From Nothopassalora personata (lineage: Eukaryota > Ascomycota > Dothideomycetes > Mycosphaerellales > Mycosphaerellaceae), in assembly GCA_033816765.1 (NCBI GenBank), contig CM066290.1:4092001-4156000 (forward strand): a stretch of DNA of 64,000 nt, given 5' to 3'. The position numbers and the translations under genes are program-made. Positions 1-64,000 of the stretch are shown here, one piece after another. Each line of letters starts with the position of its first letter. The stretch's first letter is position 1. The notes below the pieces were generated by a model, which was not told the DNA's origin, ran no database searches, and was given only the letters and a program-made list of their open reading frames with translations.

Positions 1-3000
1 GGGTCTGCAACATGGCCCTTAGGCACTGTCCAGTCGAGGTGTTGATCCACTGGCACTGTTGTCTTGCGTGCGCTGGTGGATATGCTGAACTTAGCGGCGA
101 GCTTCTCAATGTAGTCCTCTTGTGAGAGCCATAGCAGTCTCTTTTGCCGGTCTCGTGTTACCTTGATTCCTAGAAACCAGGCAAGATCTCCAAGCTCGTG
201 CATCTCGTACTTGGCAAGCAGACGCTTCTTGATGCTAAGTGCATGGTCCTTGTGCTTGCGGTGATACAGCATGACCAGGTCGTCCACATAAAAGAAGAAC
301 ATGACCTTGTTATTAAAGTAGATGCATTCGGAGTCCGAGAGAGGAACCATTCCAAGGGAGGCCAGCGTCTCGGTGAGGGAGTTGTACCACAACAAAGGGG
401 ACTCCTTCAGTCCGTAGAGGGCCTTGACTAGTTTGAGAGCGTGTCCATCGGCAGGGCGATCGATTCCAGGAGGCGGCTGTAGATACATAGTGTATGGCAG
501 GTCTGAGTTCAAGAAGGCGTTGACAACATCAAACTGTTCAGCTTCTAGGTCGAAGCTCGCGGCCATAGCACAGCAGAGGCGAAACATGCTTGCTGGCAAT
601 GTAGCGGCGTATGTATCCAAGTGTGTGCCCTGTAGATCGCCTCTTGCGCATAGCCGGGCCTTGAAGCTCTTTAGCATGCCATGCTCATCCAGCTTGTACT
701 TGTACACCCACTTCAGCGGCAGTGGTGGCTGAAGTCCCTCCTCTTCTTGCTGAGCATCATGATCCTTCTCTTGCTGAGTTGCCCATTTGAATGTGCCAGT
801 AGAGATTGCCTTGGCAAACTCCTTGGCCATAGCTTCACGCCATTGTTGGGCGAAGCGGTGCTTCATGGCGGCACGGTAGTTCAGAGGTTCGGGCGGAAGG
901 TCATCGCGGTGCATCGACGTGATGGTGTTGACACGGCGTGTGGGGGAGGATCGGCGTGTTCGTACGACATCGTGGTGCTTAGGTCTCGGGCGGATGCCCG
1001 CCATCTGGCTGATGACAACGTTAGCGACCATGATATTGTGCAGAGCATGGTGGAAGTAGGCGGTTCGGAGCCTCTTCCCAGTGTCGGTGAGGGTGTAATT
1101 AGTGTCAGCGGAAAAGTCATCCATTTGGCTGAGTTCTTCGAAGGGGATTGCTGAGGGGGGAGGAGCGGCAGCGACGTCTGAAGTCGTCGAAGCATCTGCT
1201 TCTGCCATAATCTCCTCACGATCTTCCTCTGTGAGGGCATCCATCAACTGCTGTTGCAGTGTGTTGATGTACTGTTGTTCAGACGCGTCACTGTTGTTTA
1301 CCGCGTTGTTGTTGTAGTCAGAGTTCTCTGTGCTCTCATTGGTCGCTGGTTCGACCCCGGATTTGACCTGGTCTCGTGAAAGTGCAGGGGTTATAGCGTC
1401 ATTTGTTAATGGCCAATCAGGTGGCTCGAAACTGCTGCCACTTTCTAGGTGGTTGAATGCTGCTGAGGAGCGGTGCTCTGGCCAGTGTGGTTCTTGCCCA
1501 AGGAGGAGTTGATGGGCGTTTTGATGGTATTGACGAGGGTTTTGATGGAGCGGCTGCTGTTGGGCCTGTTCTTCCACCCCCTCGGCCTGTAGTGTGTCGT
1601 GCTCATGGTGAGCCACATACAGGTCGTAGTACTGTTCAGGCTCTTCAGCCGGTTCTGCCGTCGCGATGTTCTCAACAGGGGTTGAGTAACCAGCAGTGAG
1701 AATTGATGGGTCGTAGAACGTGGTCTCATCAAAGAGGACGTCCTTTACCCGCATAACCCTATCTTTCGATGGGTCCCACACCCTGTAGATGTTGGTGGAG
1801 TCGTAGCCCACAAGGTATCCGATCAGTGCTCGTTCTTTGAGCTTCTCAGTCTTGCCTGGTTGAGTGGTGCCATGAATGTACACGTAGGCTAGGCAGCCGT
1901 ACACCACCATGTGGCCCACATTTGGTACCCTGCCTGTTGCCAATTCGAAGGGAGTCTTCCAGCCTTTTGATTGGATTGGTGACCGCCAGAGGATGTAGCA
2001 GGCTGCTGCGGTGCATTCGTTCCAGAGCTTCTCAGGTAGGCGAGCGTGGATGCGGATTGTGCGTGACATCGTGATAATGACGCCGCCCGCTCGTTCTGCT
2101 GGGTCCTGGTTTGCACTGTAATCAGCAGTGTTGTGCCATTCAATCTGGTTGCTGTTAATAGTGGAGCGGAATCTTTTTCCAATGGCTGGTTCGTTGTCGC
2201 TGTAGAAGCACACGAATCTGCGGCCAATGAAGTTGATGAAGCTCAACAGACTGTTGAAGCAGGCAAGGACTGATTGCTGGTCTCGGTTCTTGACGGTGAA
2301 CTGAAAGTGACCATGGGTATCCAGATCGTAGAAGTGGACCATGTACCGGTCTCCGTTGTAGGCGGGTGTGAACTCAGCCAGGTCCATGGCCATGTGGCCA
2401 TAGGGAGTCATTGCCCGAATAGGCGCCACCCGATTGGTGACCTTGTGTGCCTTGGCAAGACCACATGCTCTGCAATGTGCAGTGAGGGGTGCCTTGGGAC
2501 TATCAGGTTTAATGATCACCCCCTCAACCCGATAGGGTAACTGGTTAATGCGGTCTGCACCAATATGGCCAAAGATTTGATGCCACTGGCGCCCGGAGAG
2601 CTTGCGGTGTTTGATGGGGCTTCTGCTGGATGTAGCAGCGCCTTTAGTGCCCCCTGTGCTGTTCATTACTGCCAAAACGGTGCGGTCGCCGTTGGAGCCC
2701 TGAACAGGCGGTGTTTGCATGGTATCACCCTTGCCAATTGTGCTGATGAAGTGCGCTGTGCGGTGTTTCTCAGTAATCTTTGGCAGGATGCTCCCATCGG
2801 TGCTTGATGGCCATTGGTAGACCATCTCTGATTGAGGCGGTGTGACCACCTTGAAGAAGGGGATTGTGCCAGTCGGGCGGTGTAGATCCATCAATTTGGT
2901 GTCATTGTGGTACACCGAATTAGTGCGGCCATGCCACCAGAGTCCGGCTGCTTCCATGCGAGAATGAGAGATGACGTTCACATGAAAGCCTGGGCAGTAG

Positions 3001-4421
3001 GCAACATCCATGAAGTTGAATGAATACCCCTGTATCTTCATGTGAACACGCCCTATTGCTGCAATGGGGAACGTGGTGGTTCCAGCCTGGATGCAGGCGG
3101 TGGTTAGGCGCTCAGCAATGAACTCTACGCCCTGCTGATCATGGTGATTGATGACGTGGGTGTCCGAGCAGTTGTCGTATACCCAACAATCCCTGAAGTT
3201 GAAGCTTAATTGGCTTATTGAGCTTGAAAGGACAGTGAGGCCAGTGAAGCCATTTAGTGTTGTTTCGCCCTTAGCAATGGCCTTGTCGCGTTCTTCATCT
3301 GTGCCATAGCGATTGAGCACCTTCAAGAGACGCTCACCATCGTCGCCCATGCAGTAGTTAATGAAGTTGATCCAGTGCTTCTTCCACTGCTCTGTGCGTT
3401 GATCTGGTGATGGGCGGATCTTGGGGTTGATCACATCGCATTTGCCCAGCGACGGATGGCAATTGTCCTTGGGCTCGCCGGTGATGTTCCAGCAGCCGCT
3501 TGGCTTGTCACTGCTCTTGTTGTCCTTGTTGCCACGGTCACGGCTCTTGTTGCCGCGGCTGCGGCCACGCGTGTTGTTGTTGTTCCCACCCCCTGTGCCT
3601 GCTGTAGGTGCTGGGGTCGGTGGGACCTCTGGAGGATCGTGTTCGGCTGATGGCTCGCCTGCGAAGGTTGCAAAGACTGATCGACCGGTGGTTGTGACTG
3701 GTGTAGTGTCGCGGATCCATTCGAGGTATCGCTCAGTAAGCTTTGACAATGGCAGGCTTTCGCTATCGCGTCTCCACTCATTGTACAGAGCAGCACCAAA
3801 TGCTGGTGCTTTCTGCTGAATGGCAAGCAGCAGATGCCTGCTGAGATCGTCGTGCTCGGCGTGCCTACACCTGGCCATCTTGGTCTGTAAGACAAGCCAG
3901 TCTGAGCACCAGTCGTCGATCCTCCGTGCTTGGCTCTTTTGAAGCCTGGACAGCTCAAGGGTGAGCTGCCGCTTACGCAGCATGTCGTCTGGACTATACT
4001 GGCCCTGCAGAGCCTTGTACTTGTCTCTGAGGGTCTTCTTACCGTGCATAAGCTCGTGCCCAAGATCGGTAGTGGTCCGAATTAGGTATGTAACCAACTT
4101 GGACCTAGCGGTAGCGAATAGGTCGTACTGCCGTTGCTTGCGGTCGGCATCAGACTGCTTGAGTTTGAGGAACTCACGATCTGCAGCCTTATTGCCTTCC
4201 TGTGCTGAATGGTATGCATCGTAGATCTCGTCCATGCTCATGTGCACAGGCTCGACAGGCTCCTGGGCGGTGCCGGTCGGATCCACATACTTCCAGATGT
4301 TCAGAGACTCTGCGTAGAGCTCTATTTGCCTGTCAAACTTGTCCCATTGGTCAGGGCTCTTGAGAACGATAGTAGCTTGCGGTAGGATACCGGTACTACC
4401 GGATGTCTCGGAAGTCGCCAT
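1..4421 (-). CDS. copia gag-pol polyprotein, 3'-truncated by window edge, open reading frame intact
   Basis: I translated the reverse strand from the ATG at 4421-4419 down to base 1 and met no stop or frameshift in about 1,473 codons. Domain order: Gag; an Arg/Gly/Asn-rich linker; a Cys/His cluster; an aspartic protease with the core DNCSDTHV; the pre-integrase zinc region (H-x4-H, C-x2-C); an integrase core with the same acidic residues as the plus copy; and reverse transcriptase with FYVDDLV near 250. The frame is cut in the connection region before RNase H. The start matches the plus copy (MATSET versus MATTET). A simple stop-to-stop search that needs both ends inside the window would miss this gene, so its activity could easily be underestimated. 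Encoded functions are particle formation, polyprotein cleavage, cDNA synthesis and integration. Confidence 0.9.
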   Translation of the reverse strand, partial: MATSETSGSTGILPQATIVLKSPDQWDKFDRQIELYAESLNIWKYVDPTGTAQEPVEPVHMSMDEIYDAYHSAQEGNKAADREFLKLKQSDADRKQRQYDLFATARSKLVTYLIRTTTDLGHELMHGKKTLRDKYKALQGQYSPDDMLRKRQLTLELSRLQKSQARRIDDWCSDWLVLQTKMARCRHAEHDDLSRHLLLAIQQKAPAFGAALYNEWRRDSESLPLSKLTERYLEWIRDTTPVTTTGRSVFATFAGEPSAEHDPPEVPPTPAPTAGTGGGNNNNTRGRSRGNKSRDRGNKDNKSSDKPSGCWNITGEPKDNCHPSLGKCDVINPKIRPSPDQRTEQWKKHWINFINYCMGDDGERLLKVLNRYGTDEERDKAIAKGETTLNGFTGLTVLSSSISQLSFNFRDCWVYDNCSDTHVINHHDQQGVEFIAERLTTACIQAGTTTFPIAAIGRVHMKIQGYSFNFMDVAYCPGFHVNVISHSRMEAAGLWWHGRTNSVYHNDTKLMDLHRPTGTIPFFKVVTPPQSEMVYQWPSSTDGSILPKITEKHRTAHFISTIGKGDTMQTPPVQGSNGDRTVLAVMNSTGGTKGAATSSRSPIKHRKLSGRQWHQIFGHIGADRINQLPYRVEGVIIKPDSPKAPLTAHCRACGLAKAHKVTNRVAPIRAMTPYGHMAMDLAEFTPAYNGDRYMVHFYDLDTHGHFQFTVKNRDQQSVLACFNSLLSFINFIGRRFVCFYSDNEPAIGKRFRSTINSNQIEWHNTADYSANQDPAERAGGVIITMSRTIRIHARLPEKLWNECTAAACYILWRSPIQSKGWKTPFELATGRVPNVGHMVVYGCLAYVYIHGTTQPGKTEKLKERALIGYLVGYDSTNIYRVWDPSKDRVMRVKDVLFDETTFYDPSILTAGYSTPVENIATAEPAEEPEQYYDLYVAHHEHDTLQAEGVEEQAQQQPLHQNPRQYHQNAHQLLLGQEPHWPEHRSSAAFNHLESGSSFEPPDWPLTNDAITPALSRDQVKSGVEPATNESTENSDYNNNAVNNSDASEQQYINTLQQQLMDALTEEDREEIMAEADASTTSDVAAAPPPSAIPFEELSQMDDFSADTNYTLTDTGKRLRTAYFHHALHNIMVANVVISQMAGIRPRPKHHDVVRTRRSSPTRRVNTITSMHRDDLPPEPLNYRAAMKHRFAQQWREAMAKEFAKAISTGTFKWATQQEKDHDAQQEEEGLQPPLPLKWVYKYKLDEHGMLKSFKARLCARGDLQGTHLDTYAATLPASMFRLCCAMAASFDLEAEQFDVVNAFLNSDLPYTMYLQPPPGIDRPADGHALKLVKALYGLKESPLLWYNSLTETLASLGMVPLSDSECIYFNNKVMFFFYVDDLVMLYHRKHKDHALSIKKRLLAKYEMHELGDLAWFLGIKVTRDRQKRLLWLSQEDYIEKLAAKFSISTSARKTTVPVDQHLDWTVPKGHVAD

Positions 4422-4558
4422 GACGGTGTTAATGGGCCTAATGAACGCGGTAGTAGGTCCCCTAGGGTCTCTGCAGTGGTTTGCAGTAGTGCTTTGATGA
4501 CTGGCTGATGACGATGCAAAACCTGCTTTCTAGGGCTTCTTTTGTGCAGCGAATGTTA

Positions 4559-4582
4559 GTGAGCGCCTGCCGGGCTCATAAC
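4559..4582 (-). other. primer binding site complementary to the anticodon region of initiator tRNA
   Basis: Directly after the LTR the minus strand reads GTTATGAGCCCGGCAGGCGC. Its complement contains GGGCTCATAAC, which looks like the anticodon stem-loop of initiator tRNA-Met (anticodon CAU). Priming from an internally cleaved initiator tRNA is known for Drosophila copia. The match to this species' tRNA is inferred, because the tRNA gene is not in the window. Confidence 0.7.
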
Positions 4583-4789
4583 TATCACGTTACAAGTGGT
4601 TGGAAGTCATGAAATGGGCTCATAAAGGTGTTTCAAAAGCAGATAGTAGATTGCATGTATCTCAGCTAGAATTGAAAGGGGCTGCTTGTGAAAAGGCTGC
4701 AGGTGACTAATCAATGTCACCTGATTCTTGGCGGCTGCTGCCTCAGGTTTGATTGGGCTGCAGCGCCGGTGCACGCTTGGATCGTGACA
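4583..4789 (-). repeat. 5' LTR of minus-strand copia element
   Basis: This 207-bp sequence is the reverse complement of the 206-bp LTRs at 6310-6515 and 13286-13491, with about three differences including one extra A. Read on the minus strand it starts TGTCACG and ends CGTGATA, the short imperfect terminal inverted repeat of the family. Confidence 0.93.
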
Positions 4790-6304
4790 CTTATAACTAT
4801 CCGTAACATTACTATAAGTATAAGAACTATACGAACGACATAATAAGTAACGATACCTCGCTTCTTTACGCCGGGCTCAGCTAGACCGAGCCCTCCCTTC
4901 CTCTTCTCCCTCCTCGAGTATGTCTTTAGTCTTTAGTCTTTAGTCTTTGGTCTTCGGTCTATAGCTCTTAAGCTATACTTAAGAGTAGGCTACTTATTAA
5001 GATTAAGTAAGGCTAACAGTTTTATAGTAGCGACTTCTTCTACTACAATAGCTCGCTATAAGTTCTAATTCCGGCCTTATTATTTACCGTAGTATACTAA
5101 TATGTCTTTAGCGACTTCGCTCGTGCCGTCCGCGCCCGCGCTAGGGCTTACGCGACCGCACTATTAAGACGCTCCGCTACCTTTACCCGTGCCCGTAAGT
5201 AGCTCGCCTCTAAGGTCGCTCGTAAGTCTACTATTAGTAAGGCCCTACGTAAGTAACTCGCCTCTAAGGCCGCTCGCAAGTCTACTAGTAATAAGGCCCT
5301 ACGTAAGAAGCGCGCCTCTAAGGCTACTCGCAAGTCCGTACTATTACCTACCGCGCCTACCTAGTAGTAGCAATAGTAGTAAGATACCGCTCCGGCTTTC
5401 GAGCTATAAGGTAACGGCCTAATTATGTACGTCTTTAGTCTTCTATTCTTAAGTTAAGCTCGGCTTAAGCTCTCGACTTAAGCTCTCGACTCGCGAAGAA
5501 TGTATACTAACATTATGCTCTAGCTAAGACGACGACGACTTCGGCGGCGGCGGCGGCGATACTAGGCTTCTAGGTAGATAACTTTAGTAGCGGTAAGGAC
5601 TTATAAGTCTTATATTACTAAGCTTTCGATAAGTATTAAGTAGTCCTTAAGCGAGTACTAACTATATATACGTAGTAACACTAACTATAACGAGGGCGCT
5701 ACCGGCCTATCTTCTACTCCTACGTAAGTCTTACTCTTAGTAAGCTTAGCTTATAATCTTAACTCCGCATCGATCTTAAGAACTTATCGCTAATATGTTA
5801 CTATAGTACTACTAACACTAACACTAGTAGTAGTAGTAGTAACACGACTGCGCCCTCTACCGGCGGTAGAAACACTACTAGTACGGCACCTAAGATTACT
5901 ATACGTCGCCGCGGCGACCGTTTTATAAATGTCGGCGCTAACAATAGCATCCCTAGTCGCCCTAAGGGTAAGCCTAGTAAGTATCGCCGGCTAAATGCTA
6001 GCACGCCTATGTCTATGTCGGACGAGGTACGTCTTTCTATTTATACGAGCTAATATAGCATCTTAACTCTTAGCTTCTTAAGACTTAAGGTGTTAATGTC
6101 TTCTTAACTCTTAACTTGCAATACTACTTAAGGTTAATAGCTAACATATTTATAGCTATAGGAGAGGGAGATTAGTCGCTTAAGGGGTGCTAGCTCGGGT
6201 CTAGCGTTAAGTAACCTCGCGAGGTAGGCCTTAGCCGGTAAGGTTTAAGATACCGACGCCGGTAAGCTACGCTTACTACTATACCGTCCCTATAACGGTA
6301 CGCC
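4790..6304. other. RIP-mutated relic spacer between the two copia elements
   Basis: This 1.5-kb spacer has no coding frame that I trust. It is almost devoid of CpA and TpG and loaded with TpA. In 5521-5640 I count no CpA, no TpG and 19 TpA in 120 bases, while CpG is kept. That is the expected footprint of repeat-induced point mutation (C to T in CpA context on both strands). A heptamer microsatellite (TCTTTAG) lies near 4920-4950 and a 54-bp tandem repeat near 5194. The source is probably an older repeat, now unrecognisable. Confidence 0.8.
5194..5341. repeat. 54-bp tandem repeat, about 2.7 copies
   Basis: Units start at 5194, 5248 and 5302, each with CGTAAG followed by a conserved block CGCCTCTAAGG and, in the first two, AGGCCCTA. 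The array lies inside the CpA/TpG-depleted spacer. Confidence 0.8.
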
Positions 6305-6309
6305 TTACG

Positions 6310-6515
6310 TGTCACGATCCAAGCGTGCACCGGCGCTGCAGCCCAATCAAACCTGAGGCAGCAGCCGCCAAGAATCAGGTGACATTGATTAGTCACCTGC
6401 AGCCTTTTCACAAGCAGCCCCTTCAATTCTAGCTTAGACACATGCAATCTACTATCTGCTTTTGAAACACCTTTATGAGCCCATTTCATGACTTCCAACC
6501 ACTTGTAACGTGATA
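6310..6515 (+). repeat. 5' LTR of plus-strand copia element
   Basis: The LTR is 206 bp, begins TGTCACG and ends CGTGATA. It is preceded by target duplication TTACG. I see no difference from the 3' LTR. Confidence 0.95.
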
Positions 6516-6539
6516 GTTATGAGCCCGACAGGCGCTCAC
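6516..6539 (+). other. primer binding site (initiator tRNA anticodon-arm type)
   Basis: The sequence starting GTTATGAGCCCGACAGG lies immediately after the LTR. It contains the complement of CTCATAA, the anticodon loop of initiator tRNA-Met, and lacks the TGG start expected for priming by a tRNA 3' end. The same site is present in the minus copy with one difference in the first 20 bases. Confidence 0.7.
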
Positions 6540-6694
6540 TAACGTTCGCTGCACAAAACGAAGCCCTAGAGCAGATTTTGCATCGTCATCAAAAACCAGT
6601 GGGATCCATCATTATCCCATTAATAACCATTGCACAGCAGTGCAGTGACCCCAGTGGACCTATAGGAACTTTCATTGGGCCCATCAACACCGTC

Positions 6695-9600
6695 ATGGCG
6701 ACTACCGAGACACCCGGTGGTACCGGTGCTTTGCCGCACGCTACTATCGTTCTTAAGAGTCATGACCAATGGGACAAGTTTAACCGTCAGTTAGAGCTCT
6801 ACGCTGAGTCTCTGAACATCTGGAAGTATGTGGATCCGAACGACACTATCGCCGAGCCAGTAGAGCCGGTGTTCTTGACGTTCGAACAGATCCAATCAGC
6901 ATACACTGCCAAAGGCGCTACGGCGGCAGACAAAGAGCTTATCAAGCTCCGTCAGTCGGACGCTGAGCGTAGGCAGCGGATGTATGACATCTTTGCCGCA
7001 GCAAGGTCCAAACTGGTCACCTACCTGATCCGTACTACTACGGAGCTAGGCCAAGAGCTTATGCATGGGAAACGCACTCTCAGAGGCAAGTACCAGGCTC
7101 TAAAGACACAGTATGGACCAGACGACATGCTACGTAAGCGACAACTCACACTAGAGCTGAACAGGCTTCAGAAGAGCCAAGCCCGAAGGATTGACGACTG
7201 GTGCTCAGACTGGCTGGTGTTGCAGACCAAGATGCTGGATTGCAACCACGCTGAGTACGGAGACCTAGCACGACACTTCTTGCTCGCAATACAGCAGAAG
7301 CAAGCTCCTACCTATGGAGCATCACTGTATAACGAGTGGAAGCGTGACAAGCTCTCTCTTAGCAAACTTACTGAGCGATACCTCGAATGGATACGCGATA
7401 CCACCCTAGTCACTAACAGCGGTCGATCAGTCTTTGCAACCTTCGCAGGCGAGCTATCAGCCGAACACGATCCTCCAGAAGTCCTACCGACCCCAGCACC
7501 TACAGCAGGCACAGGGGGTAGGAACAACAACAACACGCGTGGCCGCAGCCGCGGCGACAAGAGCCGTGACCGTGGCAACAAGGACAACAAGAGCAGTGAC
7601 AAGCCAAGCGGCTGCTGGAACATCACCGGCGAGCCTAAGGAGAGTTGTCACAAGAACCTCTATTTATGCGATGTAGTCAACCCTAAGAAGCGTCCATCAA
7701 AGGATCAGCGCTCTGAGCAGTGGAAGAAGTGCTGGAAGCACTTTATCAATTACTGCTTAGGCGATGATGGTGAACGCTTACTAGGCGTATTGAACCGCAA
7801 TGGGCGCACGGATGAGGAACGAGATGAGGCAATTGCCAAGGGCAAGGCCGCACCGCACGGCTTCACTGGTCTCACTGTCCTTTCGAGCTCGATAAGCCAA
7901 TTGAGCTTCAACTTCAGGGATTGCTGGGTATACGACAACTGCTCGGACACCCATGTCATCAATCACCATGACCAGCAGGGCGTAGAATTCATTGCAGAGC
8001 GCCTAACCACATCATCAATCCAAGCCGGAACCACGACATTCCCTATTGCCGCATTGGGCAAGGTTCGCATGAAGATAGAGGGGATACCATTCACCCTATT
8101 GGATGTGGCCTATTGCCCAGGCTTTCATGTGAACGTTATCTCCCACTCACGCATGGAGACGGCTGGACTTTGGTGGCACGGACGCACCAATTCAGTCTAT
8201 TACAATGACAAGAAATTAATGGACCTGCACCGCCCTACTGGCACAATCCCCTTCTTCAAGGTAGTCACACCGCCTCAGTCAGAGATGGTCTACAAATGGC
8301 CATCGAGCAATGATGGGAGCATCCTGCCAAAGATTACTGAGAAGCAGCGCACAGCGCACTTTATCAGCACAATTGGCAAGGGTGATACTATCCAAACACC
8401 GCCTGTTCAGGACTCCAACGGCGACCGTACCGTTATGGCAGTAATGAACAGCACAGGGGGCACCAAAGGTGCAGCAACGTCCAGCAGGACCCCCATTAAA
8501 CACCGCAAGCTCTCAGGCCGCCAGTGGCACCAAATCTTCGGCCATATTGGCGCTGAACGCATTAACCAGCTTCCGTTCAGAGCTAAGGGGGTGGTCATCA
8601 ACCCTGATGCACCCAAGGCACCCCTCACTGCACATTGCAGAGCATGTGGCCTGGCCAAGGCACACAAAGTGTTCAACAGGACCAAGCCAATCAGGGCAAT
8701 GACTCCCTATGGGCACGTGGCCATGGATTTGGCTGAGTTCACACCAGCATACAATGGTGATCGTTACCTGGTTCATTTCTACGATTTGGATACCCATGGG
8801 CACTTTCAATTCACCATCAAGAATAGGGACCAACCATCAGTATTGGCTTGCTTCAACAGCCTGCTCAGCTTCATCAATTTCATTGGGCGCAGGTTTGTTT
8901 GCTTCTACAGCGATAATGAAGCAGCCATTGGCACAGCCTTCCGCTCAACCATCAACAACAATCAAATTGAGTGGCACAACACTGCTGACTACGCGTCTAA
9001 CCAGGACCCAGCAGAACGAGCGGGCGGCGTCATCATCACGATGTCTCGCACAATCCGCATTCATGCTCGCCTGCCTGAAAAGCTCTGGAATGAATGCACA
9101 GCAGCTGCCGTCTACATTCTCTGGCGGTCACCAATCCAATCAAAAGGCTGGAAGACTCCCTTCGAATTGGCAACAGGCAGGGTACCAAATGTGGGCCACA
9201 TGGTAGTGTACGGCTGCCTAGCCTACGTGTACATTCATGGCACTACTCAACCAGGCAAGACTGAGAAGCTTAAAGAACGAGCACTCATCGGATACCTTGT
9301 GGGCTACGACTCTACCAACATCTACAGGGTGTGGGACCCATCGAAAGATAGGGTCATGCGGGTAAAGGACGTCCTCTTTGATGAGACCACGTTCTACGAC
9401 CCATCAATTCTCACTGCTGGTTACTCAACCCCTGTTGAGAACATCGCAATAGTAGAACCGGCTGAAGAGCCTGAACAGTACTACGACCTGTATGTGGCTC
9501 ACCATGAGCAGGACACAGCACAGGCCGAGGGGGTGGAAGAACAGGCTCAACAGCAGCCGCTCCATCAAAACCCTCGTCAACACGCCCATCAACAATTACT

Positions 9601-11932
9601 GCTTAGGCATGAACCACACTGGCCACAACACCGAGCGCCAGCAACATTCAACCAACCTGAAGGTGACAGCAGTTTCCAGCCACTTGATTGGCCATCAACA
9701 AATGACGCTATAACCCCTGCACTTTCACGAGACCAGGTCAAATCCGGGGTCGAACCAGCGACCAATGAGAGCACAGAGAACTCTGACTACAACAACAACG
9801 CGGTAAACAACAGTGACTCGTCTGAACAACAGTACATCAACACACTGCAACAGCAGTTGATGGATGCCCTCACAGAGGAAGATCGTGAGGAGCTCATAGC
9901 AGATGCTTCGACGACTTCAAATGTCGCTGCCGCTCCGCCTACAATCCCCTTCGAAGAACTCAGCCAAATGGATGACTTTTCCGCTGACACTAATTACGCC
10001 CTCACCGGATCCGGCAAGAGACTCAGAACGGCCTACTTCCACCATGCTCTGCACAATATCATGGTTGCTAACGTTATCATCAGCCAGATGGCGGGCATCC
10101 GCCAGAGACCTCGTTATCCAGGCCGTAAGTACCACGATGTCCTTCGATCCGAACGCACACGCGACTTCTCTCCTCCACGCCGTGTCAACACCATCACGTC
10201 GATGCACCGCGATGACCTTCCGCCCGAACCTCTGAACTACTGTGCCGCCATGAAGCACCGCTTCGCCCAACAATGGCGTGAAGCCATGGCCAAGGAGTTT
10301 GCTAAGGCAATCTCTACTGGCACATTCAAATGGGCAACTCAGCAAGAGAAGGATCATGATGCTCAGCAAGAAGAGGAGGGACTTCAGCCACCACTGCCGC
10401 TGAAGTGGGTGTACAAGTACAAGCTGGATGAGCATGGCATGCTAAAGAGCTTCAAGGCCCGGCTATGCGCAAGAGGCGATCTACAGGGCACACACTTGGA
10501 TACATACGCCGCCACACTGCCAGCAAGCATGTTCCGCCTCTGCTGTGCTATGGCCGCGAGCTTCGACCTAGAAGCTGAACAGTTTGATGTTGTGAATGCC
10601 TTTCTGAATTCGGACCTGCCGTACACCATGTACCTGCAACCACCTCCTGGAATCGACCGACCATCGGATGGATCTGGCCATGCTCTCAAACTGGTCAAGG
10701 CTCTCTACGGACTCAAGGAATCCCCTCTCCTTTGGTACAACTCCCTCACTGCAACGCTCTCCTCTTTGGGCCTGGTTCCCCTGTCAGACTCTGAGTGCAT
10801 CTATCATAACGACAAGGTCATGTTCTTCTTCTACGTGGACGACCTGGTCATGCTCTACCATCGCAAGAACAAGGCCCATGCGGCACACATCAAGCAACAG
10901 CTTCTTGACGCATACGAGATGCACGAGCTCGGAGATCTGACCTGGTTCTTAGGAATCAAGGTAACACGAGACCGGCAAAAGAGACTGCTGTGGCTCTCAC
11001 AAGAGGACTACATAGAGAAGCTCGCCGCCAAGTTTAGCATATCCACCAGCGCACGCAAGACCAATGTGCCAGTGGATCAACACCTCGACTGGACGGTGCC
11101 CGAGGGTCACGTCGCAGACGCTATAAAGATCCTTGCGTACCAACAACGTATTGGGTCTCTAAACTTCGCAGCAACGCACACACGCCCAGACATCGCCTTT
11201 TCCCTGTCTATGCTCTCGCAGTACCTAACCAAGCCAACGGACACACATCTAAAGCTTGCGGATCAGTGCTTGCGCTACCTCCTGGAGACCAAGAACCTCT
11301 GCCTTGTATATGGCGCCAGCAAGCACATTACTGGCCTACACAGTCAGCCTGAACATCTCGGCAAGAACCATGAATTCTTTGGCGCATCAGATGCCTCCTA
11401 CGGCATGAACGTCGACAGGACCAGCTCTAGCGGATGGATCTTTATGCTGTTCGGCGGACCAGTCGATTACAAAGCCTCCAAGCAGATCACTGTCACCAAG
11501 TCCTCAACCGAAGCCGAACTCCTTGGCCTGTCACAAGCGGCATCAGAGCTGATCCAGTGGGAACGCATCTTCGCCGAGATCCATCTCGAGTTCAACCAGT
11601 GCACACACCTGTACTGTGACAACACCCAGACCATTCGACTTGTCAACCAGCAAGGGCAAAAGCTTGACACCAAGCTGCGCCATGTTGACATCCATCACCA
11701 TTGGCTCCGCCAGAGAGACCAACGAGGAGATATCGAGATTCGGTATCTCAACACTAACGACATGCCTGCAGATGGGCTCACTAAGCTGCTGCCACCACAG
11801 AAGCACAAGCACTTCGTGAAGCTGCTTAACATAGCTGAGGAAGGCGTAGATCCACGCTCCTCAGCGCCCACTGCAGATGCCAACACTGGCCGCATCACCT
11901 CAGGAGGTGATGATAACGCTCAAGATGCGTAG
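6695..11932 (+). CDS. copia gag-pol polyprotein (1,745 aa), intact
   Basis: The frame stays open upstream to a TTG at 6578, but the first ATG is 6695 (MATTETPG), and the minus copy starts at the same place, so I use it. Approximate landmarks: Gag to residue 290; a basic Asn/Arg/Gly linker; a Cys cluster (C-x10-C-H) that is not a standard zinc knuckle; protease core DNCSDTHVIN at 414; pre-integrase H-x4-H and C-x2-C ending near 650; integrase acidic residues Asp678, Asp740 and Glu774 (ASNQDPAERAGG); reverse transcriptase with YVDD at 1380; RNase H with Asp1566 (GASDAS) and STEAELLGL. No stop or shift interrupts it. The product would form virus-like particles, copy the RNA and integrate the cDNA. 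Gag and Pol share one frame, so their ratio must be set by some means other than frameshifting. Confidence 0.95.
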   Translation: MATTETPGGTGALPHATIVLKSHDQWDKFNRQLELYAESLNIWKYVDPNDTIAEPVEPVFLTFEQIQSAYTAKGATAADKELIKLRQSDAERRQRMYDIFAAARSKLVTYLIRTTTELGQELMHGKRTLRGKYQALKTQYGPDDMLRKRQLTLELNRLQKSQARRIDDWCSDWLVLQTKMLDCNHAEYGDLARHFLLAIQQKQAPTYGASLYNEWKRDKLSLSKLTERYLEWIRDTTLVTNSGRSVFATFAGELSAEHDPPEVLPTPAPTAGTGGRNNNNTRGRSRGDKSRDRGNKDNKSSDKPSGCWNITGEPKESCHKNLYLCDVVNPKKRPSKDQRSEQWKKCWKHFINYCLGDDGERLLGVLNRNGRTDEERDEAIAKGKAAPHGFTGLTVLSSSISQLSFNFRDCWVYDNCSDTHVINHHDQQGVEFIAERLTTSSIQAGTTTFPIAALGKVRMKIEGIPFTLLDVAYCPGFHVNVISHSRMETAGLWWHGRTNSVYYNDKKLMDLHRPTGTIPFFKVVTPPQSEMVYKWPSSNDGSILPKITEKQRTAHFISTIGKGDTIQTPPVQDSNGDRTVMAVMNSTGGTKGAATSSRTPIKHRKLSGRQWHQIFGHIGAERINQLPFRAKGVVINPDAPKAPLTAHCRACGLAKAHKVFNRTKPIRAMTPYGHVAMDLAEFTPAYNGDRYLVHFYDLDTHGHFQFTIKNRDQPSVLACFNSLLSFINFIGRRFVCFYSDNEAAIGTAFRSTINNNQIEWHNTADYASNQDPAERAGGVIITMSRTIRIHARLPEKLWNECTAAAVYILWRSPIQSKGWKTPFELATGRVPNVGHMVVYGCLAYVYIHGTTQPGKTEKLKERALIGYLVGYDSTNIYRVWDPSKDRVMRVKDVLFDETTFYDPSILTAGYSTPVENIAIVEPAEEPEQYYDLYVAHHEQDTAQAEGVEEQAQQQPLHQNPRQHAHQQLLLRHEPHWPQHRAPATFNQPEGDSSFQPLDWPSTNDAITPALSRDQVKSGVEPATNESTENSDYNNNAVNNSDSSEQQYINTLQQQLMDALTEEDREELIADASTTSNVAAAPPTIPFEELSQMDDFSADTNYALTGSGKRLRTAYFHHALHNIMVANVIISQMAGIRQRPRYPGRKYHDVLRSERTRDFSPPRRVNTITSMHRDDLPPEPLNYCAAMKHRFAQQWREAMAKEFAKAISTGTFKWATQQEKDHDAQQEEEGLQPPLPLKWVYKYKLDEHGMLKSFKARLCARGDLQGTHLDTYAATLPASMFRLCCAMAASFDLEAEQFDVVNAFLNSDLPYTMYLQPPPGIDRPSDGSGHALKLVKALYGLKESPLLWYNSLTATLSSLGLVPLSDSECIYHNDKVMFFFYVDDLVMLYHRKNKAHAAHIKQQLLDAYEMHELGDLTWFLGIKVTRDRQKRLLWLSQEDYIEKLAAKFSISTSARKTNVPVDQHLDWTVPEGHVADAIKILAYQQRIGSLNFAATHTRPDIAFSLSMLSQYLTKPTDTHLKLADQCLRYLLETKNLCLVYGASKHITGLHSQPEHLGKNHEFFGASDASYGMNVDRTSSSGWIFMLFGGPVDYKASKQITVTKSSTEAELLGLSQAASELIQWERIFAEIHLEFNQCTHLYCDNTQTIRLVNQQGQKLDTKLRHVDIHHHWLRQRDQRGDIEIRYLNTNDMPADGLTKLLPPQKHKHFVKLLNIAEEGVDPRSSAPTADANTGRITSGGDDNAQDA

Positions 11933-12192
11933 GCCTGCCACACTAGTGGCTCTTCTCGACAGTTACCAGCACCAGGCTTTGACTACAGGACTCCTCTTCT
12001 CGGCGCATCATAGCATGCACGACATGGTGATCAGCCACCACCAAGCGCTGCTTCCATCATGCCTCTCCTTCCGCATTCGGATGGATGCGACTTCCCTTTT
12101 ATCCTTTTTATGCCAAAACAGGAAGGAACCAGCAGCAGGACTGCATAAAAACACCTCTTTAGTTCCAAACCCTTCCTCTTTCTTCAACCAAC

Positions 12193-12336
12193 ATGGACCG
12201 GCAGAGGCTGTATGGTATGTTCGGTACTACTGTCTCCTCTGCCGGCTCCGCACCACCGCCTGGCGCCGCTGGCGCCGCCACCGCCAGAGCAAGCGTCCAC
12301 CATTCACCGGCGCTGCCCTGGCACCATCATCACTAG
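12193..12336 (+). CDS. possible 47-aa accessory frame in copia tail
   Basis: The ATG has a favourable context (ACCAACATGG) after a CT-rich leader. The predicted peptide begins MDRQRLYGMFG, is rich in Ala, Pro, Ser and His, and ends LPWHHHH. It has no recognisable domain. The same frame, read past two TAG codons, would give a longer Ser/Pro/His-rich product. It may equally be chance coding in a GC-rich tail. Confidence 0.25.
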   Translation: MDRQRLYGMFGTTVSSAGSAPPPGAAGAATARASVHHSPALPWHHHH

Positions 12337-12907
12337 GTGTTTCTCGGACTCCCATTGGCCCATGGCAAAAGGACCGGAAACGCCCCTGTCACCAGCAGCG
12401 GTGCAGCGCATGAGCACCTGCAACGGCGCAGCCAATCACAGGCGCCGAAACACCATCAACCTCGCTGCTAGCAGCATCACCATCACCACCTCCGTTACCA
12501 TATCACAACGATCGTCATGACATCATCGATGCCTCCATCATCGTCCTCACCTCACTCAGAGACAGCATCTCCACCCGCTGGGCGTGCAGCACCTGCAGCA
12601 CCACCGTCGCTAGGATCACCCTTGCCCTGAGCAAAAAGATAAGGCCTTCACAAGCTGTGAAGACCTTTCATTAGGCAAAAGAGTTCCCACCAGGACGTAG
12701 CTGAATGGTAATCTCTACCTAAGGCAGGAAGCGGAGTTCTCTGAGACCGTGACCGAAGTCACATGTGCGCGGTCATTGGATAGCAGCAAGGCACCCCAAT
12801 TGCCGAAGCAACAGCGTACTATGACACCTAGGATTTTGATCAAGAATAATAGAGCGGACATTGAAGCGGACGATAGGCCAAGCAATAAATTCAGCAGATA
12901 TAATAAC

Positions 12908-13010
12908 CCCCAGGACTCGAACCCACAACCTCACATGTCCGTTGAAATGCAGGGAGATAGCACGCCTTGCCGTTCAGTGCTACAAGAACAGCTCAGCCAC
13001 CCCACCGGAC
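12908..13010 (-). other. degenerate tRNA-like or SINE-like segment
   Basis: On the minus strand GTGGCTGAGCTGTTC resembles a Pol III A box. About 80 bases later GGTTCGAGTCC is a perfect B box. The spacing suggests a long-variable-arm tRNA ancestor (Ser/Leu type), but the T-stem pairs poorly and I find no acceptor stem, so it is not a working tRNA. Confidence 0.35.
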
Positions 13011-13271
13011 AAGATTCACATCGTTCAGAACCTATTATATAGGTTAACTATAGTATGAGGGACTTGGTGAGATTGTGAATGGGGATATGAGGCTGGGACA
13101 ATAGCCTTACCTGAAACGCTGACTCAGCGCCCTGCTGTGCAGCTCACAATGGAGCTCCAACAAGCACGCAGCAACGAAGCCTGACGTCATAAGGTGGGTG
13201 GGTGGGGTGATGGGTGATGGATGGGGTGCACGCGATCACATGCGATCAGCTCATTCACCTGCAAGCCGCAC

Positions 13272-13285
13272 GAGCTGAGGGGGTG
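13272..13285 (+). other. polypurine tract of copia element
   Basis: GAGCTGAGGGGGTG directly precedes the TGTCACG start of the 3' LTR. It is the expected primer site for plus-strand cDNA synthesis. Confidence 0.6.
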
Positions 13286-13491
13286 TGTCACGATCCAAGC
13301 GTGCACCGGCGCTGCAGCCCAATCAAACCTGAGGCAGCAGCCGCCAAGAATCAGGTGACATTGATTAGTCACCTGCAGCCTTTTCACAAGCAGCCCCTTC
13401 AATTCTAGCTTAGACACATGCAATCTACTATCTGCTTTTGAAACACCTTTATGAGCCCATTTCATGACTTCCAACCACTTGTAACGTGATA
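13286..13491 (+). repeat. 3' LTR of plus-strand copia element
   Basis: This 206-bp repeat is identical by eye to 6310-6515 and is followed by target duplication TTACG at 13492-13496. Confidence 0.95.
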
Positions 13492-13734
13492 TTACGAGGT
13501 AGTATGTCGTGTTACTATAGGTAGTGTCGGTCCGTGTACTCGCTACCGTCGTTTCGGGCACACTAGTAGGTATGTTTAGATTATAGGTGCTAGGTTGTTT
13601 TTTCTACTATATCGTCTTAAGTGTATTATAACGACAATACTACCTACGCTATACGGCTCTCTACTTAATCGTTCTTATCTTAGTCTTAATCTTATACATC
13701 TATGTTCTGTCTTCGATAAGATCTACTTAAGACA

Positions 13735-13853
13735 TTAGGGCTGCTCCTTAAATGTTTACGGTATCGTGCTCCTTAAAAGTTTAGTATTAATATATTAGAG
13801 CTGCTCCTTAAAAGTTTACCGTCTAATATATTCGAGCTACCTAAGAATAGCGG
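13735..13853. repeat. left remnant of AT-rich tandem array (GCTCCTTA..GTTTACGGT family)
   Basis: At least three diverged units are visible (GCTGCTCCTTAAATGTTTACGG, GTGCTCCTTAAAAGTTTAG, GCTGCTCCTTAAAAGTTTACC). They match the larger array at 16267-16730. The gag-only LTR element split the array. Confidence 0.75.
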
Positions 13854-13858
13854 TAGTA

Positions 13859-14177
13859 TGTTACGGATCGGTCTGGGGAAGCCCGTAGCCAACCAATCGA
13901 TGCCAGCAGACCAGCGGATGCACCCGATATGCAGAGTGCTCTCAGTGCTCTCGGGTGCTCTCTCGAGAGAGCAGAGAGAGCAGAGAGAGCAGGAAAGATC
14001 ACGCCAAGACACGGCACTATATAGACGACGCCCTTTTGCAAGTAGATAGGAGCCTCGTGCTCAACTCATTTTAAGTATACACCATATACTGTTTGGAACC
14101 ACTACCTTCATAACTGATTGAGACATCCCTGCAAAGATCCAAGCCCGAGTTGTGATAACGTACAGCGGTTCCTAACA
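13859..14177 (+). repeat. 5' LTR of the gag-only element
   Basis: This 319-bp LTR has a TATATA at 14018-14023 and GTGCTCAA at 14057-14064, where a transcript could begin. It includes a palindromic GAGAG/CTCTC-rich block near 13945-13990 (TCTCGAGAGAG), a plausible hairpin or regulatory site. Confidence 0.92.
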
Positions 14178-14180
14178 ACT

Positions 14181-14188
14181 TTGAGCAC
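14181..14188 (+). other. candidate self-priming primer binding site
   Basis: TTGAGCAC lies 3 bases after the LTR and is the exact reverse complement of GTGCTCAA at 14057-14064 in the LTR, about 39 bases after the TATA box. No TGG tRNA-type site is visible. The fission yeast element Tf1 primes by folding its own 5' end onto the primer site; this layout would fit that. The pairing is seen; its use is inferred. Confidence 0.45.
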
Positions 14189-14209
14189 CACCACCAGGGC
14201 ACTTTGCAT

Positions 14210-15202
14210 ATGTCTGGGAGAGACGCTACCCGGAGTCCGTCACGACAACAGCCACAGTCAACTGGCATCACGGAACGAATGAGCGAAATGTCGATTACAG
14301 GAAGCAGCAAGAACAACAACACTCCTATGGGTATGCTGAACCCATTGGACCACCACCGTGCACCTAAGGTGTCTACGCCGGAGACGTTCGACGGGACCAA
14401 GGACAAACTGGAGGCTTTTCAACTGCAGGTTCAGTTGTACCTTCACTTCAACGCACACCAGTTTCAAGGCGAGGCCTCTAAGGTCTTGTACGCCGCATCC
14501 TTCCTACGAGGAAAAGCAGCTAGAGGATTCCGACCATACCTCAAGGACTGGCTACACAACCAGGGCGAGGGAGAAACACCGAAAACGGAAACTCGAAAAA
14601 TTTTCCACGACTACGACGAGTTTGAGACGAAACTCGATGATCTATACGGGATACCAAATGAGGAGGTATACGCCGACCGACATATCCGACAACTTCGACA
14701 GACTACTTCTGTAGCGCTGTACGCCTCAGAATTCCAAGGATATGCCGCCGACCTGGAATGGAACGACGCAGCTTTGCGATCGCAGTTCTACCTCGGGCTG
14801 AAAGACAACGTCAAAGCCGAACTATCCCGAAACGCCAGCGTCGTTACGCTAGGGGCGATGATCAAGGCAGCAAAGGAGATCGACGAAAGGCTCCAGGAGT
14901 TGAGGTACGACCGACACGTACAGCCTGGATACCAGAGACCCGCCGCGGGCGGAAGAGGGGGCTTCAAGGCCAGAAGTCAGGACCCTAATGGTTACGGAGA
15001 CCCAATGGAATTGGACGTAACGGAACGTAGGACAGGAAGGGGGCTGAAGAGCAAAGGTTCCACCTGCTACGTATGTGGCGAGCAAGGCCACTTTGCAAGA
15101 AACTGCAAGAAGAAGAACATGGTTAGCCGCGAGTTCAACGCAATGATTCGCGAAGAGAATACATACCAGGAATGCGAGAACTTCTTCTCGAAATCTGCCT
15201 AG
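14210..15202 (+). CDS. retrotransposon Gag with CCHC zinc knuckle (330 aa)
   Basis: The frame is open from a TTG at 14204, but the first ATG is 14210 (MSGRDATRS). Residues 1-55 are Ser/Asn/Gln-rich. About 60-240 form a helical Gag capsid-type region: TPETFDGTKDKLEAF is the usual opening of fungal and plant gypsy Gags, and YADRHIRQLRQ and YLGLKDNVKAEL follow. A Gly/Arg-rich linker leads to a CCHC knuckle CYVCGEQGHFARNC at 286-299. The frame then ends with no protease or pol after it. It would package its own RNA into particles. The stop is followed by about 100 bases before the 3' end of the convergent antisense gene. Confidence 0.9.
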   Translation: MSGRDATRSPSRQQPQSTGITERMSEMSITGSSKNNNTPMGMLNPLDHHRAPKVSTPETFDGTKDKLEAFQLQVQLYLHFNAHQFQGEASKVLYAASFLRGKAARGFRPYLKDWLHNQGEGETPKTETRKIFHDYDEFETKLDDLYGIPNEEVYADRHIRQLRQTTSVALYASEFQGYAADLEWNDAALRSQFYLGLKDNVKAELSRNASVVTLGAMIKAAKEIDERLQELRYDRHVQPGYQRPAAGGRGGFKARSQDPNGYGDPMELDVTERRTGRGLKSKGSTCYVCGEQGHFARNCKKKNMVSREFNAMIREENTYQECENFFSKSA

Positions 15203-15308
15203 CAGAAACAACCTGAGGACAGCAAGGCATCAAACAGCGGCTTCTTGATTTGATGACCTAGGACACAGAAGTCAACACTACGACACGGAAAACAGATAAA
15301 GGACGAAC

Positions 15309-15869
15309 TTACGACGAGACCAACTCCGAGAAGGATTCAGGAAGGAGGAGATTCCCATCCAAGGACAAGCTAGGGTCGAAGACCGAAGGATCGGAGGCAG
15401 GAAACCACCAGTCTTCCGGGATGGAAGGCGGAGCGGCCTCGAGCTCCCCTTGTTCTAACACTTGGATGCTCGCCTCCTCGACAGCGATCGCCTCGCCCTC
15501 GCGCTTTTCGTGCAGCTCAAGCTGACGACGAAGACGCGCCTCCTTCGCATAGGCTGCCGCGATCTCTTCACTCTTGCGAACGAGATCATGACGGACCGCT
15601 TCAAGCTCACGGGTGAGCTTGTCCCGTACGGACTGAAGGGACTTCCACTCAGCAGGAGTGACTCGCACGTCACAACCCTTGATGTTGTGTTCGTTGCACT
15701 CCGAACAGCGGCCCGATTTGATGTGGACACGGCACACCTTTTTCTCACGAGTGCAGAAAGAGCACGACTTGACCATAGTAATCCCGTTCTCTCGAATGAA
15801 CTTGGCAAGCTTCTTGCGACGATGCGTACTGGTTTTGGTGACGGGAAGGGAAAGGGAAGAAGAAGACAT
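15309..15869 (-). CDS. antisense Zn2Cys6-like, coiled-coil protein inside the gag-only element (186 aa)
   Basis: This gene runs opposite to gag. The start is ATG at 15869, only 73 bases inside the 3' LTR, so an antisense promoter in or near that LTR would suffice. Residues 15-25 are basic (THRRKKLAK). Cys36, 39, 46, 55, 58 and 66 give C-x2-C-x6-C-x8-C-x2-C-x7-C, which fits the spacing of fungal Zn(II)2Cys6 DNA-binding clusters, with basic residues (TREKK) between the second and third Cys. Residues about 74-140 look like a charged coiled coil. The tail is acidic and aromatic (PEDWWFPASDPSVFD). DNA-binding domain, dimerisation helix and acidic tail together resemble a small transcription regulator. 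RNA or nucleocapsid binding is the main alternative. Confidence 0.75.
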   Translation of the reverse strand: MSSSSLSLPVTKTSTHRRKKLAKFIRENGITMVKSCSFCTREKKVCRVHIKSGRCSECNEHNIKGCDVRVTPAEWKSLQSVRDKLTRELEAVRHDLVRKSEEIAAAYAKEARLRRQLELHEKREGEAIAVEEASIQVLEQGELEAAPPSIPEDWWFPASDPSVFDPSLSLDGNLLLPESFSELVSS

Positions 15870-15942
15870 CGTTGGATGACAAAGTTGGAAAGGAATGACA
15901 TCTTGTAAGCTTCGGGACGAAGCTAGGCTAGAAGGGGGATGG

Positions 15943-16261
15943 TGTTACGGATCGGTCTGGGGAAGCCCGTAGCCAACCAATCGATGCCAGCAGACCAGCG
16001 GATGCACCCGATATGCAGAGTGCTCTCAGTGCTCTCGGGTGCTCTCTCGAGAGAGCAGAGAGAGCAGAGAGAGCAGGAAAGATCACGCCAAGACACGGCA
16101 CTATATAGACGACGCCCTTTTGCAAGTAGATAGGAGCCTCGTGCTCAACTCATTTTAAGTATACACCATATACTGTTTGGAACCACTACCTTCATAACTG
16201 ATTGAGACATCCCTGCAAAGATCCAAGCCCGAGTTGTGATAACGTACAGCGGTTCCTAACA
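15943..16261 (+). repeat. 3' LTR of the gag-only element
   Basis: This 319-bp repeat matches 13859-14177 by eye and is followed by TAGTA, the target duplication. Confidence 0.92.
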
Positions 16262-16266
16262 TAGTA

Positions 16267-16730
16267 CTCCTAAAAAGTTTATAAGTGTATAAACATATAA
16301 GGAATAGCGAGGACTAGTAGCTCCTTATATGTTTACGGTTAATAAGTAGCTCCGTAGAAGTTTACGGTTAACAACTTAAGTAGCTCTTTATATATTTACG
16401 GTTAATAACTTAAGTAGCTCCTTATATGTTTACGGTTAACAACTTAAGCAGCTCCTTATATGTTTACGGTTACTAACTTAAGTAGCTCCTTAGAAGTTTA
16501 CGGTTAAGTTCACGGTTAACAACTTAAGTAGCTCCTTATATGTTTACGGTTAATAACTTAAGTAGCTCCTTAGAAGTTTACGGTTAATAAGCAGCTCCTT
16601 AGAAGTTCACGGTTAATAAGCAGCTCCTTAGAAATCCACGATTAACAACCTAAGCTGCTCCTTAGAAGTTCACGATGCTATGAATATACTAGGAGTAGCT
16701 AATTTTAGCCAATTTTAGCGGCTCCTAGTA
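16267..16730. repeat. AT-rich tandem array, unit about 26-34 bp
   Basis: Ten or more units carry AGTAGCTCCTTATATGTTT followed by ACGGTTAATAACTTA, alternating with a variant having TTAGAAGTTTACGG. Units vary in length because the ACTTA spacer is sometimes missing. A short inverted piece (CTAGGAGTAGCTAATTTTAGCC..TTTTAGCGGCTCCTAG) closes the array near 16688-16722. No gene is present. Confidence 0.85.
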
Positions 16731-16740
16731 TGTTCACGGC

Positions 16741-16875
16741 ATGTCGAATCTCGAATGTCGAATTTCGAATGTCGAATGTAGAGAGCTCGATTGTAGATAC
16801 CTCGACACGTAGATTGTAGACACCTCGTTACGTGGATTGTAGACACCTCGGATGTCGACACCTCGAATGTGAATA
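16741..16875. repeat. short repeats TCGAATG and TTGTAGACACCTCG
   Basis: About four copies of a TCGAATG-type heptamer are followed by about four imperfect copies of a 14-20-bp unit with GTAGACACCTCG. They lie between the tandem array and the promoter region of the gene at 17198. Confidence 0.7.
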
Positions 16876-17197
16876 TTGAGATACCTACACCTCCAGGCTT
16901 CCGCCGCTCTGGCCAGCGGGCCAGCGGGCTGCGTTCGACGCTAGAAAGGATCTGCAGGAACGAAGCCACGCTTCAGGAGCGTGGGAAGGACGGGCCGGTG
17001 GGCGTGGAAGAAAGGGTGTTTCCTCGCAGATTAGGCACGTCATGGCTGTGATTGGGTCAATGAAGGCAGTCGTTGTCGGCAGCTGCGTGAATCCTTGTTG
17101 GACAGCGTGTCAGAGCCAGCAAGCAAGCAAGCACTCGCCGCCCAAACGTCGCGTTGGCCTTTCCCATGACACAACGTCCGCAGTGCGCCCAGTCATC

Positions 17198-18522
17198 ATG
17201 TCTTTCGCTTCCTCTTCCATGCCCGACAAGCCTGAACGCCGCCCCAAAAGTCCACCGCTCGCTTTCGAACCAACACCCAACGACGCCCTCATTCCGCCTG
17301 CTCGGAACCGCCGCAGCAGATCCGCTTCACCCTCGTTGCGCTCGCCGAACAAGATGGGACGCGCAAGTCCGCTCAGTCCCGCGAGCAATGTCGGACTGCT
17401 GCAAGTCATCGTCGACCAGCAGCACGAGACGATTCAGGGTCTGCACGATGCCTTCGCGAAGGAACGATACACGTGGGGACTGGAGAGGCAGCATTTCCTT
17501 GAGCGCATCGCACAATTGGAGCAATTGCTGAAGAGCGACAACCATTGGAGGTACACAGTCATCATTGAATACGCACGCTTCACCGCTAATTTGATGGCAG
17601 CCCAGCAAAGTCTCCGGTGTTGTCGCCTTCCGCTGGGACTGACATCGCATCACCACATTCACGAGCGCTGCTACCCACCATCGCCGAAGACGAGAACATC
17701 GAACCGTTATCCGGCAGGCGAAACGGCGCGCCGACATTTATCGACCTGCCCACCATAACAGAGGCATCGAGCGAGGAGCCGCGACGAGAGAGTCTCGTTT
17801 CCTTCGCCAAGGACGATAGACTGCAAGTCACAAAGATACCCATATCGCCCTCCGACGGGAACGGCGTCTCGCCGCCTCCACCGAGGAATCGCATCCTTGC
17901 GGGACATACACTTTTGAAGGCTCCAAGGCCTCCAACACCTCCTCCCGGTAACATGGCCATGGACGGCATTGAAGACACGCCTACGCGAAACAATACTCAT
18001 ATCAATACACTGCTTGCAAGGAGTAGCGACGAAGAGGAAGATACAGCATTGACGGGACCACTGAACATGCCGGCACTGCCACACCAACCTGATGCTACCA
18101 ACTTCACTTTGGAAGCACTGAGCAAGAAACTGGAGCATATCGTGGATCATCCAGAGAATGGCAAGCCTATGATTTTCGCGCAAAAATCTCCTGGACTCGC
18201 ATCACCGGCATCTCCTGCCGAACGCGACAGCAAAGATGCAAGCCCACAATCGCAGGCTAAACTCGAAGAGAAGCCCTTTGCGCCACTACCCACTCATCAA
18301 TCGCAAAGTGAGGCTGGCTCCAGCGCTCTCAGCCCAACATTGTCTCAGGTTTCGCGGAACACTGGAACATTGTCCCCACAAGAGTTTCACGAAGCGAAAG
18401 TGCAAGCAGAATTTGAGCAAGGAGGTATCAAGTTGAAGAAGAAGACGAGCACCAATTTCGGCGCACCCTTTGGCTCACTTGCTGGTTTCGGTCCGAGGAG
18501 GACATCCCAGGACAAGGCGTAG
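17198..18522 (+). CDS. Ser/Pro-rich protein with short coiled coil, function unknown (424 aa)
   Basis: There are two exons, 17198-17550 and 17601-18522. The 50-bp intron starts GTACAC, ends GGCAG and has a CTAAT branch site; removing it keeps the frame. Residues 1-70 are basic and Ser/Pro-rich (RSRSASPSLRSP). About 72-115 form a heptad-type segment (LLQVIVDQQHETIQGLHDAF to IAQLEQLLK). The rest is low-complexity, with PPTPPPG, an acidic patch SDEEEDT and a C-terminal block FGAPFGSLAGFGPRR. No enzyme domain is seen. The many SP and TP sites suggest phosphorylation. I do not recognise the family; a scaffold or cell-polarity role would be a guess. Confidence 0.75.
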
Positions 18523-19461
18523 AGTGTCCATGTGACGCCGAATGCGCATGCGTGGGAGTATACGCAGCGATCATGTTGAGGTTAAGGGAAGAGTGCTCAT
18601 TAACTTTGGTGCTCCGTTGAGAAGCCTTGATGGCACCACTTCAAGGGACGCGACTACACCTTGCGATTGATCTAGCACCGACTTGACATATGAGGTTGAC
18701 ACCGCTGGTCGGCAAGTGCATAGAAAAAATATAGATGGATCACAGAAGATACCCCAAACATGGCTTCCAGTGCCATGCATTATGCGATAGAGGAAGACAG
18801 GAAATGTCATGTGAGCAAAAAAGCTCCCTTATCACGCCACCTCGAGAATGTGATCTATTTGGACGTATCCCTTGCTTAGGTGGAAACTTGGCCAAGGAAC
18901 TTCCAGCATTTTCATGCGACCACTTTTCCAAGTTAGGAAGCTCACATTCCAGAACGCGCTCGCGCGCTCCTTGCCCGCCATCGCCGCAGGTACATCTCCA
19001 TCCACTTGACACCTGAAAGGCGCGGCTGATCTGGCCTGAAGGATCATGCTGTGCCTTGCAGATACCTTTAGATGCAGGTGAAGTGGTTGGTCTGGCGGCT
19101 CATGCGAGCTGTCAAGCAGCCTGTCAGGGAGTGGATCTGGTTCATATGTCTTGCTTTCTTCTTCTTCTTCTTCTTCTTCTTCTTCTTCTTCTTCTTCTTC
19201 TTCTTCTTCTTCTTCTTCTTCTTCTTCTTCTTCTTCTTCTTCTTCTTCTTCTTCTTCTCTTGTATCTCAACGCGTTTCACATCACCACGCTATACTCGCT
19301 GTTGAACACTCACTACTTTCAGCGAAACTTCTTTTTCGTCGATCATTCGCTTTGAGACGGAGTCGATTTGCTGCCATTCGCTTGGAGGCATCTTACTTCA
19401 CGAGGAGCTCTCCACGAATTACTCCCATCTTCAAAGGCTAAGCGATCGCACCACATCAACC
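18523..19461. other. intergenic region
   Basis: No supported gene. It contains a long CTT microsatellite (separate entry) and the presumed promoter of the secreted-protein gene at 19462. The CT-rich leader and CAACC just before that ATG are usual for fungal start regions. Confidence 0.6.
19155..19258. repeat. (CTT)n microsatellite, about 34 units
   Basis: This is an uninterrupted trinucleotide run of roughly 100 bases, giving long poly-Leu, poly-Phe, poly-Ser or poly-Lys frames that are not genes. It ends about 200 bases before the start codon of the secreted-protein gene. Confidence 0.97.
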
Positions 19462-20000
19462 ATGCACTCCCAATCCCGCCTCATCCACTTCCTGACCCTC
19501 TTCCTCCTCCTCCTCGTCACCACAACAACACTCGTCCTCGCGACCCCGGTCCCACGCACCGCAGCCTATTCCGACATTGAAAAACTCTGGGCCAAAGGCC
19601 AAAGAGACGAGGTATGTCTCGCGCAACCCCTCCCGGGCTGCTACTTCCACGCCTAGTTCCAAAACTTCTTCAAATGAGGTCCTCCGCACCCATCCACTCT
19701 CCCTACCCTTTCCTCCCTCTCTCCCTTACTGATGCTCCCTCCCAGCGCGAACTTCACTCCGGCCTCACACACCGGGACATGACGCCCGCCTGGTCCATGC
19801 ACGCGCGCGACGCGGAAGCCGACGAGGATTTCGCGACTGCGAGCTGGATGCGAACCACTCCTAAGAGGACGACGAGTTTGATGGGGCAGATGCAGGCTTT
19901 TGCGGAGAGAGTGCTGAGGGAGAAGGGGTTGGGGGCGATAGTTGGGAGGAGGAGGGAGGTGGCCGCGGCCATGCAGGTTACGGAGCAGCAGAGGCCTTAG
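19462..20000 (+). CDS. small secreted protein, no cysteines (134 aa)
   Basis: Exons are 19462-19611 and 19746-20000. The intron (134 bp) begins GTATGT, has CTGAT near its end and stops at CCCAG, joining in phase 0. A signal peptide is clear: a short basic start, then LTLFLLLLVTTTTLVLA, with likely cleavage before TPVPR. The mature part of about 105 residues is charged, with helical stretches (SLMGQMQAFAERVLREKG) and a basic GRRREV segment. It has no cysteine and no domain I recognise. A secreted effector-like or cell-wall role is possible. The GC-rich coding sequence ends at TAG 19998. Confidence 0.7.
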
Positions 20001-20469
20001 AAGCCGGAGTATTATTTTAGTAACTGATTGGGCGGTCTTGGTGGTCGAGGGGATGGTGCTGAATGGAATTGAATGGATGGGTGTGGGGTTGTGGTGTTTG
20101 GGCGGGTTGTGCCGGTGTTCACTGCGTTCTACTGCGTGTCAACTATGTGGAGTCAGTATTTTGAGAGAGAGAGAGAAAGAAAGTATGTGTGCGGGTTGCT
20201 CAAGATGATAATGTCATAACGACGGATACATGATTTATGGATGCTTGTTCGAGACTCTCGCTCTGTTACTATTACAATGTATGTTATACATTCCTTGCTC
20301 CATGGTATCTCAAAATCATTATTCTGCGCTGATGGTGGCAAATGCATATGCATATCCGTCCTCTATGCTGTAAACCTGGATAAAACTGTCAGCTCTGGCG
20401 AAAACCATCAAGACAAGGCAGAAGTACCCTTTAACGCCTTCGCTACAGCATGCGCATATGACGTTCACC

Positions 20470-20930
20470 TCAGTAAGATGAACCCTTCCCAAACTCGCCC
20501 TGCGATACGCGATCCGCTCTCGCCAGTACGTCGCGCAACATGTTAAGTCGTTTATTCAGTTCCATTACAGCTGAAAGTCGGTCTTGGATCTCGGCGCCCA
20601 TGCGACTGTCGCCTTCCTCAATCTCGCGCATCCTAGCTTCGTTGGTCGCGATTTGGGCGGTGTTGATCCGTAGTTGCGTCTGCAATGCGTGAAGCTGGTC
20701 GAAACTGGATGTCGTTGTTGCGCTATGGTTGCTCTTCGGCGAAGCTGATGACATTGTCTCGTGTCTGTCACTTGCAGCAGTACTCTGGCTTCCTGCCTCG
20801 CTGGGACGCTGCAAGGAAGGATTAGCATTCCTGCTTGAACAAACAGCGGCGCACAACATACCCTCAGCAGACTGAGCTCGGCATTCCTCCTCCTCTGTGC
20901 CCTTGACATCCAGTCACTAGTTGACGCCAT
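20470..20930 (-). CDS. small coiled-coil protein, function unknown (135 aa)
   Basis: Exons are 20930-20862 and 20808-20470 on the minus strand. The 53-bp intron (GTATGT to TTGCAG) has a perfect GCTAAT branch site. The N-terminus MASTSDWMSRAQRRRNAE is basic. A Ser/Thr-rich stretch follows, then a heptad-rich segment over about the last 80 residues (LHALQTQLRINTAQIATNEA and ELNKRLNMLRDVLARAD). The size and layout resemble small subunits of coiled-coil complexes such as kinetochore or organelle-biogenesis complexes, but I cannot assign it to one. Confidence 0.72.
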
Positions 20931-22567
20931 TGGGGCTCCTCTATCGGTGGTGTGGCGGTCTATTCTGGCCAAGGTCAAACAACAAGAGCTGCATTGCTCA
21001 CTGCTCGCTTCATGCGCACCCCTGTGCCATGCGCTCCTCTATCTTGGTCGTGGAGCAGGGAGCAAAGAGCAAGAGTTTCGTGTTCGATGTTTCAACCTGT
21101 CTTCCGATGTGGCTCGTAAGCTGCAGGTGGCTATATCGCCAGCGCGGTGAGGTTGCAGAATCGCAAAAGTGGGGTTCAAGCTCGCGCCTGGATCATACGA
21201 CAAGGTGGAGTGGTTGTTCAACAAGACGGAAGGAACGATGGAGGTCCTCTACTTCTGTAGCAGGCAAGATCATCATCATGACGTGCCGCGGGCAGGATGA
21301 GGCAGTTTCCAATTTCAATGTTCCAATCTTGCTCCTGCACGCGCGTATTGAGCATGGGTCTGTCTAACCATACAGTATGGGAGTATGGCGATGCCTCTAA
21401 GTGGCACACTGGCCAGGCTGGGCAGGTGCAAGGGTCTGCTGGATGCATCTTGCTTTCGAATGCTACCAGACACCAGACGTATGTAACTATCCGAAATGAC
21501 ATCTGTCGCGGATGCATGAAAGGCTGAGCGAGCATGGCTGAAAGACGTCGCGACTGGACTAAGACCAGGTTGTGCCCTACGTCTTTGCACAACCCATCCC
21601 CAGAAAAACCGCCACGACTCCAGTTCTAACCCGGTTTGGAGATTGACTGCCGAAGGAACTGGTAGGGATCGCATGTTGCACGAGCACATGATCACCCTCG
21701 CAGCTCGCTTGACTTGTTGAGTGGGTTCCGGCGCTCCGGGTATTGAACGGTGGGCGGAAACATGCAACGGAAGACGTGATGTGTAGTAATAACCTGCGCC
21801 TCTTCGCGTGCAATGCTACTTCGCGCAAGAGCAAAGCGTGAAGCGAGTAGCCATTCATGACATTGCGGATGTAGCCGATGAACGAGCCAAGATAAAACTC
21901 CGGGCTGAAACGCAAGAGCAAACTCTGGTCGCCTAGCGTGTTGACAGCGGGCCGTTAGGAAGCGGGGACATTCGAGACGAGCAGGCGGATGATGGGACCA
22001 GAAGCAGAAGCAGTACCGTACTGGCCGAGGAAATGCCGAGGCTAATGAGTATATAATCTAGCGTGTACCGGATCAAGTCCCATCTGCCTGCGAGCCATCG
22101 AGCACGGTATGAAAACAATGGAGAAGCGATTACAGCTTTTAACTCGCGACGAGTTCGTCATGGTAGTCGCGGCAACGTTTCAGACTCCAGAGACTTCATG
22201 CCGACTAAACGAAGCCACGTGTGGAGAAACAACCTAAAGTCCAGACGGTCCTTCGGCGGCTGTATGTCTGATTGCGATGCCAAAGTGCATTATACGGACT
22301 CCTGCTCATGCAAATGCGTTTCTTCGTTGTGGCGGTATCTCTAGGCCATATCTGCCATCCAAACGCCGGTACCGTCTACCCAGAACGCCTACTAATATGC
22401 AACGCTGTAACCGATTCATTGCTCGTGAGAGTCTCAGTCCATCCCGACGGCCATGACTCCTCCGCCCATAACCGTTTGACTTCCATCCAAGAACCTTCTG
22501 TTGGGAAATCTAGACCGGCGCGAAGCAGGATCCACTCAGTCCAGTTGAATTTGGGACCCGCACGCAG
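20931..22567. other. intergenic region, nothing supported
   Basis: About 1.6 kb between the coiled-coil gene and ATG3. Frames here start at non-ATG codons, overlap each other on both strands and show no domain or splice structure I trust. Confidence 0.55.
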
Positions 22568-23682
22568 TCAAACACCCATTGTGAAATCATGCTCGATACC
22601 TGGAGTGACAGACGCCATGAACTTGAGAAATACCACGAGATACTGGTCCACGCGAATGGCCGGCACTTCTGGGTCATCAGCTCCGTCCCCGGACAGCACC
22701 TCCCAGTCTGCCTCGCCATCTTTGTTCTTGCTTTTCTTCTCCTGAAGACCCAGTGCTAAGGTCTGATCGACCAGTCCTTCCATTCCGGCAGAAGCTGGCT
22801 TCTCTCCGTGCTTCATCTTCTCGATGCGAAGCTTCAGAGCAGCATCGGCACGATCCAAAAGCACCTTCATGACGCTCGCATGCTTGCACGGGTGTACTGA
22901 GGCGGTCTTGATCGGTGGATCTGTGAAGTTGAAGTCCTCCAAAGTCACGGTCTTGTCTTTGTAGTCGCCGACAATGTCTTCCATCATGCTGATCGGAGGT
23001 AGCGGAGTGTTGGAGGCAGCGTCGTAGCCGAGGAGGTAGAGCCGTGGCGTGCGGTAGTATGGGGTATAGGCGATGTAGAGTGTGTAAGTGCGAAGACTAC
23101 GAGTGTTAGCTCTCGGTCTAGCAGGACCACAAAGGAATCAGTCTCTCACCCTTCGTCCTTTCTGCCTGCGCTAGTATCGCGGATGATAGCCTCCTCGTCA
23201 TCCTCTTCGTCGTCCATGTCTGGGATCTCATCCTCTTCCTCGGCGTTGTCGCCCACCTTGCCATCCTCATCGACAGTCCTAACATCTTTGAGGAGCTTGC
23301 TATCCTCGGGTCCACTGCTGCCGCCAGCCTTCAACCAGCCGTCATCTTCACCACCCAACTCGCCGCCTGCCTCCTTCAGCATGTCCCGTACCAGCTGGTC
23401 TTCAGCATCTGAGCCGGCGAAGTCATCGGCCTTGATTCGCTTGCGGCATGGCACTCCTCGAGTCACCAAATACTGCTTGCCGGCGGGGAAGTAGGAGACG
23501 CGTTGGCTGGGTGAAGCTGCATCTGCCCAACTCCAGCTGGGGAATTTGTGTACAAGAAAGTCACCGGCAGCCTGGAACTCTTCTGGCGTAATCTGACCGG
23601 TGGCGCGGAAGTTGGAGTTGTGGTTGATGGGTGCGAAGCGATCACGCAGCGGATCGATGAAGGTGTGGATGAGGTTCTGCAT
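22568..23682 (-). CDS. ATG3: autophagy E2-like conjugating enzyme Atg3 (353 aa)
   Basis: Exons are 23682-23150 and 23096-22568. The 53-bp intron starts GTGAGA and ends CGTAG; the join restores the conserved [19 protein letters not shown]. Atg3 moves Atg8 from Atg7 to phosphatidylethanolamine for autophagosome growth. The N-terminal region ([20 protein letters not shown], then FPSWSWADA) is typical, as is the long acidic flexible region around residues 130-175. The active-site motif [11 protein letters not shown] places the catalytic Cys at about 248. The C-terminus [18 protein letters not shown] is the family end. Length is normal. The start ATG begins [18 protein letters not shown], a classic Atg3 N-terminus. 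It is divergent from the next gene. Confidence 0.95.
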
Positions 23683-24540
23683 GGCGATTGTAGTTGGTCG
23701 AGAGCAAGGGATAGTCAGTCAAGCTCTGGCGAGAACGACAGATGGCAGTGACAAGACGCCGGTTGTTGGTGTCCACATGATGATTGCGGCTGCCTCTGCC
23801 TCTGAGAGCTGTAGAGTACCCCACCATGTGATGCATCCCTGTCACCTTTGTCGTCCCGCAGCCCGCTCCCGTCCCGCGGTTGGCCTTCTTTCACGCTGTG
23901 ACGGAGCGCTTCGCGATGATATCAATCACAAGGCTTCTGCTCGAACATGCTGAGGCGAGGGTACGTTGCGAGGACTGTGGCAGCCCCGGAAGGGGGAGTG
24001 GGGGCGGGGGCGCATCGCGGTGATCCACATCATCACGCGACGGATGGCCGAAGCGGCAATGACATCTGCCGTCAGCTATAGGCTATTGCACGCGTGGAGC
24101 GTAATGACAGAAACATTCACCTCATGTTGACCGCACACGGGTGCGATGAAATGGGTCACGGCATGTGAAGAATTGATATCGGTTTCATGACCGACAAATC
24201 TATGTTGTGAGGAGTAGTCGTTGCAGCCAGACCTGGACTGTCGCCTATGCTATTCCTCGCAAGACATGAACGGCCTGTCGCGGATACAGCACTCTGCCAG
24301 GCGACTACAGTCACCGATGTTGTGTGGAGACATGGCTTACGAATGTCAACCGAGTTCGGCTGCAGAGACACGCGATAAAAGCTAAGGCGTGATCATAGGG
24401 CTGCTTTCACCATTACGAGCTCCACAAGACGGAACAACACAAAACATGTTCGATTCGCGTAGGCGTCCTGCTCTGGCTGCCAGCAAAGCTAAACTTTCCT
24501 AACCATCTTCCATCGCCCGTCAACCTCATCACTTGCAACA
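23683..24540. promoter_or_regulatory. divergent intergenic region between ATG3 and the monooxygenase gene
   Basis: These 858 bp separate two start codons that point away from each other, so both promoters must lie here. No conserved element was identified by eye. The last 60 bases before 24541 are CT-rich and end CTTGCAACAATGG, a favourable start context. Confidence 0.55.
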
Positions 24541-25765
24541 ATGGTAGTCGAATTCATCTCTTTGGCGTTCCCAAACGCTTCCACTGAACTGAACCCAATA
24601 CCTGGAGCTTCTATTGATCCCGACTATCTCGTGCGCTATGCTCGCAATCTCGACGACTATGAGTTCAACTACACCCTTCAGCCGTATGGCAGTGGCGGTT
24701 TTGACCCATTCACGACTGGTGCTACCATCGCCGCCCATACCAAGAACTTGAAGCCCATCATCGCTCTCAGGCCGAACACCATTTACCCTACAGTCGCTGC
24801 GAAGGCCCTGGCTACACTTGATCAGGTGAGCAAGGGGCGAGCCGTGGTCCATTTCATTGCTGGTGGCTCCGATGCGGAACAAGCCAAGGAGGGAGATTTC
24901 CTGAGCAAGGATCAAAGATACGAACGACTTGAGGAGTACATCAAAATACTCAAACGAGCTTGGCAGTCGGACGAGCCATTCGATTGGGATGGCAAGCATT
25001 ATCAGTTCAAGCAGTTCAGCAACAGTGTCCGTCCTGTCAACGGCACTATCCCTGTGTCCGTAGGTGGATCAAGGTACGTGTCACCGGGAAGTCGTCACCT
25101 AAACTGTTGGATTGCTACTTCTCTCAACAAAATGCTACTTCAAGTCCGCCGCTGACGCCTTCTTCTGCAGCGACGAGGCCTATCGTGTCGGAGGCTCATT
25201 GGCCGACATTTTCGGTCTTTGGGGCGAACCTCTCAAAGAAACGAAGCAGCAAATCGACCGCATCTATGCCGAAGCAGAGAAGGCTGGTCGGACTGACCGT
25301 CCTCGAATCTGGGTCACCTTCAGACCTATTACGGCAGAGACAGACGATCTTGCCTGGCAAAAGGCACATCGCACGCTCGATGCCCTTACTGGCAACCGCG
25401 ACACAGGAAATGGCTATGTATCAGCCGTTGCCGGCACGCCTCAGAACGTGGGCTCGCAGCGCCTGCTGGAGATTGCAGCACGAGGAGAGGTTCAAGATCG
25501 TGCTCTGTGGTACCCAACAGTCACCGCAACAAACGCTCGCGGGGCTTCTACAGCACTCGTTGGGTCATATCAGACCGTTGCTGACTCAATCTTGGACTAT
25601 GTCGACCTTGGCTGCGACCTGATCAGCATTCGCGGATATGACAACCTGAACGATGCCATTGACTACGGGCGTCACGTCTTACCCCGAGTAAGGGCTGCAT
25701 TGAACAAGAAAGATAGCGAGGTCTCTCACCAGAACGGTGCCACACCAGCCGTGGTTGATGGTTGA
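24541..25765 (+). CDS. SsuD-like flavin-dependent alkanesulfonate monooxygenase (375 aa)
   Basis: Exons are 24541-25073 and 25171-25765. The 97-bp intron runs GTACGT to CTGCAG and joins VSVGGS to DEAYRVG. The sequence follows the bacterial luciferase-like monooxygenase fold: AARP-like start (MVVEFISLAFP), TIAAHTKNLKPIIALRPN, KGRAVVHFIAGG, the DGKHYQFKQF segment, and a C-terminal barrel end YVDLGCDLISIRGYDNL. Family members use reduced FMN and oxygen to release sulfite from alkanesulfonates under sulfur limitation; some act on other compounds, so the substrate is inferred. Length is that of SsuD. No flavin reductase gene lies next to it. Confidence 0.88.
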
Positions 25766-26764
25766 TGGTTGATGGTTGATACCGAGTTTACATGTCCTCC
25801 TGGGGAAAAAAAACCGGACCAACCCGAAATCGCGATTGTACCACACTCCAACGACGCAGCAGTATGTCCTTTGCGAGGTTATAGCTCAATCGAAAGAGCA
25901 TGACGCGGTGGTTCGTATGATGCAAGTTTCGTATGATATAGTCGTAGCGGTGTATAAGATCAATCGCGGTTGTGAAGCTGTCCCGATCATTTTGTCCCGC
26001 AGGAGATGTCTTACTACAGATCAGACTTTGCCGCTGCATGGCTATCCTGGGTGCCACCGCCGCTATATACAGCCTTCGAAATTGATCTGTTTATCATCAA
26101 CTCCACCCGCAACACTTGCTGTAATCAAGGTGTCGTTCAGCAAAATCGGTCAACAAAAAGGCAGACTGCAGCGGACGCCGGGCCGCCGATGTTCCCGAGG
26201 GCCGTCGACAAATTTCGTTGCTGCTCCAGCAGCTCTAGAGCAGACAACGTGTAGATCCTCCACATTCGATCATCAAAGCGATGCGCTTGCCTTCGAGTGT
26301 AGGGCCTGTACTACGCAAAGCAGCGACACTCCCGCAGGTTCGGGCGTAAGCTCTCGTCGTCGGAGAGACACAGCGCCATCGGCGGCAACGAACTTTGACC
26401 AGATTTCCATGATACTTTCTTCCCGCCGGATGAAGGGACGGGACGAAGTATAATACGATCTATGCCGACTATTTTTGTCAGTTACAGTACAATACACCCC
26501 TCGGCTTCGCTTGGCGAGAGGTGGATCGACTTTGCAGCATCTCGGATAGAGGTGGAATCGGCTACAAAGGCAATTTGGCTTCAATTCGGCCAAATCAATT
26601 TGTGGCCTGGGTATCCGTGCTTCCGTTATCTCCACCCATCACTCCAAGGGAGTGCTGGACAGCCAAATGATATTAATGCCTGCCAAGGGGGGACCCCCAC
26701 TCGATACCAACGACAATGTAGTCCTATCACGACAGCTAGGGCTTAGTTGCAAGGAGAGATGCAA

Positions 26765-26946
26765 AGGCTAGCTTACTACGATCCTAGCGCATAACTTTAG
26801 TCCTCGAAGTCTAAGAATTGCGTTGTCTAGGTCGGTTATAAGCTAATTATTATGAAGGCTAGCTTACCACGATCCTAACGCATTAACTCTAGTGCTCGAA
26901 GTCTAAGAATTGCGTTATCTAGGTCGGTTGCAAGCTGATTATGCAG
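26765..26946. repeat. 91-bp tandem duplication
   Basis: Two adjacent copies, 26765-26855 and 26856-26946, share AGGCTAGCTTAC, CGAAGTCTAAGAATTGCGTT and CTAGGTCGGTT. They differ at roughly ten positions. Confidence 0.85.
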
Positions 26947-27049
26947 ATTGTGGCACGCTTTAGGCTGCAAAGAATCTGGCCCTAAAATCAATATTAAATG
27001 GCTGTCCCCGGAAATCTGCAATATTAAGTGGCTGTCCGGCAGTGTGAGC

Positions 27050-27350
27050 CCTAAGCAAGCCAAGCCGATCTAGACAATTTTTGCTAGCAAACCAAGCCAA
27101 GCCAAGCCAAGCCAGATGGGTATGGCTGGCTTGGTTTGGCTTGTTTGGCTTAACCTACCTACTGAGATAGACTCTAGTGTAGGATAACGCGTCTAATACT
27201 ACTAGACGCGTTGTTGTTTTGGTAGGACAATGTGAAAGCTGATGGTCTTGGTATGGCATAGGCCGATCCACCAATTAAACCCCTACCACGGACTAGGCCG
27301 CATCACGTGCAAGCTAGCTTAAGCCAGTCAAGCAAGCCAAGCCAAGCCAG
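27050..27350. repeat. AAGCC pentamer clusters in both orientations
   Basis: CCAAG/AAGCC runs lie at about 27052-27116 and 27318-27349, and the inverse (GGCTT runs) at about 27128-27151. The inverted runs could fold into hairpins. Repeated short motifs near the ends are common in fungal non-autonomous DNA transposons, but I found no clear terminal repeats or target duplication. Confidence 0.5.
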
Positions 27351-27964
27351 GCCTCCGATCAAGCCCAGAGGGTGCTAGCTTGGCTGTGTCCGGCACTCTC
27401 AACGCAGGCTGGACTAGGGACTCAGGTCAGAACGGTGAAAAGAACGACAGCACCCAGGAATAAGACAGAGCGTTACTTCAGCACGCGAGTATCTGATGCT
27501 TAACTTCACGCTCCGACTCTCAGTCAACGTGAGGGAGGCATGTTCTCTTCGCTACGATCATACTGCTGACGGTACGTGACTTTTCGCTTCTACGCGATAT
27601 GCCTATACCAACAGATCTACATGTGACCTGAAAAGGCAACTGCTCAGCCCTACCTGCACGGACGTCACTGAATCCGTGCCTTGCATCGATCGCTTTGGCT
27701 CTTTGAGGCACAAATGCTAGACATGAGCACATGAAACAGCTCAAATTGCGCCCGGTGGACGGGCAATGGCATTCAAGTGAGCGATTTTATTGAGGGGCCC
27801 AACACCGGCTTCGCGGATGCTTAGTGACCTATTTGTTCGCCGCCAGAAGCCGTAGTCTGCTCGTATGTCTCTCGTCCATTGAACACGATAAGTACTGGAT
27901 GCCCGCGTGCTTGTGCTACTGACAGCACAGTATTAGTCGCGCCCGTGTACATTAGCCATGAGTA

Positions 27965-28541
27965 GGTCTCTATACATTCGGAATCTACGCCGCTATCACT
28001 GACGTTCTCGTAGTTGCGCTTACCTTCTTCCTCGCCGCACTTCCTCCGCTAGCTTATGGCAGGGGCAAAGGGGACAATAAACCAGGCAAATTCATATACA
28101 GTGTAAGTAGATAAATCTAGGCTTTGGAGGATTTACAAAATCCCAAGGTTGTTTACAATTACATTATTGTCCTCTTAGTGTAGCCCTCTGTCTCGCCTCC
28201 TCTTATCTCCTAACCCCTTCCTAATTTCCTCTATCGCCTTACCCTAGAATCGAATTATACTAACGCCCTCGACCTAGTGCCGAGACTCGGGCTGCAACGC
28301 AGAAGCCGTCGCAGACTGGCTAGGGCAAGCCTGTGAAGGCATTGGTGGCTCGAACCTAGGCGAGACCAGTTCAGTATATAACGCGACGGGTGCCGTTGTA
28401 GGCGGAGAGATGATTTGCTTGTGTGCGCATGGCGAGACGGACCCGCATAATTATACGATTAGTGGTGGACGTTATCCACCTGGCACGGTGACTTTGACGT
28501 TTGACGTTAATGCGCCTTATTCGTGTCAGAGTTCGGGTTAG
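27965..28541 (+). pseudogene. secreted Cys-containing protein gene, first exon missing or frame-shifted
   Basis: Two exon-like pieces are seen. Piece one (27965-28102) encodes a hydrophobic signal-like stretch VLVVALTFFLAALPPLAYG, then GRGKGDNKPGKFIYS. A 175-bp intron runs GTAAGT to CGACCTAG with an ACTAAC branch. Piece two (28278-28541) encodes 87 residues with CRDSGC, ADWLGQACEGIGG, GEMICLCAHGE and PYSCQSSG before TAG. The nearest ATG (27958) is out of frame by one base, so either a 1-base shift inactivates the gene or there is a short upstream exon. The Cys content and size resemble small secreted proteins. The family is not recognised. Confidence 0.5.
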
Positions 28542-29263
28542 AGCATAGGGAGAGGGGAATGGAAGTTCAACTAGGGCCTCCAGCTCGCCATAGATTCCTA
28601 CAAGTGCCCGAGCACACAGTACGAAGGATCGGGATGCATGACGGTCACGTAAAAAATGTTAAAACTATGCTTGTATCATTTTTTAGGCTACGATAGCTTT
28701 TCCATTTCGTCGGCTACGCCCGCAGCGACTCTCCGAGCTATGATAATCAACAACACCTGAAGTTATCTGCGGCACGTTCTCGAAAGGTGACTTATGAAGA
28801 TTGCTACGATGCGTGGTTGGGGTTGTCTGTTACCAACATGTCCATTCCGCGGGTGTCGAGTATCTCGTTCTATGCTAGCAGCTCAAAGATTCTCTCCTCG
28901 AGTCCTGTGCCATTCCATAGACCATGAACCCGTCCTGGATTGTCAACCGTAATTAGCTGGTGGCTCTCTTTGTTGCCCTGCTAGAAATGTCAGTAGAAGG
29001 AATTATCGATCGGCGATAATGGTTAGAGGGGAAGGATCATTGGATCAATCATAGCTCTATGCATACCATCTGAAGCACGGTCTCGTAGACCTAGATACTC
29101 TAGCGCCTTAGTCAAAGCACAGAGCTATGCGGATAGCGTGCATCTCGTGCCTGCATATTTCGAACTGGGCGCATTCCCAGTCCGAAAAAGGCGACTAGCA
29201 CTAGCCGCAGGTCTCTTCGTCTTGCTCGCGTTGCGGCGTGTTGTCCTTTTGTTCCTGCGTCTC
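28542..29263. other. intergenic region, nothing supported
   Basis: No gene is supported. The last part may contain more of the decayed P450 gene that becomes readable from 29264. Confidence 0.5.
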
Positions 29264-29759
29264 CATCTGCAAGCCCTGCGCGTCTGCTTCGGCGTCCCGA
29301 GTGTCGTGCTGAAATGGCCGTATTATTCTGCAGCGTCTTATCTTCATGTCACCATTTCATCTCGCAACCTCTTACTGCACGTCTTAAAGAGACTCCAGGA
29401 TCCTTTCTAGAACCTTCGTGTCTATGAACAACTATGACGTGCTCCCGCGATGAGAAAAACTTCCCAGATTGACCCGCTTCCATTCCCGAAAGGTGGCTGA
29501 ATGACCCGAGAGCGCCGGCTGGCAGACAGCTTATCGGTATATAGTAAGCTTCGGTAATGGCATGAGAGGCTGTATCAGCTTTCAGCTGGCTTATGCTAAG
29601 CTGTTCATTGGGATTGCGACTGTCTTCCGGTCGGATCTAGCAGAGAAGGCGATGGTTTTCCAGACTACGAGAGAGGCTGTTGCGTTGGCGAGGTGTAGAG
29701 TTTCTTCCAAGCCGAAGAGGAATAGCAAAGGTGTGAGGGTCATGTTCAAGGCTGAGTAG
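29264..29759 (+). pseudogene. cytochrome P450, C-terminal relic
   Basis: Pieces of a P450 C-terminus appear in order but in different frames. QALRVCFGVPS at 29269 corresponds to the helix K region with the ExxR Glu replaced by Gln. TFVSMNNYDVL lies near 29415. RDEKNFPD follows, then an in-frame TGA, then IPERWLNDPRAPAGRQL (the PERW motif). A 1-base shift leads to YIVSFGNGMRGCISFQLAYAK, the heme-binding loop with its Cys ligand, and the frame ends with GVRVMFKAE and TAG at 29757. At least two shifts and one stop kill it. The order and motifs leave little doubt about the family. The first three-quarters of the gene are not recognisable. Confidence 0.85.
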
Positions 29760-30178
29760 TTTGGTATGGTTGTCAGATTTGTGTGGAAGGAAGTGAATGA
29801 TCTTTTTGGAAAGCTCTGCGTAAAGATGAAATGATCGTCCTCATGGAGAAGGACATTACTTCGCGCAGATCAATCATCAAATAAGCAGCAAGAACGGCGG
29901 TAATGGTATATCGGCATGATATTCATGGTGGCGGTCTCTCCATAGAGATCCAGAACTCTATGTTCGAGAGTCCTGTCCGCGCTGGGCGGACAACGAGGAA
30001 CATGTGCCAGGCTTTGATGTTGCCATCCCCATCGTAGTGTGCTCCTTTCGACCGTGTAAGGGTGCCTCTACTTGTCAATTCCATGAGACGTAAACCATTC
30101 CCATGCGCCTATAGCGTAGCACTTCCCTTAGAGAATAGGGGGAACGCCTTCGCTAAAGGACATCACTATCAAGTGCAT

Positions 30179-31633
30179 CTACTCATCCGACATAACAGTG
30201 TCCTCTCCCTCAACCGCGGTCTCCGCATGTTCGTTCGCGTCGTCAACTTGAGGCTCTGCGACTGCCGGTACCTCTTTGCGGCAGGTTGGGCAGGTGTTGA
30301 ACTGGCTCAACCAATTGGCGATGCAGTCCTGGTGGAAGTGCACGTGACTGCAAGGGAGCTCCGCCAGGACGGAGTCCTCCTCAAGATCACTCTTACAGAC
30401 CTGGCACTCAGTGCCCTCCGGCAGCTCAGCAACAGCCATTGCTTTGCGCGGCAGAGCAGCGATAGTGGCAGCAGACGATGGCCGGGTCGCGACGCTCACG
30501 CTGCTTGGGTCCATCGCCTCAGCCCAGTGCTCGAAGCGGTCGTCGTCGTCACCTCCTTCAGATTCGTCCTCCTCGATCATGTCATCAAAGTGCATCCCCC
30601 ACTCACGCTCGTCGTACTGCATGAAAGAGTACCCGAGCTCGTCGCGCCGACGCTGGTTGAGCTCGCCCACGAACTCGACAGTGGCTCCGATATCTGCTAC
30701 GGAGGTAAGCATGAAGGTGGCTTGAAGCTGTTGTTGCTTTTTGCATAGCTCGGGCCCGATGCAGACCGGGCATACTGTCGGCTGTAGTGATGCCGGGACC
30801 AGAACGCCGAGGGAGAGAACTGGTGGGTCGTAGTCTGGGATCATGTCGACCAGATCTTGCATGCTCTGTAGCCAACCATCGGCACATCTGGCAATGCAGC
30901 GAGTGTGTGGGTTGGCGGTGCGGAAGGTTGACTCGGTGTAGCGGACGATATCTCCAGTCGGCTTCACTGTGAGGCGGAACTTCTCATTGGTGGCGATGTC
31001 GGCGATAGATGCGGCATTTGCGCAGTTTTCGTTGCATGTAGAAGGGTGCTGGTGAGTGACATTCTTGCCGTGAATATGGTAGGCATGTGTGGTGTCCCCA
31101 GTGGTCTTATGAGCATATTGCAGATGTGAGAGCTGGAGATCGACGATGCTGCCGTTCGAGTCTGTGGTGATGTGCGACAAGACATACATCCGGGGTGCGA
31201 CGTATGTTTCGGAGAGAGATGTGTTGCTCGAGGCGTTGTTGGTGTCGCTGCTGCCGTCGTCACGTGCCTCGCTTTCCGAGCTGCTGTCGTCCATCTCTGG
31301 AGCGGCCTGGTCATCTTCATCCTGCTCCAACGGCTGAGAGCCTTCGTCCTCAATCTGCTCGTTGCCACCATCGTCATCGCTTGCCTCACCGTCATCTGGT
31401 GCGCCACCATCTTCGTCCTCGCTGTCCTCGTTCTCGGAATCAGGATCGAAATAGTCCTGGGTGGAAATTTGCGCTTCAATCTTCTCCACCAAGACAAGGT
31501 CGCCAACCTGGATGCCCTGCAGAGCGGCGCATTGCTGCTCAGACAGGCCTGCGATGTTAGCCATGCTGGCGGTGATAGTGGCAGTCGTTGTCCTGTGGCA
31601 GAGAAAGCGCAGGAGACGGGACAGTACGTTCAT
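30179..31633 (-). CDS. RING-H2 finger protein, probable E3 ubiquitin ligase (484 aa)
   Basis: A single exon starts at ATG 31633. A second Met at residue 24 (MANIAGLSEQQC) could be the real start if the first 23 residues are not translated. Residues about 65-130 are strongly acidic (SENEDSEDEDGG and DEDDQAAPEMDDSSS). A middle region with CNENC and HTRCIARC carries extra Cys. The RING-H2 domain at 410-451 reads CQVC, then LPCSHVHFHQDC and CPTC, the C-x-H-x-x-x-H-x2-C order of a Zn-binding RING. The acidic tail ends EDTVMSDE. The RING recruits a ubiquitin-loaded E2; the substrate is unknown. No membrane segment is seen. Confidence 0.88.
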   Translation of the reverse strand: MNVLSRLLRFLCHRTTTATITASMANIAGLSEQQCAALQGIQVGDLVLVEKIEAQISTQDYFDPDSENEDSEDEDGGAPDDGEASDDDGGNEQIEDEGSQPLEQDEDDQAAPEMDDSSSESEARDDGSSDTNNASSNTSLSETYVAPRMYVLSHITTDSNGSIVDLQLSHLQYAHKTTGDTTHAYHIHGKNVTHQHPSTCNENCANAASIADIATNEKFRLTVKPTGDIVRYTESTFRTANPHTRCIARCADGWLQSMQDLVDMIPDYDPPVLSLGVLVPASLQPTVCPVCIGPELCKKQQQLQATFMLTSVADIGATVEFVGELNQRRRDELGYSFMQYDEREWGMHFDDMIEEDESEGGDDDDRFEHWAEAMDPSSVSVATRPSSAATIAALPRKAMAVAELPEGTECQVCKSDLEEDSVLAELPCSHVHFHQDCIANWLSQFNTCPTCRKEVPAVAEPQVDDANEHAETAVEGEDTVMSDE

Positions 31634-32317
31634 GCGGGTGGGTGTTGACGTGGTGTCTATCGTGAGTGTGCTGTAGTGGTGTGATGTGTGAAGTCTAGGT
31701 GGAAGCTCGAAGTGGCGAAGATCCTTATGACGCTAGTGGGGGGGTTTGAGGACAAGGGTCGTGGTTGCATGTGATGGTGAATGTCTGCGTCAGTGAACGT
31801 GTGTACTGCAATGCGATATGTCAGCCTTGCCGCCTTGTAGTCGGAGTATTCAAGCCTGCCGAGTCCGTGCCTGTAGGTGTCAGTAAGCGTGGCAGAAAGC
31901 AGACAGCAGGCAGCAAATGAAAGTGTCTATCGCGGCAGAAATGTAACTTGGCGGGGCAGTATGACCACTCGGTGTGGTGCCGTTGAAAGAAACATCCAAG
32001 AGTTGTGGTCGTGAGTAGGAGCGGGGCGGGTGCCTTGCGCCGACCCACTCACTATTCAGTGCGACGAGCGAGCGCTTCGCCCTTCGCCTTGCTATGGAAA
32101 TCAACACCTCTGCTTGAACATGTGAACGGCGCAGTCTAACAGCTCGGACGGCTCGCAACATCAGAGAGCGGGCCGCGTTGTGCTATGCGCAGGCCCTTCT
32201 ATCACTTCCTGAGTCAGCACTTCAACTCTATCGCCAGCCCTCAGAAAGGTAACAGGAGGCAAGTGCGTGGACTTTGTACAGCACATATCACCGGTATATG
32301 CGCGCTGTCTCATTCAC
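31634..32317. promoter_or_regulatory. intergenic region upstream of the RING gene
   Basis: This 684-bp region lies between two minus-strand genes. It should hold the RING gene promoter and the 3' untranslated region of the ETF-beta gene. No specific site was identified. Confidence 0.5.
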
Positions 32318-33132
32318 CTACAACGCTCCCAGCTCTTTCAGCTTCGCCACGAGTCCATCCACGTCCTCTACCTTTCCGCCTCCCTGTCGTGGCGCTGGTT
32401 CTGCTACCTTGATATGCTTTAGCCTCTTCGTCGCATCGATGCCATAATCCGCCATTGTCTTCTTCTCGAGCGGCTTCTTCTTCGCCTTCATGATATTGGG
32501 CAAGCTGGCGTATCTCGGCTCATTCAGTCTCAGGTCGGTGGTGATAATCATGGGCAGCTTCGTCTTTAGTGTCTCCACACCACCGTCCACTTCCCTCGTT
32601 ACGGTGACGCTATCGCCGTCGATCTCGACCTGGCTCGCTGACGTCGCCTGTGGCCAGTTCAGAAGTCCAGCAAGCATTTGCCCAGTCTGGTTCGCATCGT
32701 CGTCAATGCTTTGCTTGCCCAGGATAACCAGGTTGCGGTCCTCCTGCTCTACGACCTTCTGCAGAAGTTTCGCCACGCCCAGAGGTTCCAGCTCCGTCTT
32801 CTCTTCTACCACATGGATACCTCTATCCGCGCCCATCGCCATTGCCGTGCGGATAATGTCTTGGCTCTTTGCTGGACCAGCGGAGAACGCGAGGATGTCT
32901 TCCACTGGCTTCTTCTTCTCCCGCAGACGGACTGCCTCTTCTATCGATAGCTCGTCGAATGGATTCATGCTGTGTTTTACGTTTCGCTCGACATCGGTCT
33001 GCGCCTTGTTGACTCGTGGCTTGACCTTGCAGCAATACTGTAAGTGTGTTTCTGAATGTCACCATTGATCGTTCTTACAGCATAGTCGATCACTCGCTTG
33101 ACCGGCACTAATATCCTGAGTTTCGTGGCCAT
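32318..33132 (-). CDS. electron transfer flavoprotein subunit beta (253 aa)
   Basis: Exons are 33132-33079 and 33025-32318. The 53-bp intron (GTAAGA to TGCAAG) joins VKRVIDYA to VKPRVNKAQTD, which is the family N-terminus. Further family features are KHSMNPFDELSIEEAVRLRE, ILAFSAGPAKSQDIIRTAMA, the LVILGKQSIDDDANQTGQ segment and LPMIITTDLRLNEPRYASLPN. Together with the alpha subunit it passes electrons from acyl-CoA and other matrix dehydrogenases to ETF-ubiquinone oxidoreductase in mitochondria. The beta subunit binds AMP. Length is normal. The alpha subunit is not in the window. Confidence 0.95.
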
Positions 33133-33718
33133 ATTTGCTATAACAGTCCCGTGCTGGGAGTGCAATGGGGTTTATAAAACGAGGACTGTAGACGTCAGTA
33201 GAGCTTTGCGATTTCGGTTCAACTGTCCGCAAAGCCGAGGTGAGCAAATTACCCGTGTCGTGCCCGAAACAACAGCGCGATGGCAACGAACAACAACAAC
33301 ATCATCGACATGTCCCCGCTACATATACCATTTGACATGTGACCACCGAATGGACATTGGAATTGGATCGATATCCTGCCTCTCATCTCCACGGCATGCT
33401 GAGCTCGCTATCAGAACGAACGACTACATCTGACCGAGGCACTCTTGTGAAGGTCAGGGTGTGGCAAGACATGGGTCCAAAAACTTGATGAGAACACGGC
33501 GGTGGAATGTGAGGCTCCGGAGTTATACTCACAAGCGAGCGAACTGCTACCAGAAGCCACACAACAGCGCCGAGCATTCAGGTAGCTTTCGCATTTCATG
33601 TGACTTGACCTGACATGACTCTCGAAGACGCCGAAGATGCGAGAGGTAAGTATAAAGACAGACAGGTTGTTGGTGATCACTCTGCTGTCGAGTGGACTCG
33701 CTGGGACTCTTCTTCAAT
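33133..33718. other. intergenic region
   Basis: Presumed promoter of the ETF-beta gene. No gene is supported. Confidence 0.5.
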
Positions 33719-35080
33719 ATGTTGCTTATGCCTAGTCAAGCCATGATCCTTGTTCTTTGTGTTTGCCTCTCTTTGATCCAAGCAATCGTCGCTGCACGTG
33801 CCATGAACATTCTGGGGACCTCCAAGCACGGCAGCAACATGGCGTAGAAGACCAATGCGGTTTCGTCCCTCCCCAGATCACGGCTGGTTCGGCTGCCATT
33901 GAAGACATCCAGAACATCCAGGAAGGAATATCGGACTTGCCAGAGAACCTGCTGAGCTTCGTCGAAGAGGCTCAAGCCCGACTTCGGCAGCTAGAGACAT
34001 TACTTGTGTCCCTTGCGCTCCCCAAGCCGGGCAACTGCAACTTACTCTCATCCACACTCCAGGAGCGGCTATTACTCCGTTGGTCCGTACGAGACGGCAT
34101 CACCGTACTTATAGCCATATAACGGATCATATCAAGGTACTGGCTTCACGGCGCCTCCTATCGGAACGGGATACAGCTACTCACCATCTGAGCCCTCACC
34201 AATCTCACCGGACGTCTATGGTTCGCAAGCTACTAATAATGCTGTGGTACACCATCGCAGGACTATCGACCATGAGAACTTTACTCTCTGTGATCTCTAC
34301 AACAACTCGAACGTCAATATCGTCGTACTCGATTTTCTGTTTACTTTCTCAAATCTCACAGAAGGCTGGCCGGACATGTGGGATGGGCACCAGTGCGACG
34401 ATAGCCCTGTAGCGAAGGTCGGAGAGCATCTATACTTCGATTGTTCTTCTCTGGCGTCCAAGATTAAGGAATGCCAGCGGCTTGGAAAAGAAAAGGCTTG
34501 CTCAGTCTGGGCCAAGTGGTGCCCAGAACAAAGTTCACTGCAGAGGAAGCTGAGCTCCTCGCCGACAGAGTGTGGTTTTTATTCGGTGAAAAGGTTCCAG
34601 CACTCAACAACCAGCGTCGTATGGGAAATGATGTTGAAGTGGACGGGTTCGAGATAACTCCCAACATCGACAATCCGACGCTACCATGGCATGAAGAATT
34701 CGAACGTGGTCTTGTCAAGACTGGAACAAGCAGTGATACATTGCCTCCCGCCCAAAGTACGGTCTCGACAATCCAGGTACCATGCCAGATGATATGGCAA
34801 GTAGCATTTTCATCTGGCCTACCGCAACTCAAGCGAGGACCACCACCGAAGTAGCCGATAAGATTCGGAGACAGACTTGGAGGCGTGGTTGTCGATGATA
34901 GAGCACAGACATAAGAGATGTGGACAAGTATAATACTTCGTGGCTGGACTGGCTCAAGGTCGTTTCACCGCTTGTTCTCCAGGACTCGATTCTGGGAATG
35001 GCTTTTCGAAACTGTGGTGTACCTGGGAACTGGACGAGGGCCATCAAAACCCGGGTATATCTTGCACGGATTCACGGGGT
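33719..35080 (+). pseudogene. secreted GH18 chitinase-like gene, decayed
   Basis: The ATG at 33720 opens a signal-like peptide (AMILVLCVCLSLIQAIVAARA) that soon hits TAG. Downstream, pieces in changing frames match a fungal class III-type chitinase. NVNIVVLDFLFTFSNLTEGW with WDGHQCD and ASKIKECQRLGK is at 34290-34490. A frame change gives LLSLG, then FTAEEAELLADRVWFLFGE and VEVDGFE near the catalytic strand. Another change gives KYGLDNPGTMPDDMASS, and YNTSWLDWLKVV is at 34925. The normal DxxDxDxE acid motif is not intact. At least three shifts plus a stop break it. The N-terminal piece (LPENLLSFVEEAQARLRQLE) may be part of the same gene or separate. Confidence 0.6.
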
Positions 35081-35219
35081 GCTGTTGCATCGTTTGAGCT
35101 TTGGCGGCATGGCAGGACAATCATCGTGCCTGCTTATCATCGGAACTTTCTTTGAGCATTCTGCATTCTGTGCACGACTATGCAATGGGCTCATCTATCG
35201 CCATCCATACGACTGACCT

Positions 35220-35550
35220 CTACTTCTTGTCACCAGTGTTGTGGATGACGTTTGGTACAGCGCGCTCAACGCTCTCTGGCAGCTTCTCCTGGATCTTCTG
35301 TGGGACAATTGACTCTTCACCACCCCCAAGGGCGTGAGACTTGTTGGTAGACTGGTCGCCCTTGTTGCCAGTTGGGTGGACCTATGGACATGTCAGGCTT
35401 TCCGCCATACCATCAACCACGATCTCCACTCACGCTCTCTGGCAGGGAGTCTTCAAGACCCTTTGGCGCAGCCTCCTGGATCTTGCCTGGAACAGCCGAG
35501 TCGTCGATTGCATGGGACTTGCCCTGACCGTGCTCGTTGCTTGACGACAT
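35220..35550 (-). CDS. small two-module protein, function unknown (about 92 aa)
   Basis: Exons are 35550-35434 and 35381-35220. The 52-bp intron (GTGAGT to CATAG) joins LPES to VHPTGNK. The protein has two similar modules: GKSHAIDDSAVPGKIQEAAP with LEDSLPESVHPTG, and NKSHALGGGEESIVPQKIQ with LPESVERAVPNVIHNTG. This layout is familiar from small conserved filamentous-fungal proteins of unknown function. The frame stays open upstream of the chosen ATG to 35823, and the residues just before (ARTFAYSVR) could belong to a mitochondrial targeting sequence, so a longer form is possible. The pattern suggests a hydrophilic, possibly disordered protein. Confidence 0.75.
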
Positions 35551-36491
35551 TCTTACGGAGTATGCGAAAGTTCTTGCTTGAGATGGTGTTGTGAGAGTGT
35601 TCGAGATTGCTGAAGTTGATGCTTTGAGAGTTTGACGGAGAATCTGCCCCAGTCTTGTATTTGACTCGTACCTTTGTAGCTCTGCCACAAAAGACAGTTT
35701 ATATGACAGGCAACCACATGCTTCTTGCGTGTTTATGTCGAAATCTAGCACGTCATGAGGATTCGCCATATGTTGTTGTACATTGAGCATCATCGGCACG
35801 AAAGTGGATGCGACTGGGGTCACTCGGTATGCGAAGGCCCTTGAGATGCACGGGAGCGGAGCAAGTCGTCGGCCGTGGTGACATGTTTCGAGATGCGGCT
35901 ATATCGAGAACTCAACTATTGATGATGTCGTGCTCAATGTAGCCGGGGAAACATCATATGGCGTATATCTGGCATCATGAGGAGGTCGGAGGCTTGTTCG
36001 ATGCACCCCAGAGACCGAGAGGATCGGAAAGACAGAGATCTCACGATCTCAAATCTCGAGATCTGTCCCTGTGTAAGCGACATGATGGCATCAATGGCGA
36101 GTGCCTGACCTCCAATCTACACGTGCTCACAGCATCACATTCTCACCAACAAGATAGCGATAACAGCAGCAGCGAAAAAATTACCATCATTGCACCTCCC
36201 TCAACGCCCAGGCTGCCCGCAAGGCGCTCTCTTGCCTGAGCGTTATTTACGCGATTGCAAAGGAGTTGGTTCGACGTGACGTTGTCGTGGGTGGTAGAAA
36301 GGCCGGCCACGCGAAGCATACTTGCTTCTGCGGCGAAAATGCTTCTATCGTCTGGAGTATATGGATCACTCAGGCTCCAGGCAAATGTCTCGTTGCTCCA
36401 GAGTTGAGTCACATTACTTGGAGTGCTGGAGTCTTCCCAAGACTGCGAAGATCGTGAGCTTTTTTTGGTGTCACGAACTTAGGACCCAACA
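35551..36491. other. intergenic region
   Basis: Possible 5' extension and promoter of the two-module gene; otherwise no gene is supported. A (GA/TC)-rich palindromic stretch (GAGATCTCACGATCTCAAATC) lies near 36032. Confidence 0.5.
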
Positions 36492-37215
36492 TTAACGTGC
36501 TGCCAAAGTTTCAAGAAGCCCAGCCGCGCCGAAAGAGTCTCCACAAGCGTCTGTGACGGCTGGAGTGCTGATGTTCGGAAAGTCACTGGTCTCACACTCG
36601 CATGTGCCCTTCATGCTGTCTCTGATGGCTTGCACACATCCCGGGCCCCAGGGATCCGAGTAGTCTGGCCATGAACCGTCATACCGGTCTTATACGTTCT
36701 GTGGAAAGTCCGCCCACACGAAGTACATGCACACCGAACTTGGATTATCCGGTCCAGTTGGGCCGAACTGATTGGACTGGAGAGACATCTCAACGCAACC
36801 GCCCGTGTTTCAGCTAAACCTGTAGTCGATTGAAGCCACCTGCGCATCCGGACTCTCCTGAGTAATGTTCGCCATTGCGACGTTGGTGATTGCCACGTCC
36901 CACGCCCAATTCGCCCCCGTGTCTACTGGATTCTGGCTGTCGTGGTCAAAGTACACCTGGTACGCTTGATTTGGCATCATAGCTGCGCGTCCGAATGTTT
37001 CTGATCCATTCATAGGAGCAGGAATCGTCGTGCTGCTGCTTTCGGCCGCCTTTTCGTTGTTTGGCGTGACAATTCTTGCCGTTCGTTTTGCCAATGATAA
37101 GCGACGAAAGGCAGTGGATTGTTATACTTTGCCTGTAGTCCTCCGCAAAGCGCAGCAACGCTTCGGACTCCAACGTCATGCCACCCTCAAATGCGCAATG
37201 CCAAGCGTAGTCCAT
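36492..37215 (-). pseudogene. decayed Cys-containing protein gene, family not recognised
   Basis: From ATG 37215 the minus strand encodes MDYAWHCAFEGGMTLESEAL; after a shift, the frame from 37094 gives NQAYQVYFDHDSQNP and ANWAWDVAITNVAM. That frame continues through an in-frame TGA after DYRFS and an in-frame TAA after FPQNV. It then runs through SWPDYSDPWGPGCVQAIRDS and CECETSDFPNIST to a final TAA at 36492. Long open, composition-biased sequence on either side of both stops shows this was one protein. The Cys, Trp and Gly content suggests a secreted protein. It faces the GH18 relic, so the two may have been one locus. Confidence 0.55.
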
Positions 37216-37766
37216 CGCAAAGAAGGCACTTCAAATCTGATCTCGCGATCAAGAGCACCTTGGCAATATGTCAGACCCATCCTGGAATGAGGTTTGACCT
37301 ATGATTACTACTGAAGACAGGTCACTTGATCATGCTGTCGATCGCTACCAAGCTCCGTGGGTGCTATCCGATCCTTCACCAAGCAGCGTCTTGGCATGCT
37401 CAGGTGTCTTTGAGATATTGACCTACCATGCTGATGTAAGAACGGACTCCTGCAGGGTTCTTCGCCCTCACTTATCGACGCGAAAGCTCCGTCCGGCTGA
37501 GTCTACGCATATTGAACCGTGACGGTCCCCACCCTTGTGTCTACTTCTGCGTCCACCTGCCCCAACTCGATTGACCAAGACCATCCCACTGCCCAGGATG
37601 CAGATGAGGACATCTTGGACGCCGACAGCTGAGGCCAGCCCGGCAGGAATCGCACACGCATCTCCGCTACAATTGACTGCAATCGTCAAATTCAGTACCA
37701 AGTCTGGGCGTTTGAGTGAGTGGTCCGGGATGGATTTCGTTGCAGCGTCTGACACGGTTTCCCCGA

Positions 37767-38905
37767 CTACGGCGTGTTCTCTCCTTCCGTTGTGCTCGCC
37801 GTATGGCTCTGGACTGTGTCGATATGCTTTTCGTGTTCGCCTCTGAGATGACTTGATGTAGCTTCGCATTCCTGCACTTCTTTGCGGAGCCCAGTGAAAG
37901 TATGATTGGCTGCCTGCAGCTCCCTCTCTGCTGCAGCGAGAGCATTGAGTCGGTCGAGTGCAGTGCCCGTGGTGATTTCCAGACTAGCCTGTAGCGCCTC
38001 GCCCGCATTTCGCAAGGATAACATTTCGCCCTCCACACGTTCTTCTACAGCGGTGTGTTGCTCGATCTGGGTTGCAGCTTCGTCATGTTGCGATTGTAGA
38101 CATTCTAGCTTAGACTTCGATCTGCCAGCCTCCGAGCCCGAGGCATCGTTTTCCTCCTGTAGACGCTTATGGCCACTCTCGAGCGCGGCAATGTTATCTG
38201 TGGCTGTTTGCAACCTTTCGTTCCGTTCCATGAGGTCCTGCCCATGCTTTACAATTGTGCTCCGGAGCAATGTTCTCTGAGCATTGGCTACTTCAAAAGC
38301 ATCGTGCAGAGCCGTCAATTAAGCGTCTCGATCTTGCTGGTTGCACTGGAGCGTTGCCTTCTCAGAAGTCAACGTTTCGATCGCTTTGCAGAGGTTCTCT
38401 GTTTTGCTTGACAAACTCGCCGTGCTCAGCAGTAAGCGATGTATACGCATGTTAAAGTATTTCATAGTCTTGCTGCAGTTGCTCGGCTTGCCTTGGAGCC
38501 TGCGATCTCTTGATTGGAGGATGAAATCATGCTCACGTTGGGAAATATCAGATACTGAAAGAGTCGCGCTTACAGACGGCATCTGGCCGCCTTGCGCGCT
38601 ATCTGGTGTATTGAGCTTCTGGTGATAAGGGCAAGCATTGAATTTGGGCGACACCTCGACTTGTGAAGCTGTCGTACCTTGCGTTGTTCCTGCCTAGGCT
38701 TCTTGGGGCGGCTATTGCGGTCGCAAGGCCTTGCAGGAACATCGGGGTTATAAAAGATGCTGTGGCCCACAGAAACAGCTCGCAGCTCGGCCACAGAGCG
38801 CGGCAAAGTGGCTCGAGGCGAGCGAGGTTCTGAGTGAAGGTGCTCTTCCAGCTTACCTGAATAATGATCCGGTAGTCCGTTAGCAGATTTGTCTGGAGCT
38901 GACAT
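37767..38905 (-). pseudogene. coiled-coil protein gene with a single in-frame stop
   Basis: Exon 1 is 38905-38678 (MSAPDKSANGLPDHYSG). A 59-bp intron (GTACGA to CACCAG) follows and exon 2 starts at 38618. The frame runs through SVSDISQREHDFILQSRDRR and a heptad segment to TAA at 38321-38319. It then continues in the same frame, with no shift, as LTALHDAFEVANAQRTLL and a long coiled coil (LAAAERELQAANHTFTGLRK) to the end at 37767. Without the TAA it would be 359 codons. The stop fits a CAA to TAA change, i.e. CpA to TpA. Either the gene is a young pseudogene or a 98-residue-shorter-per-side form is made; I favour the first. Confidence 0.6.
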
Positions 38906-39242
38906 ATTTTACAGGCTCAAGGCAAGAATGGAGGAATACCCTCCCCGTTGCAGAGGCGAGCCATGTCCGCGTGGTCTTGGTTCGTGGCAAACGATGGCCT
39001 TCGGAAACCAGGAAGTTCGCTGTCTCATCAATGATACTGCATCTTATGGCGCAAACGCCGGGTCGCTTTGTGTTCGCTTGCATGCTCTATGAAAGCACCC
39101 GTCTGAAAATCATCCGCCATTGCGGCACTATGCACAGACTCGATCCTTAAACGCCACCCGCGAGGCTGAAAGGCGTCTGAGTCCTCTCAGGTCGAGCAAT
39201 TCGATGGCCAACAAGTAACAGCGATGCTCATTGTTCCAGTGC

Positions 39243-40949
39243 TTAAGGCAGTGTCTCGCAGAGCCACGTTGGGTCGTGGCCAGCGTCATTTAATCCGTCT
39301 CCTTTGGCCGAGCGGGGAGTAGGTGACGACTGGTGCGGCGAGGCATAGGCCCGCTGCAGAGGTTTCGGTGCCCTGCCAGATGTCGGCGATGCCGAAGGCA
39401 GACCCAGCTGCTCGGGTGTCGGAAACACGATATCTGTAGGTAGCCGCCCACGTCGTTGTTGAACCGGTCGCTGGACCATCTGGCGAGCTGCGCTGCTGTC
39501 CGGGAGCAGGAGATGCTGCGAAGCATCAGACGGCCTTGGCGGCACCTTAGGTGCATACTGACGCAGGATATCTGGAGGAGGATCTTCGCCGTGACGAGCC
39601 CTGTATCTGTCGACGTAGCCCTGAGCATGTGATGAATCGTCCATCAGCGAGGCTGCTGATCGATCGGTGGCCAGACCTGTTCTCTGCGGAAGTACGGCCG
39701 ATGTGGGTTCTGCTGTAAGAAAAGGTCCTGGTTCGTCCCTTCCCAGTTCGGGAAGCACGGTTATGTCGAACCAACAGTCCTTGCAAGTTTCGGCATGCAG
39801 TCTCGCTGCATAAGCTTCCAGATACTTTGCGCCCATCGGAGATGTGCGTTCAATCTTGTCCAGCAGGCTGTAGAAGTCTTGCAATGTCTGGTAGCTGCAT
39901 ACTCTCTTGGTCGCCACAGGAGGCGCAACATACTCGGCGGCTTTCTTTTTGCCTTTGCCCTTCTGCCCGATAGAGACTGGAGACACATCCTGCAGCGGCG
40001 GCCTCGTGTCAGATACCGCTCTTCTAACGGCCCTGACATGCGACTTAAAAAGTGATCGGGTTTGTGCAGTGGCAATCCCTTTCGATACTGCCATAGTGAG
40101 TGCTCTGAAATCAGTCTCACTTCTTGCTTTTGCGAAAAGAACTTCGAGCACAGCACTGTGCTTGACTGCCTTCATCGCAGCTTCGACTTTGCCATTGAAG
40201 ATCTGTGCGCCGTGCTGGGTGATGGGGACCTTCTTCTCCATACAGTCCATAACACTCTTGAGTACCGTATCCGTTTTGCTCCAATCTCGCAGGAGCTTGT
40301 GAACGGCATTTGCTTGCTGGTGGTTGTCTAGTGTTGTCCTCGACCTGTGATTTGCGCCATCTTCAGATTCATCCGAGCTGAGTTGCAGCGGTTCTGCTGC
40401 ACTGCCAGGCCCAGCGCTTGCTCTCGCAAGTGGCGAATTGAGAGCAGTTTCGCACTGAGCTTTCCAGACCTCCCAGCTGTTAGACGTGAGTATTTCCGCC
40501 CTCGCAACGATCCGCATTGCGAACTCCGCTTCCGCCTCAGACTTGAACGGGTAAGACGGGTTCTCCCTGCTTTGCTTGCCGCCATGGACGGTATCTTCAT
40601 CCTCAACAGCGGGATCGAAGATATCAAGCTCGGCATTGACAGCCCACAGAGCGATCTCATTCTGGCTTCTAGCCGAGTATGGTGTAACTCCAGTCTCCCA
40701 GGACAGTCGTTCGGCGACCAAGAAAAGCTTCCTCTGATGCGGCGTGGAAGGACGTGGTTTGGCACATTTTGCACAGACCGCTCCTTCTTCGTCACCTTGG
40801 TTGAGTGCCTTCCAAGACTGTTTGGGCAATTTGTCAAGAGGGCAGGGAAGTGAATGAAAGTCTCTGCCGACTCCGGATTGTGGATGACTTGGGAAGAGAA
40901 CCTGCATCTCCCGTCCGTATGCGTTTCGCAGATCGCGACTCTCCCTCAT
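39243..40949 (-). CDS. uncharacterised protein (568 aa)
   Basis: A single exon runs from ATG 40949 to the stop at 39243 with no interruption. A Cys pair (CAKCAK) lies near residue 60. A middle helical region (residues about 200-320) contains VHKLLRDWSKTDTVLKSVMD and AMKAVKHSAVLEVLFAKA, followed by a lysine-rich stretch KGKGKKKAAEY that could be a nuclear signal. Around 355-395 there is LQDFYSLLDKIERTSPMGAK and CKDCW. The C-terminal 150 residues are Pro/Ser/Gln/Arg-rich and probably disordered. I do not recognise the family. Helical N-terminal half and basic middle would fit a nuclear or chromatin-associated protein, which is only a guess. Confidence 0.75.
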   Translation of the reverse strand: MRESRDLRNAYGREMQVLFPSHPQSGVGRDFHSLPCPLDKLPKQSWKALNQGDEEGAVCAKCAKPRPSTPHQRKLFLVAERLSWETGVTPYSARSQNEIALWAVNAELDIFDPAVEDEDTVHGGKQSRENPSYPFKSEAEAEFAMRIVARAEILTSNSWEVWKAQCETALNSPLARASAGPGSAAEPLQLSSDESEDGANHRSRTTLDNHQQANAVHKLLRDWSKTDTVLKSVMDCMEKKVPITQHGAQIFNGKVEAAMKAVKHSAVLEVLFAKARSETDFRALTMAVSKGIATAQTRSLFKSHVRAVRRAVSDTRPPLQDVSPVSIGQKGKGKKKAAEYVAPPVATKRVCSYQTLQDFYSLLDKIERTSPMGAKYLEAYAARLHAETCKDCWFDITVLPELGRDEPGPFLTAEPTSAVLPQRTGLATDRSAASLMDDSSHAQGYVDRYRARHGEDPPPDILRQYAPKVPPRPSDASQHLLLPDSSAARQMVQRPVQQRRGRLPTDIVFPTPEQLGLPSASPTSGRAPKPLQRAYASPHQSSPTPRSAKGDGLNDAGHDPTWLCETLP

Positions 40950-41311
40950 GCTGGGTCGTTCTTCCTCGTTTCAATGAGCTCATATTGCCTCGGTCTTGCG
41001 TGCAGCGATGCGCAACGCCGATTATTCCGCACAGGAGTCAGAGTACATATCTGTAAGGTTCAGTCAGGACAGTGCTGACGGCGTAACGCGTCGAACGCGT
41101 CTCGGAATTGGAAGGTCTACCTTGGATAATCCTCGGCATTCTCGCTTCACTTGCCAGGCCACACGTCTTTGCACGTGACCGGCATTCGCCAACACTCCAT
41201 CCTCCTGACGACGGTGACTATGTGACGGTGGAGGTTGTCGGCTATGCTAGCTCTCTGCCGTGCTGCACCGTGGAACGGTAGGTCTCTCGAACCCTCTCTC
41301 GCATATTCATC
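40950..41311. promoter_or_regulatory. divergent promoter region
   Basis: These 362 bp separate the start codons of the 568-aa gene (minus) and the dehydrogenase gene (plus). A palindromic CGCGTCGAACGCG is at about 41088, a candidate shared regulatory site. Confidence 0.45.
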
Positions 41312-42327
41312 ATGGCAGCAGCAACAGGAACGGTTCCCTTCAACGTTGAAGGCAAGACTGCATTGATCACGGGCGCTGGCTCTGGTGGGTAGACGTGCGA
41401 CACTTGGAACAGTTCCCAGTACTCATTCCCATAGGCATTAGCCTATCCTTCGCCAAGCTCCTCCTCACTCGCGGCTGCAACGTGCTCATTGTGGATATCG
41501 CTTTACGGCCAGAAGCACAGGAGATAGTGGACAAGTATTCCTCCAGCGATGGACCCAGGGCAATCTTCGTCAAGGCCGACGTAACGGTCTGGCCTCAGCT
41601 GGAGAATGCCTTCGACGAGGCAGACAAGCAGTTCGGTGGCATAGACATCGTCTGCCCCGGCGCAGGCGTGTTCGAGCCACACTCTTCAAACTTTTGGAAC
41701 CCACCAGGCGGTGACAAGGCCAGAGATCCTATCAATGGCACTGAGAAGGAGGGCATTGGCCATTATTTCACCCTCGATCTGAATCTCACTCATCCTATTC
41801 GAACCACGCAGCTCGCCATATCTCGCTTCCTCAACCCCGCCGAGAAGGGCGAGCAGGCGTCGGCGGCCAACCCGAAACGAGTCGTCCATATCAGCAGCAT
41901 TGCAGGTCAGATGCCGGGCTTTGCAACTCCACTGTATCAAGCATCGAAACATGCCATCTCTGGCTTCATTCGCTCCCTCGAGCCTCTCGACCAAACCCTC
42001 GGCATCCGAGTCAACGGCGTCGCTCCGGGTGTGATAAAGACTCCGCTGTGGACAGAACACCCAGAGAAACTTCAAATGCTGATTGCAGAGCAAGACGAAT
42101 GGGTTGCCCCGGAAGAGGTTGCAGAAGCAATGTTGAGGTGTGTGGAAGACGACGAGATTGGAGGCGGACACGTGATGGAGGTCACAAAAGGACGAACAAG
42201 ATATGTCGACTGGAGGATGGATCCAGGTCCGCAAGGTCCAGGCGCTACCGCAAGCGGCAGAGCCACAATGGTGAAGGAGGTGTTTGATTGGTTAGCTCAG
42301 CCCGGCTGGGGTGCTACAAAACGATGA
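41312..42327 (+). CDS. short-chain dehydrogenase/reductase (321 aa)
   Basis: Exons are 41312-41384 and 41435-42327. The 50-bp intron (GTGGGT to CATAG) joins TGAGSG to ISLSFAKLL, restoring the glycine-rich NAD(P)-binding motif at about residues 20-27. VDIA after the second strand suggests NAD preference. CPGAG replaces the usual NNAG. The catalytic Ser is in HISSIAGQ and the Tyr/Lys pair in YQASK, followed by NGVAPGVIKT. These are the marks of a classical short-chain dehydrogenase. The overall shape, with a C-terminal EDDEIGGGHVMEV segment, resembles fungal members of the 15-hydroxyprostaglandin dehydrogenase-like group. The substrate cannot be told from sequence. Confidence 0.92.
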
Positions 42328-42661
42328 CCATCCACGCCTTGAATAGGGGCACGAAGGCAGAACATTGAAATGGTATCATTTGCACGACTCTTGCCGCTGA
42401 TGACGCTAACATACTCTCGTACGCGCAGCTGACGCAAGATCCTTCATCCACAAAACAGATCCCAAGCCCAACATACCAGAAACCTTTTCGCTCAACCCGT
42501 GTCTCATGCGCTTCTCGATTCTCGATTCTGTTCATCCTGTTGATCCCATTCCAAGCTCCTCAAACTCCATCATCAAATCATTACTCCTCATCGTTTCCAT
42601 CATACGCCCGTCAACACCGATTGCTGATCATATGGACATGGATCATGCCTCGTTCACGCAA

Positions 42662-42913
42662 TCAGTAAAGCTGACTGTTCAGCTCATCCCGGATCTGCTG
42701 CGCGATCGAGGCATGTCTCCACTTCCTCCTAGCAGCTGCCGCCTCTGCAGAGATCTTCGCATCCCTGCTTGGATCGTCGAAAGCGAGATATCGATCCGCA
42801 ATGGCGTTCGAGGCTGTGCTGCTGAGACGGACGGCCGCTCGATTGGCTCCGATGCTCCAGGCTGCGACGCCGAAACTTCCGAGTAGGAGGGCGGATCTTG
42901 TGAGGGCGGACAT
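42662..42913 (-). CDS. small protein with N-terminal hydrophobic segment (83 aa)
   Basis: I chose ATG 42913 (MSALTRSALLLGSFGVAAW); the frame extends upstream to 43147 but that part is low-complexity Ser/His/Gln, typical of a 5' leader. Residues 5-25 are hydrophobic and end in SIGANRAA. The rest is Ala/Arg-rich and helical (KISAEAAAARRKWRHASIAQ, then IRDELNSQL). It could be a small mitochondrial membrane protein. The family is not recognised. Confidence 0.6.
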   Translation of the reverse strand: MSALTRSALLLGSFGVAAWSIGANRAAVRLSSTASNAIADRYLAFDDPSRDAKISAEAAAARRKWRHASIAQQIRDELNSQLY

Positions 42914-44000
42914 GTTGTCGTGCTGTTGTATCGTGTACTTGTGGTGGTTCAATGTTTGAGAGAGAAGATGGAGTTTTCTCTTGTGGGTCGTGGCTTGTTG
43001 GCTGAGTTGATGATGTTTACACTGGCTACTGCTGCTGTTGCTACGGCGAGGTAGTAGTGTAGGTGGGATTGGTAGACTGTTGTTGTGACTGCTGCTGCGA
43101 TTGATTGCATGCTGAAGATTGGTTGGGAAGCAGGACTTGACTGACATATATATAAGAAGGAGTGGTAATGCTGCGTGTTATCCTACCTATTGTGCGTGCC
43201 TGATACATCACCGTGCTGGACTGCCCGACGCTGTGGTATCAGGAGAGCCGATGATGTTGATGTGGTATGGAGTCTCGATATGTGTGGCGTGATACATCTC
43301 TCCATGTTCAGATCGCCACCACTTTGTCTTGCGAGCGGCGAAATGCGATGGTCGGAATGCCGAGATGTTCCGGACATTTCATATCGTCTGCAGGGGAAGC
43401 ATCTGCAGCTTGCCTCACCAGCTGGCATGATGACATGATGGGACGAGCGTGACATAGTCGTCAAAGTCTTGTCCCGCTGAAACTTCCGATTCACCTACAT
43501 GGAATCAGAACTTGCCGATTCGCCAGCGAGATGCTTCTGGTGTACTAGCTGGAGACACAGGACAGTTGCCGTCACATGCTTCAGTCCATGGGGTTCACAG
43601 ATAGTTCTTAGTTGATGGCAGGGGACGAAGAAGCTCAAACTTCACTGCTTCAGAATGCTTCATCAACGCGTCGTCAACGTATGCGTCTGCTTACCGTCGA
43701 GGCCCTTCCACCCCAGAGAGTGAGGTCGAGATATAGCGCCTGGTCAAGAGATGAGTGTGGACCCGAAGATTCTCGCAGCTACACACAGCTTTCAAAGATG
43801 GTGTGGGCAAGTGGTATTCCCAGGGTATGCATTTTCAATTAAGCAAGTAGTGCTGCTCTATCCGATGATTATCACGCATACCGCATTACGTGTTTGTAAG
43901 GACTGTCTGTTTCGCACCATAGCCGCATCTTGCGTTATTCTTCTGCGCCATCCTTGTCAGCATATTCGGAACGAAAGACAAGGTAGCGACAGTCACCAAT
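42914..44000. other. intergenic region
   Basis: No supported gene. The 5' leader and promoter of the 83-aa gene lie at the left end, rich in CAA/TTG triplets. Confidence 0.5.
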
Positions 44001-44374
44001 CTACCAGCCGCCGTTGCTGTAGCTGTAGCACTCATAGGCGCTGACGGAATATGCGTAGGAGTACGAGTACTCTTCGGTATATGGTTGGCACCACCTAACA
44101 ATCATCAGTGTTCGTCTAATCGATCTATATTCAGGCAAAGCACTTACGTTCCGTCATCCTTCTTGTAGGCCTGCCAGTTCTTGACAGATGGGCAGTCCTG
44201 CTTCCAGTCCCTGTTGCGAGCCTCGATGGCGCCAGCCTGATTGATATCAGTACACAGTCGTGACACGGATGCGTGCGATTAGATCGGACTGACATCTACG
44301 GGAGCAGCTGCTGACATCGCCATGGCGGCGCTGGCAAAGAGCGCAAAGAGTGCGGTGATGGTCTTGTGTTGCAT
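44001..44374 (-). CDS. small secreted Tyr/Ser-rich protein, candidate effector (87 aa)
   Basis: There are three exons, 44374-44294, 44236-44148 and 44094-44001, with introns of 57 bp (GTCAGT to AATCAG) and 53 bp (GTAAGT to TGTTAG). Both joins keep frame. Signal peptide: MQHKTITALFALFASAAMAM, likely cleaved after ASA or before APVD. The mature protein has three cysteines (QDCPS, TWCQP, YECYS), a charged region AIEARNRDWKQ, and a tail rich in Tyr and Ser (EEYSYSYAYSVSAYE, then SYSNGGW). Size, secretion and a small number of Cys fit a fungal effector or surface protein. No intact single frame reveals it. The family is not recognised. Confidence 0.75.
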
Positions 44375-46682
44375 GTTGGTGACTGTGTCATCCTGATGAT
44401 GGATAAAGGCGAAGTATTGACGGCGTGACTTATGAATCTGGAGGTACTGGAACGAACTGTGTGTAACAAATTGTGTGATGACAGTGGAGAATGGATGGCA
44501 CGGTGTCGACTTCTTTATAACTCTTCTGTCGCCCTGAGGCCGTAGAACCCGGACGCAGACGGAAGGTCTCGTTTTTACTCCGCAGACCGCTATCCAGCGG
44601 AGAGTATCTGAGCAAGTTTAAACCATCAGCTATAGTAAGGTATTTCTGAACATGCACAATACGCCCTGAGTTACTGGTTGAGTCGCTGACCATCCCAGCC
44701 CACTATCACCTTATGGAGAATATGGTAGACGTCGAGATTGGCCCAATACGCCAGCGACTTGCGTATATGCCTGGCTAACGATGAGGCGTCATTGTGGAGA
44801 CTCACTGCATGGCCTGGTATGGTGTAAGCCTGTACTCGGTCCAGCTGCACTATGGAAGTGGTAAGGTCTCAAGGACCAGCCGCGCAAGTCACGCCATTTG
44901 GAGCTGGAAATACCGTACAAAATGCGGTATCGTGGACGTGTCGGAAGGTCATCTTGGTCGTTAAGTCAACAAGAGTGCTCGTTAGTTTAAGATTCTCACA
45001 GGGTTGACGCTCTGCGCCCAGGACGAGGGTACCGGTAAGAACCATGCTGCACTTCGACCACATCAACATGCAAGACATGAACAGGGTCTCTGTCACGCCT
45101 GAAACAATGATCACGATAGCTATGCGCGTACTCAAGGATTCAGCAATGACATTCTTCGTAAAGAGGATGATCATCGTGTAGCGAGGTTTGCGAAGCTCTC
45201 CGTACCGCGCCATGTATGCCACGTTTATGTGGCGACCAAGGCACTGACTCAACGAGCAATGTCGTGTCAGCCTGTCTTTACAGACCGGAGTATCTGAGCT
45301 CTCGCGATGGCGAAGCTCATTGACTGCTGCCGAGAGCTCAGAATACGACCGTTCGATTGCATTTCTTGGAGTTGCCTGGCGAGCGCTCTTCGGTATGATT
45401 AGAAGCGTAAATAGCTCAGGTTGACGTGCCGTGATTCCCGCCCAAACCCAGTCTTCAGGATGTGTACAGGTAGGCAAGTTCTTTCACCCGTTAGCCACAA
45501 CGCATGCAATTATGCTCACCAGGTTCCGCGGTCCCCGGCATGAGCTATGGCATCTGCTTGTGGTAGATGCGCGATTGACTCGATGATGCCATATATCTCA
45601 CCTGGCGAATTTGTAAATCTGAGATTGCTGCATTTGTGCGACTGGTGCCTTCACATGCCAGTCCGTTTGGTCTTCGAACAGGGTGTATCACTATTCCTGT
45701 CCGTGCCGTCGACCCGGCTAGGTGGCCGACAGAAAGCCACAAGAGCAAGTGATCTGGGCGGTCGAACGAGGTTGTACCCGGGATCGATGTATCCCTCCTC
45801 GCCTGTCGCTTTCAAGTTTTGTGGCGATGTAGCGGTGCTTATTGTGTGCCGATGAAGACTATCCTGTCCAGAGTAAAGCGATTAGTCGTATGGCTTTCGC
45901 TGTGCTCGAGAAAGTTTTACTTCGAGAGATTCGCCGACCTGTATCACCAGCTTCATGGCTAGTGCATGGGAATCAACTCCACGTGCCTCTCCGTCTCCAC
46001 TGGTCTTCCAAGGTCCACATTGCGTCAAGCAAAATGCAAGCACTGCCGCCGAGCTAATGCAAGCTTCGCGCCACACTGTGCGTGTGTCGATCGCTCGGGT
46101 TAGACGTAGACGCTGCCATTTTCGCGCACTTGCAGCTTCTCAAAGGTTTCCAGAAGTCCTCGATGATGTGTAATGAAGTCGCCGAGGCCACCAGGCAGGT
46201 AATGATGCCTCGAGGAACGAAAGTCGCGTTGTCGCTGATTTCCGTACATCATGAATGGACAGCCAGGACCGTTGAGTTGCTGGCTTTTGCCGGATTGGCC
46301 AAGTCATAATTCGACAATTTCTCGTATGTCGCAATAGCAGATAGCTTTCACATCTCCTAAATGGGCCCACCGTGATCATATCAGCGCTGGTGTAGCACGC
46401 CGAGACTGGATCTGCAATGAGAACGCTCATTCGAATCGGGAAAGTTCGACCCTGCATTCTCATGCCTACGCTCAATCGACCTCCTTTATGGAATTTGGAG
46501 ACCTCCTCTGTGAATGCTTAGCTCGTCAGAATTCGCCACCTACACGTCCATGGCTTAGGCAGCTGTCCTGTACAATCAATCAGCAAGGCGAGACACCGAT
46601 CACTGCTCAAGGACACGCACCATTCGGCGATCGGTTCCTAGCGACAGACTGTCTCGGATTACAATGGTTGATGTTATGACAA
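44375..46682. other. gene-poor region, nothing supported
   Basis: The longest frame (44869-45477, minus, no ATG at its start) includes a hydrophobic stretch near its middle (IAIVIIVSGVTETLFM) but has no family signature. Other frames overlap each other. A decayed gene is possible. Confidence 0.5.
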
Positions 46683-48400
46683 TCACACCTTCTTGGCCTT
46701 GAGCAATCCTTTCGACGTAAGCCAAGTCTCGTCATGCTGCCTTCTTGAGCCGGCTGGTATAGGCGCTTGACCCTGCCGCGCTCGCAATTCGTCCTGAAGA
46801 AGCTCTCTAATCTTCCAAGAACGTAAGCACCATACTGCAGCCGCACCGATTAGATAGGCAAACCCAACAAAGATCTGAGCAGTGAGGTATCCGGAGGTCG
46901 ACACAATCTCCAGCGCGACGCCTTCTGCAAAGGTAGTAGGTATGACCAGCGGGAGGCATATCATCCCAAATGCTAATGGAAGGCGCTTGATACCTACAAT
47001 CTCGACAGTGACAGGCACAACAGTCGCCCAGAATGTCCCAGTCACCATGCCACTGAACAGAGCGAAGATGAGCAGCAGTGCGTAGCTCTTGGCTGGAATC
47101 CAGAGTGCGAAAATGAAAATGCCACAAAGTGCGGTCATTATGCCGGCGACGTTGATTCGACCAAACGTGTCGGACAGATAGCCAATTGCCGGGCGACCCA
47201 ATGCAAGACCGAGGTTCAGTACAGCTCCCACGACAGATCCTTGCTGAGCTGTGAGGCCGATTGACAGGGCATAATTCGGTAGCGAGTAGAGGAGTACGAT
47301 GTACCCCAGTTCAGTCTGGCACCAAAAGTTACCGGGTCAGCAGGTGTACAAGACATGCGAAGGTGCCTTACCATCCATCCCCAAAGGACAATCAACCAAG
47401 TCGAGACGTGGGTCATCTCGCGAATGTCGAAAGCCCTTTTGTGCGTCTGCACCATCTTGTTGCGATCCTTCAGTAACACTACACAAGCAAGGTTGACGAC
47501 GAGTGTTGTGACGGCGAGCACGACGTAAGTCTTTCGCCAGCCGATGCTCTCCAGACCAGCTCCAGCTCCTGTCAAACCGACAATTAGAATCACTCTCTCT
47601 CCCTCGGGGGACCTCAGGGGAATGGATTCTTAGTTGGGACAAAATACCAAGGTTATAAGCAAGGCCACCAAGGCCAGCCCCAGAAGACGCGAGACCGACG
47701 GCTAGACTGCGCCGCTTGGAGAACCACTGCGGCAGAACGGCAGAACCTGTTATATAAAGAAAGCCCATGCCATAGCCAAAGCAGGCGCCTTGGCTGAGAA
47801 AAAGATGCCAAACTTGTGTGGCATACGATGAGGTCAACATGGACGTAGAAACCAGCAATGTTCCAATGAGGAGAGACACTCTTGTGCCCAGCTTCTCGTT
47901 ACACAGAGATACAAGTGGAGGTACCAATAAAGATTGACTTATGGAGAGACCGCCGATCAGTGCGTATTGAAGATGCGTAGCTCCGTTGAAGGTGTCGTTG
48001 GAAAGGTAGTATGCGAGAACTAGATGACAAAGTATTAGCGTCGCTCCAACGACTGTCATGAGCCACGCAGCTTATAGCAGTCTCGACTGCCGTCTGGAAT
48101 GTTGCAGAGGATCGCTTACAGACACCCCAAGCTGAGTTCACACCCCATGTATGCGCATTGATCTGGTCTGGTTCAGTACGTGTCGCTATTCAAATAGCGT
48201 CTGGGACGACTGACCAGGAACAAACACGCTGCTACGACCCAGCCGTATCCTCCATCGGGCGGTACATCCTCACGCTGGGCGATATTGGTTTGCTATGGCC
48301 CCGTCAATTGCTCAAGCTCTATGGTTGATGTGGGAGTTAGTTGATGGCTAGACTCGTTAGCAGTCTGTGCAGACGAAGTTGCGGTTTGCGTTGGCGCCAT
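46683..48400 (-). pseudogene. MFS monocarboxylate-type transporter with one early in-frame stop
   Basis: Five exons: 48400-48215, 48162-48120, 48019-47648, 47568-47372 and 47315-46683. Introns are 52, 100, 79 and 56 bp, all GT..AG and in frame. The fungal monocarboxylate-transporter-like pattern is clear: PPDGGYGWVVAAC, then NAHTWGVNSAWGVF, LAYYLSNDTF, the GGLAYNLG segment, and GRPAIGYLSDTFGRINVAG in the second half. There are about twelve hydrophobic segments. Nominal length is 476 codons, but codon 36 is TAG (48295-48293), before the conserved part. CAG to TAG would explain it. No later in-frame ATG precedes PPDGGYGW, and no good donor allows the stop to be spliced out. Either it is a recent pseudogene or an unseen upstream exon bypasses it. 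Confidence 0.8.
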
Positions 48401-51400
48401 GGTCAGCTGGGTCTGAAATCTCACATATGCTCAGCTGCAACAAGTTGGACGACATGTTATATCGGAGCGTTTCGGCACAATGTGATCATACCCTGGCAAC
48501 CCGGAGACCGGCGATGACGTTTGACGGAACGCGCTAAGACGCGTCGCGTCGCGTCTGACCAGTCGCACCCTGGATATTTTGAATGGATAGCTCAGATGGA
48601 CGTGACGGCTAGCCTCTGCCGCCGCGATGCCCAGAATTGGGAGGCATCGTGGTTCCCCCTGGGCGGATTAACAGGTGGAAGAAGATCGCGGTGAGCGATG
48701 TGACGGTGAAGGCACCTCTGATCCACGATGCGATGCAAGTGACAGCAGAGAGAGGGCAACCGCCACGACCGCCCTCACCACCCTCACCACCCTCACCACC
48801 CTCGCCACCCTCGCCACCCTCGCCACCCTTACTGCCGCGTTTGCGACCTTTTCCGACAAACCCCAACTGTGAACGCTACAGAATCTGCACCAACCGGACT
48901 CGGCTACCTACGCATCTTCCTCGCTTCAAGCCCGCCAAGAAACCGGCACAGAAGCTTACGCCGCCCGCTTCGGCTCCCACGACATTCCCTGGATTTCGCC
49001 CGCCAAGACAACCGCCGCACAGAGTCTCTCGTCGGCCAGAACGCCATTCCCTGGGCCTGGTTCACCTCCCGACACAGTCTTCAGTAAGCTCTACGACATC
49101 ATGGTGATGCAGCGTCCTACCATGTGCCAAGAGGCGTCGAGAAAGGGGTTGGGGTCCTAGAGCTGGGGCTCTGCTGGGGCATGTGCCACAAGTGGCAAAC
49201 CGGCTCCTGTCGGCTTCTGCTATTGACAGACATGAAGACATCAGTCGTCTACGGAAGCAATACATTTGACTGCATACGGGAGAGCTGTCGATGAGGTCGC
49301 AAACGAACGCCCGGCTTCTTGCTTGACTCACAGTCAAACGAGATTCTGGACATCCTGTCATTCGTCCTCTGCCCAGGACCTTCTCAGCAGGAAGCGCCAT
49401 CAGATTCTGAATGGGTCCCCTCAAGCAAATCACCCCTCAAGCAAATCACCAAGAGCCCGTTGACGACCATTACAAATCGTTCTTGACCTCGTCAAGAGCT
49501 TCCTAACGACGACTATATCGTCCCTCATTTACCCCTGACCTTGCGACTGCTGGCGGTACCATCTAAAACTCAGGTCAGAGACTGACATGGCGTTGACGGT
49601 CAATCCACGCTTACTCATTCCCTCGACCTGCCGTCCGTGTATCACCGCCGAGTCTGGTGGCCCACGCGGATGTCACTCTGATTTCTCCCGGAGCGAGAGG
49701 ATGCTTGTTGACATCAGGACAGACGCCGTCACTGCTGTGGACATCGATAGCGATGGGCTCGAAGGCATTGGTGCACCAGGTCATAGTCGGTCGCTCTAGC
49801 GCGGCTTCGCACATTTCGTTGATCGTCTGGAAATAGTTAGCTCTGATCCCTTCCGAACCAACTGGAGCTGGTTTTGTTACACACTCGCCAATGGCCGCAC
49901 TTCTGCCATGTGATCATCGTTGAGTAACACATTTCCCCGGTGCTCTGCAAGGCTGAAGAGCACAACCCCAGGCGGTAGACCCAGCGTCCGACCCCTTATA
50001 TGTTGGCCTCAAGAAAGTGGCGCGGCGGAGGTCTTGAGCCGTCGCCAGGTCTGGTGGCATCCACACATGTGTTGCAGTCGGAGCTGCTCTGCTTTGGCAT
50101 TGGAAGAGCTTCCCCATCGACGTATTCAAGGCGACATGTCGTGCACGATCATATCTGCTCCGCGCATTGTCTTCACGATCGTCAGCTCTTCAAGGTTGCA
50201 AATGGCGCAGAAAGCGGCTGGCTTTGGGTCCATGGGAGTCTAGACCCGGATTCTCATGTATAGACGCCGGGGCACTGCTCTGATTCGTCCCACCACGACT
50301 CGATTTCTCTTCAGCTCACAGCGCCTGTCCCTGGTCTGATGGCATCGAGCTATGCTGCAAGAAGCGAATTTAAAATTTTCGTGCGTCATGAAGTATGGCC
50401 ACTTGAACTTCGCCCCCCCATCACTACATGCAAGCGACCACATCCTACAGCATTATTCTCGCCTCTCGAGCAATGTGGCTAGCCTGAACGGGCATTGTCT
50501 GTTTTGTCAGATTGTGGCACCCTGTTGTGCTTAAAGATCAGACTTTGGTGTGCAGGGTCGGACGGGTAAAGAAAGGCATTGCATCAGGAGTCCGTTTGAT
50601 CGAGCGGGAAGTACGTCTCCAGGTTTAATCTGCAGCATTTCCGAGCCATCAAGTCCTTAGCTCTTCCTCGCAGCTGAACGATATTTACTTACTGCTGCCC
50701 ACCGAAGCTCGATCCTGTCATTATGTCTTGTGACCTTTCAAGACGTATGTATATGTGTGATGTGCTTGTTCCCAGGTCTTGTATTCATGTTTCTGTTTTC
50801 TACCGGCAATACCGTGGGTCCCATCCATACGTCAATCTCTAGCAGCAATTCAAGATGCCAGCCAGGAAGACTCAGATAAAGTTTGCTAGTGTGTTCTGCT
50901 CTCGGCCCCCGAGCGAGACGTGTCACAACCCGGAAAGCGTCAGCTGTTCCACCGGTCTCGGACAGGATCATACCTTCTATCTGCAGCAACGCGCCTTTGG
51001 TCTGTAGGCTGTCAAGGACCCAAGCATGATATCAGGGGAGCCACTACACATACCATTGCTGGCGTTGATGCCACTGCTGACCACAGCAGCTCGTGCTTGG
51101 CGCTGCGTCGCGGGGACGTCATCGTCTTCCGAGCTCGGTGTCTCCGCCAGATGATGGCGAGGCAGAGCATCTCCTCGAGCTTGGCGTCCATCACGGTACC
51201 TGAATACATGCCAGAGCATCCAGCGAATGATCCAGTTCGGCTCGTGTGGATGATCAGGGTCGAAAGCAAGCTCGTACAATATCTTGGTCGCAGGCCCGGC
51301 ATGGTGGTATATGTATGAGATCTCGCTGTTCATGATATACTCTGGGACTTGTGAGGTGGTAATGGATGGGCCACCCGCTCCTGGAGACGTCCCGTTGCTA

Positions 51401-53991
51401 TGGATCTGGCCATGGTCATCTATACCGAGTACCGCCAGTATCCTTGCTCTGCCTTCGCTGGCCTCGTCCTGTTCTCAACAGTCAGGAACCATCATCGACA
51501 GTCAACACGAAGGTGAAACATAACTTCATCAAGTTATAGATCTGGCGATGCCGCGCATCGCGAAGGTCCAGGTGGAGCCTGCTGAAGAACCTGGCTTTCG
51601 ACTCACTCCTGGGCAGTGACGCAAGGGCTTGGGACATGGTGGTGGTATGGATGGATTCGAATACTAGCCGCTTCAATCAGCAGAGGTGGCTTCGCTTTCA
51701 TTAAAGAGCAGTTGCCCCTGTGTACTGTCCAGAGCTATTCCTCCCGGATACAGGCCAGGCAAACAGGCCCTACCTATCCAGCCTAGCTAAAGTAACATCA
51801 CTCAAACGGCCAGCGCAGTTCGAGATCCTTGCCAATGGGGTTGGGAGGAAAGCCGAAGAGGGCACCGAGGGCACGTAGCTCAAAGTATCGGATCTGAGTG
51901 GCGTTAGCCTATGCGATGCAGGCCCACCACAGTGTAGCTGCCTTGACCTGTCACAGAGGACACACGGGTGCTCTGGACAGGGTGAACGATCTGCTGTACA
52001 AGTCGGAGTAAAGGCAGCTGCATTGCTCGATGCGCAGGCTGAAGGGACCGCCGCCACGACCGCTTGATCAGACCTGTTCGCAGGCTTCTTCGCTTTCGGG
52101 TCGTACCGTCTGCCAATCGTTTCCGACTCGCTCGAATCTTTGGACAGTAGCAACAAGCATATCCATTGCATCAGAATGACGGCGAAGCTGCCGGACAGCT
52201 CTTCGCTAGAGACACAGCTCTTCGCTAGACCACGTACACACGTAAGCCCGTGAGCCTGTCCGCCACAATTTAAATGCCCGGTTCACCGTTGTGCACACGC
52301 ACACGCGAGAGGCTCGTTTCAAGTGGCACCCATGTTCTGTGCTCGGGGGCAAGTGCAAGTGCAATGCACGGAGCTGACAGAGGGATGTACAGTAGGAAGG
52401 CGCATGTCAGCAGGCCCATATCGACGATGCTTTCGCAGCACTTCCGGCGGGCCGCGCCGTCCGAAGATATAAGGAGTCAAACCCGCCGAGCCACACCATC
52501 CTCAAACAGGTAATGCAAGAAGGCCACCAAGGAGCAGGAGAGAGACCGACGTGCGAGTGGTCGCCGCATAGATGCGCGAACCGTGGAAGATGGAGACGAC
52601 ACTGCACGTCTCGTGAAGCAAAGACCACCCTCCCAGCAGCTTGCTCAAGTCAGTCAGCATCAATATTCGTTCATCTTGTCGTTCAATCTGCGGCTAGAGA
52701 GATGGCGTCAGTATGGATATGAATGGACGAGGCGAGGGTCATCGATCCCGGCGGACATCTAGTGCACTAGTATTTGAGCGTCGGCACTGTGCAGTGCTCG
52801 AATCATGCTATCGGCTGCGCAGTCGCACTTGCATGACTATGGCAAGACACCGATGAGCCACATGACTGTGGTGACATGTGGGCGGTCGTGGAAACGGATC
52901 CCATTGCTCTGCAGCTCGACGACCGCAAATGCTCGGGGAAAACGGGCCTGCACGTTCGGATGTAGCTACGATGTCGCTGCGTGCTTGGCATCTGTTCGCA
53001 CACAAGACGTCTGCCCTGAGCTGTCCTGATCGCGTTGTCCTGCCACAGGGCTGTCGTCGTCGATCGACCTTGGGCCTAATGATCGCAACTGCACAGGTTC
53101 GCTCCGGTACCGGGAGATACCTAGCGGCAGGAAGCGTGGTTGGACCAAATGATCGAAAGTCCAATCGCGGTACCAGGCTTCAAGACGGGATCCAGAGATC
53201 ATTCGATAATCTTGACCTGCCGGCTACCAGAGGATTTGCGCTTTGGGCCGGGGGAACTCATCGCCATTGACGCGCGATATTGGCAATCTTGTTTGTTAAG
53301 GTGGCTGGACGCTCAGTGCGTCAGTCTGCGTGCTGACTGGTATCGTGCAGGGTAATATGGCAGTGTTGTTGACGGCAGGTCGAAAAATGTAGTGCTACCG
53401 CGGACATTGAGGAGTGCCGTCAAAGTTAACTCTCAGTCGGAGGAGTGACCGTGACCGCCGTGGAGGAACGCTGGCTGAATGTTGTCTCCGTGTCGCCGTA
53501 GGATTGCGGGCCCTGTCTGTCGTCCTTGGCGTGCGCTTAGACTTGGCTTGCTGGCGCATCCGAGAATCCACAGTCTGTATGCACTGCGATTTGAGCGGAA
53601 TGCAACCAAAGACGATTTGACGGAGTGTGGTATGGTGCATGACGGGCACATTGAAGTTGGAGAGGACGACACCGACAGAAGTGCCAAGACTATCTCATGC
53701 TCAGCCCCATCAGTGACCGCCGCCAGAAGTTTGGCCTACTTCTCGTTTGAGGCGCCAACATGACTTCTTCATATGCTTTTGCTTTAGCCACCGGTGTTCA
53801 CCGATTCATGACATGGCAGCTTTGCGTCCATTGCGAAGATGGTTGTTGTGAAGATGGTTGTCCTCGTGATCACTCATCACTGAAGCAGCTATCTTGTTGG
53901 ATATTCCCTGTTGCTACAGTGACCCTCTCCGACCAACCAAATGTAATCACCAGCACTAGAAATCCACATGTAGTCTGTCAGAAAGATCAAA
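48401..53991. other. gene-poor region with coding-like fragments
   Basis: In 5.6 kb I find no gene I can defend. A frame at 48898-49083 (YASSSLQARQETGTEAYAA, then HDIPWISP) before a GTAAGC donor looks like an exon but has no start. Minus-strand frames at 50738-51333 (ISYIYHHAGPATKILYELAF; LLQIEGMILSETGGTADAF) look like remnants of one protein in shifted frames. No family is recognised. Confidence 0.5.
48772..48830. repeat. 9-bp minisatellite (CCACCCTCA/G)n
   Basis: About six and a half units of CCACCCTCA or CCACCCTCG in tandem. It creates Pro/Ser- or Thr/Leu-rich frames on one strand and Gly/Glu- or Val/Arg-rich frames on the other. Confidence 0.9.
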
Positions 53992-54992
53992 GCACCAGAT
54001 GTACTAGTCACCGTCTCAGCCGGTCATCTGGGACATGCCTTCATGCTCAGCACTACCAAGCCGCGGCTACACACCAGTCGGGACCGATATCCAAGATTCT
54101 GAACTTACCCCTTACATCGGCTCGATCTCTGACAGGTCTTTCGTCGCTGAAATTATTAGGCAATCCTCAAGCCTCCGCTACGTCTTGCACACCGCAACAC
54201 TCCACAAGCCGCACGTTGGCTCACACAACAAAGAGGCATTCGTGGACACCAACATCCAAGGAACTGTAGTCCTGCTAGAGGAAGGGAAGCCGGCAAGACG
54301 CGCAAAATCGAAGCCTTCATCTTCACGTCTACGACATCCACCTTCGGAGCAGCATTAGCACCCAAACCTGGTGAGCCGGCAGCATGGATAGACGAAACTG
54401 TAGTTCCTATTCCGAAGAATATCTATGGTGCAACGAAAGTGGCAGCAGAAGATCTCTGTCAGCTCGTACACAGTGAAACCAAGATGCCAGTGCTCGTCCT
54501 CAAGAAATCGAGATTCTTCCCCGAGCCAGACGACAACGAAGTCGCGAGGCAGACTTATAGCGATGACAATCTGAAAGTGAACGAGCTGATGTACACAAGG
54601 GCGGATATTGCAGATGTGGTGGATGCTCACGTGTGTGCATTACGAAAAGCGAATTGCTAGGCTGGGGGATATACATTATCACTGCGCCTCCACCATTCCC
54701 TTCGACGGCGGAAGTACTGCAAGGGCTGGACGTCGCTGCTGCTACTGTCGTCGGAGAGACGTGCCCAATCGAGGCTGCATAGTTGTTATCTCTTGGTTGG
54801 AGGCTACCAAATCGCATTGACAGAGTTTACCATTCCAGTAGAGCGATGGAGGACCTCGACTGGAAGCCAGTGTACACCTTTCAGAGGGCCGTAGCCAAGG
54901 TCATCGCGGAAGAGGAGTGGAGGAGTCCGCTGACGCTGGCTGTTGGCAAACGTGGCTACCATGCTACCCCCACCGATGTCTACACCTCTTGA
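53992..54992 (+). pseudogene. NAD-dependent epimerase/dehydratase, decayed
   Basis: Pieces in order but in all three frames: DVLVTVSAGHLGHA (the Gly-rich NAD site, normally TGxxGxxG) near 53998; RGYTPVGTDIQDSELTPYIG and RYVLHTATLHKPHV; IEAFIFTSTTSTFGAA with PKNIYGATKVAAEDL (the YxxxK pair); ADIADVVDAHVCAL; IYIITAPPPFP; and the end IDRVYHSSRAMEDLDWKPVY with EEWRSPLTLAVGKRGYH. The whole protein can be followed from start to stop, yet at least four shifts separate the pieces. Extended short-chain dehydrogenases of this kind act on nucleotide sugars or related compounds. Confidence 0.85.
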
Positions 54993-55183
54993 TAGCACCA
55001 AGCGCTTGCGCGTACCTGTGGATCAGATACAATGAGAGGGACATCACTGCACCGGAACTCTTTGCATACGAGCAGTCATATCGCGCGAGCCAAAACGTGC
55101 TATCATTATGCATTGTCTTCCATACGGCATGAGAAGCTAGTTCTTGGAATCGAGCATACGACCGAACAGCCCACGACGCCGTG

Positions 55184-56200
55184 TCACTCCCAAATTCTCC
55201 CATCGACTCCCGAGCAAACATTAACAAAGACCTGTTCCAACCTAGCATGATCAATACTATGATCACGGTTCTGTCTCTGCTCCTCAATAGTCTGGAACAA
55301 CTTACCCATATGGCTACCATCCAGCAAATGTCCAGACCGCAAGGCATCACGCGCTGTAGGAACAGCGAAGCGTGCTTGTCTGCCCACAGACTTTTCTGTT
55401 TCAGCAACGAGGAATGTCGATCTTACCCAATCCCACAGGGTGTCCATATCTTCTGGTGTCAATCGCGGCGCATTCTAGTGCACGAGGTGGATGTAGACCT
55501 TGTCGCTGTAGCGGTCGTGGAGCGAGTCGATCGTACCAAGTGCCAGCATTCTGTCAGCCATAATGCCGGCACGATCACAGAGTGCATCGCCCCGCTCCAT
55601 GATATGTGTGGCAATGAGAAGCCAGCGACCTTCCGAGATGGCTTTCAGTGTCTGCCAGAGAGCACATTTGGCCGCAGCATCCATTCCGGATGATGGCTCG
55701 TCGACGAGAAGTACCGAAGGGTTGCCCGCAGGTGCAATAACAAACGACACGTTCCTCTTGGTGCCACCCGAGAGCTTCTTGAGAAGCTTATTAGCATGAT
55801 CACGGAGACCAAGGCGGCTGATGATCTTGTTGATGTTCCGCCACGGGAGAGTGAACCAGACTGTCCTTACGGGACGAGTTCATCTGCATATCGCCGCGAA
55901 TCGGTGAGATCATGGTCGACTTTCTGGCGCTGTTTGGTCCCAAAACCGCGAATTTCTCAGACGGCATGATGCCGAAGCTGACATCGTCGACAGCTTTGTT
56001 GTCCCTGAACGATTTGGATATGTGGAACACCCTCAAACTAATGTTGTGTGGCGATAAGAGTCTGTGCTGCTTGACGATATCAGATCCACTGGCGAAGTCT
56101 TTCTTGGTGTCTTCGCGGGATTTCGAGGAACGGCAGAGCCATGCTATGCCGAAGAAAGTCTCCAGACCACGTCCTGATTCCCAGTAGATGAGGAATAGAA
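55184..56200 (-). pseudogene. ABCA-type ABC transporter, C-terminal half, decayed
   Basis: Reading on the minus strand: a membrane-like piece LFLIYWESGRGLETFF and IVKQHRLLSPHN; then LRVFHISKSFRDNKAVDDVS and a Walker A site reading GPNSARKST instead of GPNGAGKST. Part of the domain is then lost with a frame change. LSGGTKRNVSFVIAPAGNPS (signature), LLVDEPSSGMDAA (Walker B) and IATHIMERGDALCDRAG (H-loop) follow. An in-frame TAG (55475-55477) comes after IHLVH, and the frame goes on to the family-type end HARLEQVFVNV. Two altered Walker A glycines, a deletion, a shift and a stop make it non-functional. A MITE interrupts it at 56201. Confidence 0.85.
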
Positions 56201-56769
56201 CCGGTGAATGACTCCCATGAGGACAATTATGTCATTGATTACTCCTATAGGGACTCATTCTCAAAGATTACCCCTGTAGGGACTAATAGGGACGCTAGAT
56301 TTATGCTATAGGGACACGTTATGTCAAGTAGTATACCCTTATTGCGACGACCGCGATCGCATTCTGCACTATGCAGACAGCTAATATAGACTTGCATACA
56401 CACTAACGGACCCCATCTAATCACGTCTTGTACTTAAAGTGAATAGGTTACAGGTCTGTGCCCGTCTACAAGCTATTTATATAGTGGTTTTTCTTCTACC
56501 TTCGTAGACACGATTAAGACATACATACTATATATTAAGTCTTGTTTCTAAGTTCAATTATCTATAGCAACAATACCTACCTATGTTATACGTGCTTTAC
56601 TTTTTGCACCTTCGTATATAGGTACTGCTGCAAGACTAAAGGCTGCCATAATCTGTCCCTATGGCGGTAATCTGATATCCCTATAAGTTCCTACGGGAGT
56701 AATTCTTGAAAATGAGTCCCTATAGGAGTAATAAACGACATAATTGTCCCTATGGGAGTAATTCACCGG
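56201..56769. mobile_element. MITE with long imperfect terminal inverted repeats (569 bp)
   Basis: Left end CCGGTGAATGACTCCCATGA and right end TAATTCACCGG are inverted copies. The inverted similarity runs about 120 bases inward, with repeated TACTCCTATAGGGAC-type blocks in both arms. AGAA flanks both sides (56197-56200 and 56770-56773), a possible 4-bp target duplication. The AT-rich core encodes nothing. This is the form of a non-autonomous DNA transposon. Confidence 0.85.
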
Positions 56770-58078
56770 AGAAACCTGGTCCATGACATGAAGTCCTCGA
56801 TCCACGATGATGAAGTGTTTCCTCGTATCGCAACGGCTGTCGTTATGGAACCAGTTCTCCACCGATGCGAGGATAGCAGTCAGAACAATTGGAAGTGCAT
56901 TGGCTCGAACAAATGTGCTAAACCATCATCGGCGAGCGATGAGCAAGAGCACCTTCTTAGTCAATGCCTATGTCTGACCACAGAGCTCAGAACGAATCAT
57001 CTTGGCATGGTGCAGCTGTAGAGTCGGTTCATGCCAACACCTTGTCCAATGCCGGGCCACAGCCAGAATATGAAGAGGTCGCCCAGGTACAAATGTGGTT
57101 ACCTGGTAGAACTCGGCTCCGTATCTAAGGATATCGAGGGATGAACGTAGAACAGGCGCAGGTAACATTTCAAGGTAGATGTAGTGCCGATGTGCGTTTC
57201 AAAAGTGGTGTTAGCCAGAGAAAGGAGTGTATGTACATTGGTCGACAAGTTGCCGATTTCGTCATACTATATGCCAGATGCGGGAGGACTGCATTGTGTT
57301 GACAGTCACTTCTGAGATCTCTGCCAATCTAGGCTAGCATGTGTACGAGGCGCAGCGTGTTTATTGTGGAGCTTTGTCCGTCGTTCGAGCATACCACCTC
57401 GAAGCTCAAGCCGGGCACCTCACGCCGCAGGAGATGGTTGCGAGACATTGCGGCGCTAACAATGCAGCTGTTGAGTAAAAGGTGTCGATAGAAGCGGACT
57501 TCGCTGTCGTCGACGAGGCAGCAAAGTCGGCCAAGTGTAGCGTATTGTTCGCTGCTGCTGCGCAACATTGAGTAATTATCGTTCATGGTTCATGAACTGG
57601 CATAGTTTTGGCCTGAGGTACAAATCAAATGCCTCATGCTCGTGCGACACGCTGCGACAATGTTATCCTTGGCCACGTACCAGATACTTCTCATGCATTT
57701 GGCAACCCATGACTGTGCTTGCAGTCTCAATGGACGGTCGCTTGATGTTAGAATGATCAGGCATTCCATATTCGGACTCTCTGCACAGAACCCTTGAGCA
57801 CGGCAGCTTAAGGTCGGTCGAAATGGCAGCGCGACTCTCTTCCTCAAAGAGGTGACTGTCTGTGTCATCTCTATTCAGTCTTGGTTCAATTCACGAACGG
57901 CAACAGCACGAGCGGTAAATGTGATTGGCGAAACCTGCCCGGTCGACCTGTGACAGCGTACGATTTGTTGTAAGTCAGGTCTGTCGATTTATTGAGATTG
58001 CAACACCATGGGTATCTTCGGAGCTTGCCTGTAACCAAACTCCTATCTGATGCCTAGCTTCACTGCATGTTGCCCGTG
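56770..58078. other. probable continuation of the decayed ABC transporter, then gene-free
   Basis: The minus strand right of the MITE (56770-56880; ENWFHNDSRCDTRKH, IIVDRGLHVMDQV) may be upstream coding sequence of the same transporter. Between 56968 and 57586 short minus-strand frames are seen, including LNDNYSMLRSSSEQYATLG, without a recognised domain. Confidence 0.45.
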
Positions 58079-60682
58079 CTACGGCGTGCGAATCTCTTTG
58101 TCCCCGAGTACGGCCGCGCGCACCTGCATCACGGCAACAATTTCTAAGACGAATTCTTGTAATATCACCACATTGGTGAGGACATGATTCAGGCTGGCCG
58201 ACCTCTTTGATGCTGTGTCACGCTCTGCCGTGACCGTATGGGAGCTTTCTAAGCCTGGGAACTCGATGCTTTGCATCAGAACATCCGTGGTAGATGTTTC
58301 CGGCGGCGGAGGTCGAAAGATATCGCGTTGAGGTGGCGCAGTGCTCGTTTGCGCAAGCCGATCATCATGTGAAGGTGTCTGAGAGGCCGCCCTGGAATTT
58401 GCCGAGCTGAGAGCTTGCGGAGACATGGTGTTTGCCTTGTTACGACCTCGAATCTGCGAAGATTTGCTGGAACTACGCGTGTGTCCTCTAGATCCATGCG
58501 AAACATTCAGTCTGGAGGCTTGCTCTGATGGAGTCTCCGCTAAGCTTGCCAATTCACCGGATACGTCGAGACTTGCAGCTTGCAGCATCACCTTTCGGCC
58601 AGCGAGGAGCTGATTCCAATTTACAATATTGGTTCGCACGCCTTCGAGCTGAGATGCAAGAGCTTCGAGCTCTCTATAAAGCGTTGGTGCAGTGTCATTC
58701 GTCCACATCGGCCGACTGGTTGCCCTGCTCAAGCCATAGAGGCTGACACTTTCGTCGGGGTCCAGATAACGTTGCCAGGATCTTTGCGCCTGAGGAACAT
58801 CATCTGGAATACGACAGTCGCTTGCCGACAGGCCACACCAACCGTCCAGTCTAATCTCCACGCATTGGGCTATGGCGATGATTGCCTGGGTCAGAGCCAG
58901 ATTGACGTCGACGCTGTTTGTAAAGAAGGTCCTCAGCAAGCTTCTGATGGTTCGCATTAGTGGATCATCCTCGGTGAGACAATAAGTGCCTACTGCAGCA
59001 GACCAATTTTGCCCCGCAGAGTCAGATGTTGCGGCTTGATAAGGTACCTGGGCCTCAATGCTGTAGCGCAAGTCTTCGCATAAGCGAGTATACGTGGCTT
59101 CAGTGCCGTGGGCATGGTGCAAGGATAGCGCGATGGTAGAGTATTGGTCAAGCTCCTGGTCCAACGCTCCAAGTGACCTTACAGACTGACTGGGTCTGGA
59201 CTTTTGCACCTTGAGCAGAGTGCCAAATGCATATCGTTTCTGACGAGTAATGATGGCCGAACTTAGCCGCAACGCGGCGAATACGCTTTGGTCGTTACGA
59301 GATGCAATGTTGTTGAGTACAAGGTCAACCAGGCTGAAAAGGTTGGGATCGACAACATCATCGGCATCTCTCGGCGTGTTTAGAAGCATCAGACTCTGTC
59401 GTCGTCGGGCGGAGTTGGGTGCTCGAGGTAGTGTCGGCCTGACGGGCGTCTGTGGCGCCGAGGGGACAGCTTGCTGGTCGCTTTCCTGCACAGCTAAGAG
59501 ATAATTCATGATCATGTGAATTAGATCGGGATACTCCAGTGCCTCGAGTATGGTCGTCATATATGTCAGTACAGCGATTGAACTTCCAGCGTCTGTGTCG
59601 CTCGACTGTAGAAGTGACGGATACAGGAGTTGCTGCAGAAAAAGGATCTGAAAGTGGTCAAGCAGAGTCTGCTTCACATCAGCACTTCTGCAGTGATCCA
59701 GAACGTCCTGCCAGAAGGCGAGATACGAGAGAAAGGTTGCCATGTGAGTCTGATGCTTTTCCGAAAACGCGGACTCTGCTGTCGCTCGGGTATGCGTTGT
59801 CGTGTAGTCGCTCATAGCGAGTACAGAAGGCAGTGATGCATCTGGATGCAGAATACTGAGCTCACGGCTGAGTTGACTGTAGAGCGCGCCCAGCCCGGAC
59901 GCCATCAAGGTTGCAAGATCGCTTGCCACGACCCATTCTTCGAGATCGGGAGAACGACCTGTCGCTTCGAAGACGTACAGCAGACCAGTCCTGGCGAAAT
60001 CGCCGATACGTCCTTCGTGGTGAACCCGCTCGATCATGAGGTAGCAGAGAGGAAAATCGTCCTTTTGCGTTATGCCAACAAATGTCTTTTTCTCCTTGAT
60101 GAACACATCTTCGAGCGCCGCCTTCACTGTGGATTGGAACCAGACTGGCAAGATCTCTGGTTGTAGGCGTATCTTGGCAGCTATAGTGAAGAGCAGCTCG
60201 AGAATCGTCGTTTCTGTGTCCGTATCAACTAACACATTGCCCGATTCCAGCACTTTCCGCACGAGTTTCATGAGACTCTTTGCAAAGTGTTCGCTTGCGA
60301 GAAAGTCCTCCTCTTCGCTATCGACCAGCGCAGCAAAGACGGCGAGTGCCGAGCGAATGACTGGCTCATACTGGCTCACGATGGCTGCTCTTGCGATTGC
60401 TCCGTATATCTTGTTGGCAGACGCGAAGTGCAAACATGAGTGCGGCACCGGGGATCGTGTTTCATCTTGGAGGAGACTGGCAAGTCGCTCGATGTGGATG
60501 TGGAGGTTGTGCAGCAAAGGGCCTTCACTGCCCAAATCTCGCGGACGTTCACATAGCTCGAGAATGGTCTTGTAGACACGTCTGAAGCGTCCCAGTCGCG
60601 CGGAGGGATCGTTGGAGGCCGCTTTGGTCGCAGAGGGTTTTGGCGTGTACGCTGAGCCGATCAGACGCGCCCAGAAGTCCAT
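58079..60682 (-). CDS. FHIP family protein (FTS-Hook-interacting, RAI16-like), 867 aa
   Basis: I use ATG 60682 (MDFWARLIG); the GTG one codon upstream is not a likely start. The N-terminal 500 residues are helical repeats with family hallmarks: LHNLHIHIERLASLLQDE, DEEDFLASEHFAKSLMKL-like blocks, FPLCYLMIERVHHEGRIGDF, ARTGLLYVFEATGRS and DLATLMASGLGALYSQLSREL. A Ser/Gly/Arg-rich linker lies near 740-800, and the C-terminus ends in a helical segment (NHVLTNVVILQEFVLEIVAV). In Aspergillus and animals FHIP proteins form a complex with Hook and FTS that links dynein to early endosomes. Single exon, normal length. I expect a cytoplasmic role in endosome transport. Confidence 0.85.
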   Translation of the reverse strand: MDFWARLIGSAYTPKPSATKAASNDPSARLGRFRRVYKTILELCERPRDLGSEGPLLHNLHIHIERLASLLQDETRSPVPHSCLHFASANKIYGAIARAAIVSQYEPVIRSALAVFAALVDSEEEDFLASEHFAKSLMKLVRKVLESGNVLVDTDTETTILELLFTIAAKIRLQPEILPVWFQSTVKAALEDVFIKEKKTFVGITQKDDFPLCYLMIERVHHEGRIGDFARTGLLYVFEATGRSPDLEEWVVASDLATLMASGLGALYSQLSRELSILHPDASLPSVLAMSDYTTTHTRATAESAFSEKHQTHMATFLSYLAFWQDVLDHCRSADVKQTLLDHFQILFLQQLLYPSLLQSSDTDAGSSIAVLTYMTTILEALEYPDLIHMIMNYLLAVQESDQQAVPSAPQTPVRPTLPRAPNSARRRQSLMLLNTPRDADDVVDPNLFSLVDLVLNNIASRNDQSVFAALRLSSAIITRQKRYAFGTLLKVQKSRPSQSVRSLGALDQELDQYSTIALSLHHAHGTEATYTRLCEDLRYSIEAQVPYQAATSDSAGQNWSAAVGTYCLTEDDPLMRTIRSLLRTFFTNSVDVNLALTQAIIAIAQCVEIRLDGWCGLSASDCRIPDDVPQAQRSWQRYLDPDESVSLYGLSRATSRPMWTNDTAPTLYRELEALASQLEGVRTNIVNWNQLLAGRKVMLQAASLDVSGELASLAETPSEQASRLNVSHGSRGHTRSSSKSSQIRGRNKANTMSPQALSSANSRAASQTPSHDDRLAQTSTAPPQRDIFRPPPPETSTTDVLMQSIEFPGLESSHTVTAERDTASKRSASLNHVLTNVVILQEFVLEIVAVMQVRAAVLGDKEIRTP

Positions 60683-63600
60683 CACATGTCAGCCAACATT
60701 CAACGTGAATGCTCTTTCTTTGTCCTGCGTGTAGTCATATGAAGTGATCGAAGTAGTCTAGTCAAAGCTAACTGTTGTCCAGGGTGACCTGAATAAATAC
60801 TTGATGGGCACTGCCTAAGTTTAGTGAGAGTGGCTGTCGGAAGTTTTACGACCCGACCGAGACCGACGGGGGCTCACCGAGGGAGGACCTTCTTTCTCAC
60901 CGGTCTGACTTCCCAACTTCATCCTACTCATCACCATATGCAATGATGATTCTTGAGTCTTGTAAGCACGCTACTGCATATCTCAACGACATCTCTCGGG
61001 TGATTTTGCTCATTGTGCTTACAGCATCGAGCCAATCGACAGTAGACGATCTGACAGGGACTGCCAGGAGTCACCAAGTCGCATCGTGTGCCACGCATGA
61101 GAGGTCATCGGGCATGAATGATGGTGACAAGTCCGAGCAGTCGCCCCATGACATGTACGACGATGCATCGGTCGGCCACATTCACAAGTCCAGTAACACA
61201 GATCTGCTTCAACCGTTACATTGTCCGAGGGTCCACGTAGGACCGTGGTCATATGCCTTGGCGAGGTCAACAATGTGCAGCGCTGGGCGTGTTGCGAGGC
61301 AAGCTACGCATTTCAACTAACCGCCCGTGTAAGTAGTCAGCGGTATAGGACAACACTTCTGCAGTGAGCGAGAACTGCACCTTTCCGACAGAGCTCGAGC
61401 TCGGCGTTGGCAACCACCTCTGATGAGTATCACGAGCCTCCGAGCGAGTTCTTTGAATCGCTTGCTTGCGTGCCCGACAGCTCCGGGCCTGGAACGCGAA
61501 TACTCCTCCAATGAATGTGTAGCGAGTACGCTGCAGGTGACCGTACTCACAGCGCCCCTTAGGTGCCTCCCGCAGTCAGCGCAGAAGGGGCTCAACATAC
61601 GCCGTACCAAGCCCTTCGGTGTCATAGCCGCACATACAATACCACAGCACCACAAGGCATCGTGTACTTGCACCCAAACATGTGTTCCGGAGACGGCTCA
61701 AACGCCGATCAAACACTGACTACAAGAAGACGTGTACCTCGAAAGCTCGACATCGGGAGCTTCTGGTACCGGCATCTCGCGCGCTCACATGTGCCACACA
61801 CAGGCCTCCAATTTCAACTCTCAGGACCAATAGCCAACATCTGGCGTTTAAGGCGGCAAGGCGAACAGGCATCACCCGCTCTGGGCATGAGTTACCCAAG
61901 GGCACGACATAGCGGTTGCTGACTCCTAGTTCGATGCAAGTCAGCAAGGCACCCAGGCTGGATTATCAATTTTTGCCTTGTCATGGCCTCGGTTGATGAC
62001 GCCCGAGGGGTCCATACCTACAGCGGCCTCAAGTTGGCAGCGATTTGTGCGGGTTTGCGGTCAGTCATCCAATCGCGTTGCCCATTGGTCCGCTTCGCTT
62101 GTAGTCACAGCTTGTAGTACAGCTTCTTCAGCTGCTGTATTCCGGTCCCCAGCTGCACATGAATCACCGGTGGGTTGCACGGTGCGAGCTGCCGCGAGTC
62201 GTGTGAACTCACGATCTAGGTACCGCGTATGTGGACGTGCCACCGTCAACGACAGGTCATATCAGAAAGTGCTAAACACACAACAGCAGGCATCAAGCAT
62301 CACATTACTGGTTCGAATCTCACAGTCATAGCTATCATGGCTTCATGCATGCGGACATTGCACACTAGCTCTTTCGATCGCGCCCCCTCCACTTGACGCC
62401 TGGGGACCTCCCTCTTTTGTTGTCGCCGTAAAGGGCATACAGATGCGACCAAGCGAGGTGCACACAGTAGGGTAGTTGGCCCGAGAGCGATCGTGCCTGC
62501 GATCGCTATGGCAAGAGCTGCAACTGCGCATCATGGACATTGTTGCTATCACACAGCTCACATAATGGATTGCCTTCTTGCAAAGCGATTTGGACTGCAC
62601 ACGTTGGTGGTCTGGAGAGCCATCAGTCAGTTGACATACGCGTGACAAGCCGTGTATTGCCTGCGACTCGATACAGCCTTGAGCCGTAGTTGCCGGCAGC
62701 AACAGGCCGCGAGTCTTGTGAGGGATTTTCCGTACACCGGTGACCGGGGCGTATGGAGTGATATCTTTCCGAGTAGTTACCGGTCCGCGGGTAACAACAG
62801 TTACGACTAATACATCTTGCCTCGTGAGTATCAGCGCACTCCCGACGTGTCAATCCGAGTCGCCGTTCGGGGCACTATGAGAAAAGGCAAACTGTGCTTC
62901 GGGGTATTTCTGTTGGTATTTCCCATTGTGTTGCATCTCCGCGGTGATATCCGTGGCTGCAGGTGTTGAGAACGTGAACTTGACACCAACTCAGTGTCCT
63001 CCAAAATGGTAGTGCTCCCGTCTCCACCATGCAAGGTCACCGAGATTGAAATGAGGACGCTGTCCGCGGACTGCCTAGTATGCCTTGTGGCTCCTGGAGG
63101 AAGTGAGATGAGACGAGAGGACACTAAAAAGATATTTCGTTCCGCAACGCCTGGCGAGAACCCGCCATGGCGAGATTGAAGATGTAATTGAAGTCAGTAA
63201 GCCAGTGTCATGCTGTACAAAAAGCCAGCGGCACACCGTGAACAGAGGGCGACCTCGACAGAAATACTGAGTACAAACGAGCGCCACAGATATAACAAAG
63301 GCAACGAAAGGAGATTGGAACACTGAGGGCGGTCATCCCGCAGCTTGATAGCCATTCCCATGCCTGCTTGCAGGCGGACCGTTTGCCTTGAAAATGCTGC
63401 CTTAAGCCGGGCGTCGCCCGGCATATCAGCTGAGAAGTGCGTGTCAGTGCCTGTTTGTTGAGGCGTGAAAACATTATCTCAGCTGCATCTATTTCCCCAG
63501 CTCCATCCATCATCAGGCAGAACGGCGTCGCCGGCAGGAGGCGTCCGCGTAACAAGCCGACGCAGCCGATAAATACATAGCAGAGGCGTGTAAAATCGCG

Positions 63601-64000
63601 GTCAGTTCTTTCCCTGCGAATGAACTCGTTATTGAAGAGCGTCCATTTGTGCCACTCTTCCAACGAATGTGAGTAGAAGAAGTAGCAAGAAAATGCGAGA
63701 GAAGCGAAAGACTGAGCCAAGCAAGACAGAGTTGAGCGTTGCGGCGTGGGGGGCGGTGAGAGGGAGGGGGGGGGGGGGCCGCAGCACCGGAACCTCGGAC
63801 GCTGACGTGAGGGTCTAGGGCGTCGAACATCACTTTCTCTGTTCATGGGAACGTCAGCGACTGGCGACCTGATATGAATCAAGAAGATCGGCCACACCTC
63901 TCGTCGGAAGGCCAATACCAGCGATCAGAACACGATACGAAGCGGAAGCGCTTCGACACGTATGCAGCACGACCCGGCACCTACAATGCATCGCGATTCC
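60683..64000. other. gene-poor region at window end
   Basis: The first 200 bases should hold the FHIP-like gene promoter. Beyond that, frames on both strands overlap and lack family features. A run of about 12 G lies near 63767-63778. The 235-codon minus frame (63208-63915) has no ATG at its start and crosses that homopolymer. No gene is claimed. Confidence 0.5.

What the first reader, a model, noticed from the sequence alone, without database searches (positions are those of the whole stretch)
13859..16261. Non-autonomous LTR element carrying gag plus an antisense Zn2Cys6-like regulator gene
The element has identical LTRs, a perfect TAGTA target duplication, an intact Gag and no pol. On the opposite strand it encodes a 186-aa protein with C-x2-C-x6-C-x8-C-x2-C-x7-C spacing, basic residues, a coiled coil and an acidic tail. 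That is the layout of a Gal4-type DNA-binding regulator. A retroelement that packages itself (Gag), borrows enzymes and also makes an antisense-encoded DNA-binding protein would be an unusual system: the protein might control LTR transcription, guide insertion or act on host genes. Antisense genes are known in some plant LTR elements; I know of no described case with this combination, which does not prove there is none.
Basis: partly seen in the sequence, partly recalled or inferred. Interest (0 to 1): 0.88.

Follow-up and report, generated by a model that had tools for sequence, protein, structure and literature searches.

The report
Retroelements trading antisense regulator genes
A fungal jumping gene carries a backwards-oriented gene for a probable DNA-binding protein, and close relatives keep the same particle-protein gene while swapping that backwards gene together with the promoter beside it.

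Summary
Window 13859-16261 is a 2,403-bp LTR element: identical 319-bp LTRs, TAGTA duplications, intact 330-aa Gag, no pol, and an antisense 186-aa ORF (aP) with six spaced cysteines. aP is a real gene: dN/dS is 0.05 between two sister modules. Its Cys cluster is predicted to fold like fungal Zn2Cys6 DNA-binding domains, with weak scores and a Pfam score below cut-off. The larger finding lies outside the coordinates. Of 121 scored Gag copies in this genome (98-100% identical), 120 have an antisense aP just downstream, from 13 families; the other 12 are 19-36% identical to the window's aP. Gag, R and U5 are nearly constant, while aP and the adjacent LTR U3, mostly full of short repeats, change together. 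Autonomous chromoviruses here show the same pattern. Best reading: a self-encoded DNA-binding regulator linked to its own promoter, exchanged as one block by template switching. Regulation itself is inferred. Antisense genes in fungal (Boty brtn) and plant (Retand TRP28) elements are precedents.

The parts
13854..13858 (.). 5-bp target-site duplication TAGTA, left copy
13859..14177 (+). 5' LTR, 319 bp, identical to the 3' LTR
13936..13992 (+). U3 motif array (GAGAGCA/TGCTCTC repeats); the 3' LTR holds the same at 16020-16076
   Evidence: 6 GAGAGCA in 120 bp against 0.027 per 150 bp in window 20001-64000; repeat excess over shuffles
14018..14177 (+). block from the TATA box through R and U5, 92-99% identical in 12 of 13 other modules with the same Gag
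14058..14065 (+). GTGCTCAA, presumed near the 5' end of the RNA; complementary to the primer-binding site
   Evidence: sequence; compensating changes in the autonomous elements
14181..14188 (+). TTGAGCAC, presumed self-priming primer-binding site
14210..15202 (+). Gag, 330 aa, Retrotrans_gag domain and CCHC knuckle
   Evidence: 121 scored copies at 98-100% identity
15309..15869 (-). antisense gene aP, 186 aa
15672..15764 (-). six-cysteine cluster of aP, residues 36-66, Zn2Cys6-like
15435..15656 (-). long helix of aP, residues 72-145, presumed coiled coil
15312..15434 (-). acidic, aromatic C-terminal tail of aP, residues 146-186, low model confidence
   Evidence: sequence by eye
15908..15924 (+). 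inverted repeat AGCTTCG[GGA]CGAAGCT 18 nt before the 3' LTR; stems vary but stay paired across modules
15929..15942 (+). polypurine tract
   Evidence: sequence
15943..16261 (+). 3' LTR, 319 bp
16262..16266 (.). 5-bp target-site duplication TAGTA, right copy

Best explanation
The element is a young, Gag-only LTR retroelement that relies on an autonomous chromovirus for enzymes. Its antisense gene makes a small nuclear regulator: a Zn2Cys6-like DNA-binding cluster, a coiled coil for dimerisation and an acidic-aromatic tail. The protein is read from an antisense transcript that starts in or next to the 3' LTR, and it binds the repeated motifs of its own U3 to set transcription of the gag RNA (activation more likely than repression because of the tail). 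aP and U3 are neighbours at the 3' end of the RNA genome. When different RNAs are packaged together by the common Gag, first-strand transfer through the shared R and a template switch in the shared gag exchange aP plus U3 as one block, so each regulator stays with its own promoter. Shown: a constrained gene; near-constant Gag/R/U5; aP and U3 changing together; motif arrays in most U3s. Predicted: the fold. Inferred: antisense transcription, nuclear location, DNA binding, action on the own U3, the switching route, the helper.
For: Selection: dN/dS 0.051 for K and K2 (49 of 60 changes at codon position 3), 0.12-0.23 for five rougher pairs of 54-65% identity; the only wrong frame with a low ratio has stops in 18 of 18 representatives. 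Fold: AlphaFold2 pLDDT about 90 over residues 21-60, about 85 over 61-80; Foldseek ranks 1-2 of 6 are Pho7 DNA-binding domains; for a divergent aP (s166) ranks 1-5 of 11 are Leu3, Pho7 and CBF3 entries, and 13 of 15 second-look rows are Zn2Cys6 domains. The s166 aP matches a host protein at E 3.6e-4 (one genome) over 80 residues; that protein has Pfam Zn_clus at 37.3 bits, cut-off 21. Linkage: 120 of 121 scored Gag copies have an antisense aP downstream, 13 families. Gag DNA 95.7-99.8% identical in 28 pairs of 8 families, R-U5 92-99% in 12 of 13 modules, while U3 is 51-76% identical to the window's (shuffles 48%, max 58%). Autonomous-type B and H: 98.3% over 5,641 bp from near the TATA-like box to the end of pol, but aP 37% identical and U3 different. 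U3 repeat excess at p <= 0.005 in 14 of 18 modules, none in 4 of 4 R-U5 controls.
Against: No expression or binding data. Pfam Zn_clus stays under its cut-off for aP, and all Foldseek E-values are 0.7 or more; for the window model the best second-look rows are ribosomal helices. Similarity of aP and of U3 words correlates weakly (r 0.22-0.33, p 0.002-0.010) and not once the K2 sister is removed (p 0.06-0.14); unlike aPs can share motifs (H and s27). Four of 18 U3s (J, s166, N, P) show no significant repeat excess, and 6 of 13 U3s exceed the best shuffle in identity to the window's, so U3s are not all unrelated. Pairs of 45-48% identity give dN/dS of 0.20-0.47 (4 pairs) and four more pairs have no finite dS. 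Host factors could bind the arrays.
Confidence: 0.55

Rival explanations
1. aP is a self-limiting repressor or an exclusion factor: it binds its own U3 (or that of like elements) and holds copy number down, so that elements with different aP/U3 modules can coexist on one Gag, much like heteroimmune phages.
For: Same evidence for a DNA-binding protein linked to its U3. Thirteen modules coexist on one Gag, as exclusion between like modules would favour.
Against: The recurring acidic-aromatic tail (LSPxTWSALxGxPxxFW in many members) looks, by eye, more like an activation segment; two modules reach 26 copies each among the scored Gag loci.
Confidence: 0.2
2. aP acts after transcription: it binds element RNA or cDNA and helps packaging, nuclear import or choice of the integration site.
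For: Small Cys-rich protein; the autonomous-type partners carry a chromodomain and Gag a CCHC knuckle, so nucleic-acid and chromatin proteins are part of this life cycle.
Against: Does not explain why aP and U3 change together while gag, R and U5 do not, nor the Zn2Cys6-like predicted fold.
Confidence: 0.13
3. The regulator mainly acts on host genes (a captured host transcription factor), and linkage to U3 is only physical neighbourhood.
For: Weak sequence match to a host Zn2Cys6 protein.
Against: Where I looked at the surroundings (120 Gag-linked copies, and L039, L066-L068) aP lies in a retroelement, and 13 divergent families kept on one Gag fit element fitness better than host fitness.
Confidence: 0.07
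4. Only the antisense RNA matters (double-stranded RNA, silencing or transcriptional interference); the reading frame is incidental.
For: Antisense orientation in 120 of 121; antisense RNA control is proposed for plant elements (PMC7264820, passages).
Against: dN/dS 0.05 in the aP frame, with stops in the mirror frame in 18 of 18.
Confidence: 0.03

Closest known systems
Boty-like elements of Botrytis with antisense gene brtn (Zhao et al. 2011, known to me only through passages of PMC8365987, PMC7264820, PMC4227169)
   Same: Fungal gypsy element with chromodomain (PMC4227169) and an additional antisense gene between pol and 3' LTR (PMC7264820). A Monilinia transcript resembles BRTN (PMC5987419, passage).
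   Different: I could not obtain the BRTN sequence, so homology is untested; the passages read report neither Gag-only elements, nor a zinc cluster, nor module exchange.
Plant Retand elements with antisense TRP28 protein (PMC11963269; abstract, discussion and passages read)
   Same: [quoted passage not shown] some elements non-autonomous; family-specific tandem repeats in that region in about half; regulatory role proposed.
   Different: Plant, non-chromovirus, another protein domain (the word zinc does not occur in the paper); repeats lie before the LTR rather than in U3; no constant-Gag/variable-regulator pattern in the parts read.
HTLV antisense protein HBZ (recalled; the HTLV antisense promoter in the 3' LTR is mentioned in PMC7264820)
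   Same: Antisense gene read from the 3' LTR whose protein acts on LTR transcription.
   Different: Leucine zipper protein, not a zinc cluster; no homology implied; infectious retrovirus.
TR-GAG non-autonomous LTR elements (plants; search listing only)
   Same: LTRs, Gag, no pol (definition recalled).
   Different: No antisense regulator mentioned in the listing seen.
Tf1/sushi-type self-primed chromoviruses (recalled)
   Same: Primer-binding site complementary to the presumed 5' end of the own RNA; chromodomain in the autonomous-type partners.
   Different: Here with Gag-only relatives and antisense regulators.

Membership tests
Fungal Zn2Cys6 binuclear cluster (Pfam PF00172) | six Cys with spacing C-x2-C-x6-C-x5..12-C-x2-C-x6..8-C (spacing rule recalled) | tested here: met
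   Window aP 2-6-8-2-7; six Cys invariant or in at least 90% of 26 aligned sequences. The J, K, N, O, P families have a second spacer of 13, outside the rule.
Fungal Zn2Cys6 binuclear cluster (Pfam PF00172) | score above Pfam's gathering cut-off | tested here: not met
   10.4 bits for the window aP and 11.4 for s41a against 21; the other 9 of 11 aPs scanned show no Zn_clus row at E <= 0.5. Hence described as Zn2Cys6-like, not filed as a member.
Fungal Zn2Cys6 binuclear cluster (Pfam PF00172) | fold: two CxxC-helix halves around two zinc ions, then linker and coiled coil | tested here: inconclusive
   [not shown]
Fungal Zn2Cys6 binuclear cluster (Pfam PF00172) | sequence-specific DNA binding | not testable with these tools
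   needs bench work
Non-autonomous LTR retroelement with Gag (TR-GAG-like) | LTRs, target duplication, primer site, polypurine tract, gag, no pol | tested here: met
Ty3/gypsy chromovirus (the autonomous-type partners L039, L066-L068) | protease, RT, RNase H, integrase and C-terminal chromodomain | tested here: met
   Pfam for L066, L068, L067 and L039. In the L039 copy pol lies in two overlapping frames, so that copy is probably broken.
LTR elements with antisense additional ORF (Boty brtn type) | conserved ORF antisense to gag or gag-pol, next to the 3' LTR | tested here: met
LTR elements with antisense additional ORF (Boty brtn type) | protein homologous to BRTN | not tested
   BRTN sequence not at hand; two homology searches, both limited by shared words, listed no Botrytis protein
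Retand TRP28 | TRP28 domain | not tested
   no TRP28 sequence at hand

The most novel reading that the evidence does not exclude
A shared retroelement chassis (R-U5-gag, or R-U5-gag-pol) carries interchangeable cassettes, each a self-encoded antisense transcription factor with the promoter it controls. The cassettes are traded by template switching between co-packaged RNAs, and each defines a separate regulatory or immunity group, so many elements with one Gag coexist: the retroelement counterpart of heteroimmune lambdoid phages that swap repressor and operators.
Probability: 0.4. Interest if true: 0.93.

Novelty: new variant of a known kind. Interest (0 to 1): 0.8.

Why it matters
Antisense genes of LTR elements have been described for years without a known function (PMC7264820). 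Here is a genome with at least 17 divergent antisense regulators (13 on one nearly invariant Gag, 4 more on chromovirus chassis), at least some under strong purifying selection, exchanged together with the promoter beside them. That turns a vague question (what do antisense ORFs do?) into a simple matrix test: which regulator recognises which U3. If each recognises its own, mobile elements carry and trade private transcription factor-promoter pairs, a source of new regulators for the host and a way for parasites of parasites to keep apart.

Full report
What is in the window. The element spans 13859-16261: LTRs of 319 bp, identical, TG...CA; TAGTA on both sides; Gag ORF 14210-15202; antisense ORF 15309-15869; nothing like pol. 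One search lists 30 full-length copies; the best eight were fetched, and each has identical LTRs and a flanking 5-bp duplication, 8 of 8, so the family moved recently. The host genome has 54.5 Mb; a conserved host gene in the window (58079-60682) is 83% identical to Fulvia fulva and 80% to Dothistroma septosporum, so the host is a fungus near these, in Mycosphaerellaceae (family name recalled).

The antisense protein is a real family. One search lists 150 scored matches among 781 candidates in this genome: 32 near-identical (27 without a stop) and 118 at 34-46% identity, many intact, many with several stops. Outside this genome 12 distinct relatives were found, 8 with the single sequence and 9 (5 of them the same) with an alignment whose candidates were capped at 7,997; one has a named organism, Elasticomyces elasticus. 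In an alignment of 26 sequences the six cysteines are invariant or present in at least 90% (P0001, P0007 and P0008 lack some), followed by a long helical region and, by eye in most members, an acidic stretch with a Trp/Phe motif near the end.

Selection. Between the sister modules K (L043) and K2 (L046) the aP genes differ at 60 bases, 49 of them at third codon positions; dN/dS 0.051. All 14 pairs of at least 45% identity were listed: five others of 54-65% give 0.12-0.23 with dS of 1.4-2.5, four of 45-48% give 0.20-0.47, four have no finite dS. The 18 representatives were chosen as open ORFs, so that their aP frame is open is by construction; the control is that of the five other frames only one is open, in one family, and that the sense frame which also gives a low ratio for K-K2 (0.076, a mirror effect) has stops in 18 of 18.

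Fold. The window aP was modelled from 13 sequences with mean pLDDT 81.9; the Cys region has two short helices, each after a CxxC pair, then one helix from 72 to 145. Foldseek lists six PDB matches; ranks 1-2 are Pho7 DNA-binding domains and rank 3 the CBF3 kinetochore complex (which holds a Zn2Cys6 subunit, recalled), E 0.7-5. In the second look 6 of 13 rows are Zn2Cys6 domains (HAP1 three times, Pho7, Leu3, PPR1; Leu3 35 residues at 2.0 A), the other 7 ribosomal helices with higher Z. A divergent aP (s166, L042) was modelled from 6 sequences; ranks 1-5 of 11 in Foldseek are Leu3 (3), Pho7 and CBF3, and 13 of 15 second-look rows are Zn2Cys6 domains. The same aP matches a host protein at E 3.6e-4 that carries a clear Pfam Zn_clus domain (37.3 bits, cut-off 21). 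Scores are weak, as expected for a 35-residue domain, and Pfam's own model stays under its cut-off for aP; I therefore write Zn2Cys6-like.

One Gag, many antisense proteins. The window's Gag has 121 scored copies at 98-100% identity among 1,049 candidates, 120 of 121 without a stop. Coordinates show an antisense aP 110-292 bp downstream in 96 of 121, from eight families. Twenty of the other 25 were fetched: 18 carry intact antisense ORFs of further families, 1 (L052) a truncated one, 1 (L049) none in place; of the last five, 3 are intact and 2 truncated. In sum 120 of 121, antisense each time, 13 families: w186, G, J, K, M, N, O, P, s166, s63, s61, s41b, s27. The other 12 are 19-36% identical to the window's aP. 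L049 is a rearranged site with a decayed aP-like stretch in the sense direction.

What is constant and what changes. Gag DNA is 95.7-99.8% identical in all 28 pairs of eight families. From the TATA box through R and U5 the LTRs are 92-99% identical to the window's in 12 of 13 other modules (s41b's 5' LTR 62%); U3 upstream of the TATA is 51-76% identical, shuffled sequence giving 48% (max 58%), 6 of 13 lying above that maximum; each U3 compared includes a short shared stretch before the TATA box. K and K2 have Gag proteins both 100% identical to the window's, yet their aP genes are at dS 0.42 and their U3s 68% identical. So aP and U3, neighbours at the 3' end of the RNA, form one exchanged block, and gag has been made uniform, I infer by recombination. 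The autonomous-type elements repeat this: L066 and L067 are 98.3% identical over 5,641 bp, from close to their TATA-like box to the end of pol, and then carry aPs of 37% identity and different U3s. L039 and L068 are further chromoviruses with aPs of their own; in the L039 copy pol is split between two overlapping frames. In the aP tree autonomous-type elements fall in both strongly supported superfamilies.

U3. Seven-base words recur in U3 beyond dinucleotide shuffles at p <= 0.005 in 14 of 18 modules (J, s166, N and P are not significant at 0.07-0.27; A and M owe part of it to an internal duplication), and not at all in 4 of 4 R-U5 controls. The window's U3 has GAGAGCA six times in 120 bp (0.027 per 150 bp in window 20001-64000); others are rich in TGATC, GATCTG, GGTCGA or CGAGCAG. 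A CCAAT box lies on the sense strand in 10 of 18 U3s. Whether each aP reads its own motif is open: the correlation between aP and U3 similarity is weak and is lost without one sister pair.

How it likely moves and recombines. The autonomous-type elements share with the Gag-only ones the LTR start TGTTACGG, 5-bp duplications and the tract GGGGGATGG before the 3' LTR (L039, L066, L067; L068 GGAGGGAGATGG), so their enzymes are the plausible helpers; their Gags are 41-43% identical to the window's. The primer site TTGAGCAC is complementary to GTGCTCAA about 40 bp after the TATA box; in the autonomous-type set TTGAACGC faces GCGTTCAA, two compensating changes. That is the pattern of self-primed elements such as Tf1 (recalled). 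With common R and gag, intermolecular first-strand transfer and one switch in gag would produce just the observed block exchange. This route is inference.

Known or new. Antisense genes next to the 3' LTR are known in Boty elements of Botrytis (brtn) and in plant Grande, RIRE2 and Retand elements; for Retand, a DNA-binding antisense protein and a regulatory role were proposed in 2025 (PMC11963269, abstract, discussion, passages; PMC7264820, passages and one section; PMC8365987, passages). I found no report of a zinc-cluster antisense protein, of Gag-only fungal elements carrying it, or of exchange of regulator plus U3, within the ten searches of open papers named under Tried and rejected; subscription papers, including Zhao 2011, were not readable. 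I rate it a new variant of a known kind.

Noticed in passing
15908-15924 and equivalents in 17 other modules: An inverted repeat with a stem of at least 5 bp sits 15-21 nt before the 3' LTR in 18 of 18 modules (chance about 0.02 each; the position was set after seeing them), with about ten different stem sequences that remain paired and a G-rich loop, often GGA or GGGAC; perhaps an RNA element near the polypurine tract, or an operator. Folding z-scores are unremarkable.
   Followed up: partly
14058-14065 with 14181-14188: Self-priming complementarity between presumed RNA start and primer site, with two compensating changes between Gag-only and autonomous-type sets.
   Followed up: partly
6695-11932 (+): A 1,745-aa open polyprotein, Ty1/copia-like by eye.
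   Followed up: no
16310-16680: Degenerate AT-rich repeats of about 34 bp (AAGTAGCTCCTTATATGTTTACGGTTAA...) beside the insertion, some also left of it.
   Followed up: no
G000:C12:1356314-1367583: Six s166-type Gag copies in a row at 2,056-bp spacing: a tandem array of elements apparently sharing LTRs.
   Followed up: no
L065: s41b and s27 elements in tandem share a middle LTR whose start matches the first LTR and whose end the last, a visible recombinant.
   Followed up: partly
genome-wide: Many aP-like copies are broken by several TAG/TAA codons, as expected from repeat-induced point mutation, so the association is probably old.
   Followed up: no
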